Below, piece after piece: positions 1 through 41,521 of a DNA stretch of 41,521 bases. This DNA comes from Bacteroidales bacterium (GTDB taxonomy: Bacteria; Bacteroidota; Bacteroidia; Bacteroidales; WCHB1-69). Location of the stretch: the NCBI GenBank assembly GCA_017650305.1, contig JAGCFD010000065.1, forward strand, positions 1-41,521. Direction: 5' to 3'. The notes beneath the pieces are model-generated. The model ran no database searches and had not been told where the DNA came from. It saw nothing but the letters and a program-made list of their open reading frames with translations. A program made the position numbers and the translations under genes. Position 1 is the stretch's first letter, and each line of letters opens with the position of its first letter.

Positions 1-301
1 CAAAGCCTTCGGAGAATCTTCCCTTTTGCAAACAGCTGCATTTTTGTTCACGTTTGCCGCCGCTGTCAGAGGGCGGACAGAGCGGGCGGCATTCATGTCG
101 GCTTGATCTTTTGTAACTTTTCTATCAAGAGAAAAGTTAAAGGTTGTAATTATCTGATAAACTGATACTTGTCGCAAAGTACGATAACCACTCTTTGCAT
201 AACACTTTCAAATAAAAAGATTCTGTTTTCACAATCATATTTGTGCCATCATGTATATAATCACCTATTTTTATGGGGTTGAAAAGCATCTGGCTGAATT
301 G
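1..301. other. Intergenic region, no gene seen
   Basis: No credible coding region. Positions 39-171 hold one copy of a long repeat found again at the right end of the window. Positions 1-38 also resemble the matching flank of the right copy (both start with CAAAGCCTTC) but are more divergent. Positions 172-301 are AT-rich, contain the 3' flank of the glycosyltransferase gene, and show no convincing terminator, RNA or promoter. Confidence 0.7.
39..171 (+). repeat. Dispersed repeat, left copy
   Basis: This 133-bp stretch matches 41389-41521 at all but three positions (140, 145 and 146), in the same orientation. It contains two potential hairpins. One is GC-rich and imperfect, pairing 56-67 with 76-90. 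The other is perfect, with TAACTTTTCT at 114-123, a 6-nt loop, and the complementary arm at 130-139. No transposase or duplicated target is visible. It is probably one member of a dispersed non-coding repeat family rather than an insertion sequence. Confidence 0.85.
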
Positions 302-1879
302 TCAGGCGGCTTTGCGCAACTTTTGACTGATGTGTGAAATTCCTTGTTCTATCTGTTGTAATCCTTTTATTGCCAGTAAGATATAGAAGGGGATAAAGGA
401 GTACAAGTATCGGGCTCTGGCCTCGAAAAAAGCTTCGAAGAGGGTCAGAAACAGGATGATAATCATCAAGATGGCAGTGAAACGGTTCTGCTTGCCGAAG
501 GCGGCGAAAACCATCAGAGCCAACACCCCGAGCCAGATGGCGGTGCTTCCGGTGCACCAATAGGGATAGTAGGCTCCGTGGATGTGGTGGTTGTAATAGA
601 CATTGCGCAGGAATGGGGATAGATGATTGTTGCGCTCGAGGAATACGGTCTTGTAGAATCCTCCCTCTTTTCCCCAGTTGAACGTGCCGTCGTAATAGTT
701 GATGAGAGTCTTTTCGCAGACTAAGAACCCGAACATTCTCGGGCCCATCTCGCGAATCCGGCGGGCTGCTTCCTGTCGGTTTGCTTTGTTGCGCTCGCGG
801 GGCGTCTTGAACTGGTGCGAAAATACGACATCGTCATCGCAATAACCACCAATGCTGAGATGGTTCATGCCCATCATCAGGTAATGGGCCGCGCCATATC
901 GGCCATTATGCCTGTATTTGACCGGTGAGGTGCTGGTGATGATCAACACGAAGAAGAAGGCAGCAGCCAAACCGGCACTAACACCCAGCGGGCTGCCGAG
1001 CCAGAACTTGCGATCCATAGGCTGCCGTTTTTTTTGACATAAAAAGCGTAAAACGTCAACCACTACCACGCTGGCGAATACGAAGATGATCTGTGGCTTG
1101 ATCTTAAAGCCAAGATAGGCGATTGTGGCCGTCAGGAACCAACGTAGGAACGGCTTGTCTTTCAGTGCTGAGCAGGTCGATGTCCATAACACCGCGGTGG
1201 CGAAGAACAACCCCCAGGCATCGGAGTAGGGGATGGAGGTCCAGGGCGACAACCCCACCAGGAGCAGATACAGCGCCATGCCAAACCACGCAAGCCCCCT
1301 GCGCTGAAACTGCCCGACTATAATCTGATAAAGCATCCAGGCAGTCAAGACGCAAAGCATGCTCTGCACTGTCACGATGGCAAGGAAGTCGAAATGGCCT
1401 AAGTGCAAGGGCTTTGTGACCCAGAGAATGAAGGCAAAGATGTGAGTCAGAAACAGATTGTTGGGATAGGAACTGAAGTACCATGTGTACGGAAAGTCCT
1501 TCTCCCCATCTGCTATTCTTCTGGCTGTGTCTAATACTATCTGAACATCCCATCCGCTTTTAAAGCAGTAGTTATAAATGAGATACATCTGGAGGCAGAA
1601 GAATATCCCACCTGCCAGAAGTAGTGTTCCGCGTTCCGATAATAGCCGCTGTGGACGGTTCCCCGTATTGCGAAGCAAAAGATACAGTAGTATGATGAAA
1701 CCCAAACCAAGCAGCATCAAGACAGGGTTAGGAAGCAGCGTCTCTAATTTATGAAAGTTTACCAATACATTGGTGAACTTGGATTTTAGCAAGTTTATGA
1801 TCACAATAAAGCCCGCCGTGCATCCAAAAAGAATGGCTAATGCATAGGTGATGAAATATGGTGACCGTTTTTCCGTCAT
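302..1879 (-). CDS. Polytopic membrane glycosyltransferase (GT39/GT87-like)
   Basis: The 525-residue product has many hydrophobic segments across its length and an aspartate-bearing first external loop (GWDVQIVLDTARR), the pattern of GT-C fold enzymes that use polyprenyl-phosphate-linked sugars at the outer face of the inner membrane. A second motif, SYPNN, is also typical of this group. The acceptor and sugar cannot be told from sequence; cell-surface glycan or protein glycosylation is likely. I start it at 1879 (MTEKRSPYF) rather than at an upstream in-frame ATG at 1921, because the -7 box at 1911-1918 would lie inside the longer version. It is transcribed away from the outer-membrane barrel gene at 2052. 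The exact family is uncertain; the membrane glycosyltransferase class is fairly secure. Confidence 0.75.
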   Translation of the reverse strand: MTEKRSPYFITYALAILFGCTAGFIVIINLLKSKFTNVLVNFHKLETLLPNPVLMLLGLGFIILLYLLLRNTGNRPQRLLSERGTLLLAGGIFFCLQMYLIYNYCFKSGWDVQIVLDTARRIADGEKDFPYTWYFSSYPNNLFLTHIFAFILWVTKPLHLGHFDFLAIVTVQSMLCVLTAWMLYQIIVGQFQRRGLAWFGMALYLLLVGLSPWTSIPYSDAWGLFFATAVLWTSTCSALKDKPFLRWFLTATIAYLGFKIKPQIIFVFASVVVVDVLRFLCQKKRQPMDRKFWLGSPLGVSAGLAAAFFFVLIITSTSPVKYRHNGRYGAAHYLMMGMNHLSIGGYCDDDVVFSHQFKTPRERNKANRQEAARRIREMGPRMFGFLVCEKTLINYYDGTFNWGKEGGFYKTVFLERNNHLSPFLRNVYYNHHIHGAYYPYWCTGSTAIWLGVLALMVFAAFGKQNRFTAILMIIILFLTLFEAFFEARARYLYSFIPFYILLAIKGLQQIEQGISHISQKLRKAA

Positions 1880-1910
1880 TATCAAAGAGACGATTGTGAA
1901 ATAATTGTGG

Positions 1911-1918
1911 CAAAAATA
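1911..1918 (-). promoter_or_regulatory. -7 box for the glycosyltransferase gene
   Basis: TATTTTTG read on the minus strand matches the Bacteroidota -7 consensus TAnnTTTG and lies about 32 nt before the chosen start at 1879. No clear -33 TTTG was found. Confidence 0.6.
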
Positions 1919-1940
1919 CAATTATTTTGGCACTTTTTTA

Positions 1941-1948
1941 TATTTTTG
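1941..1948 (+). promoter_or_regulatory. -7 box for the outer-membrane barrel gene
   Basis: TATTTTTG matches TAnnTTTG and lies about 100 nt before the ATG at 2052, implying a leader of roughly 95 nt. It is 22 bp from the divergent box at 1911-1918, so the two genes share a compact bidirectional promoter region. Confidence 0.6.
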
Positions 1949-2051
1949 CGTCTTCTCTTTGTGGAGGATTTTTGCATACGGATTTTTACCGTAAGGAATT
2001 GATATATTGATTGTCTGATGTAATAGTATTCATCATTTGCGTTGCTAAGTT

Positions 2052-4514
2052 ATGAAACGATTGTTTGTTTTTGTGCTTTTTTTCAGTGTTTTTGCACAAT
2101 TGTCGGCCCAGGGTCGATATACCATCACCGGTACGATGGTGGATTCCCTCAACAATGAAAAGGTGATGTTCGTCACCATCGGCTTGATGAAAACGGACTC
2201 CACGGCCCAGACGGTCGCCCATTCGCTGTCGGATGCCCAAGGAATATTCCAGATGTCGAATGTGCCGGCCGGCGAGTATCGTTTTGTGGCTACTCTGGTC
2301 GGCTATGAGATGCTCAATATGCCCTTTACGGTGGGAGGCGACAGCAAGACCATTGACATGGGTAGTGTTTACATGAAGAAGACGAGCACAGACCTGGATG
2401 TAGTGCAGATCGTGGGCGAGAAGCCGGTGTATATGATTGACGGCGAGAAGACGCTCTACAACGTCTCGGAGGACCCAACCATACAGTCGGGATCCGCGGC
2501 GGACGCCTTGCAGAACGCCCCCGGCGTGGAGGTGGATGTGGATGGCAACGTGACTCTGCGCGGCGTCTCTTCCGTGGAAATCTGGATCAACAATAAGCCT
2601 TCCAACATGAACGCCGAGGCGTTGAAGCAGTTCATCCAGCAGATGCCCGCCGGCAGCATCGAGAAGATTGAGGTCATCACCAACCCGTCGGCCCGCTACA
2701 GCGCCCAAGGCAGCGGCGGCATTATCAATATCGTCACCACCTCTAAGATCAAGAAAAACAGCTTTTTGAGCTTCGGCGTGCGCGGATCCACCACGCCTGA
2801 TGTCACGCCTTTCATCTCTTATGTCTATGCTAACGAGAAGTTCTCCATTAGCACGTACCTGAACTACTCCTACGGCGTCACCAAGTCTCACAGCGAATCT
2901 TCGAGTACGATTCTGACCGATGAAGGGGATATCTCCACATTTACCCGTGGCGTTAGCCAATGGCGACAGTTGGGTCATTCGGCCGGTCTTTACATCAACG
3001 GCTCCTACATGCCCGATACGATGAACAGCATCTACTTCTGGGCGGGCACCTATCCCCATTTTGTGGATCATGATGCATGGGATTCCACCTATCACATCGA
3101 GTATATTTACAATCCTGGCGACCGCTCCTACTTTAACAGCCAAATAGCGAAGGGTGTGGCGGCTGGAGGCTATGGCGGAGTCTGGTATGAGCACAAATTC
3201 AACAGCAAAGGACATAAAATCAGCACCGATGTGAGTTTCTGGGGTTGGACGAACAAGTACAGCGGAACCATGTCGCGTGATTATCTCTACATGGACTATT
3301 TAGATAAGAAGTTTAAGCAGCAGAACAAGTACACTTCCTTGGGTATTGATGCTTCCCTTGACTATACCATTCCTTATCACAAGGATGGCGAGATTGAGTT
3401 GGGCGTGTCGGGCAGCTTCGACCCTAATAGGGATTACGCCCATGTTGATACACTGGTGTTCTCCACTGGCCAGTACGTCATGGATGAGGTACGTTCCAAA
3501 GATGGTCGGGGCCGCGATGGCAGCTTTGATGCCTACGTCACGCTGCAACACCGTTTTGGCGGCTTCACCCTCAAGGGCGGACTCCGTACCGAATACGAGA
3601 TATACAACTTGCTGTTGCTCAATTCTCCCGCCGACAATGTGCACAAGACCTACTGGGGCCTGTATCCCTCTCTCCACCTGAGCTACCGCACCAAGAATAT
3701 GCACAACTTCAAGCTTAGCTACACGCGCCGCGTGAACAACCCGAGCGGGGATGACCTCACCACATACAAGGAATACGGGGAGGATTATTACAGCACCGGC
3801 AATCCCGATTTGCGACAGACCTTTACCAACTCCATAGAGGCCGGCTGGACCAAGTACATCAACAAGTTCGGCAATGTTGGCATCAATGCCTGGTTCAAGA
3901 ATAGCAAAGATGAATTCAGTCGGCAGACGGATGTGATCTACAGTCCCTTCTTCGGGCGTTATGTTTCCTACACTATGCCGATGAATGCAGGCAAAAACCT
4001 CAACACCGGTGCGGAACTGAACGTGATGTACCGCCTCAAGGCTTTCATGAACATCCGCTTCTATGCCAATGTCTATTACAAGAAATCCTCGTTCCTGTTT
4101 CGTGATCAGGAGGAACCGCATACGGTGCAGAATGTGGGCTACAGTTTCCGTCTCAACTTCTGGGCCAAGTTGTGGAAAGTGTTAGAGGTGAACGCCTCGG
4201 CCAACTACAGTTCCAAGAGTGTCTCCATGTTCACCGTCACGCGCCCGCGCTACAGCATCGACGCCGGCTTGCGCGCTGAGTTCTGGAAACGCCGGATTAC
4301 CCTTTGGGTGGATGTGCAGGACATCTTCAACTGGAACCGTTGGGCGACCGATGTCGTCAACCCGTATTATACTGGAAGCAACTCCACCTGGAGCAGCTGG
4401 TCGGGCCGCAGCATCCGTGGCGGCATTACCTTCAAGTTCGGCAAGATGGAGCTGGAGGGCGCCCAAGCACAAGCCCAAGGTGGCCAGGGTGGTCAACAGG
4501 GAGGTGGTCTCTAA
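2052..4514 (+). CDS. TonB-receptor-like outer-membrane beta-barrel protein
   Basis: The 820-residue product begins with a signal peptide (MKRLFVFVLFFSVFAQLSAQ), followed by a carboxypeptidase-like regulatory domain at about residues 22-115 (GTMVDSLNNEKVMFVTIGL) and a plug-like domain at about 130-235 with the motif NPSARYSAQGSGGIINIVT. The remainder is a long barrel rich in aromatic residues and alternating strands. This architecture is that of the Bacteroidota outer-membrane beta-barrel family related to TonB-dependent receptors; the ligand is unknown. No SusD partner is adjacent, so it is not an obvious polysaccharide-utilisation pair. The C-terminus runs past the last predicted strand into a Gly/Gln-rich tail and does not end in an aromatic residue. 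Its stop overlaps the convergent hydrolase gene by a few bases. Confidence 0.85.
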   Translation: MKRLFVFVLFFSVFAQLSAQGRYTITGTMVDSLNNEKVMFVTIGLMKTDSTAQTVAHSLSDAQGIFQMSNVPAGEYRFVATLVGYEMLNMPFTVGGDSKTIDMGSVYMKKTSTDLDVVQIVGEKPVYMIDGEKTLYNVSEDPTIQSGSAADALQNAPGVEVDVDGNVTLRGVSSVEIWINNKPSNMNAEALKQFIQQMPAGSIEKIEVITNPSARYSAQGSGGIINIVTTSKIKKNSFLSFGVRGSTTPDVTPFISYVYANEKFSISTYLNYSYGVTKSHSESSSTILTDEGDISTFTRGVSQWRQLGHSAGLYINGSYMPDTMNSIYFWAGTYPHFVDHDAWDSTYHIEYIYNPGDRSYFNSQIAKGVAAGGYGGVWYEHKFNSKGHKISTDVSFWGWTNKYSGTMSRDYLYMDYLDKKFKQQNKYTSLGIDASLDYTIPYHKDGEIELGVSGSFDPNRDYAHVDTLVFSTGQYVMDEVRSKDGRGRDGSFDAYVTLQHRFGGFTLKGGLRTEYEIYNLLLLNSPADNVHKTYWGLYPSLHLSYRTKNMHNFKLSYTRRVNNPSGDDLTTYKEYGEDYYSTGNPDLRQTFTNSIEAGWTKYINKFGNVGINAWFKNSKDEFSRQTDVIYSPFFGRYVSYTMPMNAGKNLNTGAELNVMYRLKAFMNIRFYANVYYKKSSFLFRDQEEPHTVQNVGYSFRLNFWAKLWKVLEVNASANYSSKSVSMFTVTRPRYSIDAGLRAEFWKRRITLWVDVQDIFNWNRWATDVVNPYYTGSNSTWSSWSGRSIRGGITFKFGKMELEGAQAQAQGGQGGQQGGGL

Positions 4515-5599
4515 TTCATGATTTCCGTCACATCTCCCAATCTGGGAATGAGGAGATTCAGATGACACTCGTCGCGAGCCTGCGCTTCATTGTGAAGGGG
4601 CTCGTCCCATTTGTGCTGTGCAAGCGCATATTTGGAGTGGTGAATGGTGATGATTTCCCGTGCGCCTAAATCCAGGGCTTCCTGGCCCAGCTGGTCTGGC
4701 ATGGTGTGGATGTGCCTCCATAGTTCGTTGTATTGCCCATTTTCCAAAATGGCCAGGTCGATGGGCGCGTATTTCTCGCCAATTTCCTTGAAGTGAGGGC
4801 CATATCCTCCGTCGCAACCCGCAAAGATGCGCCCGTGGGGAGTCTCCAACAGGAATGAGGCCCAGAGGGTGTTGTTCCGTTTCAACGCGCGACCCGAAAA
4901 GTGCTGCGAGGGCAGACAGTGGATGCGCCACCCGTCTTTCAAGTCGCAAACCTCGTCCCAGTCCATCTCAGTTGTGGTGGCCATGTCTGCACCCCAACGC
5001 TCCAGATGCGCTCCGACACCCAAAGGACAGATAATCTGGCGAACCCTTGACTTTAGCCGCAAAAAGCTTTTGTAATCCAGATGGTCGTAATGGTCATGGG
5101 TGATGATCAGACAATCAATGACATCAGGCATCTCTTCAGGCTGATAGACGCTGGTGCCAGGGAATGCCTTGTTGACAAAAGAGAAGGGCGCCCCTGAACA
5201 GAACGTAGGATCCACCAAGATGGTGGTGCCATGCAAGGATAATAGATAGGAGGAGTGACCAAACCAGACCATGCAGTCTTTGTCAACAGGAAGTTCTTTC
5301 AGGCTCACATGCTGCATCTCCAACGGCTTTGGCGGTACCAAGGCGTTTTTCTTGCTGAAAAGCATCTTGTTGATGGTCTTGATGAGCATTTTCGAGGTGA
5401 TTTTCAACTCTGCCTCCGAACGGTTGTGGAACTGGCCATCATAGAAGTTCGGTGAGCGTTGTATGCGCTCCAGACGCTTGCCCGAAGGTTTTTTGCCGAA
5501 TTGTGGAAGGTGTATAACAATGGGTGCTACCACAGCAAAGATTACGGCAGTGACGATGAGCAATACCAGCAGAATAAGAAGTAATGTGCCTGTGATCAT
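4511..5599 (-). CDS. Membrane-anchored metallo-beta-lactamase-fold hydrolase (NAPE-PLD-like)
   Basis: The 362-residue protein starts with one hydrophobic segment (about residues 2-27) and then a metallo-beta-lactamase fold: the zinc motif HDHYDHLD, an upstream WFGHSSYLL segment, FAGCDGGYGPHF, and a late HHSKYAL motif. This order fits the family containing N-acyl-phosphatidylethanolamine phospholipase D and bacterial RomA/UlaG-like proteins. The real substrate in bacteria is usually unknown, and a phospholipid or lactone is only a guess. The ATG at 5599 keeps the membrane anchor. The stop codon overlaps the stop of the convergent barrel gene, and no terminator separates them. Confidence 0.82.
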   Translation of the reverse strand: MITGTLLLILLVLLIVTAVIFAVVAPIVIHLPQFGKKPSGKRLERIQRSPNFYDGQFHNRSEAELKITSKMLIKTINKMLFSKKNALVPPKPLEMQHVSLKELPVDKDCMVWFGHSSYLLSLHGTTILVDPTFCSGAPFSFVNKAFPGTSVYQPEEMPDVIDCLIITHDHYDHLDYKSFLRLKSRVRQIICPLGVGAHLERWGADMATTTEMDWDEVCDLKDGWRIHCLPSQHFSGRALKRNNTLWASFLLETPHGRIFAGCDGGYGPHFKEIGEKYAPIDLAILENGQYNELWRHIHTMPDQLGQEALDLGAREIITIHHSKYALAQHKWDEPLHNEAQARDECHLNLLIPRLGDVTEIMN

Positions 5600-5744
5600 A
5601 ATGGCCTTTTTTTGATTGTTCGATTATGGCAGTCCAACCTTTGTCAGTTTCTGCAAATAATGCCAAAACAACGTTTTTTCACCTGTTTTATTGTATGATG
5701 AAAATGTCAGGTCCGGGAGGGGCTCCTCTTTTCAAGATTTTTTG

Positions 5745-5752
5745 TACTTTTG
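5745..5752 (+). promoter_or_regulatory. -7 box for mfd
   Basis: TACTTTTG matches TAnnTTTG and lies 50 nt before the mfd ATG at 5802, in an intergenic space (5600-5801) with no other evident feature. Confidence 0.6.
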
Positions 5753-5801
5753 CATTCTCGTAAAGAATGAGCGCCGCTCAGCTTCATGGTGAGCATTTGA
5801 G

Positions 5802-8800
5802 ATGATAACAGTTGATAAATTAAGACAAAAACTCTTCTCGAAAGAGGTATCTCAATTGAAGTCAAGGCTCGGGGACAACTCCTCGCGCCCTGCTATTGCT
5901 GTGGATGGACTCGTAGGTTCCTCTTTTGCACTGCTGGCTTCCCAGACTGTTCAAGAGTTGAATCGTCTTCACTTCTTTATCGCGGAGTCCAAGGAGGAAG
6001 CTGCGTATCTGTATAACGATATTGAGCGCATCTTGGAAGACAAAGACCGCCCTTTGCCCCTCAAGCTTGTCCACTATCTGCCGTCATCTTTTAAGCGTGC
6101 CCACACATCCGCAGAGCTGAACAATACCAATGTGAAGCTTCGCTCCGAATTGCTTCACAAACTATCCAATCAAGAAGTTCCATCCATCATTGTCTCTTAT
6201 CCGGAGGCTGTCGCGGAACTGATTGTCAATCAGCGATATATTCTCGATAATACCTTCAGAATCCAGAAAGATGCCGAGATTCCTGTGGATGTCTTCCTAC
6301 AATATTTATATGATCTGGAGTATCAGCAAGAGGATTTTGTGGTGGAGCCCGGGCAGTTCGCCTGGCGTGGTAGCATTTTTGATATCTTTTCTTATTCAGA
6401 AGAGTATCCTTACCGTATTGAGCTGGAAGGCGACCGCATTGACTCCATCCGGTTCTTTAACCCTGAGACACAGCTCTCAATTTGCGAGAAAGATGAGATC
6501 TGCGTCATGCCCAATATCAGCAATATGGCCGTGGAGACGCAGCGGGTCTCGCTCTTTGACTACCTGCCTGATGATACCGTGCTGTGGATGCATAGTCCGC
6601 AGGATGTCGGCGCGCAGATAGATGCTTTGTACAAGAATACCGCCAAGGAGTTGGAATCCAGACCTGCTTCTAAAGAACCGGACGAGCCTCTCTTTTTGCC
6701 TGTGGATGATCTCCTTATCCAAAAGAGGCATTTTGAGAAGGGGTGGCCCAAATATGCGCATGTCATCGTGAATGCTCCTCCTAAGACGGTGACCGATTTG
6801 TCGATACATTTCAATATCAAGCCGCAGAATAATTTCGGCAAGAGTTTCGACTATCTGTTCTTGGAGTGGATCGAGAATTATGAAAAGGGTGTTGAGAGTG
6901 TATTTCTTTCGGAGAGCGCCTCACAGCAGGAACGTCTTCAGAAGATTATGGAAGACCTTCTGGAGAAGTACAATCGTCACAACGCCTCCGAGTACAATAT
7001 CCGACAGCTGTTCACTCCGTTGCGATACCAATTGCATGAAGGCTTTTACGACGAGGCTCGCAAAGTGGCCATCTATACCGACCATCAGTTCTTGGAGAAG
7101 CAGGAGCGCGTGGTGCTCCGCGACCGCTACAAAAAGAGCGAGGCATTCACCATCAAGGAGATCTACGACCTGCAACCCGGTGACTATGTGGTCCATATCA
7201 ACTTCGGAGTCGGTATCTATCAAGGGTTGGAGAAGACGGAGATCAATGGCAAAGTGCATGAGGTCATCAAGTTGACCTATGAGGGTGGAGACATCCTTTA
7301 CGTGAGCATCCATTCCCTGCACAAGATCAGCAAGTATGTGGGTAAGGATGGCACTGCGCCGAAGCTGCACCGACTGGGTTCCGGCACATGGGAGCGTGTC
7401 AAGGAACGCACCAAGAAACGGGCCAAAGCATTGGCTGTGGACCTTATCAAGTTGTATTCTGCCCGTAAGGCCCGCAAGGGTTTCGCCTTTTCGCCTGACA
7501 GCTACTTGCAGACCGAGCTGGAAGCCTCTTTTATCTATGAGGACACCCCAGACCAGATCAAGACGCTGGAGGATGTGAAAAAGGATATGGAGAGCTCTTG
7601 CCCGATGGACCGTCTCATCTGCGGAGATGTGGGGTTCGGCAAGACCGAGATAGCCATCCGTGCCGCATTCAAGGCTGTCTGCGACAGCAAGCAAGTGGCG
7701 GTGCTCGTGCCTACCACCGTATTGGCTCTTCAACACTATAACACGTTCCGCGACCGTCTTGCTGACATGCCCTGCCGCGTGGAGTATGTGAATCGGTTTA
7801 AGACGAACAAGCAAATCAAGGCCACCTTGAAAGAGCTTGCGGAGGGCAAGATCGACATTTTGATAGGGACCCATCGTCTGCTTAGCAAAGATGTGGTATT
7901 TAAGGATTTGGGCCTGCTGGTGATAGATGAGGAGCAGAAGTTCGGCGTGGGGGCCAAGGAGAAGCTGCGCGAGCTGCGTGTCTCCGTGGATACGCTCACC
8001 ATGTCGGCCACGCCCATCCCGCGCACCCTGCAGTTCTCCCTCATCGGAGCCCGCGACATCTCGGTCATCTCCACGCCCCCGCCCAACCGCCTGCCTATCC
8101 AGACGGAAGTTCACGTCTTCGACGAGGAGATACTCCGTGAGGCGATCCAGTTCGAGCTGGACCGTCATGGACAGGTGTTCTTCGTCCATAACAAGATACA
8201 GGATATACAAAAGCTGTCCGGAATGGTGCAGCGCCTCTGTCCCACGGCGCGAGTCGTGGTGGGCCACGGCCAAATGGACGGCGATGAGCTTGAGAAAGTC
8301 ATGACCGACTTCATCGAGGGCCGCTATGATGTCCTCGTCTCCACCACTATCGTGGAGTCGGGCCTTGACATTGTCAACGCCAACACCATGATTGTCAACG
8401 ATGCGCAGAACTTTGCCCTCAACGTGCTGCACCAGCTGCGCGGCAGGGTGGGGCGAAATAATCAGAAGGCCTACTGCTATCTCTTCACAAAACCGTTTGA
8501 ATTTCTCAACAGCAATGCTCAGAAGCGCCTGAAGGCTATCGAAGAGTTCTCCGAGATCGGTAGCGGCATCCAGATTGCATTGCGCGACTTGGATATCCGC
8601 GGGGCTGGCGACATCCTTGGCGCCGACCAGAGCGGCTTTATCAACGAGATGGGATATGAGATGTATCAGAAGATCCTGAATGAGGCCATCCAAGAGATGC
8701 GCGACGAAGGAAGTGAAGAGCTGGGAGAAGACAAACCCGCTGACAACAGCGCGATCCTGCGTCGTGATTGCCTCTTGGAAACGGATGTCGAGGCGATGTT

Positions 8801-9230
8801 CCCCACCGACTACGTCAGCAGCGTGTCTGAACGCATGAGCTTGTACAAGGAGCTGGAAGCTATCCGTGATCTTGAGAAACTGGATGAATTCAAAAAGAAG
8901 GTGGTTGATATCTTCGGTCAGATGCCAGCCAAGACGGAAGAGTTGATGCTGAGTGTGCCTCTTCGTCTGTTGGCCGGAGACCTTCATTTTGAAAAGGTCG
9001 TGTTGAAGAATAAAACCTTCATGGGACACTTTGCCGGTGGCGCCTCTTCCACGTACTTCCAGTCTGAAGAGTTCGGTCGTGTGCTGGCTTTCATGCAACG
9101 CAACCATCCGCTCATCCAACTTAAAGAGATCAACCATCATCTGGTGTTCATCGTTCATAATGTGCCAACCATCAAGGCCGCGCTCCATTGGCTGGAGAAG
9201 TTGAATCATGCAATTAATTCTGACAAATGA
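5802..9230 (+). CDS. mfd: Transcription-repair coupling factor Mfd
   Basis: At 1142 residues this is full length for Mfd, the ATP-driven translocase that removes RNA polymerase stalled at DNA lesions and recruits UvrA. The N-terminal UvrB-homology region occupies about residues 1-330. The CarD-like RNA polymerase interaction domain follows at about 445-545 (DLQPGDYVVHINFGVGIYQG). Walker A is GDVGFGKTE near residue 607, the DEEQ box near 709, then the second helicase lobe (GHGQMDGDELEKVM) and LRGRVGRNNQKAY, and a TRCF C-terminal domain after about 1000. All expected motifs are present. The last codons overlap the next gene through an ATGA junction at 9227-9230, so the two are probably translationally coupled. 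Confidence 0.97.
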   Translation: MITVDKLRQKLFSKEVSQLKSRLGDNSSRPAIAVDGLVGSSFALLASQTVQELNRLHFFIAESKEEAAYLYNDIERILEDKDRPLPLKLVHYLPSSFKRAHTSAELNNTNVKLRSELLHKLSNQEVPSIIVSYPEAVAELIVNQRYILDNTFRIQKDAEIPVDVFLQYLYDLEYQQEDFVVEPGQFAWRGSIFDIFSYSEEYPYRIELEGDRIDSIRFFNPETQLSICEKDEICVMPNISNMAVETQRVSLFDYLPDDTVLWMHSPQDVGAQIDALYKNTAKELESRPASKEPDEPLFLPVDDLLIQKRHFEKGWPKYAHVIVNAPPKTVTDLSIHFNIKPQNNFGKSFDYLFLEWIENYEKGVESVFLSESASQQERLQKIMEDLLEKYNRHNASEYNIRQLFTPLRYQLHEGFYDEARKVAIYTDHQFLEKQERVVLRDRYKKSEAFTIKEIYDLQPGDYVVHINFGVGIYQGLEKTEINGKVHEVIKLTYEGGDILYVSIHSLHKISKYVGKDGTAPKLHRLGSGTWERVKERTKKRAKALAVDLIKLYSARKARKGFAFSPDSYLQTELEASFIYEDTPDQIKTLEDVKKDMESSCPMDRLICGDVGFGKTEIAIRAAFKAVCDSKQVAVLVPTTVLALQHYNTFRDRLADMPCRVEYVNRFKTNKQIKATLKELAEGKIDILIGTHRLLSKDVVFKDLGLLVIDEEQKFGVGAKEKLRELRVSVDTLTMSATPIPRTLQFSLIGARDISVISTPPPNRLPIQTEVHVFDEEILREAIQFELDRHGQVFFVHNKIQDIQKLSGMVQRLCPTARVVVGHGQMDGDELEKVMTDFIEGRYDVLVSTTIVESGLDIVNANTMIVNDAQNFALNVLHQLRGRVGRNNQKAYCYLFTKPFEFLNSNAQKRLKAIEEFSEIGSGIQIALRDLDIRGAGDILGADQSGFINEMGYEMYQKILNEAIQEMRDEGSEELGEDKPADNSAILRRDCLLETDVEAMFPTDYVSSVSERMSLYKELEAIRDLEKLDEFKKKVVDIFGQMPAKTEELMLSVPLRLLAGDLHFEKVVLKNKTFMGHFAGGASSTYFQSEEFGRVLAFMQRNHPLIQLKEINHHLVFIVHNVPTIKAALHWLEKLNHAINSDK

Positions 9231-10408
9231 TGTTCTGGGACGAGAAGACTCTGCAATATGTGATGGCACATGCGGACGACGATGTGTCCCGTCTCGCTTT
9301 GCAACCGGCTCCCGCAGGCGTGAACCTCGCCTTTGCCCTGCAACAAATCAAGGGACGTCAGAAAGCCCAGGAGAAACTGCCGGATTTCTTTGCCTGTCAG
9401 GAGATAGTGTATCCTCCGACCGTCAATATGGAACAATGCTCATCCACTCTCACGGCCCAGTACAAAGCGTCATTGGTGGCTGGTGTTACCTTCGCCGACC
9501 TTAGCGGTGGCTTCGGGGTGGATACATTCCAACTCTCCACACGTTTCTCCCATGGCTTTTATGTGGAACCCAATGAAAGCTTGGCACAGATGGTCCAGCA
9601 CAATATGGGTGTGATGGGTATTCATAATGTGGAGATGTTGACAGAAACGATGGAACGGGCGTTGCCTGCAATTGGCACCGTTGATTGGCTCTACGTGGAT
9701 CCATCGCGGCGCGACACCCATGGGCAGCGGGTCGTCGGTCTGGCGCAGTGCGTGCCCGATGTGGTCGCGAACAAGGCTCCGCTGCTGGAAAAAGCCTCCA
9801 AGGGAATTATGCTGAAGCTATCACCCATGTTGGATATCCGCGAGGCGTTACGACTGCTGCCTGAGACCACTGCGGTGCATGTGGTGGCCGTGCATGGAGA
9901 ATGTAAGGAACTTCTATTCCTCTTGGCAAAAGAGGCACAACCGCTGACTTATACGGCTGTTAACATGGGCAAGAGTGAGACGCAATGCTTCTGTTTCACT
10001 CCCGAAGAGGAAGCACAAGCGGTCCCGACTTGGGCAGGGAAAGTCGGAGAATACCTGTATGAACCCAATGCCGCAATCATGAAGGCTGGAGGGTACAAGA
10101 TATTGACAAGTCGCTATCCCGTTTGCAAGCTTGGCCCGAGCACACATCTCTATACGGCCGACGAGATGCTGCAGTCGTTCCCCGGCCGCTGTTTTCGAGT
10201 GCTCATTACCATGCCCTTCCACAAATCCGCGATTCGTGGTCTGACAGCAGAGTTGGGAAAAGCCAATGTGGCGGTGCGCAACTTCCCGCTCACTGCCGAT
10301 GAACTCCGCAACCGCTTGAAGATTCGAGACGGTGGCAACACTTTCATCATCGGCACCACAATCGGGAAAGAGGAAAAGGTGTTGGTGGTGGCGGAAATGA
10401 TGCGATAA
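9227..10408 (+). CDS. PG_1098-type SAM-dependent methyltransferase with THUMP-like domain
   Basis: The 393-residue product has a Rossmann methyltransferase core with motif I DLSGGFGVDTF near residue 91, an acidic end of the next strand (YVEPNE), and motif IV as DPSRRD near residue 158. The C-terminal half resembles the THUMP-like domain seen in Porphyromonas PG_1098 homologues, which suggests an RNA substrate; the target base is not known to me. The gene starts within the mfd stop codon (ATGA). An alternative ATG at 9230 would shorten it by one residue. It ends 9 bp before the convergent AlgX-like gene without an evident terminator. Confidence 0.82.
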   Translation: MMFWDEKTLQYVMAHADDDVSRLALQPAPAGVNLAFALQQIKGRQKAQEKLPDFFACQEIVYPPTVNMEQCSSTLTAQYKASLVAGVTFADLSGGFGVDTFQLSTRFSHGFYVEPNESLAQMVQHNMGVMGIHNVEMLTETMERALPAIGTVDWLYVDPSRRDTHGQRVVGLAQCVPDVVANKAPLLEKASKGIMLKLSPMLDIREALRLLPETTAVHVVAVHGECKELLFLLAKEAQPLTYTAVNMGKSETQCFCFTPEEEAQAVPTWAGKVGEYLYEPNAAIMKAGGYKILTSRYPVCKLGPSTHLYTADEMLQSFPGRCFRVLITMPFHKSAIRGLTAELGKANVAVRNFPLTADELRNRLKIRDGGNTFIIGTTIGKEEKVLVVAEMMR

Positions 10409-10417
10409 GCCTGCCGA

Positions 10418-11533
10418 TTACCGTAAAAGACTATCAAGAGCCCTCCAAGAGAACTTCTTTAAGCCTGGCGTAGTGCTCATGATGAGGAAAATGTCCGTTT
10501 TCTCTATCTCGTCTTTCATATTTAAATCATCGGTAATGGTCTCTGTCGTGTAACTCTCGGGGTAAACGGTATGGTTGTAGTACCAGAAACTACCATTAAA
10601 ACAGAATTGCTGAATTCCCATGTTGAAGATGGCCCAGTAGTAGCTGTCGGCAATGACGGTGAGGTGCGGCTTCGGCGCGGTGGTGTCCTCTTCCCAATGC
10701 CATTTTGGATAACAGAGAGGATAACCACGCAGCTGCCTGCCTGCAAGGTTTAGAAGATCCCCTAAGTCGTAGTCCGTTTTTTGGGCCTTCTGGCTGATGG
10801 TATTCTCGTCAATGACGAGTTTTGAAAGGTTATAACCGCATTTTTGATGGAGATAGCGTAAAAGACTGTCGGTGGCGTGCACCATCCCATAGTCGCTCCA
10901 ATGGATGCCGTATTGGGGGTAGAGAGGGTGGGGCGAGCTCTTCTTCTGTGATAGATAATAAGCGTTATAGTCAATGACGTTGATGTTGTTTTGTTTTAAT
11001 AACTGACTGAATACCTTGTAGTTGGAATTGTTGGTCTCCTTCTTCTTAAGAGAGTCCGGAATGTATTCAGGGAAGAAGTCTGCCTTGCTGGGTGCCAAAA
11101 ACACTACGAGGGTTTTGCCCTTTGCCTCTAAAAGGTCTTGCAACTCTTTGGTCTTCTTTACAAGGGACAGGATGGAGTCCCGTCCAATAAAATCGGTGCC
11201 GTAGTATGCATCGATGAAATCCTGCTCATATAGGTAATTCTCTTTTCCAAGCACGACATTCTGCGCGTTGATTTGATGAAATGCTTTGAAACAGAAAAGA
11301 TTGTGCAAACGTACCATGCTGTTGTGGAAGCCGAGGTGCTCGTTGGTGTATGGCTCAAAGGCTGCTTGGAAGGAGCCATCGAACCAGCTTTGTATGGTCA
11401 GGGAGGGCCTCTCGTGAGAAATGTATACGCCGGTCAGCTCCCGTTCGGGAACCAGTCGGGTGAGTGCTTGCAGCAGGGGGAGCATTAGCACGATCAGGAA
11501 AATGATATACAGAACGGTTTTTCTTCCTTTCAT
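10418..11533 (-). CDS. AlgX/DHHW-like accessory protein for surface O-acetylation
   Basis: The 371-residue product has an N-terminal hydrophobic segment (about residues 5-25) and an exported domain. It shows features of the DHHW/AlgX-AlgJ group of SGNH-like proteins: FLAPSKADFFPEY, IHWSDYGMVHATDSLL (the HWS/T motif that carries the catalytic His and Asp region) and VIADSYYWAIF (the GDS-like serine block). These proteins work with MBOAT membrane acyltransferases to move acetyl groups onto exported polysaccharide. The gene lies 4 nt downstream of the MBOAT gene on the same strand, which strongly supports the pairing. The polymer being modified is not encoded here. Confidence 0.8.
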   Translation of the reverse strand: MKGRKTVLYIIFLIVLMLPLLQALTRLVPERELTGVYISHERPSLTIQSWFDGSFQAAFEPYTNEHLGFHNSMVRLHNLFCFKAFHQINAQNVVLGKENYLYEQDFIDAYYGTDFIGRDSILSLVKKTKELQDLLEAKGKTLVVFLAPSKADFFPEYIPDSLKKKETNNSNYKVFSQLLKQNNINVIDYNAYYLSQKKSSPHPLYPQYGIHWSDYGMVHATDSLLRYLHQKCGYNLSKLVIDENTISQKAQKTDYDLGDLLNLAGRQLRGYPLCYPKWHWEEDTTAPKPHLTVIADSYYWAIFNMGIQQFCFNGSFWYYNHTVYPESYTTETITDDLNMKDEIEKTDIFLIMSTTPGLKKFSWRALDSLLR

Positions 11534-11537
11534 GGCG

Positions 11538-12950
11538 TTAAAATTTAAAGTAGATGAAAGGATTGAAGCCGGATGCGCTCAGATAGGACGCTGAGGCGAT
11601 GATGAGCAGCAGTGCGCAGAAAAACGACACGTAGTGTTGCCATTCGGGTCGCTCGGGCGCATAGCAGATGCTTTCGAGCTTTTGTCCGGGTTTGCAGAGG
11701 GTGATGAAGGAGAATACCACAGCCAGACAGAATACGGTGAGGAACTCCGGGGTCAGATGTGCTGCGGAGTGGTGGAAGTCGAATAGCTTGCCAATGTAGA
11801 AAATGGAGTCGCCGAAGAGGTCGTTGCGGAAGAATATCCAGCCTATGGTGACGACTGTGAAGGTGAGCAAAACGCGCAGGATTCCGGGCACTTTGGAGAG
11901 CCATCGGTTCAGGAAGAGCTTGTCGCTGACGATGAATAGTCCGTGCCAGATGCCCCAGATGAGGAAGTTCCATCCGGCCCCGTGCCAGATGCCGCAGACC
12001 ACGAACACGATAGCCAGGTTGAGGTATGTGCGGGCCGGGCTCACGCGGTTGCCGCCGAGAGGAATGTAGAGGTAGTCCTTGAGCCATGCCCCAAGCGTGA
12101 TGTGCCACCGCCGCCAAAACTCGCTGATACTCTGCGATGTATATGGATTATTGAAGTTCTCGGGGAATTTGAATCCTAACAGGTATCCCAAGCCGATAGC
12201 CATGTCGGAGTAGCCGCTGAAGTCAAAGTAAATCTGGAAAGAGTAGGCGAGGGCGGCCATGCGGGCGACGGTGCCCGTGACCTGTTCGTGCGGAAGCGCA
12301 TAAAACAGGTCCACCTGCGCGCCTATGATGTTGGCGATGAGTACCTTCTTTGCCAGTCCGAGCGCAAACCGATATACGCCGTACAGCTTGTTGTCGATGG
12401 TGTCGTTGTGTCGGCGGTCTTCAATGTCGTCCGCTATGGTGTTGAATCGTACAATGGGACCGGCGATCAGCTGGGGGAACATCAGGATGTAGAGCAGGTA
12501 GTCGTGGAGGTGGCGCAGCGGCGCATGCACCCGGCGGTAGACATCGATGGTGTAGGTCAGCGACTGGAAAGTGAAGAAGGAGATGCCAATGGGCAGCGCC
12601 ACCTCCATCCAGGCCACAGGCTTGAGGTTGACAGCATCCAACAGATGGTTCAGATTGTCAATGAAGAAGTTGGCATATTTGAAGTAGGCGAGAAGGCCGA
12701 GATTCAAAAGCAGGGAGAGCACGAGTCCCACTTTCCGGTGCTGGGTCTGCCGGCTCATATTCCTGACGATGTAGAAGTTGAGGATTAAAGAGCCTAACAG
12801 GATGAAGATGAATTTTGGCGCGCCCCACGCGTAGAAGGCGAGGCTGGCCAAGAGCAGGACAAGGTTCTTCCATCTTGCCGGTGTCAGGTGGTAGACCACC
12901 AGAAACAAGGCTAAGAAGATGAAAAGGAAGAGTGTGCTGCTAAAAACCAT
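11538..12950 (-). CDS. MBOAT-family membrane O-acyltransferase (AlgI-like)
   Basis: This 470-residue protein spans the membrane many times and carries the MBOAT signatures: FFTFQSLTYTIDVYRR, FPQLIAGPIVRF, FDFSGYSDMAIGLG, FWRRWHITLGAWLKDYLYIPLGG and the invariant histidine region CGIWHGAGWNFLIWG. AlgI/PatA/DltB-type MBOATs carry acetyl groups across the membrane for transfer to extracellular glycans. It begins at ATG 12950, 20 nt after its own -7 box, and is followed at once by the AlgX-like gene, forming a two-gene unit. Confidence 0.93.
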   Translation of the reverse strand: MVFSSTLFLFIFLALFLVVYHLTPARWKNLVLLLASLAFYAWGAPKFIFILLGSLILNFYIVRNMSRQTQHRKVGLVLSLLLNLGLLAYFKYANFFIDNLNHLLDAVNLKPVAWMEVALPIGISFFTFQSLTYTIDVYRRVHAPLRHLHDYLLYILMFPQLIAGPIVRFNTIADDIEDRRHNDTIDNKLYGVYRFALGLAKKVLIANIIGAQVDLFYALPHEQVTGTVARMAALAYSFQIYFDFSGYSDMAIGLGYLLGFKFPENFNNPYTSQSISEFWRRWHITLGAWLKDYLYIPLGGNRVSPARTYLNLAIVFVVCGIWHGAGWNFLIWGIWHGLFIVSDKLFLNRWLSKVPGILRVLLTFTVVTIGWIFFRNDLFGDSIFYIGKLFDFHHSAAHLTPEFLTVFCLAVVFSFITLCKPGQKLESICYAPERPEWQHYVSFFCALLLIIASASYLSASGFNPFIYFKF

Positions 12951-12969
12951 ATTTTTTACTTTGAAGCGG

Positions 12970-12977
12970 CAAAAATA
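12970..12977 (-). promoter_or_regulatory. -7 box for the MBOAT operon
   Basis: TATTTTTG on the minus strand lies 20 nt before the MBOAT start. It is 13 bp from the divergent box at 12991-12998, so the two promoters probably overlap and could compete. Confidence 0.65.
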
Positions 12978-12990
12978 CGTAAAAATAGAT

Positions 12991-12998
12991 TATCTTTG
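12991..12998 (+). promoter_or_regulatory. -7 box for malic enzyme
   Basis: TATCTTTG followed by CG is an excellent TAnnTTTG match and lies 20 nt before the chosen ATG at 13018. It decides against the longer reading from 12919, which would run through both promoters and the neighbouring gene start. Confidence 0.7.
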
Positions 12999-13017
12999 CG
13001 CCCTAATTTTTTCAGAT

Positions 13018-14472
13018 ATGACAGACCAGATTCTTTCTATGGACGATTTGGATGCTTTGTTTCCAAAAGATTTTACCGAAGCGCAAAAGGCGAAAGCCAA
13101 AACGCTGTTTTATAAACGACTCTCTTTGAAGGCGCACCATTTTTATGGCGGCAAGATGCAGACCTTGCCGAAGGCGCCGGTATACGGTTTCAACTGGTTC
13201 AACGTCTGGTACACGCCGGGCGTGTCAGCCGTCTCCACCACCATCCGAGACGACAATGACGCCTCCTTCCTGCTGAGCAACCGTGCCCAGATGGTGGCGG
13301 TGGTCAGCGACAGCACCCGCGTGCTGGGCGATGGCGACTGCACCCCTCCTGGTGGCCTGGGTGTCATGGAAGGCAAGGCCATGCTGATGAAATACCTCGG
13401 AGGCGTGGACGCCGTGCCCCTCTGTATCGACAGTCGAGACGAGAACGGTCAGCACCAGCCCGAGAAAATCATCGAGTTCGTCAAGATGGTGCAGCACAGC
13501 TTCGGCGCTGTCAACTTGGAAGACATTTCCCAGCCGAACTGCTACAAGGTGCTGGACGATCTGCGCGAGGCCTGCGACATCCCCGTGTGGCACGATGACG
13601 CGCAAGGCACCGCCTGTGTGACCCTCGCCGGCATCCTCAATGCGTTGAAGCTGACCGACAAGAAGATCGGCGATGTGAAGATCGTGCTCTATGGCGCCGG
13701 CGCTGCCAACACCAGCATCGCACGCCTGCTCATCTCCGACGGCGCCAACCCCGCCAACGTCGTCATCTTCGACAGCAAGGGCACCCTGCACGATGGTAGG
13801 GAAGACTGCCGTCAAGATACCCGCTACTACCGCAAGTGGGAACTCTGCCAGACAACCAACAAGCAGCATCTCATGACCGAGGAGGAGGCCTTCCGCGGCG
13901 CAGATGTGCTCGTGGCCCTCTCCAAGCCGGGTCCCGACACCATCAAGAAGGAGTGGATCTCCCTCATGGCCGAGAAGTCTATCGTCTTCTGCTGCTCCAA
14001 CCCCGTGCCCGAGATCTATCCATACGAAGCTAAGGAGGCAGGCGCCTACATCGTGGCCACCGGTCGCGGCGACTTCCCCAACCAGGTCAACAACTCGATG
14101 TGCTTCCCCGCCATCCTGAAGGGCACCCTGCTGGTCTCCGCCCGCAAGATCACCGACGAGATGGCCATCTGCGCCGCTCACTCTATCGCCGACTATGCTG
14201 AACGTCAAGGCATTAACACAGAACACATCATGCCGACCATGATGGATACCGACATGTTCCCCACCGTGGCCGCCGATGTGGCCATGAAGGCTATCAGCCA
14301 AGGCGTGGCCCGCAAACAACGCACCTGGCAAGAGGTGTATGATATCGCCTCTCATGACATCGCCGAGACAAGACGCATAGTGGATGATATGCAACGGGAG
14401 GGAATCATCCCGACATTCCCCGCTGACGAAATCGTCAACATCATGCATGAAGTCTGTGAGGAGGTTCGCTAA
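13018..14472 (+). CDS. Malic enzyme (oxaloacetate-decarboxylating malate dehydrogenase)
   Basis: The 484-residue product converts malate to pyruvate and CO2 with reduction of NAD(P). Motifs include YTPGVSAV near residue 66, VMEGKAML with the catalytic lysine near 120, the metal-binding EDISQPNCYKVLDDL and PVWHDDAQGTA, and a dinucleotide fold YGAGAANTSIARLL. It is the short single-enzyme form, without the phosphotransacetylase-like tail that the long malic enzyme common in this phylum carries. The segment before the catalytic lysine (RVLGDGDCTPPGGLG) differs from the usual VLGLGNIGP pattern. The TAA stop shares a base with the ATG of the next gene. Cofactor preference cannot be decided. Confidence 0.9.
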   Translation: MTDQILSMDDLDALFPKDFTEAQKAKAKTLFYKRLSLKAHHFYGGKMQTLPKAPVYGFNWFNVWYTPGVSAVSTTIRDDNDASFLLSNRAQMVAVVSDSTRVLGDGDCTPPGGLGVMEGKAMLMKYLGGVDAVPLCIDSRDENGQHQPEKIIEFVKMVQHSFGAVNLEDISQPNCYKVLDDLREACDIPVWHDDAQGTACVTLAGILNALKLTDKKIGDVKIVLYGAGAANTSIARLLISDGANPANVVIFDSKGTLHDGREDCRQDTRYYRKWELCQTTNKQHLMTEEEAFRGADVLVALSKPGPDTIKKEWISLMAEKSIVFCCSNPVPEIYPYEAKEAGAYIVATGRGDFPNQVNNSMCFPAILKGTLLVSARKITDEMAICAAHSIADYAERQGINTEHIMPTMMDTDMFPTVAADVAMKAISQGVARKQRTWQEVYDIASHDIAETRRIVDDMQREGIIPTFPADEIVNIMHEVCEEVR

Positions 14473-15488
14473 TGCTGCCCCTGAAAAACGATATAATATT
14501 CCCCTTCGCCAACCTCGGCTTTCAACTGAAATCGAAAGATTCTTTTCAGTCTAAAGAACATCTTGTCCAACAGCAATATCAGCGCAATCCTTGGTTCACA
14601 CCGGAGTTTTGCGAGTCGTCATGGCAACTTGTTTCGGAGATGCTTGATATTCAGTATCTTAAAAAGAAATTTGATTCTCCTTTTGAACGGTTTCCGGTCA
14701 GAACGGTCGGTGTTGTGCCTGATGGCAGAACGCCAATGTCTGCCTTTGCCGACATGCTCTGTGCGGTGCTGATGGGATTCGACTGTGTGGTGAAGCAACA
14801 TCCACAAGACGATGTCCTGTTGCCAGATATGATCCGGGAACTTGAAACGCTGGAACCGATGATCCGGGGACGTATGCGCGTGGTTGAGAAACTGCCCCAT
14901 TGCGACGCGGTTGTCGTGAATGAGATGGAGAACCACCAGGCCGTCTGGGACTATTATCTGAAGGATGTCCCACACCTGATACGCCCTTGCCAAGGCTCTG
15001 TCGCGGTGCTGACGGGAGAAGAGTCTGAAGAGGACTTGCTGAAGTTGTCAACAGATATGGTCCGCTTCTTCGGTCGTGCCCGTCAGTCTGTCAGAACTAT
15101 TTATGTTCCAGATGGTTATGATTTTGTTCCATTGCTTCAAGCTGTCAAAAAGCAGAGCGTGTCCATCCAACAGCATCATCAGTTCCTGAATCATCTCGAA
15201 TACCAAAAGTCCATCCGCCTCATGAGTAAACAGTACTACATGGATGCAGGCACCTTTTTATTGGTGCAGCAAACACAAGAAATCCCTCCTGTTGGCGTTA
15301 TCCATTATGCGTTTTACTCAGATGCTGATGACCTGAAGGGTCGAATCAACTATGCTTCCAGAAATGTTTATCTCGTTGATTGTAAGGTAGATGTTCTTGA
15401 ATGCGGGGCTGGCTTCGGCCATGTTTTTCAACCCGATCGGTATTTGGATGAAACGTGCTCTTTTCTTAAAAATCTCATAGGATTATGA
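14472..15488 (+). CDS. LuxC-like acyl-CoA reductase
   Basis: The 338-residue protein resembles the acyl-CoA reductase (LuxC) family of Bacteroidota. Features include an N-terminal FANLG segment, VRTVGVVPDGRTPMSAF, DAVVVNEMEN, and a region FFGRARQSVRTIYVP, where homologues known to me read roughly FGxxCRNVxKLYVP. The cysteine expected there appears to be missing, so activity as an acyl-CoA reductase is in doubt. It starts within the malic-enzyme stop (TAATG) and ends in an ATGA overlap with the histidine kinase, so all three are likely cotranscribed and coupled. The substrate is not evident. Confidence 0.72.
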   Translation: MLPLKNDIIFPFANLGFQLKSKDSFQSKEHLVQQQYQRNPWFTPEFCESSWQLVSEMLDIQYLKKKFDSPFERFPVRTVGVVPDGRTPMSAFADMLCAVLMGFDCVVKQHPQDDVLLPDMIRELETLEPMIRGRMRVVEKLPHCDAVVVNEMENHQAVWDYYLKDVPHLIRPCQGSVAVLTGEESEEDLLKLSTDMVRFFGRARQSVRTIYVPDGYDFVPLLQAVKKQSVSIQQHHQFLNHLEYQKSIRLMSKQYYMDAGTFLLVQQTQEIPPVGVIHYAFYSDADDLKGRINYASRNVYLVDCKVDVLECGAGFGHVFQPDRYLDETCSFLKNLIGL

Positions 15489-17020
15489 AGAAACGAATAG
15501 TAGTATCTTTATTCTTAGTGATTATCATCACCACCTTTTTCTTGATTTTCGCCATTTTCAAATTATACACGGAGGCGGAGAAGGTGCAGCGCAGCATCTT
15601 TGTGAATGAGGTGCTGACGGCTGGCAATAATGTCGTGGATCAGATTGATGCCATCCTGAAAAACGACACCTTGATGCCGGTGGCAGACTCTACGCTTACG
15701 GAATCCATTGATACTACCGATGTGGTCTCGGTCCAACACTCCCGTAAGTTCTTGTTGGACTCTACCAATAATCAACCCATAGGGGTGATCATGACGGAAA
15801 TCTACATCAAGGAGGACAATGCCCGGGTTGTTTCCAATGATACCACCTACTTCAGCGAATCTTTCAGAATGCTGTTCCCGCTGTACAAGGATCCCTGGTC
15901 TCCCAAAAAGCAGGAGAATGTCCCCGAGAGCTTTCTTGAGAAAGTGGATGTCAACATGGTGCAACTCGACAGCACCACAAAGGCTATCCTGAATCCCAGC
16001 TTCTTGAAAGATTTGATCAAAGAGGCTCTGAGGGAAGAGGCCATCGAGGCGAAGTTCGATTTCGCATTGTATAATGCCTTTACCACTGAGTTCGTGGTGG
16101 AGCCGACCTCCATGCCTCGTGAGATCATGCTCAAGAGTGATTACGTGTTTCGTCTGAAATATAACGAGAAGGTCAGTTCGCCTCATTACATCATTCTCTA
16201 TTTCCCTGGCGAGCGCGGAATCTTCCTTCAACGCATGAGCACCATCGTGATCATGATCTTGTGTCTCGTTTTTCTTGTCTCCGCCATCTCTTTAGTGTCA
16301 CTGCTTTCCATGTATCGCCAGAAGAAAGTATCTGAGGTGACCAACGAGTTCGTTGACAATATGACGCATGAGTTCAAGACCCCAATCTCCACCATCTCCT
16401 TGGCTTGCGAGGCGATGGGGGACTCTGTCACGAAGAGTGACCCTGAATTGCAAGCCACCTACGTCAACATTATCCGGGATGAAAATGAGCGTCTCCAGGC
16501 CATGGTGACGAACATCTTGCAGATTGCGCAGCTGAAAAAAGGGCAGATCAAGATGAATGTGGAGTTGCTGGATATGCATGAGCTGATTCACAAGGTTGTA
16601 GACAGCATAGCGCTGCTCGTGAACAGCAATGACGGCAACTTGAACTTGGCCTTGAATGCGGATAACTACAAGATCTTCGGCGACAAAGAACATCTGACCA
16701 ATGTGCTGGTTAACCTTGTGGAGAATGCCATCAAGTACACAGAAGAGAAACCTGAAATACTCATTAACACACTCTCTAACGAGAAATACTTTATGCTGTC
16801 GGTCACAGATAACGGCATTGGGATTCCGAAGAAGTCGCTGGGCGAGATATTCAACAACTTCTATCGTGTGCCCAGCGGCAATGTGCACAATGTGAAAGGC
16901 TATGGCCTTGGCTTGGGATATGTGAAGAAGATTGTCACTCTGCATAAAGGAAAGATCGAGGTTCAGAGTATAGAAGGGAAGGGGAGTACTTTTATGATCT
17001 CGCTGCCGTTTAAGAAGTGA
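15485..17020 (+). CDS. Sensor histidine kinase (RprX-like)
   Basis: The 511-residue protein has a first membrane segment at about residues 5-26, a sensor domain of about 220 residues outside the cytoplasm and a second membrane segment at about 252-275. The phosphoacceptor helix carries FVDNMTHEFKTPIST with His295. The ATPase domain contains VLVNLVENAIKYTEE (N box), VTDNGIGIPKK (G1) and GYGLGLGYVKK (G2). This layout resembles RprX of Bacteroides. No response regulator is adjacent; the nearest lies at 36896-37672. It overlaps the acyl-CoA reductase by ATGA, which suggests that the sensed cue relates to that metabolism. Confidence 0.92.
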   Translation: MKKRIVVSLFLVIIITTFFLIFAIFKLYTEAEKVQRSIFVNEVLTAGNNVVDQIDAILKNDTLMPVADSTLTESIDTTDVVSVQHSRKFLLDSTNNQPIGVIMTEIYIKEDNARVVSNDTTYFSESFRMLFPLYKDPWSPKKQENVPESFLEKVDVNMVQLDSTTKAILNPSFLKDLIKEALREEAIEAKFDFALYNAFTTEFVVEPTSMPREIMLKSDYVFRLKYNEKVSSPHYIILYFPGERGIFLQRMSTIVIMILCLVFLVSAISLVSLLSMYRQKKVSEVTNEFVDNMTHEFKTPISTISLACEAMGDSVTKSDPELQATYVNIIRDENERLQAMVTNILQIAQLKKGQIKMNVELLDMHELIHKVVDSIALLVNSNDGNLNLALNADNYKIFGDKEHLTNVLVNLVENAIKYTEEKPEILINTLSNEKYFMLSVTDNGIGIPKKSLGEIFNNFYRVPSGNVHNVKGYGLGLGYVKKIVTLHKGKIEVQSIEGKGSTFMISLPFKK

Positions 17021-17037
17021 TTAGAGATCAATTTTCA

Positions 17038-17092
17038 GTTAGAAGTTAGAAGGTTGGAAGGTTAATGGGTTAAGAGGTTAATAGGTTATGAG
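17038..17092 (+). repeat. Degenerate 7-8 bp tandem repeat, G-rich strand
   Basis: Seven successive units begin with GTT: GTTAGAA, GTTAGAAG, GTTGGAAG, GTTAATGG, GTTAAGAG, GTTAATAG and GTTATGAG, mostly 8 bp apart. The array sits just after the histidine kinase stop and faces a second array of near-complementary units at 17110-17144. Confidence 0.85.
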
Positions 17093-17109
17093 TTTAGTGT
17101 CAAGGCCAT

Positions 17110-17144
17110 AGCTAACAGCTAACAGCCAATAGCCAATAGCCATT
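17110..17144 (-). repeat. 7-bp tandem repeat in inverted orientation
   Basis: Five 7-bp units follow each other exactly: AGCTAAC twice, AGCCAAT twice and AGCCATT once. Read on the minus strand they become GTTAGCT and ATTGGCT, similar to the units of 17038-17092, so the two arrays form a loose inverted repeat. Confidence 0.85.
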
Positions 17145-17187
17145 TCAGCGTAATGCGTTTTTCGCTGCCGTAATACAATTTTTTTTG

Positions 17188-17195
17188 TATTTTTG
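17188..17195 (+). promoter_or_regulatory. -7 box for yidC
   Basis: TATTTTTG followed by CAGCC matches TAnnTTTG and lies 21 nt before the ATG at 17217. It supports that start over an in-frame ATG at 17193, which would lie inside the box. Confidence 0.7.
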
Positions 17196-17216
17196 CAGCC
17201 AATTTTATTTATTAGT

Positions 17217-19154
17217 ATGGATAGAAATACGGTTATTGGATTGTTGCTGATATTCGGCTTGTTCTTAGGTTTTAGCTTTTATCAGTCCAACAAGGCCAGG
17301 AAGGTAATGCAGGAACAAGAGCAGCAAGCTCTTGAGGAGATGGCCCGACAGGAGGAGGATTCTATCGCTCAGGCACTCTCGTTGACAGCACAAGACTCAT
17401 TGAATGATAATGCAGCGGCCCCCGCGCCCGTGAGTCAACAGCAGTTTTCAACCCCACAGTTGGCCAGCATGGACGACTACGTGGTGGAAACCAACAAGGC
17501 TTGGTACTATTTTGCCAAGCAAGGCGGATGTCTTCGCAAAGTGTGCCTTAAGGATGTGTACCGCTACACGCCCAAGGACTCTGCTAAGATCCTGATGGAG
17601 GTGTTTGAAGGCGGCACCAACGACCTTAACATCAATTTGCAGTTGCGCGACCAGACTGAAATAGGCACCCGCGACTGTCTCTTCTTGTCTGAGATGGATG
17701 GCGACACCCTCGTGGTGGATGAGGCGCACAACACGCTCTCTCTGCGCATCTATCCCAATAACCAGGGTGATTCAAACCAATGTCAAACTCTCAATGTCAA
17801 CTCCTATATCGAGTATCTCTACACGTTCTCTCCCGACGACTACATGTTTTCCTACAAGGTGCGCTTCGTCAACATGGAGCCGTACCTGTATCCAAACAAG
17901 CACAACTACACGTTGGAGTGGAATGCCGAACCCAAGAATGTCGAGAAGAACTATGACAATGAGAAGAATCTGACATCTGTCTATTACATGGACAATACAG
18001 ACGAGGTTGGCAATATAGACGAACGCAAGGGCGGATCCAAGGATTTTACCTCCCCTCTGAAATGGATCTCCTTCAAACAGCAGTTTTTCACAGCCACTCT
18101 GATAGTTGACGGCGACCAAGCTTTCGATTCCGGCACACTGTCTGCCACCTCCCCCGACAAAGAGGAGCGTGAAGTCCTCAAGTACTGCAAGGCCGAGCTC
18201 GATTTCCAGATGCCTGACTTGAATAAAGGCTCTTTCAACATGTCGATGTATGTGGGCCCGAACCAGTATCGTCTGCTGAAGGGTTATAAGATGAAGCTGG
18301 AACGTCAGGTGCCACTGGGATGGGGATTCTTCCTGCTCCACTGGATCAACCGTTTCATCATCATCCCCGTGTTTAACTGGCTGGAGGTCTATGGCCTGAG
18401 CTATGGCATCATTATCCTCTTGCTGACGATAGCCTTGAAGGTGGTGCTTTTGCCGGTCAGCTACAAGACCTACATGTCTTCGGCCAAGATGCGTGCGCTG
18501 AAGCCGGAGATCGAGGCTATCAACGCCCGCTATCCCAAAGACGAGGATGCCATGAAGAAACAGCAGGCGACCATGGCGCTATACAGGAGCGCAGGTGTGA
18601 AGCCCGCAGGCGGATGTCTTCCCATGTTGCTCCAGATGCCTATCCTCATCGCCATGTACCGTTTCTTCCCTGCTTCCTATGAGCTGCGGCAACAGTCGTT
18701 CCTCTGGGCCGAGGACCTTTCCGCATACGACTCCATCTGGAACTTCAGTCACCATGTGCCGCTGCTTGGCGACCACTTGAGCCTCTTCACGATCCTCATG
18801 ACCATCGCCACCATCTTCTACACCTGGATTAACAACAAACTGATGAACCCGACCCAGGGCAATAGAGATCAGCAGCGTATGATGAATATCATGATGTACA
18901 TGATGCCGATTATGTTCTTCTTCATGTTTAATAACTTTGCTTCCGCTTTGACCTACTACTACTTGCTCTTCAACATCTTGACCTTCTTGCAGATGTGGAT
19001 ATTCAGAAAAGCTATCGATGAAAATAAACTCCATGAGCAGCTTAAGGCTAACATGAAGAAACCGGTTAAAAAGTCGAAATGGGAATTGAAAATGGAGGAA
19101 TTGCAGAGACAGCAAGCCCAGATGCAAAGACAACAACAAAAGAAATCCAAATAA
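17217..19154 (+). CDS. yidC: Membrane protein insertase YidC
   Basis: The 645-residue product inserts and folds inner-membrane proteins. It begins MDRNTVIGLLLIFGLFLGF, the N-terminal anchor of the Gram-negative long form, followed by a periplasmic beta-sandwich domain to about residue 370. The conserved five-helix core starts near 375, with LTIALKVVLLPVSYKTYMS and the cytoplasmic KMRALKPEIEAI hairpin, then GVKPAGGCLPMLLQMPI. The C-terminal tail is rich in Lys and Gln and may touch the ribosome. The conserved hydrophilic-groove region is present. It leads a block of chromosome-maintenance and envelope genes on the same strand. Confidence 0.97.
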   Translation: MDRNTVIGLLLIFGLFLGFSFYQSNKARKVMQEQEQQALEEMARQEEDSIAQALSLTAQDSLNDNAAAPAPVSQQQFSTPQLASMDDYVVETNKAWYYFAKQGGCLRKVCLKDVYRYTPKDSAKILMEVFEGGTNDLNINLQLRDQTEIGTRDCLFLSEMDGDTLVVDEAHNTLSLRIYPNNQGDSNQCQTLNVNSYIEYLYTFSPDDYMFSYKVRFVNMEPYLYPNKHNYTLEWNAEPKNVEKNYDNEKNLTSVYYMDNTDEVGNIDERKGGSKDFTSPLKWISFKQQFFTATLIVDGDQAFDSGTLSATSPDKEEREVLKYCKAELDFQMPDLNKGSFNMSMYVGPNQYRLLKGYKMKLERQVPLGWGFFLLHWINRFIIIPVFNWLEVYGLSYGIIILLLTIALKVVLLPVSYKTYMSSAKMRALKPEIEAINARYPKDEDAMKKQQATMALYRSAGVKPAGGCLPMLLQMPILIAMYRFFPASYELRQQSFLWAEDLSAYDSIWNFSHHVPLLGDHLSLFTILMTIATIFYTWINNKLMNPTQGNRDQQRMMNIMMYMMPIMFFFMFNNFASALTYYYLLFNILTFLQMWIFRKAIDENKLHEQLKANMKKPVKKSKWELKMEELQRQQAQMQRQQQKKSK

Positions 19155-19212
19155 TAACTTTTGACGAAGATGATGAGCCCCATCATTGAGTTGATGAAAA
19201 AAACGAATAATT

Positions 19213-19551
19213 ATGGAAAATCAAGACAAGAATGAAGTTTTATCTCGCGCTGTAAAGGCAGGTAATAGAACGTATTTCTTCGATGTGAAGAGTACGAAGA
19301 CGGGTGAAATGTATTTAAAGATTACGGAAAGCAAGCGTAAGTTCAATGATGTTACGGGCACTTTCTTCTACGAGAAGCACAAGGTATTCTTGTATAAAGA
19401 GGATTTTGAGAAGTTCCAGAATGCTTTGAACGGTATGGTAGAGTTCATTAACACGGGCAAAGTGCCGGAAGAGGTGAACTTTGAGACCGAAGAGAAGCTG
19501 AATGAGCGTGACATGGACCAGGATTTTGACAACCTTGATTTCACGTTGTAA
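19213..19551 (+). CDS. PUR-like nucleic-acid-binding protein (DUF3276)
   Basis: This 112-residue protein fits the short PUR-alpha-like family (DUF3276) found in Bacteroidota and, as BpuR, in spirochaetes. Visible features are TYFFDVKSTKTGEMYLKITESKRK and the second strand-rich segment KHKVFLYKEDFEKFQNALN, the alternating sheet-helix plan of the PUR repeat. Relatives bind single-stranded DNA and RNA; the target here is unknown. Its stop shares one base with the ATG of parA (TAATG), so it is likely coupled to the partition genes. Confidence 0.85.
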   Translation: MENQDKNEVLSRAVKAGNRTYFFDVKSTKTGEMYLKITESKRKFNDVTGTFFYEKHKVFLYKEDFEKFQNALNGMVEFINTGKVPEEVNFETEEKLNERDMDQDFDNLDFTL

Positions 19552-20324
19552 TGGGTAAGATTGTTGCCATCGCAAATCAGAAAGGTGGGGTGGGCAAGAC
19601 GACAACGGCGGTCAATCTGGCCGCCTGCGTTGCCGCGCTCGACATGAAGGTGCTGCTCATTGACGCCGACCCGCAGGCCAATGCCTCCAGCGGACTCGGA
19701 TTCGAGAGCACGGACGAGACCATATCCATCTACGACTGTATCGTGAACAATCGTCTGGCGGTGGAGGCCATCCAGCCTACTGACATCCAGCAGTTGCATC
19801 TGCTTCCCGCCACGATGGACTTGGTGGGCGCCGAGCTGGAGATGATCTCCTACGAGCGCCGGGAGTATCGCCTGAAGGACGCCATCTATTCGCTGAAGAA
19901 CGACTACGACTTTATCTTCATCGACTGTGCGCCCTCTCTTGGACTGATCACCCTCAACGCCCTCGTGGCCGCCGACTCCGTGCTGATTCCCGTCCAGTGC
20001 GAATACTTCGCCCTCGAAGGACTCGGCAAGCTGTTGAACACCATCCGCATTGTCCAGACCAACATGAACCCCGCTTTGGCCATCGAAGGCATCTTGCTTA
20101 CCATGTACACGGCCCGCATCAAGTCTTCCAACGCCGTGGTGGATGATGTCCGCCTTCACTGCAAGGACCTGGTGTTCGACACCATCATCTCCCGCAATGT
20201 GCGCTTGAGCGAGGCACCCAGCTATGGCAAGCCTATCGTGCTCTATGATGTGAAATCTACTGGCTTCAGAAACTATCTGAACCTTGCTACAGAATTCCTC
20301 AACAAAAACGGATATACGATTTAA
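19551..20324 (+). CDS. parA: Chromosome partition ATPase ParA/Soj
   Basis: The 257-residue protein carries the deviant Walker A box NQKGGVGKTTTAVNLAA near residues 9-25, LLIDADPQANA, and FIDCAPSLGLITLNAL (Walker B), all standard for ParA/Soj. It works with ParB bound at parS sites to move replication origins. The chromosomal synteny with parB immediately downstream, and the absence of plasmid functions, suggest the chromosomal copy. No parS site was identified here. Confidence 0.96.
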   Translation: MGKIVAIANQKGGVGKTTTAVNLAACVAALDMKVLLIDADPQANASSGLGFESTDETISIYDCIVNNRLAVEAIQPTDIQQLHLLPATMDLVGAELEMISYERREYRLKDAIYSLKNDYDFIFIDCAPSLGLITLNALVAADSVLIPVQCEYFALEGLGKLLNTIRIVQTNMNPALAIEGILLTMYTARIKSSNAVVDDVRLHCKDLVFDTIISRNVRLSEAPSYGKPIVLYDVKSTGFRNYLNLATEFLNKNGYTI

Positions 20325-20334
20325 AACCCATACC

Positions 20335-21207
20335 ATGAATAAAACAGAGAAACCTAAAGGAAGAGGCCTGGAGGCCATTTTGGGGAATGTGAACATCTCC
20401 TCGGTTCAGCCATCCGCCCATTCTGGCGGTAACAGCTACATCAAAATCGACTCGATAGACGCCAACCCTTTCCAGCCGCGTACCCAGTTCGATGAGGAGG
20501 CGTTGGAAGGTCTGGCACAGTCTATCAAGACATACGGACTTATCCAACCCGTGACGGTTCGCCCCAGTGAGGGCGGACGCTATCAGCTGATCTCCGGCGA
20601 ACGCCGCTACCGCGCTGCTAAGATGGCTGGCCTGACAGAAATCCCCGCTTTCGTCCGCGCCGTTGATGATATGCAGTCTGTTCAGATGGCTCTCGTGGAG
20701 AACATCCAGCGCGCTGACCTGAACCCTATAGATGTGGCCATGAGCTATCAGATGCTCGTTGAAGAATGCCATCTCACGCAAGAAGAACTGAGCGAGAAAC
20801 TTGGCAAAGACCGCAGCACGATCTCCAACTATCTGAGACTCTTGCGCCTTTCAACCCCAGCACAAGTCGCTGTGCGCGATGGCGTCATCTCTATGGGCCA
20901 TGCTCTCCCGCTTGTCGTCCTCGAGGATGCTGCCCTCCAACAGAAAGTCATCAAGAAGGTGGTGGACGAGAATCTCTCTGTCCGCCAGACCGAAATGGAG
21001 GTCAAGAAGCTGCGCAACGAACTTGAGCCGGCAAAGCCTAAAGTGAAAATCACCCTCTCCGATGAGGTCCGCGCTTTCCAGACTGCTTTTGCCAAGAAAC
21101 TGAAAGCCAAGGTTAAAATCAAGAAGGATATCACGGGTAAAGGCTCCATCACGATACCTTTTTCCTCAGACGAAGAACTGAAGAAAATCATAGACCAGCT
21201 GCAATAA
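20335..21207 (+). CDS. parB: Chromosome partition protein ParB/Spo0J
   Basis: The 290-residue product starts MNKTEKPKGRGLEAILG, the usual N-terminal ParA-contact segment, so I choose 20335 rather than the longer in-frame reading from 20284, which overlaps parA. The CTPase/ParB nuclease-like domain contains NPFQPRTQFDEEALEGLAQSI and GERRYRAAKMAGLTEIP. The helix-turn-helix is LTQEELSEKLGKDRSTISNY. A C-terminal dimerisation segment follows. It lies 10 nt after parA. Confidence 0.96.
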   Translation: MNKTEKPKGRGLEAILGNVNISSVQPSAHSGGNSYIKIDSIDANPFQPRTQFDEEALEGLAQSIKTYGLIQPVTVRPSEGGRYQLISGERRYRAAKMAGLTEIPAFVRAVDDMQSVQMALVENIQRADLNPIDVAMSYQMLVEECHLTQEELSEKLGKDRSTISNYLRLLRLSTPAQVAVRDGVISMGHALPLVVLEDAALQQKVIKKVVDENLSVRQTEMEVKKLRNELEPAKPKVKITLSDEVRAFQTAFAKKLKAKVKIKKDITGKGSITIPFSSDEELKKIIDQLQ

Positions 21208-21235
21208 ACTGGTTGTTTGCCACGTTTTACCACGT

Positions 21236-21811
21236 ATGAGAATTCAATGCTGGATATTGTCCGTTATCTGTTGTTTGATGATGCTCTCTTTGCAGGCGCA
21301 GGAAGAGCTGACAGATACGCCCGCATCCCGCGTTGCCCCTGCTGATTCCGTCAAGGTGGTGAAACATTCGCCCACCACGGCGATGCTTTGCTCCATCATT
21401 CCAGGCGGTGGCCAGATTTACAACAAGAAATATTGGAAACTGCCGATCGTCTACGGCGCTTTGGCTGCCACTGGCTATTTCGTCTGGCGCTCCGCCCACA
21501 AAATGAACGTGTATCGTAATGAGTTTATCTATCGGCGCGATGAATTGGTGACGTGGCAAAACTTTACCCTTGCGGAATACTCTGACGAGAATCTCCTGGA
21601 AATGAAAAATACCCAGCGACGGAATCTGGAAATCTCTATCGCTGCGACGGCAGTCGTGTATGTGCTGAACTTCATCGATGCCATGGTGGATGCCCATCTG
21701 TACTATTTTGATGTCTCCGATGACCTTAGCCTCCACTGGCAACCTGCCGTTATGCCGGATTTCACCAATAGACAATATGCCTTTGGTCTCAATCTGCAGT
21801 TGCGCTGGTGA
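21236..21811 (+). CDS. DUF5683 membrane protein
   Basis: The 191-residue product has a signal peptide ending near LQAQEE, the DUF5683 signature PGGGQIYNKKYWKLPIVYG with a membrane segment, and a second membrane segment near AATAVVYVLNFIDAMVDAHL. The C-terminal part is strand-like and ends in LNLQLRW. Its function is unknown. In Bacteroidota it regularly lies between parB and dapB, as it does here. An outer-envelope location is plausible but unproven. Confidence 0.85.
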   Translation: MRIQCWILSVICCLMMLSLQAQEELTDTPASRVAPADSVKVVKHSPTTAMLCSIIPGGGQIYNKKYWKLPIVYGALAATGYFVWRSAHKMNVYRNEFIYRRDELVTWQNFTLAEYSDENLLEMKNTQRRNLEISIAATAVVYVLNFIDAMVDAHLYYFDVSDDLSLHWQPAVMPDFTNRQYAFGLNLQLRW

Positions 21812-21830
21812 CATATATGATACTGAAAAA

Positions 21831-22583
21831 ATGAACGAGAAGATTAAGTTTGCGATTTTAGGATACGGCAAGATGGGTAAGATGGTGGAATCCATGTTGC
21901 GTGCTTCTGGTTATGATATAGTTGCCATCATCGATAATGAAGAGGAGTGGCAGGCGCGTATGGACGATTTCCGTACTGCCGATGTGGCCATCGACTTCTC
22001 CATGCCTTCGGTGGCAGTGAGCAACATGGTGCGGGCTCTGGAATGCCACGTGCCCATTGTGGTTGGCACAACAGGCTGGTATGATCGTCTGGACGAGATT
22101 GTCGCGAAAGCCAAGTCATGTCACGGGTCGCTTGTCTACGGCACGAACTTCAGCATCGGAGTCTATCTGTTCAACCGTATGAACCAGTGGCTGGCCTCCG
22201 AGATGAGTCACTATAACCAATACGCAGTCTCTGTGGAAGAGACCCACCACACCGCCAAGAAGGACGCGCCGAGTGGCACCGCCATCACCTTGGCAGAGAG
22301 CATTGTCAGCCATCACCCGGGTTATTCCCAATGGCAGTTGTGTCAAGGGGAACCTGTCGGCAAGGAGGTGATCCCTGTGCAGGCACATCGCGTGGGGGAA
22401 GTCGCCGGCATCCATCAGATACAATGGTCCTCTCCCGAAGACGAGATCACCATCATTCACAACGCGCATGGTCGCCAAGGCTTTGCCGCCGGCGCTATCC
22501 GTACGGCCATCTGGCTGGTTCAGCATCCCGGCGCTGTATGCTCATTCGCTGAAACCTTTGAAGAACATAATCATAAACTCTAA
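21831..22583 (+). CDS. dapB: 4-hydroxy-tetrahydrodipicolinate reductase
   Basis: The 250-residue enzyme catalyses the second committed step of lysine and meso-diaminopimelate synthesis. It shows the dinucleotide-binding motif GYGKMGKM near residue 10, VGTTGW, and the catalytic block EETHHTAKKDAPSGTA. The start at 21831 (MNEKIKFAILG) places the Rossmann strand at the N-terminus; the in-frame extension back to 21678 overlaps DUF5683 and is not credible. Cofactor choice (NADH or NADPH) is unclear. Confidence 0.96.
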   Translation: MNEKIKFAILGYGKMGKMVESMLRASGYDIVAIIDNEEEWQARMDDFRTADVAIDFSMPSVAVSNMVRALECHVPIVVGTTGWYDRLDEIVAKAKSCHGSLVYGTNFSIGVYLFNRMNQWLASEMSHYNQYAVSVEETHHTAKKDAPSGTAITLAESIVSHHPGYSQWQLCQGEPVGKEVIPVQAHRVGEVAGIHQIQWSSPEDEITIIHNAHGRQGFAAGAIRTAIWLVQHPGAVCSFAETFEEHNHKL

Positions 22584-22597
22584 AACAAAGAAACACT

Positions 22598-24232
22598 ATG
22601 TATATATCAATTACCGCACTCTGGATTATCGGCATCATCTTCCTGATTTGCACACATGTTGGCTTGTGGGGTATCTTTCGCAAGGCCGGTATCGCTCCGT
22701 GGAAGTCCCTGATTCCTTTTTATAATGTCTGGCTCTGGATTACGGAAGTCATACATAAGAAATGGTGGTGGATGCTGCTCTTCCTCATTCCCTTCCTCAA
22801 CATCTTCATGTTCTTCTATATCATTTGGGAGACGATCCATCATTTCAATAAAAACGGATACGGAGCCCTGATCCTCGGCACGCTGTTCTTCTTTGTCTAT
22901 CTGCCTTATCTCGGCTTCTCGAAGAAAGAAGAATATATCGCAGAGCTGCCAGAGTGGAAGAAAAGCAGCGCTCGTTCCTGGGGCGACGCCCTCATCTTCG
23001 CAGTCGCTTTGGCCTATATCATCCGCCTTTGCTGGTTCGAGCTTTATACCATCCCGACATCTTCTATGGAGAGCTCCTTGATGGTGGGCGATTTCCTGAC
23101 GGTCTCCAAACTCTCCTATGGTGTGCGAATGCCCAATACGCCAGTGGCTATCCCCTTTATTCACAACACACTGCCCAAGACCCAAAGCGTCAACTCCTAT
23201 TCCAAAATAATCAAATTGCCCTACATGCGCACGAAAGCCCTGCGCCCTGTCCGAAACAACGACGTTGTGGTGTTCAATTACCCCGATGGCGATACGGTAG
23301 TCGTGGAGCGCAAGGCGGAAAGCTACTATGCCATCGTACGGGAGTTCGAGGCGATGCTCAATCCGAATGCTTCCCCGGAACAGAAACGTGATGTGATGGG
23401 ACGCTATAGCCCTGACATGATCCAATATTTTCAACAAAAGTATGCCGGACCATATTATCAAGGCAAAGGCCGAGAGGCTGTCTGGAAAGAGTATAAAGTC
23501 ATCGACCGCCCTGTGGATAAGCGTGAAAACTATGTGAAACGCTGTATCGCGGTCCCCGGCGACGAACTCAAAATCGTGGACAAACAGGTCTATATCAACG
23601 GTAAGGCGGCAGAGAACCCCAAACGTATGCAGTTTGCCTACTTCGTGTATCATCCTAATGGCATGCAGCTCTCGCTGAAAAAACGCAAAGAGTTGGATAT
23701 CAATGAGGACGATGCGCAGCGCGTTGATCAGTACACGGTCCTTTACCGATTGAACAAGGAACAATGTGACAAGATCCGGAAGATGGGATTCGTTGTGGAG
23801 GTCTATCAGGATTCTCTGGGTCAGTACGACCCCGCCATTTTCCCGCACTCACCTGATTATCCGTGGAATAAGGACTTCTTCGGTCCCATTACCATCCCCG
23901 CCAAGGGCACAACCGTGAAACTCGACTCTAAGAATATTGTCCTCTATGAGCAGATTATCCGCCAATATGAAGGCAACCAATTGGAAGTCAAGGACGGCAA
24001 AGTCTTCATCAATGGGAAGGAGGCACATGAATATACTTTCAAGATGGACTACTATTTTATGATGGGTGATAACCGTCATAACTCCGCCGACTCCCGCTTC
24101 TGGGGCTTTGTGCCGGAAGATCATGTGGTGGGCCATCCCTCAATGGTGTGGTTGTCTCTGGATAAGTACAAGTCATTGGGTGAAAAAGGTAAAGTCCGTT
24201 GGGACAGAATGTTCAAGCGAGTGAAAATGTAA
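22598..24232 (+). CDS. lepB: Signal peptidase I with N-terminal membrane extension
   Basis: The 544-residue protein removes signal peptides on the periplasmic face. An N-terminal region of about 110 residues with several membrane segments resembles DUF5684 (GLWGIFRKAGIAPWKSLIPFY). The peptidase domain follows, with catalytic Ser156 in PTSSMESSL, Lys314 in YVKRCIAVPGDEL, and the late box MGDNRHNSADSRFWGFVP. A large insertion between the Ser and Lys boxes, and another after the Lys box, account for the length, as is common in Bacteroidota. It follows dapB by 14 nt. Confidence 0.95.
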   Translation: MYISITALWIIGIIFLICTHVGLWGIFRKAGIAPWKSLIPFYNVWLWITEVIHKKWWWMLLFLIPFLNIFMFFYIIWETIHHFNKNGYGALILGTLFFFVYLPYLGFSKKEEYIAELPEWKKSSARSWGDALIFAVALAYIIRLCWFELYTIPTSSMESSLMVGDFLTVSKLSYGVRMPNTPVAIPFIHNTLPKTQSVNSYSKIIKLPYMRTKALRPVRNNDVVVFNYPDGDTVVVERKAESYYAIVREFEAMLNPNASPEQKRDVMGRYSPDMIQYFQQKYAGPYYQGKGREAVWKEYKVIDRPVDKRENYVKRCIAVPGDELKIVDKQVYINGKAAENPKRMQFAYFVYHPNGMQLSLKKRKELDINEDDAQRVDQYTVLYRLNKEQCDKIRKMGFVVEVYQDSLGQYDPAIFPHSPDYPWNKDFFGPITIPAKGTTVKLDSKNIVLYEQIIRQYEGNQLEVKDGKVFINGKEAHEYTFKMDYYFMMGDNRHNSADSRFWGFVPEDHVVGHPSMVWLSLDKYKSLGEKGKVRWDRMFKRVKM

Positions 24233-24247
24233 GCAAAATCCTATACG

Positions 24248-25912
24248 ATGCAAACAATACCGATTTATTGTAAAAATACCAACTCATTGGTTTATGCTCC
24301 ATACGGTCAGAATCTTTATGATTTTCTCCAGGAGCATCAGATGCTGCCGGAGCTGCCCTATCTGGGTGCATTGGTGAATAATAAAGTCCGGGATCTGAGC
24401 TACCAGGTCCATCGTCCGGCCATCATCGATTTTTTTGATTATTATTCGCCGTACGGTCGTGGTTTCTATATCCGCTCTCTCTATCTGCTGTTGTGCAAGA
24501 CCATTCACGACCTGTTTCCGCTGAAGGTGAAATTGCGCATCAAGCATTCCATATCGGGCGGACGTTTCTGCACGCTGGATAATATGGACGAGCCGATCAC
24601 AGAAGAGCTTGTCATGAAGATGCTCAACCACATGAAGAGTATTGTCAGGGCGAATATCCCGTTTGAACGTGTGGAGATGCTGACAGAAGATGCCATTGAG
24701 GCATTCCAGGAACTTGGACTGGAAGACAAGTACGAGTTGCTCAAAGAACGCAACCGGATTTTTACCTCAGTCTATCGCTTGGACACCACGATCGACTATT
24801 ATTACGGATTTATGGTCCCGTCAACTGGATACCTTTCAATGTTCGGATTGGAAATGTATGAGAATGGCATCTTGTTGAAAATTCCTTCTGCCAAGAACTT
24901 CAAGGTGTTGCCCAAGACCCATCAGAATCCAAAACTCTTCGCCCAATATCACATGTCCAAAGCTTGGTCTGAGTTTATGGGAGTGTCAATGGTTAGCGAT
25001 ATGAACCGCCTGGTGCGAGAGGGTAGGGCTCTTGAAACGATTCTTGTGGCCGAAGCATTTCAGGAAAAGTGGATCTCGAAAGTCGCAGATGACATTTTCC
25101 AGAAAAAAAATGTCAAGATGGTGCTTATCAGCGGCCCTTCCAGCTCTGGCAAGACCACCACTTGCCGCCGACTCTCTGTCCAACTGGCTGTGCTAGGCTA
25201 TAAGCCAGTGCAGATTTCAGTAGACGACTTCTTCGTGGAACGAGACGAAACCCCTGTGGATGCCAACGGAGAGAAAGACTTTGAAGCCCTTGAAGCTATC
25301 GACTTGCCCTTGTTCAATGACACCTTGAAACGACTTGTCGCTGGAGAGTGTGTGGAAATCCCGACTTTCGACTTTACCAAAGGAAGTAAACTGTGGACTG
25401 GCAAGACCCTTCAGCTTGAAGATAATTCCATCATGGTGGTGGAAGGCATCCACTGCCTCAATCCCAAACTTACCGAGCAGGTGCCAGAGGAGCTTAAGTA
25501 TAAGGTTTTTGTCTCAGCCTTGACATCTATCTCTATCGATCGCCATAATCCCATCCCCACGACTGACAACCGTTTGATTCGTCGGATTGTGCGAGACTAC
25601 AACTATCGTGGCTATTCTGCTTTGGATACCCTAAGACGTTGGCACAGTGTTCGTAATGGTGAAGACAAGAACATTTTCCCCTTCCAGGAAAATGCTGATG
25701 TGATGATCAACACCTCGCTGATATTTGAGTTGGGAATCTTGAAAAATTTCGCTATCCCGATTCTCCAAGAGGTGCCGGAGACAGTTCCTGAATATGCAGA
25801 GGCAAAAAGGTTGTTGAAGTTCCTTTCGTTCTTCCATTCCATCTCAGCCGCTGATATACCAGGCACTTCCATTCTTCGAGAGTTTGTCGGGGGAAGCAAA
25901 TTCCAATACTGA
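24248..25912 (+). CDS. Nucleoside kinase with TGS-like N-terminus
   Basis: The 554-residue product has a small ubiquitin-like N-terminal domain (YDFLQEHQML, TGS-like), a threonyl-tRNA-synthetase-like second domain with HSISGGRF, and a C-terminal uridine-kinase-type P-loop domain with ISGPSSSGKTTTCRRL near residue 295, ISVDDFFVERDETP and VVEGIHCLNP. Such proteins are annotated as nucleoside kinases in Bacteroidota; the precise nucleoside is not known. Its stop shares one base with the next ATG (TGATG), so they are coupled. Confidence 0.87.
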   Translation: MQTIPIYCKNTNSLVYAPYGQNLYDFLQEHQMLPELPYLGALVNNKVRDLSYQVHRPAIIDFFDYYSPYGRGFYIRSLYLLLCKTIHDLFPLKVKLRIKHSISGGRFCTLDNMDEPITEELVMKMLNHMKSIVRANIPFERVEMLTEDAIEAFQELGLEDKYELLKERNRIFTSVYRLDTTIDYYYGFMVPSTGYLSMFGLEMYENGILLKIPSAKNFKVLPKTHQNPKLFAQYHMSKAWSEFMGVSMVSDMNRLVREGRALETILVAEAFQEKWISKVADDIFQKKNVKMVLISGPSSSGKTTTCRRLSVQLAVLGYKPVQISVDDFFVERDETPVDANGEKDFEALEAIDLPLFNDTLKRLVAGECVEIPTFDFTKGSKLWTGKTLQLEDNSIMVVEGIHCLNPKLTEQVPEELKYKVFVSALTSISIDRHNPIPTTDNRLIRRIVRDYNYRGYSALDTLRRWHSVRNGEDKNIFPFQENADVMINTSLIFELGILKNFAIPILQEVPETVPEYAEAKRLLKFLSFFHSISAADIPGTSILREFVGGSKFQY

Positions 25913-26694
25913 TGATTTGTCTTTTGGGATCGGGAAATGTGGCCACATGGCTGTTGCAGAAGCTTCGCGGATGTCGGGAGTTTCCGGTGACGCAGGTCTA
26001 TAGTCGCCAGCTGGACCATGCCCGTGCGGCGGCGGCTATGGTAGGTGCAGAGGCTGTTGATGATCCCGCGATGTTGGATCCGAACTGTCGTCTCTTCATC
26101 TTTGCCTTGCGCGATGATGCCTTGCCGCAGGTCTTGTCGCAGATACCTTTCAAGATGCCCTTGGCTGTGCATACGGCCGGCTCTGTGCCGCAAGAGACGC
26201 TCGTGCCTTATGCCGAGCATTATGGGGTTCTCTATCCTTTGCAGACCTTTTCAAAGAATACGGACATGACATCGCTCAAGGTGCCGCTTTGTGTGGAGTG
26301 TGACCATGTGGGGCCGCATCGGGAGATGTTGCTTGCCCTTGCGAATGCCCTTTCCGATACGGTGCGACTGCTGAGCGGGGACCAACGCTTCTATGCGCAT
26401 CTGGCCTCCGTGTTTGCCTGCAACTTCTCCAATGCAATGTGTACGGTGGCTGACGACATACTGCAGCAACACCAGATGAGCCTGGATTTGATCTGGCCGC
26501 TTCTGGAACAGACGGTGGCCAAACTACAGACCCTTCCGCCGAGAGATGCTCAGACAGGTCCTGCCCGCCGTGGTGACGAGGCTGTGATGCACCGCCATCT
26601 TCAGGCGCTGACCGAACCCCAATGGCAGGAGATTTATCGGACGATAAGCGATTTTATTCAATCTAATAGCTTGTATAGTGCTGATAATAAGTGA
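25912..26694 (+). CDS. Rossmann-like DUF2520 protein
   Basis: The 260-residue product opens with MICLLGSGNVATWLLQKL, an NAD(P)-binding turn, followed by a ketopantoate-reductase-like arrangement. It contains HTAGSVPQETLVPY and GVLYPLQTFSKN, typical of DUF2520, and a helical C-terminal half (ACNFSNAMCTVADDIL). It is probably an NAD(P)-dependent oxidoreductase, but no substrate has been assigned to the family as far as I know. It begins within the stop of the nucleoside kinase. Confidence 0.8.
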   Translation: MICLLGSGNVATWLLQKLRGCREFPVTQVYSRQLDHARAAAAMVGAEAVDDPAMLDPNCRLFIFALRDDALPQVLSQIPFKMPLAVHTAGSVPQETLVPYAEHYGVLYPLQTFSKNTDMTSLKVPLCVECDHVGPHREMLLALANALSDTVRLLSGDQRFYAHLASVFACNFSNAMCTVADDILQQHQMSLDLIWPLLEQTVAKLQTLPPRDAQTGPARRGDEAVMHRHLQALTEPQWQEIYRTISDFIQSNSLYSADNK

Positions 26695-26763
26695 GATGCT
26701 TGTAATAAACAAATTATTGTGGATTATTTTTTGAAGGTATTTTTATTATTTCAAAAAAATCAC

Positions 26764-26771
26764 TATTTTTG
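26764..26771 (+). promoter_or_regulatory. -7 box for kdd
   Basis: TATTTTTG followed by CACTC matches TAnnTTTG and sits 56 nt before the ATG at 26828, in an AT-rich 133-bp gap. Confidence 0.6.
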
Positions 26772-26827
26772 CACTCGCTTGCGTAAAGCAACAGATTTTA
26801 TTTTATTAAATTATAAATCAAAACAAT

Positions 26828-27901
26828 ATGCAAAAGAAAGGCAACAAATACGGCACTCATCGTGTCATCGAACCCAAGGGCGTACTTCCGCAGCCTGCCA
26901 ACAAGATTGACAACAATATGGACGAGATCTACGACAATGAGATCTTGATTGATGTCCAGACGTTGAATATCGATTCCGCTTCTTTTACTGACATTCACAA
27001 CTATGCCAAACAACAGGCAGGAGAAGGTGCCAGCACCGAAGCCATCATGGAAGAGGTGAAGAAAGAGATGTTGCTGAACGTTGAGTTGCAAGGCAAGCAT
27101 CGTAATCGTCGTACAGGTTCCGGTGGTATGCTGCTCGGCAAAGTTGAGAAGATCGGTGACGCGTTGAAAGGTAAAATCGACCTCAAAGAGGGCGACCGTA
27201 TTGCCACGCTCGTCAGCCTCTCCTTGACCCCGCTGCGTATCGATGAGATCCTGGAAATCCGTCCTGAGGTGGATCAAGTGGACATCAAGGGTAAAGCCAT
27301 CCTCTTCGAGAGTGGTATTTACGCCAAGATACCTACCGATATGCCGGAGAAACTCGCCTTATCTGCATTGGACGTTGCCGGCGCTCCCGCCCAGACTGCC
27401 AAATTGTGCCAATATGGCCAGACTGTCGTGATCCTCGGCGCTGGTGGCAAGAGCGGTATGCTCTGCTGCTATGAGGCTAAAAAACGCGTTGGCGTCACCG
27501 GCAAGGTTATCGGTATCGCCAATAGCCCGAAAAGCACCCAACGTATCAAAGATCTCGGCTTCTGCGATATCGTGGAATCTGCCGCTGGCATGACCCCCGT
27601 GCAAGTTTACGAGCTTATTGAAAAACTTACCAATGGCAAGATGGCCGACGTCACCATCAACTGCGTTAATGTTCCCGATCAGGAGATGACCGCAGTGCTC
27701 TGTACTAAAGACGACGGTATCGTCTATTTCTTCTCCATGGCCACCAGCTTCACAAAGGCTAGCCTCGGTGCCGAAGGTATCGGTAGCGACGTGAATATGA
27801 TCATGGGTAACGGCTATACGAAGGGACATGCTGAATTCACTCTGCAAGAACTGCGCGAAAGCCCCGAGCTTCGCAAGATCTTCGAGGAACTCTACGCATA
27901 A
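26828..27901 (+). CDS. kdd: L-erythro-3,5-diaminohexanoate dehydrogenase
   Basis: The 357-residue protein starts MQKKGNKYGTHRVIEPKGVLP and carries the NAD(P)-binding segment VVILGAGGKSGMLCCYEAKK. Together with DIHNYAKQQAGEG and NRRTGSGGMLLGKVEKIG, this matches 3,5-diaminohexanoate dehydrogenase of the lysine fermentation pathway (lysine to acetate and butyrate). The other pathway genes (kamA, kamDE, kce, kal) are not in this window, so it stands alone between its own promoter and terminator. Base use resembles its neighbours, so there is no sign of recent transfer. Confidence 0.88.
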   Translation: MQKKGNKYGTHRVIEPKGVLPQPANKIDNNMDEIYDNEILIDVQTLNIDSASFTDIHNYAKQQAGEGASTEAIMEEVKKEMLLNVELQGKHRNRRTGSGGMLLGKVEKIGDALKGKIDLKEGDRIATLVSLSLTPLRIDEILEIRPEVDQVDIKGKAILFESGIYAKIPTDMPEKLALSALDVAGAPAQTAKLCQYGQTVVILGAGGKSGMLCCYEAKKRVGVTGKVIGIANSPKSTQRIKDLGFCDIVESAAGMTPVQVYELIEKLTNGKMADVTINCVNVPDQEMTAVLCTKDDGIVYFFSMATSFTKASLGAEGIGSDVNMIMGNGYTKGHAEFTLQELRESPELRKIFEELYA

Positions 27902-27935
27902 CCCTATTACCATATAGTAATAATTTTTTGACGAG

Positions 27936-27964
27936 AAAAGCAGAGTCCAAGCTCTGCTTTTTTT
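27936..27964 (+). terminator. Intrinsic terminator after kdd
   Basis: A perfect 10-bp stem (AAAAGCAGAG at 27936-27945 with CTCTGCTTTT at 27952-27961), a 6-nt loop and a run of T form a classic rho-independent terminator. Because of the A-run before the stem it could partly serve the other strand as well. Confidence 0.9.
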
Positions 27965-27978
27965 ATTGCCCATTCCCC

Positions 27979-28008
27979 TGTAGAGACGTTCCATGGAACG
28001 TCTCTACA
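27979..28008. repeat. Perfect 30-bp palindrome (REP-like)
   Basis: The left arm TGTAGAGACGTTCCA at 27979-27993 is followed directly by its exact reverse complement at 27994-28008, with no spacer. It lies between the kdd terminator and the promoter of the metallophosphatase gene. The outer part (GTAGAGACG) resembles the stem at 35980-36006. Confidence 0.9.
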
Positions 28009-28046
28009 ATTAGGAAAAAATCGTTGGCATGTTTCCGCAAATTGTC

Positions 28047-28054
28047 TATATTTG
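28047..28054 (+). promoter_or_regulatory. -7 box for the metallophosphatase gene
   Basis: TATATTTG matches TAnnTTTG and lies 17 nt before the ATG at 28072. It supports this start against an in-frame extension that would cross the terminator and palindrome. Confidence 0.65.
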
Positions 28055-28071
28055 CAGATTATATTGTGATT

Positions 28072-28881
28072 ATGAAAAACCTGTTGAAAACCAGTTTGTT
28101 ATTGCTGTTCTGCGTTGCTTGTTCCATCGTTGTGGCGCAGAATCATGAGTTGGTCATTCTCCATACCAATGACACACATAGCCAGATAGAACCCTACACC
28201 TATAAAGCTGACACTAATGTTGGTGGCATATTGCGCCGGGAAGCATTCGTTAACGAGGTGCGTCGAACCCATTCCCAAGTTCTGCTGTTAGACGCCGGCG
28301 ATTTCTCCCAAGGTACCCCATATTTCAACTTCTTCAAGGGATATGTGGAGATCACCCTGATGAACCAGCTTGGGTATGATGCTGCCACTTTGGGAAATCA
28401 TGAATTTGACAACGGATCCGAAGAACTGGCCAAACGTGTTCGTAAAGCAAAGTTCCCCGTTCTTTGCTGCAACTGTCAATTCCATAACAAAGCATTGAGA
28501 CGGGCGATGAAGGAGTACACGATTATTCAAAAAGACGGACTGAAAATCGGCATCTTTGGTCTTTGTGTAAACCTCCAAGGCCTCGTGTCGCCAGAAACAG
28601 CCAATGAGGTCACCTACTTGGACCCTATCCCCGAGGCGAGACGTGTGGTGGCTAAATTGCAATTGAAAGGGTGTAATATGATTATTTGCCTGTCTCACTT
28701 GGGATTGATCGAAGGCCAAGTGAGTGACAAGGATGTTGCGCAAGCGGTTCCCGAAATCGATGTCATCATCGGAGGTCATTCCCATACGGAACTGGCGGAG
28801 CCTATCGTGGTCGGCAAGACACGAATCTGCCAGATGACCAATCGTGGCAAATGTGTGGGTGAACTGACCGTCAAATATTAA
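28072..28881 (+). CDS. Exported 5'-nucleotidase-type metallophosphatase
   Basis: The 269-residue protein has a signal peptide (MKNLLKTSLLLLFCVACSIVVA) and a calcineurin-like phosphatase domain: ILHTNDTHSQI, LLDAGDFSQGTPYF, TLGNHEFDNGSEE, CLSHLG and IGGHSHTEL, which supply the two-metal site. It corresponds to the N-terminal half of 5'-nucleotidase/UshA. The substrate-binding C-terminal domain is absent and the gene ends cleanly after the phosphatase fold. Such split forms occur in Bacteroidota, but the partner is not next to it. The likely location is periplasm or outer membrane, and nucleotides are the probable substrates. Confidence 0.87.
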   Translation: MKNLLKTSLLLLFCVACSIVVAQNHELVILHTNDTHSQIEPYTYKADTNVGGILRREAFVNEVRRTHSQVLLLDAGDFSQGTPYFNFFKGYVEITLMNQLGYDAATLGNHEFDNGSEELAKRVRKAKFPVLCCNCQFHNKALRRAMKEYTIIQKDGLKIGIFGLCVNLQGLVSPETANEVTYLDPIPEARRVVAKLQLKGCNMIICLSHLGLIEGQVSDKDVAQAVPEIDVIIGGHSHTELAEPIVVGKTRICQMTNRGKCVGELTVKY

Positions 28882-28903
28882 GCAATTCATTTATACATAG
28901 AAT

Positions 28904-29941
28904 ATGAAGAAGAAAATTATGGTGACCGGCGGTTGTGGCTATATCGGCTCCCACACCATCATTGAGCTGATCCAGAGCGGCCGTTATGATGTCATATCCG
29001 TGGACAATAATGTTAGAAGCACGCCAGAGACTATGAATCGCGTGGAGCGGATTACGGGCGTGAAGGTGCGCAACTACAAGGTTGATATTTGCGACAAGTC
29101 AGCCTTTTTCAATGTCTTTGAGGAGAATCCCGACATAAAAGGCATCATCCATTTCGCCGCCTATAAAGCGGTCGGCGAGTCGGTGGAGCAGCCGCTGATG
29201 TACTATCGCAACAACCTCGGAGCGTTGGCCAATGTGCTGGAGGCCTGCCAAAACTTCAGTATACATGCGCTGATTTTCTCTTCCTCATGTGCCGTGTATG
29301 GTGATGTCAAGAATCTGCCCGTCAGCGAGCAGACCCCGATGGGCCAGGCTTTCTGCCCCTATGCCCATACCAAGCAGATAGGAGAGGAGATGATCCGAAA
29401 TATGATGATCCCGAATCCTGCTATGAACGCACTGATTCTCCGCTACTTCAACCCCGTGGGGGCGCACATCTCCGGCATGAATGGTGAACTGTCGCCCGAC
29501 AAGCCCAACAACTTGGTGCCCATCATTATGCGTGTCGCTTCAGGCAAGCAGCCCTCGATGCAGGTGTTCGGCAATGACTATGACACACGAGACGGCTCCT
29601 GTATCCGTGACTATCTCCATGTCTCCGACATCGCCGATGCGCACGTGAAGGCTATTGATTATCTTCTTGAAGGACGCAATCAGCAGCAGTGTGAGGTCTT
29701 CAACATAGGCAGTGGCAACGGTATTTCCGTGATGGAGATGCTGGCGGCCGCCGAGGAGGTAGTCGGCCATAAACTAAACTATACCGTCGGCGGCCGTCGC
29801 GCAGGTGACATCCCCGCCATCTACGGTGACAACTCCCGCGCAAACACCCTCCTTCATTGGAATTGCCGCTATAATGTGCATGATATGATGGAAAGCGCAT
29901 GGAAATGGGAACAGTATCTGGATTCCGAAAGATCTCGTTGA
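28904..29941 (+). CDS. galE: UDP-glucose 4-epimerase
   Basis: The 345-residue enzyme interconverts UDP-glucose and UDP-galactose. It carries the NAD-binding motif TGGCGYIGSHTIIEL, the catalytic SSSCAVYG and YAHTK (Tyr-x3-Lys), and the substrate-loop region LRYFNPVGAH. Full length, with no odd features. It follows the metallophosphatase by 22 nt and may be cotranscribed. The gene ends just before the operator array of the SatD-like gene. Confidence 0.95.
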   Translation: MKKKIMVTGGCGYIGSHTIIELIQSGRYDVISVDNNVRSTPETMNRVERITGVKVRNYKVDICDKSAFFNVFEENPDIKGIIHFAAYKAVGESVEQPLMYYRNNLGALANVLEACQNFSIHALIFSSSCAVYGDVKNLPVSEQTPMGQAFCPYAHTKQIGEEMIRNMMIPNPAMNALILRYFNPVGAHISGMNGELSPDKPNNLVPIIMRVASGKQPSMQVFGNDYDTRDGSCIRDYLHVSDIADAHVKAIDYLLEGRNQQQCEVFNIGSGNGISVMEMLAAAEEVVGHKLNYTVGGRRAGDIPAIYGDNSRANTLLHWNCRYNVHDMMESAWKWEQYLDSERSR

Positions 29942-29947
29942 TTTTGT

Positions 29948-29969
29948 TTATAAGTCTATTTGCTTATAA
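29948..29969 (+). promoter_or_regulatory. Operator-like inverted repeat, unit 1
   Basis: TTATAAG, 8 nt (TCTATTTG), CTTATAA. This is the first of three 22-bp units with identical arms and an exact 29-bp period, upstream of the SatD-like gene. Confidence 0.85.
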
Positions 29970-29976
29970 ATGTGTC

Positions 29977-29998
29977 TTATAAGCTTTTTTGCTTATAA
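29977..29998 (+). promoter_or_regulatory. Operator-like inverted repeat, unit 2
   Basis: TTATAAG, 8 nt (CTTTTTTG), CTTATAA. It begins exactly 29 bp after unit 1. The preceding C makes its left arm the 8-bp palindrome CTTATAAG. Confidence 0.85.
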
Positions 29999-30005
29999 AT
30001 TATTT

Positions 30006-30027
30006 TTATAAGTGTTTTTACTTATAA
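30006..30027 (+). promoter_or_regulatory. Operator-like inverted repeat, unit 3
   Basis: TTATAAG, 8 nt (TGTTTTTA), CTTATAA. It begins 29 bp after unit 2 and ends 6 bp before the -7 box, so it covers the place where the -33 element should lie. A protein bound here would compete with or contact RNA polymerase. Confidence 0.88.
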
Positions 30028-30033
30028 AAAATG

Positions 30034-30041
30034 TATCTTTG
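30034..30041 (+). promoter_or_regulatory. -7 box for the satD-like operon
   Basis: TATCTTTG followed by CACCC is a very good TAnnTTTG match, 17 nt before the ATG at 30059. It implies a leader of only about 10-12 nt. Confidence 0.75.
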
Positions 30042-30058
30042 CACCCAAAATTTTCATT

Positions 30059-30766
30059 ATGGTACAAGCAGCAATCTCGGCAGATATCGTCTCCTCTTCG
30101 TCATTGTCCATAGAGGAGAAGAGCGCCCTTAACCAAAGTATCCGCCATTTCTTGAGTGAACTTGAGAATGACGATACAACCAAACAGTGGGGTAGAATAG
30201 TCAAAGGTGACGCCGTGGAGATCTTCATGTCAGATCCCCATAAGGCTCTGCGTACGGCCTTGAGACTGAAAACTTTGGTGAAACAGATGCCCTTGAACGA
30301 TCTGGTGGATGAAACTCCTGAACTGAAGAATAAACGAATCCTTTTTAAAAAATATGGCATTCGTATGGCTGTCGGTTTGGGAGAAATTACAGTCGCGGAC
30401 AAAGAACGTGACATGCTGGATGGCGAGGCCATATACTACGCCGGACGCTTGATGGAATACCAAGGGACCTCCCAGAAAGAACGGGCGGTGGTTAAGAATA
30501 CACTTTTCTTCAAAGCCCATAACGACTCCTTGACACAACAGATGAATGTGTTGTTGGGTCTCATAGATGTGTTGCTTCGAAAGGCTAATGCGCGTCAGTG
30601 CGAGGTTCTGTATCAAAAACTCTCTGGAAAAACCGAGATGGAGATAGCAGAAATATTGAACATTAAGCAATCGGCTGTAAACCAGCATAGCACTGCTGCC
30701 GGCTGGAACGCATTAGAACAGGCTGTGCTCTATTATGAAACGTTAAATTTTGAAAATTATGGTTAA
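30059..30766 (+). CDS. SatD-like regulator: cyclase-like fold plus helix-turn-helix
   Basis: The 235-residue protein fits the SatD family, which has no settled biochemical role. The N-terminal 150 residues follow the order of a class III nucleotide-cyclase domain: AAISADIVSSSSLS with Asp9, VKGDAVEIF with Asp51, IRMAVGLGEI near 101-110, and DGEAIYYAGRLME with Arg130. The asparagine usually found four residues before that arginine is Tyr126, so catalysis is doubtful and ligand sensing is equally possible. Residues 188-212 (LSGKTEMEIAEILNIKQSAVNQH) form a sigma region 4-like helix-turn-helix. The gene has its own promoter behind three operator-like repeats and overlaps the DUF3307 gene. Family assignment is fairly secure; the cyclase likeness is my inference from motif order. 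Confidence 0.78.
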   Translation: MVQAAISADIVSSSSLSIEEKSALNQSIRHFLSELENDDTTKQWGRIVKGDAVEIFMSDPHKALRTALRLKTLVKQMPLNDLVDETPELKNKRILFKKYGIRMAVGLGEITVADKERDMLDGEAIYYAGRLMEYQGTSQKERAVVKNTLFFKAHNDSLTQQMNVLLGLIDVLLRKANARQCEVLYQKLSGKTEMEIAEILNIKQSAVNQHSTAAGWNALEQAVLYYETLNFENYG

Positions 30767-31556
30767 ACTTCTTACGTTGCAGATTCTGGCCCATATTATC
30801 AGTGATTTTTATCTGCAAACAGGTAAATCCTGCCAAAATAAGGCCCAAAGAGGATTCCAATCGCCGCATCTGTATGTGCATGTGGCCATCACCTTCATCT
30901 GCTCTTGGATCTTGTCGCTTTTGTATCCCTATACTTTCGATTTTTGGTGGGCCTCCATGGTCATAGCCGTCTTGCATGGCGTTATTGACGGCTTGAAATC
31001 CCGTTTCCAAAAGGTTCCTTGGGTATTTTTTATAGACCAAGTGTTGCACCTGACGGTCATCTGTGCGGTGGTTGCTTGGTTTAGCAGTACGGTGAACTAT
31101 AAAATCCCCTTCTTGAACGACAGTGTGGTCACTCCTCTCGATATGATTCCGACTTCCACATTGCTGTGGATCACGGCGTTTGCGTTTTGTCTGCGTCCGG
31201 CCAACCTTTTCATCGGTGAAATCCTGAACAATGCCCAAATCAAATGCCCCAAAGATCAGGAGCCTGAGTCTGAGCAACCTCTACAAGAGGGAATGGAGGC
31301 TGGTTCGCCAGAAACCACTTCGGAATTGCCGAATGCAGGACATCTGATCGGCAATGTGGAAAGAGTGCTGACCTTGATTTTTATGATGTTTGGCCATTTC
31401 GAAGCCATTGGCTTCCTGTTAGCTGCCAAATCACTCCTGCGTTTCAAGGATAGTGCCACGAATAAGTCTGAATATGTATTGGTAGGCACCCTGCTGAGCT
31501 TTGGTTTGGCTATCATTGCAGGTGCCATAGTGTTGAGTCTGTTAAATAGAGTGTAA
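30759..31556 (+). CDS. DUF3307 membrane protein
   Basis: The 265-residue product has about six hydrophobic segments and the conserved polar motifs of DUF3307: LAHIISDFYLQT at the start, VLHGVIDGLKSRF, and VFFIDQVLHLTVI. The His/Asp residues placed in or near membrane segments suggest metal or proton handling, but no function is established. A hydrophilic loop rich in Glu (about residues 165-195) separates the two halves. I prefer the ATG at 30759 over a TTG nine bases earlier; either way it overlaps the SatD-like gene by at least 8 nt, so production of the two is coupled. Confidence 0.8.
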   Translation: MVKLLTLQILAHIISDFYLQTGKSCQNKAQRGFQSPHLYVHVAITFICSWILSLLYPYTFDFWWASMVIAVLHGVIDGLKSRFQKVPWVFFIDQVLHLTVICAVVAWFSSTVNYKIPFLNDSVVTPLDMIPTSTLLWITAFAFCLRPANLFIGEILNNAQIKCPKDQEPESEQPLQEGMEAGSPETTSELPNAGHLIGNVERVLTLIFMMFGHFEAIGFLLAAKSLLRFKDSATNKSEYVLVGTLLSFGLAIIAGAIVLSLLNRV

Positions 31557-31568
31557 AACTGTAATAAA

Positions 31569-33305
31569 ATGTCTGAAAATCTTCGTCTCGTATCCGATCT
31601 CGCCCTGATTCTGATCTCTGCCGGTGTCGTCACCATTCTTTTCAAATTGCTGAAACAGCCGCTGGTGTTGGGCTATCTGGTGGCCGGATTCCTCGTGGGT
31701 CCGCACTTGCATATCTTCCCCACCGTCACCGATGTGGCCGATGTAGAGGTGTGGTCCGAGATCGGTATCATCTTCATGATGTTCGGTCTGGGCCTTGAAT
31801 TCAGCTTCAAGAAGCTCTTTTCCGTGGGTAGCAAGGCCTTTGTTACAGCCTTCTTGGGTATCCTCGGTATGATGGCAGTGGGTGTGTTGCTGGGTTTGAT
31901 CATGGATTGGAATATCATGCAGAGCATCTTCCTGGGCGGTATGCTGTCGATGTCTTCCACCGCCATCATTATCAAAGCATTTGACGATCTCAAGATGAAA
32001 GGGGAATCCTTTGCCGACCTTACGATGGTAGTGCTGATTATCCAGGACATTGTGGCAGTGGTGATGATGGTGTTGATGTCTACGGTCGCTGCCAGCAAGA
32101 ACGCCTCTGCCGGCAAGGAGATGGTGATGAGCATCGTCAAGTTGGTATTCTTCCTCATCCTCTGGTTTGTCATTGGCATCTATTTGATACCTTCCTTCTT
32201 TAGAGTCGCCAAGAAATATATCAACGACGAGAACCTGCTGATCATCTCCATCGGTCTCTGTTTTGGTATGGTGATTATTGCCAACAACGTAGGCTTCTCG
32301 TCCGCTCTTGGTGCATTCGTGATCGGTTCCATCCTTTCCGAAACTGTCGAAAGCCATCGCATAGAAGAGCTGACCAAAAGCATCAAGGATCTATTCAGTG
32401 CTATTTTTTTCGTCTCCGTGGGTATGATGATAGATCCCGCGGTGCTGCAACAGTACTGGAAATTAGTGCTCTCTTTGGTGTTGATCACCTTGATTATCAA
32501 AGCGCTTATCTCTTCACTTGCCGCTGTGTTCGCGGGAGCCAACCTGGAGGATTCGGTCAAAACGGGTTTCACGTTGTCTCAGATTGGAGAGTTCGCATTC
32601 ATTATCGCAGCTGTGGGTGTCGCCCAGGGAGTCATGCCTTCCTATATTTATCCTGTGATTATTGCCGCTTCCGTGATCACAACATTTACCACACCATATT
32701 GGATCCGGGCTGGAAAACCTGTTTACGAACTGCTGAACAGAAAGATGTCCCCAAGTCTTAAGTCGCGCCTGGATGAATATACACTCTTGGGTAATGCTAC
32801 GGACAAAAAGGATTGGAAGAGCATCATATCCAGCACGTTACCTCGTGTGCTGATTTTCTCTGTGGTTAGCTTCGCCTTGCTCTTCTTGATATTCAACTAT
32901 CTTGTTCCTTTTGTGGGAAAAATAGAATTGTTGCAGAAAATCCCCAAATGGTGGTATAATCTGTTGTTTGCCACTGGGGTGTTGTTGGTCATGACCCCAT
33001 TCCTGTATGGTATTGTCTATAATAATCAAAAGACCAGGGAGCTATATGCAGATCTGGTGAAACTTAATAAAGGCAATGTGCTGGTTATCACGGTTTGGAC
33101 AGTTTTCCGCTTTATCATTGCAGGATTTTTTGTCTTCTCTATCCTTGTGAAGTTCTTCAGCTATACCAAATGGGTTATCATTCTCATCACGATCCTGGTG
33201 ATTGTTTTCATGGTATTCTCCAATAACACATTGCGCAGATTCTCTTTTATAGAGTCTGCCTTCATGAAGAACCTGAATGCCAAGGAGCAGGCGGGAAATG
33301 TCTAG
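31569..33305 (+). CDS. CPA2-type cation:proton antiporter
   Basis: The 578-residue protein begins with the transport domain of the KefB/GerN group (LKQPLVLGYLVAGFLVGPH, FGLGLEFSFKKLF, GGMLSMSSTAIIIKAF, GFSSALGAFVIGSILSET, FVSVGMMIDP) to about residue 385. Instead of the usual cytoplasmic TrkA-N/RCK domain, the C-terminal 190 residues contain several more membrane segments (FSVVSFALLFLIFNYLVPF, NLLFATGVLLVMTPFLYG, VIILITILVIVFMVF). Na+ or K+ exchange for H+ is likely; the ion is not determinable. It follows the DUF3307 gene by 12 nt, so it may belong to the same operon. Confidence 0.9.
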   Translation: MSENLRLVSDLALILISAGVVTILFKLLKQPLVLGYLVAGFLVGPHLHIFPTVTDVADVEVWSEIGIIFMMFGLGLEFSFKKLFSVGSKAFVTAFLGILGMMAVGVLLGLIMDWNIMQSIFLGGMLSMSSTAIIIKAFDDLKMKGESFADLTMVVLIIQDIVAVVMMVLMSTVAASKNASAGKEMVMSIVKLVFFLILWFVIGIYLIPSFFRVAKKYINDENLLIISIGLCFGMVIIANNVGFSSALGAFVIGSILSETVESHRIEELTKSIKDLFSAIFFVSVGMMIDPAVLQQYWKLVLSLVLITLIIKALISSLAAVFAGANLEDSVKTGFTLSQIGEFAFIIAAVGVAQGVMPSYIYPVIIAASVITTFTTPYWIRAGKPVYELLNRKMSPSLKSRLDEYTLLGNATDKKDWKSIISSTLPRVLIFSVVSFALLFLIFNYLVPFVGKIELLQKIPKWWYNLLFATGVLLVMTPFLYGIVYNNQKTRELYADLVKLNKGNVLVITVWTVFRFIIAGFFVFSILVKFFSYTKWVIILITILVIVFMVFSNNTLRRFSFIESAFMKNLNAKEQAGNV

Positions 33306-33350
33306 AAAAACCTTGGAGTGTTATCCGTTGGCTATAGGGCTCAGTTCTGT

Positions 33351-33833
33351 TTAGGGTAAGAATCCTGCGTGGAAGGTATAAGGTAACAGGTCGGCCACGC
33401 AATGCAGGATGTAGATGGGGCCGGTCTGACCGGATAAGATGACCTCAATAGGCTGGTTGAACTTTTGTTCATACTCATAGAGCACTTGTCGGCAGCTGCC
33501 GCACGGTGATACAGGTATGGACAGCGGCTCATCCGGATTGATGGCGGTGATGGCTATCTTGGAGAATGGCACTTCCGGGTATTTGGCAGAGGCGGCAAAG
33601 GCTGCTGTGCGTTCTGCGCAGAGGCCGCAAGGATACACGGCATTCTCTTGGTTGCTGCCAGTGATGACTTCTCCGTTGTTCAGCAGGATGGCGGCGCCCA
33701 CCTGAAAGCGGGAGTATGGGGAGTATGCGCGTTTGGCGGCGTCCTCGGCCTTGGCCAATAGCATGGCTACATCGTGCGGGAGCTCTTCCCGCTCGTATTC
33801 GAATATCTTGGAAGTGAGTTCTAAGGTTTTCAT
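33351..33833 (-). CDS. cdd: Cytidine deaminase
   Basis: The 160-residue enzyme deaminates cytidine and deoxycytidine for pyrimidine salvage. Zinc ligands and the proton-shuttle Glu are visible: Cys72-Ala-Glu74 (PCGLCAERTAAF), and Cys111 and Cys114 in PCGSCRQVLYEYE. SPYSRFQVGAAILLNNG is the standard substrate-binding strand. Length fits the homotetrameric family with slight extensions. It runs from a minus-strand promoter about 95 nt upstream and converges on the antiporter gene 45 bp away. Confidence 0.96.
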   Translation of the reverse strand: MKTLELTSKIFEYEREELPHDVAMLLAKAEDAAKRAYSPYSRFQVGAAILLNNGEVITGSNQENAVYPCGLCAERTAAFAASAKYPEVPFSKIAITAINPDEPLSIPVSPCGSCRQVLYEYEQKFNQPIEVILSGQTGPIYILHCVADLLPYTFHAGFLP

Positions 33834-33928
33834 TGTCAGTATGATAGTGTTAAGTGTTCAGTGTGTTCTTGGGAGACTTATCCATAATAGAGAGCCTTTC
33901 TTCAGTCACCCTTTTCTTTTTCAGGCCA

Positions 33929-33936
33929 CAAAGGTA
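33929..33936 (-). promoter_or_regulatory. -7 box for cdd
   Basis: TACCTTTG on the minus strand fits TAnnTTTG and lies 95 nt before the cdd start. It is divergent from an identical 8-mer at 33966-33973. Confidence 0.55.
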
Positions 33937-33965
33937 CACTTTTTTTGAATATCCGCTAAAAATAG

Positions 33966-33973
33966 TACCTTTG
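33966..33973 (+). promoter_or_regulatory. -7 box for the deleted methyltransferase gene
   Basis: TACCTTTG fits TAnnTTTG, 24 nt before the ATG at 33998. A TTTG at 33944-33947 lies 18 nt upstream, a plausible -33 element. The promoter therefore looks intact although the gene is not. Confidence 0.6.
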
Positions 33974-33997
33974 CATTTTCAAATCCGATTGTTCAAA

Positions 33998-34308
33998 ATG
34001 CGTGTCATTTCGCTTGAAGATATTAGAGATATTTACATTAAATCAGCACAGCGCGGTCTTTCTTTCTTGATGAGCAAACTTTCCTTCTCATCATCCACGA
34101 GAACAAAGAGTAGTTTTAATGATACTGAGATTCCTGTAAGCGATTGGTCGCAGGTGCCGGCTGTGCGGAAACGTTGGAACAAGCTCATAACTTCTTGTTG
34201 GAGGATGAGAAGACGTCAGCGCAGCTGAAGGTGCTATTTCGTCTGGAAGATGACTATCTGCAGATGAATCCCAGTGATTTTGTCTTTGGTGTCTATGAGA
34301 AGGAATAA
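33998..34308 (+). pseudogene. Internally deleted, frameshifted class I SAM methyltransferase
   Basis: The first frame reads MRVISLEDIRDIYIKSAQRG and continues to FNDTEIPVSDWSQVPAVRKR WNKLIT, which resembles the N-terminus of a Bacteroidota class I methyltransferase (compare the ...IPAVKKRWN pattern). From about 34188 the reading shifts by one base into FLLEDEKTSAQLKVLFRLED and ends DFVFGVYEKE at 34306-34308, resembling the C-terminus of the same family. The SAM-binding core (about 150-200 residues) is missing. The strictly open first frame instead ends at 34228 with a meaningless basic tail. I infer a non-triplet internal deletion; the family link is from memory of motifs and is moderate. Confidence 0.6.
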
Positions 34309-34317
34309 TGGGTGGGA

Positions 34318-35220
34318 TTAGATGATTCCCACGATATCCCGAATGTTGTCGATATGTTCTTGCTCGCAGAGATTGTCGAGCTCCTTCACGATTTTCTTTC
34401 CCGCATCCGGGGTGGTGAAGTTGACGGTGCCGATTTGGACTGCGGAGGCGCCGGCCATCATGAAGGCCAGCACATCTTCGGCGCTGGTGATGCCGCCTAA
34501 GCCGATGACAGGGATCTTGACCGCCTTGGCGACAGAGTGCACCATGCGCAGCGCGATGGGCCGGATGGCGGCACCGGAGAGACCGGCATAGACATTGTTG
34601 AATATCGGTTTGCGGCGGTGGATGTCAATGGCCATGGCTTGGAAGGTGTTGACCAGCGACAGGGAGTCGGCGCCCGCACCCTCGCACGCCTTTGCCATCT
34701 CGACTATGTTCTCCGCGTTGGGCGACAGCTTGACCATCAGCGGTTTGTGGCACACTTTGCGCACGGCAGTGACCACTTCGGCAGCCACCTCGGCCTTGAT
34801 GCCGAAGGCCATGCCGCCGCTCTTGACGTTAGGACAGGAAATGTTAAGCTCCAGCATGTCGATGTCAGCCTTGGAGAGCATCGAAGCTCCCGTTATGTAG
34901 TCATCCATGCTGTGTCCGCCCATGTTGGCGATCAGGACGGTGTCCCATTGGCGCATGACGGGGATGTAGTGCTCGATGAAAGCCTCAACGCCGGGGTTCT
35001 GCAGCCCCACACTGTTCATCATGCCCGAGGGCGTTTCATACACGCGGATGCCTAAGTTGCCATCTTTAGGCTTTAAAGTCAATCCTTTGGAACTGATGCC
35101 GCCCAGGCAGTTGATGTCGTACAAAAGACTGTATTCCTCGCCGAAGCCGAATGTGCCGGAAGCTGCGATAATGGGATTCTTGAAAGATATACCGTTGATG
35201 GTGGTCTGCAGATTTGCCAT
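34318..35220 (-). CDS. pyrD: Dihydroorotate dehydrogenase, class 1B catalytic subunit
   Basis: The 300-residue FMN enzyme oxidises dihydroorotate to orotate, the fourth step of pyrimidine synthesis. Motifs: [28 protein letters not shown] with the active-site cysteine that marks class 1, [29 protein letters not shown] and [19 protein letters not shown]. PyrK, its electron-transfer partner, is encoded 2 nt upstream, which defines the NAD-linked 1B type. It ends 9 bp from the convergent pseudogene. Confidence 0.96.
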
Positions 35221-35222
35221 GA

Positions 35223-35963
35223 TTATTGTTGAAATAGATGGGTGGATAAAAAGATGGGACCGTCTTTGCAGACTCGTTTCATGCCGTCGGCAGTGGGGAT
35301 GCTACAGCCGAGGCAGGCTCCGATGCCACAGGCCATGCGGTGTTCCATCGAGCACCAGCAGGTGACCTGTTTTTCTGCGCATATTTGCGCCACTTTGCGC
35401 ATCATCACTTCCGGACCGCAGGTGAGTACGGCGTCATATTTTTCAGCCTTGAGCAGGTCGGTGATATAGCCGCGATAGCCTTCAGGTCCTAATTCTGATG
35501 ATATGAAGATGTCTTGGCAATAGGGCTCGAACGATTCAATGGCGAACAGTTGGTCGCGGAAGCCTAAGTATGCATCCACCGTGCAGCCTCTTTCTTGCAG
35601 CATTTGAGCTGTCAGGCAGAGTGGGGGAATGCCCACGCCGCCGCCTAAGACCGCAATGCGTCCGTGCAGCTGTTCCAGTGGATATCCGTTGCCAAGACCT
35701 CCCAGCAGTGAGATGGAATCTCCTTCTTTTAACGTTGCAAGTTTGCGCGTGCCCTCGCCTATGACTCGATACATGAATGACAAGGTCTCTTCAGTCGCTT
35801 GGTACACACTGATCGGGCGCATCAGCGTCAGCTCTTTGTCCCAACACTTAAGCATGAAAAACTGTCCGGCAGAGACTGGCGCCTCGTGTCGGAGAACCTG
35901 CATGACGAAGATGTCATCGGTTAGTTGTATGTTGGATTGTACGGTGGATTGAAAATATTTCAC
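35223..35963 (-). CDS. pyrK: Dihydroorotate dehydrogenase electron-transfer subunit
   Basis: The 246-residue protein has a ferredoxin-reductase-like FAD domain ([32 protein letters not shown]), an NAD-binding region ([22 protein letters not shown]) and a C-terminal cysteine cluster that binds a 2Fe-2S centre ([13 protein letters not shown] followed by a later Cys in RVCKDGP). It passes electrons from PyrD to NAD. It sits directly upstream of pyrD on the same strand. Confidence 0.95.
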
Positions 35964-35979
35964 GTTAGTTATAAATTAT

Positions 35980-36006
35980 GGTAGGGATGCTCAACACATC
36001 CCTACC
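35980..36006. repeat. Perfect 10-bp stem-loop between pyrF and pyrK (REP-like)
   Basis: GGTAGGGATG at 35980-35989 pairs exactly with CATCCCTACC at 35997-36006 across a 7-nt loop. No T-run follows on either side, so it is not a standard terminator. Its stem resembles the palindrome at 27979-28008 (GTAGGGATG versus GTAGAGACG), with both arms changed in step. In the pyr transcript it would form a hairpin between two genes and might affect mRNA stability. Confidence 0.85.
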
Positions 36007-36015
36007 CAGTCAATG

Positions 36016-36891
36016 TCAAAGTCCTTGCGCGCGGACGGCATTCAGGATGTCATCGCGCATGCGGATAGTCTCGGCGCGGGCGCAACCGGCGAAATCCTCT
36101 TCGCCATGTTCCTGTTTGCGATAGGCCAGCAGGATGCCACGGGAGGAGTTGACCACACCGCCGTTACCATGTTTCAGATACTTGGCGATGTCTTCTGCCT
36201 TGCCACCCTGGGCACCGTAGCCTGGAATCAGGAAGAAGGTGGTGTCAAGCAAAGAACGGATCTCCGCCGCTTCGTCAGCATGCGTGCAGCCCATGACACC
36301 GCCGATGGCCGAGTAGCCGCAATGGCCCAGGAACTCCTTGCCCATGGCGTTCAGCTTCTCGCCAACAGCATGATAGACTCGCCGACCTCCTTCGAGAGGC
36401 AGGTATTCGATGTCTTTGGCTCCTTCGTTAGAGGTGCGTATTAACACAAACACACCCTTGCCCTTCTCTTTGAGGTAGGGTAGGTAGGGCGATAGACTGT
36501 CCAAGCCCATGTAGGGACTCAAAGTGATGAAATCAGCCTCGAAGTCACCGGTAAAGTGTGCCTTGGCATACATTTCAGCTGTTTTGGCGATGTCGCCACG
36601 CTTGATATCGGCAATCGTGATCGCCTTCAATGCCCGGAGGTACTGCAAGGTGCGTTGGTAGGCCACCAGTCCGGGGATGCCAAACGACTCATAGTAGGCA
36701 ATCTGAACTTTGTAGCAGGCCGCCACATCAATGGTGGCGTCAATGATAGCCTTGTTGAACTGAAACAGACCTTCCGCGATGTCTGGATAGCGGGAGGCCA
36801 TGGAGGCAGGCAGATAACTGTAGTCGGTGTCCAAACCGACACAGACGTGCCCCTTTGCGGCGACAGCGTCAAAAAGTTTGTCTATAATCAT
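36016..36891 (-). CDS. pyrF: Orotidine 5'-phosphate decarboxylase (type 2)
   Basis: The 291-residue enzyme makes UMP from OMP. CVGLDTDYSYLP lies near the N-terminus, the catalytic Asp-Lys-x4-Asp region appears as TIADIKRGDIAKTAEMY, and GAKDIEYLPLEG and FLIPGYGAQGGKAEDI occur near the end. The length and motifs match the longer type 2 family. It starts 4 nt after the response regulator stop, and pyrK follows about 52 nt later beyond a hairpin. Confidence 0.96.
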   Translation of the reverse strand: MIIDKLFDAVAAKGHVCVGLDTDYSYLPASMASRYPDIAEGLFQFNKAIIDATIDVAACYKVQIAYYESFGIPGLVAYQRTLQYLRALKAITIADIKRGDIAKTAEMYAKAHFTGDFEADFITLSPYMGLDSLSPYLPYLKEKGKGVFVLIRTSNEGAKDIEYLPLEGGRRVYHAVGEKLNAMGKEFLGHCGYSAIGGVMGCTHADEAAEIRSLLDTTFFLIPGYGAQGGKAEDIAKYLKHGNGGVVNSSRGILLAYRKQEHGEEDFAGCARAETIRMRDDILNAVRAQGL

Positions 36892-36895
36892 AATG

Positions 36896-37672
36896 TTATT
36901 CCTTGACTTTCAGCATGTAACCGGCACCATGGAAGTTGACGATCTCCACGAGCGGTTCATAGCCGTCTTTATAAACGGTTTTTCTTTTGCCACTCTCTTT
37001 GGGGAGGATGTATTCTTCATCATCAATTTGTAAGTAGGTGCGGAGTTTGGTCAGGAACACATCCATGCTTCTGCTGACAGAATGGTCTTCATCGCCCCAC
37101 ACTTCCTTAAGGATGATCTCGCGAGGGATGAGCTTGTTCTTATGCTCGAGAAGCAGTTGCAGCAGACGAGCCTCTTTGCGCGTCAGCGTGCGAGTGCATT
37201 TGGGGTGAATGAGCTGCATGCTGGAATAGTTGAACTCAAAATGACCCATGTGATAAATCTTATCCTCTAAAATCGAGGCGACTTTTGTCGGGGATGCTGA
37301 ACAACGTTTCAGAATGGCCTGCATGCGCAACTCCAATTCTTCAATAGAGAACGGTTTTGTGATGTAGTCGTCACACCCAAGTCTGAATGCCTTGATTCTG
37401 TCCTCTTTGGAGGTGTTGGCTGTCAGAATGATAACCGGTACCATGTCGTTGTTCTTCCGTATCTCCTGCAGGAGAGAGAAGTCTTCTTTGCCTTTGGCCA
37501 TGATGTCAATAATGCAAATATCATAACTATGGCTGGAAAGGGATTTTTCAGCCAGCTTCTCGTCCATAAAATCATGAACGGTGTATCCGGATAACTCCAG
37601 ATAATCCTTGATAACGTACAACAAGTTTTCACTTTCGTCAACTAGGAGTACTTTGCTTTTTGTTTGCTTCAT
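36896..37672 (-). CDS. OmpR-type response regulator with extended wing (RprY-like)
   Basis: The 258-residue protein has a receiver domain with Asp12 and Glu13 (LLVDESENL), phospho-acceptor Asp56 (CIIDIMAKG), Thr84 and Lys106 (YITKPF), then a winged helix (TRKEARLLQLLLEHKNKLIP, VSRSMDVFLTKLRTYL). Between that helix and the terminal wing (VNFHGAGYMLKV) lie about 25 extra residues with a basic stretch (LPKESGKRKTVYKDGYEP). The start is set at 37672 (MKQTKSKVLLVDE); an in-frame ATG 39 nt upstream adds only a Lys/Asn-rich tail. The kinase at 15485 is a possible partner. It precedes pyrF by 4 nt. Confidence 0.9.
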   Translation of the reverse strand: MKQTKSKVLLVDESENLLYVIKDYLELSGYTVHDFMDEKLAEKSLSSHSYDICIIDIMAKGKEDFSLLQEIRKNNDMVPVIILTANTSKEDRIKAFRLGCDDYITKPFSIEELELRMQAILKRCSASPTKVASILEDKIYHMGHFEFNYSSMQLIHPKCTRTLTRKEARLLQLLLEHKNKLIPREIILKEVWGDEDHSVSRSMDVFLTKLRTYLQIDDEEYILPKESGKRKTVYKDGYEPLVEIVNFHGAGYMLKVKE

Positions 37673-37732
37673 TTTTTTTATTTTTTGATTGTTATTGTCT
37701 TTTTTTATCAATTGAGTGTGAGGAAGTTGCTG

Positions 37733-38257
37733 TTAGGAATCTTTAAGCTTTGATACACGTAAAGAGAGCTTGTTGAAACCATAGTTGTCAGCTTTGTCAG
37801 CCTTTCTGTAAATTTTAACAATGTAACGACCTTTTCGATTCAAATTTTTCTTCGGGAAAGCCACTACTTCCAACTCTGTCATTCCGCCGTCGTCTTTCAT
37901 GTATTCGGAGTTGTTCTCTTTTAACCTCATAGTGCTTGTGACAAAGGTCTCCATGCCATCGGGAGACAACAGCGTCACAGTGATGGGCAACTCTTCCATA
38001 GTTACATTTTGTTTGTCGTAGTTGAGGATAAAACTGATCTGGTAGCTGGAAGTGGAGTCGAGATTGTCAAAATCAAATGTTAAAACACGTTCTTCGAATG
38101 CCCAGTTTGTATTTGGAAATTCATGCGTGACAACGATGTCTTGATTTTTTTTGCCAAGTTGAGATTTATTGCAAGAAGTAATTGTAACACAGGATGTTGC
38201 GATGATAATCATCGATGTAAAAAAAATGATATTTTTTTTGCGTAGCTGTTGAATCAT
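37733..38257 (-). CDS. Lipoprotein, GldH-like
   Basis: The 174-residue product starts with a signal sequence that contains two possible lipobox cysteines (IIATSC and TITSC). The mature part is a single beta-rich domain: HEFPNTNWAFEERVLTFDFD, SYQISFILNYDKQNV, VTLLSPDGMETF and GRYIVKIYRKADKADNYGFNKL. This order resembles GldH, a lipoprotein of the gliding and type IX secretion group that also occurs in non-gliding Bacteroidales. The match is by overall pattern, so the name is tentative. It lies 60 nt upstream of the response regulator on the same strand. Confidence 0.6.
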   Translation of the reverse strand: MIQQLRKKNIIFFTSMIIIATSCVTITSCNKSQLGKKNQDIVVTHEFPNTNWAFEERVLTFDFDNLDSTSSYQISFILNYDKQNVTMEELPITVTLLSPDGMETFVTSTMRLKENNSEYMKDDGGMTELEVVAFPKKNLNRKGRYIVKIYRKADKADNYGFNKLSLRVSKLKDS

Positions 38258-38270
38258 ATTAAAATATAGT

Positions 38271-38278
38271 TATTTTTG
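38271..38278 (+). promoter_or_regulatory. -7 box for RNase H
   Basis: TATTTTTG followed by CATT fits TAnnTTTG, 37 nt before the ATG at 38316 and just upstream of the divergent lipoprotein gene. Confidence 0.6.
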
Positions 38279-38315
38279 CATTTTTAAAATATGAAAGTGC
38301 AATAATACAAAAAAT

Positions 38316-38951
38316 ATGAATAAGAAACAAAAATTTTATGTGGTATGGAAGGGAGAAAATCCTGGGGTGTATAAAACATGGGATGAGTGCAAGCTTCAGG
38401 TGGTTCACTTTGAGGGAGCCAAGTACAAGTCTTTTGAGACGTTGAACCAAGCGCAAGAGGCATTTGCCGATGGTTACGAAGCTTACTACAAGAAGAATCC
38501 TCCAGCCGCAAAGACTCTTTCATACGGTGGCACGGCCGCCGGGGAGCCCATTCTGGAGAGCTTGTCGGTGGATGCTGCATGGAATTCTGTGACGAAGGTG
38601 ATGGAGTATCGCGGAGTGCATACGGGCACCCGGGAGCTCTGGTTTCATAAGGGCCCGTTTCCCGGCGCCAGCAACAATATCGGAGAGTTTCTTGCCTTGG
38701 TTCATGGCCTTGCCCTGCTGAAACAGAGAAATCTTCAGATTCCAATCTATAGCGATAGTGTGACGGCCATGGCCTGGGTGCGCCAGAAGAAACATAAGTC
38801 CATCATCCTCCCCACCGAAGAGAATGCTGTGATTTTCGACCTGCTGAACAGGGCTGAATACTGGCTGCGAAATAACGTGTATACCACCCCGATCTATAAA
38901 TGGAATACTCCCGTGTGGGGCGAGATTCCTGCTGATTTTGGCAGAAAGTGA
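38316..38951 (+). CDS. rnhA: Ribonuclease H1 with N-terminal hybrid-binding domain
   Basis: The 211-residue enzyme cleaves RNA in RNA-DNA hybrids. The N-terminal 50 residues (KFYVVWKGENPGVYKTWDEC with FEGAKYKSFETLNQA) form the small hybrid-binding or viroplasmin-type domain. The catalytic domain has an acidic residue in LSVDAAWN, Glu in NIGEFLALVHGL, Asp in IYSDSVTAMAW, and the last Asp in PADFGRK. The first strand has DAAWN rather than the usual DAACSGNPG form, but the four acidic positions look present, as in other family members of this phylum. Confidence 0.92.
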   Translation: MNKKQKFYVVWKGENPGVYKTWDECKLQVVHFEGAKYKSFETLNQAQEAFADGYEAYYKKNPPAAKTLSYGGTAAGEPILESLSVDAAWNSVTKVMEYRGVHTGTRELWFHKGPFPGASNNIGEFLALVHGLALLKQRNLQIPIYSDSVTAMAWVRQKKHKSIILPTEENAVIFDLLNRAEYWLRNNVYTTPIYKWNTPVWGEIPADFGRK

Positions 38952-39009
38952 GCACAATAAAAAATGTGATTTCTCGTTACTCAATGGCTTTTGAAAAAAA
39001 ACTTGTTCT

Positions 39010-40377
39010 ATGAGAAATATTCGTGGCTTTATAGTGCTGATTTGTTGTATGATGGTGCCATTCCTGACCGCTATGGCCCAGGAGACCTGTACCGCCAAGG
39101 CGCCCGCTGAAGTGCCTTTGGACAGGCCCTTCCAATATACTGTGTCGGTGAGTAGCCAAGGTGAGATTGTGGCTACCGATTTTGGCAAATTTGAATTGGT
39201 GAGTGGCCCAAGTATGGGTACAAGTACTTCCATATCAATGGTTAATGGTCAAGTGGATCAACAGACAACCTATACTTACACGTATCACCTTTCTGCCAAA
39301 AAGGAGGGCACTTTCACCATCCCGGGCGTGACGCTCTCTGTCGATGGCAAGGTCGTGAAAAGCAATGCCGTGACCGTGACGGTCTCTAAAAATGCTCAGA
39401 GTCAGAGTCAAAACCAGTTTGGCTGGGGACATGACTTCCCGTCTTTTGAATTTCCGCAGTGGGGACAGCCACAAGAGCAACCTTCGGAGAAAGGAAAAGT
39501 GCAGGTGGAGGATAAAATTGGCAAAAACGACATCTTCATACAAGCCTCCTCTTCCAAGCAGGAAGCATTCCAAGGCGAAGGCGTGGTCGTGACCTACAAA
39601 TTGTATGTGAAAGACGATATCTCTGGCTATAGCGTTGAACGAGCCTCCTACAGCTATTCCGATGATTTTTGGATCGGATCCTTGAATCTCCCACGCCAGA
39701 ATCGTACCACCGAGACGGTTAACGGCAAAAGTTATACGGTCTTCGTTTTCAAACAGTCGGCATTCTATCCCACCAAAACAGGTAAGTTGACCATTCCCAA
39801 GCTGAATGTGAATCTCGCCATCCGGGTGCCGGCCGTTGTGAAAGATCCTTTCTGGGGAAATATCTCCTCGTATCGTACTAAGGAGGTCTCCTTGTCATCC
39901 AACGACATCTCCATCAAGGTGAAGGCTCTGCCGGGCTCAAATCCGGCCAAGACCGAAGTGGTGGGCGGTTTCTCCATGACTTCTAATCTGAGCCGTACGG
40001 AGTGCCATGCCAATGAACGCGTTGTCCTTTCCGTGACAATCTCGGGAAGTGGAAATCTTCATCAGATCAAAGCCGATGACCTGGACATCACCTTCCCGGA
40101 CGACTGCGATGTCACCTATCCGAAAGTGGTTGAAAACATCCAGGCGAAGGGAGACTATATCACAGGTACCAAGACCTTCCAGTTTACCATTATCCCTCGT
40201 TCCGAAGGCACTTTCTACATCCCCAGTGCCTCATACTATTATTATGATTACGACACTGGCACCAATAAAATCATCACATCCCAAGATTACAACTTGGAGG
40301 TGACGCCCGGTCCCAGCCGTCCATCCGATGATGGAAACAAACCCGCCAAGAACAAAGCCAAAACCTATAAAATCTAA
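39010..40377 (+). CDS. batD: BatD-family protein lacking the membrane anchor
   Basis: The 455-residue protein has a signal peptide ending near AMAQETC and a series of immunoglobulin-like domains typical of BatD: a first domain with PLDRPFQYTVSVSS and TFTIPGVTLSVDGKVVKS, a second with QGEGVVVTYKLYVKDDISGY, and a third with NERVVLSVTISGSGNLHQIK and EGTFYIPSASYYYYDYDTG. Full-length BatD proteins known to me run to about 590 residues and end in a membrane segment; this one ends after the third domain in a basic tail (NKPAKNKAKTYKI). The next gene supplies an anchor. Bat proteins relate to aerotolerance and to MoxR/von Willebrand complexes, none of which are nearby. Confidence 0.85.
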   Translation: MRNIRGFIVLICCMMVPFLTAMAQETCTAKAPAEVPLDRPFQYTVSVSSQGEIVATDFGKFELVSGPSMGTSTSISMVNGQVDQQTTYTYTYHLSAKKEGTFTIPGVTLSVDGKVVKSNAVTVTVSKNAQSQSQNQFGWGHDFPSFEFPQWGQPQEQPSEKGKVQVEDKIGKNDIFIQASSSKQEAFQGEGVVVTYKLYVKDDISGYSVERASYSYSDDFWIGSLNLPRQNRTTETVNGKSYTVFVFKQSAFYPTKTGKLTIPKLNVNLAIRVPAVVKDPFWGNISSYRTKEVSLSSNDISIKVKALPGSNPAKTEVVGGFSMTSNLSRTECHANERVVLSVTISGSGNLHQIKADDLDITFPDDCDVTYPKVVENIQAKGDYITGTKTFQFTIIPRSEGTFYIPSASYYYYDYDTGTNKIITSQDYNLEVTPGPSRPSDDGNKPAKNKAKTYKI

Positions 40378-40382
40378 TCAGA

Positions 40383-41111
40383 ATGAATACGCGTAAAACA
40401 TACCTTGTTATATGTCTGTCATTGTTGCTCGTATGGCTGTGCCTGCCGGCTTCGGCGCAGACCCAGAACAAATCGTTCAAGCCGACCTGCGAGGTGCGTG
40501 CTCCCAAGCAGGTGGCCAAAGGGGAACTCTTTACCTATACGATTGTCACCAATGCCAAGACGGATGTCAATGATCCGGACTTCGGACCGTTCATGGTAAA
40601 TGGAGAAGCTTCCAGCTCCAGTAATGCAGTCAAGGTGGAGAATGGCAAACGCTATACCAAAACACGCCGCGAGACCATCTTCTATCTTTCCGCAGATACC
40701 ATAGGAACCATGACTATCCCGTCAAACGAGATTTCCGTGGGTGGCAAGAAGATGCAGTTGAAACCTGTCACGGTCGAGGTGCTGCCTTCGACGCCCAATA
40801 ACGAGCCTGCCGGACTTACCGTTTTTTATTCCGACACGTTCTATGACGACGGCGACCTCTCAACTTATGACGTGGTGGAAGATTATGATCCGGAACCTAT
40901 GCCTATCCAAAAGCCAAGAGATCCCAATCGTCTGAGGAATGTTCTATTGTATGTTCTCTTAGGCCTCTTCGCCTTGTTTGTCATCGTCTTTTCGATAGCT
41001 TCTTATAAACCGGTGAAGGAATATTTCCACCCCACTTCTCAGGATGACGATGAGCAACTTCCGACACCTCCTGCTCCAACAGACGCTCCGGAGGATCCGA
41101 TAGAAGAGTAG
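40383..41111 (+). CDS. Short BatD-like membrane-anchored protein
   Basis: This 242-residue protein has a signal peptide (LVWLCLPASAQ), one immunoglobulin-like domain (about residues 35-135) that closely parallels the first domain of the preceding BatD (VAKGELFTYTIVTNAK, IGTMTIPSNEISVGGKKMQ), an acidic linker, a membrane segment at about 185-207 and a short acidic tail ending in PEDPIEE. It begins 5 nt after the BatD stop. I infer that the two products act together as a split BatD with a duplicated first domain. Confidence 0.75.
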   Translation: MNTRKTYLVICLSLLLVWLCLPASAQTQNKSFKPTCEVRAPKQVAKGELFTYTIVTNAKTDVNDPDFGPFMVNGEASSSSNAVKVENGKRYTKTRRETIFYLSADTIGTMTIPSNEISVGGKKMQLKPVTVEVLPSTPNNEPAGLTVFYSDTFYDDGDLSTYDVVEDYDPEPMPIQKPRDPNRLRNVLLYVLLGLFALFVIVFSIASYKPVKEYFHPTSQDDDEQLPTPPAPTDAPEDPIEE

Positions 41112-41388
41112 TCTTGAGCGCGTCCGTCTGAGCAGCCTTGTTTTATATTTTTTAGGGAGTTATATACATGCTGGCACAACAAAGATGAGGCCGCCGGCAA
41201 AATCAACCGTTTTCATTTAATCTTAGGGGGCTTTAGGGGGCATCTGCCCATAGAGCACGCGGGCGGGCATGCCGACATGCGGTGCGGACGCGGCGTGAAT
41301 GGCCGGCCTCCAACAGCGGCGTGCAAAGGCGCTTGCGTTTACAAAAATGCAAAGCCTTCCGTGCTAGTTTCCTTTTTGCTCTGGCCGG
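41112..41388. other. Intergenic region, GC-rich flank of the right repeat
   Basis: No convincing gene. After an AT-rich stretch, composition changes abruptly at about 41222 with two copies of TTAGGGGGC (41223-41231 and 41233-41241). A very GC-rich stretch with short palindromes (GGGCATGCC, GCCGGC) runs on to 41340. The part from 41350 again resembles positions 1-38 of the window. It is probably the rest of the dispersed element whose best-conserved part is 41389-41521. Confidence 0.6.
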
Positions 41389-41521
41389 CATTTTTGTTCA
41401 CGTTTGCCGCCGCTGTCAGAGGGCGGACAGAGCGGGCGGCATTCATGTCGGCTTGATCTTTTGTAACTTTTCTATCAAGAGAAAAGTTAGAGGTCATAAT
41501 TATCTGATAAACTGATACTTG
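41389..41521 (+). repeat. Dispersed repeat, right copy
   Basis: Same 133-bp unit as 39-171, with three differences (41490, 41495 and 41496). Both potential hairpins are conserved (GC-rich at 41406-41440; TAACTTTTCT stem at 41464-41489). The window ends inside or at the edge of this copy, so its true right limit is not seen. Confidence 0.85.

Follow-up and report, generated by a model that had tools for sequence, protein, structure and literature searches.

The window, as we call the whole 41,521-nucleotide stretch analyzed here, spans positions 1 to 41,521 of contig JAGCFD010000065.1 of a Bacteroidales genome (GCA_017650305.1). It carries a satD-like gene and a DUF3307 gene whose start overlaps the satD end, preceded by three inverted repeats and a promoter box, and this operon is flanked by a galE-like epimerase gene and a Na+/H+ exchanger gene. 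The features are as follows.

29948..29969, no strand: candidate operator unit 1, TTATAAG-TCTATTTG-CTTATAA
29977..29998, no strand: candidate operator unit 2, TTATAAG-CTTTTTTG-CTTATAA, 29 bp from unit 1
30006..30027, no strand: candidate operator unit 3, TTATAAG-TGTTTTTA-CTTATAA, overlapping the expected -33 region
30034..30041, + strand: -7 promoter box TATCTTTG, Bacteroidota type TAnnTTTG
30059..30766, + strand: satD-like gene, 235 aa, with PF16264 and GerE/LuxR helix-turn-helix matches and an AlphaFold2 model
30759..31556, + strand: DUF3307 membrane protein gene (PF11750; E = 4.4e-23, 82.1 bits against a cutoff of 23)

The -7 box was assigned by TAnnTTTG, which we take to be the Bacteroidota consensus; it begins 17 bp from the center of unit 3, and the satD ATG lies downstream of it at 30059. 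Unit 3 covers the -33 region at the position where we presume that element to lie. A sequence-only reading of this DNA had described three TTATAAG-N8-CTTATAA units at an exact 29-bp period, the third ending 6 bp before the -7 box, and we confirmed the coordinates, the sequence, and the box itself (TATCTTTG at 30034-30041). The same reading had ascribed the identity of all 42 arm bases, beside spacers that differ, to selection; three close relatives (SatD 89 to 93% identical) have three exact units each with differing spacers, which supports selection on the arms. With up to two mismatches, the whole window contains these three sites only (shuffle mean, 0.05; 100 shuffles). The exact pattern occurs three times in the genome (2.09 Mb, 84.65% complete), always in the window array, and its reversed control does not occur, so that the random genome-wide scatter named in advance as contrary evidence was not observed. 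A regulon elsewhere in the same genome was considered and rejected: at up to two mismatches there are five further sites against 17 for a control pattern, and hence no second genomic site stands out.

Geometry of the arrays

Across SatD homologues, a 28- or 29-bp geometry is what is conserved, and the TTATAAG arms are one lineage's version of it. In a test that ignores dyads, significant tandem similarity was found in 87 of 105 nonredundant regions upstream of SatD homologues, with a best lag of 29 in 65 of them, 28 in 20, 22 in one, and 42 in one; an absence of the array upstream of satD orthologues, another outcome that the sequence-only reading had counted against itself, is thus not what we found. 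The mean dyad score over 62 nonredundant upstream regions peaked sharply at a spacer of 8 and a period of 29, which was strictly the best period in 32 of these regions, no other period being best in more than two. The evidence for the period that is independent of half-site assignment consists of this dyad-score scan and the dyad-blind lag test; half-sites were derived for each locus from its array with units assigned at periods 28 and 29 only and are, for that reason, not independent evidence for the period. On a geometry score set after the geometry was known, and applied alike to real and control bins, 61 of the 62 satD upstream regions reached at least 7, against 16 of 1981 control bins of the same loci, and the satD region was the highest-scoring bin in 60 of the 62 loci. 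Seven loci had an outside peak of at least 8, and in five of these the peak was the satD array itself. In one locus (L076), another tandem dyad array (TATCAAATAATA...), distinct from that of satD, lies 4.1 kb past the satD start on its downstream side and scores 9.1 for the same geometry.

Half-site letters drift under the kept geometry (TTATAAG, TTATCGG, TTATTAC, TTATCTG, and others). When loci were entered through the DUF3307 profile, the 30 best-scoring loci all had a SatD-like gene beside DUF3307 and showed other half-sites (e.g., GTAATA, CAGATAA, and TATCGT); their pooled autocorrelation peaked at 28 (0.445) and 56 (0.394), and in the dyad test a period of 28 was strictly best in 8 of 26 loci, 29 in 4, and others in 5, with 9 ties. 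For PF16264, eight loci were fetched of 40 places listed. The best lag was 28 or 29 in seven of the eight and was significant in four (L179, L181, L182, and L183) by a null 95% value of 11.8 taken from the 105-region set and not from these loci; a DUF3307-like neighbor was present in seven of the eight, weakly so in four of these. Upstream of L179, whose SatD reading frame is short (143 aa), there is a near-perfect TGAACC...GGTTCA run with a lag of 28 and a score of 70.4. Two Vibrionaceae plasmids carry lag-28 repeats (scores, 28.8 and 14.5); the Segatella and Sphingomonas plasmids, the other two of the four plasmid records scored, had none. Where the lag was significant, it was 29 in 46 of 48 regions with a SatD of at least 225 aa, and for proteins of at most 212 aa it was 28 in 16 and 29 in 8 of 24 regions, suggesting that the distance from one putative dimer to the next tends to go with protein subfamily. 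Fixed-period arrays with drifting letters are a hallmark of the SatD-DUF3307 pair.

The SatD protein

The window protein is a divergent SatD homologue, whose match to PF16264 (E = 3e-4; residues 94 to 213 aligned) scores 20.9 bits, under the 29-bit cutoff for formal membership. All eight of the PF16264 loci sampled match a family profile built from the present set (E values of 9e-12 to 2.9e-19). A GerE/LuxR helix-turn-helix match (PF00196; E = 4.6e-5) over residues 178 to 212 reaches 23.4 bits against a cutoff of 23.5, and the AlphaFold2 model (mean pLDDT, 91.8) places predicted helices at 178-188, 193-200, and 204-213. The predicted layout is an N-terminal cyclase-fold domain (residues ca. 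1 to 155), a linking helix, and the C-terminal helix-turn-helix with its recognition helix at ca. 204 to 213.

By structure matches, the fold of the modeled N-terminal domain resembles that of class III nucleotidyl cyclases (the cyclase homology fold). D9 and D51, which from their motif positions we take to be the two metal-binding aspartates of class III cyclases, are invariant in 106 of 106 SatD sequences. If Asn-x3-Arg is assumed to be the catalytic pair of these enzymes, the pair is not preserved in the SatD alignment: the Asn position holds Asn in 0 of 106 sequences and Tyr in 70 (V, I, Q, H, T, or R in the remainder), and Arg130 is kept in 81 and replaced in 25. A cyclase-like fold in which both metal aspartates are kept and the catalytic Asn is absent suggests, as far as the model goes, that the domain is a nucleotide sensor. 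Among five proteins scanned with PADLOC profiles, neither the window SatD nor its DUF3307 partner matched PycC or an effector; the sole PycC match was that of L042 (E = 0.004), and the window SatD gave a weak CARF3 match (E = 0.0015) over its helix-turn-helix.

Operator letters and the recognition helix

Operator distance between loci followed recognition-helix distance once N-terminal distance had been removed (0.31; permutation P = 0.001), and the reverse partial, with the recognition helix removed, was -0.06. In 49 disjoint sister pairs, rho was 0.61 for the recognition helix (partial value, 0.36) and 0.54 for the N-terminal domain (partial value, 0.12). When the 235 SatD positions were ranked against operator sequence (98 of the 105 loci, with scores of at least 7.5), the top two were Q204 (0.47) and Q209 (0.41) of the recognition helix. 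The third, K71 (0.40), belongs to the N-terminal domain and lies outside a recognition-helix reading.

Residue-base tables were drawn up for 99 loci, window included, and ignore ancestry. In them, Q204 accompanies an ATA core in 92 of 94 cases, offset 5 is C in 60 of 61 cases with Q209 (15 of 33 with other residues), and offset 7 is G in 10 of 11 cases with an acidic residue at 209 (15 of 87 with others). The four loci without Q204 all leave the ATA core, R going with ACA twice (the two R204 loci are related), V with GTA, and P with GAT. That 62 of 70 distinct recognition helices pair with one operator core says little, because most of these helices occur once. This is strong computational evidence for binding of the array by SatD, and, judged from sequence, we consider it very probable that SatD binds its own array. 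To the extent that computation can tell, the sequence-only reading named the right binding protein.

Placement relative to the promoter

Of the same 99 loci, 73 have a TAnnTTTG box no more than 110 nt from the start, against 10.0 expected from single-base shuffles. The distance from the center of the last unit to the -7 box is +6 or +8 in 17 loci, where the right arm of the operator overlaps the box; +15 to +18 in 21 loci, which are window-like, the unit covering the -33 region; and beyond +30 in 16 loci. In six gut Bacteroidales loci (L113, L116, L122, and L125 to L127), the last unit is centered 38 to 39 bp upstream of the -7 box, 21 to 22 bp further than in the window. Seven loci at offsets of -10 to -13 look as though a spurious additional unit had been chained across the -7 box, and in one locus (L038) the array, as called, lies on the downstream side of the box. 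The frequent position of the last unit over the -33 region or the -7 box favors autorepression, and the far group leaves room for activation.

Distribution, neighbors, and solo arrays

Of 104 family genomes, 16 have a SatD homologue, as do 49 of 393 genomes sampled across the order; both counts include the window's own genome. A named-genome scan gave 227 relatives among 282 pattern matches; the best 80 of the 227, which were analyzed, span rumen Bacteroidales to Aequorivita, Flavobacterium, Echinicola, Roseivirga, and Dokdonia. DUF3307 directly adjoins satD downstream in 79 of the 80, and the contig ends in the remaining one. In several relatives, satD follows what reads as an hsdS end. Neighbors were surveyed as 110 upstream and 112 downstream genes, at most two per side per locus, and clusters of at least two were examined, with names given by reading sequences. 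Recurring neighbors were tilS-like (12 loci) and pabB-like (11 loci) genes in flavobacteria and genes for a V-type ATPase A-like subunit (9 loci) and other subunits (6 to 7 loci) in rumen Bacteroidales. In L051 to L059, of rumen type, the genes enclosing satD-DUF3307 read as a V-type ATPase operon. A defense-island reading, hinted at by the hsdS-end neighbors and a Sphingomonas plasmid, was set aside: the recurring neighbors read as housekeeping genes, and PADLOC gave no supporting match for the window pair.

The sequence-only reading had proposed that the motif should track satD-DUF3307 loci. Exact units occur in 15 of the 104 family genomes, and this expectation held in 10 of the 15 but not in the other five, where no SatD was detected. 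Four of the five SatD-less arrays stand at sites where relatives carry satD. L160 (positions 1501-1522, genome G014) and L165 (1501-1551, genome G028) have a solo array at the window's own locus, between galE and the Na+/H+ exchanger, with satD-DUF3307 missing; the latter retains two exact units 29 bp apart. In L170 (G080) and L171 (G088), the solo array is flanked on one side by the apparent end of a type I restriction hsdS gene and on the other by another gene; in L171, an AbiEii-like nucleotidyltransferase gene follows (names given by reading the sequences). These solo arrays look like remnants left after loss of satD-DUF3307, and their persistence means that array and gene can part.

A reading of the pair as part of a mobile element was also tried and put aside. 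A tblastn search of plasmids and phages with the window SatD returned nothing at 1e-5, and a viral-contig scan gave 25 pattern matches and no relative. With DUF3307 as the tblastn query, 19 plasmid records and no phage record were hit. Of the five plasmid records fetched, four have a clear SatD-like gene upstream (E = 1.1e-31 or better), and that from Fusobacterium has a weak one (5e-8). On a Sphingomonas insulae plasmid (L189), the SatD-like and DUF3307 genes adjoin annotated Pycsar genes (cyclase, E2-associated cysteine-rich protein, and effector); an array was looked for there and not found. Among the plasmid matches, H11 and H13 to H18 are small plasmids of 3.8 to 4.4 kb from Klebsiella and Escherichia with a DUF3307-like stretch (39% of the query).

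The DUF3307 profile was positive in 77 of 296 Bacteroidota genomes sampled. Its alignment shows invariant His and Asp residues in predicted helices, the model has a pLDDT of 86.5, and the best PDB match has an E value of 0.32. Against the YdjM membrane hydrolases (PF04307), represented by only three sequences, hhalign gave a probability of 0.1%, a value that an unrelated exchanger, compared as a control, gave as well. The phage protein family phrog_2470 matches the window DUF3307 (E = 4.5e-12), and in a jumbo phage DUF3307 is the best match of one gene, as stated in the only paper naming DUF3307 that was found in the open-license literature.

Discussion

We think it likely that the array is SatD's own operator, serving cooperative repression and tied to a nucleotide-sensing domain. 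SatD dimers would bind each inverted repeat through the C-terminal helix-turn-helix. Given the fixed spacing of 28 or 29 bp, neighboring dimers probably touch and bind cooperatively along the array. Since the period is about 2.7 helical turns, such neighbors would not share the same face of the DNA, and a chain of SatD protein winding round the DNA along the array would fit. The covered array would mask the satD-DUF3307 promoter, and that SatD represses it in this manner we regard as probable. The N-terminal domain most likely senses a metal-bound nucleotide, whereupon the array would be released (or tightened), and sensing would adjust the amount of DUF3307 membrane protein made, the latter being the presumed effector. 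These features point to SatD as a self-regulating switch with a nucleotide-enzyme-like sensor domain.

SatD might instead bind the array and activate, with units upstream of or over a poor -33 element recruiting RNA polymerase. LuxR-type helix-turn-helix proteins are often activators, many loci have units that stop a little upstream of the -7 box with the -33 region inside the operator, and the wider spacing in the six gut Bacteroidales loci could suit an activator. We nonetheless find activation unlikely, given the 17 loci in which the right arm overlaps the -7 box and the array downstream of that box in L038. A different departure from autorepression through a sensor would make SatD an active cyclase and DUF3307 a cyclic-nucleotide-gated effector in a Pycsar-like defense, the array still being autoregulatory. 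The cyclase fold with its metal aspartates, the PycC match of L042, the Sphingomonas plasmid, and a membrane partner that nearly always adjoins satD all speak for such a system; we judge it quite improbable in view of the missing catalytic Asn (Tyr in 70 of 106), the 25 replacements of Arg130, a DUF3307 protein without a PADLOC match, and recurring neighbor clusters that read as housekeeping.

The five solo arrays among the 15 genomes with exact units would be natural if an unrelated regulator bound the array and SatD were merely its target. Operator letters, however, track recognition-helix residues beyond the overall divergence of SatD, and the 28/29-bp geometry accompanies SatD even in distant homologues and on the two Vibrionaceae plasmids, which leaves this proposal very improbable. 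We give hardly any credence to the notion that the repeats are no operator at all and act at the DNA level, for example, as a place where gene cassettes insert or recombine. The patchy occurrence of satD-DUF3307 in the family and the order, the hsdS end preceding satD in several relatives, and the solo arrays between an hsdS end and another gene would agree with it, but the same two genes follow the array in 79 of 80 loci, its distances from the -7 box fall into a few groups, and its letters covary with the helix-turn-helix.

The proposed autorepression by a sensor-bearing SatD gives this protein a testable function and places DUF3307 in a regulatory setting. The loci also provide a naturally occurring set of some 100 matched protein-operator pairs (99 here) from which a residue-base code can be read, and in which regulator and operator can be studied as they change together under a fixed geometry. 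If the cyclase-like domain binds nucleotides, it would represent a new type of nucleotide sensor for controlling transcription. More tentatively, and with more doubt than conviction, SatD may found a family of one-component regulators that combine a retired cyclase sensor, dimers polymerizing at a 28/29-bp pitch, co-diversifying operators, and a metalloenzyme-like DUF3307 output in a mobile stress or antiphage switch.

In the open-license literature, where absence weighs little, we found no function for SatD backed by tests; in an excerpt of one report, a Fusobacterium SatD is credited with acid resistance on the basis of annotation (PMC10326533). To judge from an excerpt on the CHD+LuxR regulators of mycobacteria, in which a cyclase homology domain is joined to a LuxR-type helix-turn-helix (PMC3466318), SatD resembles these proteins in uniting a cyclase-like domain with such a DNA-binding domain. 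It differs from them in its size (ca. 200 to 250 aa), its lack of the catalytic Asn, its operator arrays, and its DUF3307 partner. The mycobacterial proteins are larger and have an AAA domain. From class III adenylyl and guanylyl cyclases and GGDEF domains, to whose structures its identity is 8 to 20% among the matches listed, SatD is set apart by the absent Asn, an Arg that is not always kept, and fusion to a helix-turn-helix. Phage repressors and the regulators of plasmid partition and toxin-antitoxin systems are likewise autoregulators with tandem operators, and like theirs, the satD promoter lies under several dyads. Unlike in those systems, the 28/29-bp period at satD is kept across divergent members while the letters drift, and the regulator belongs to an unrelated family.
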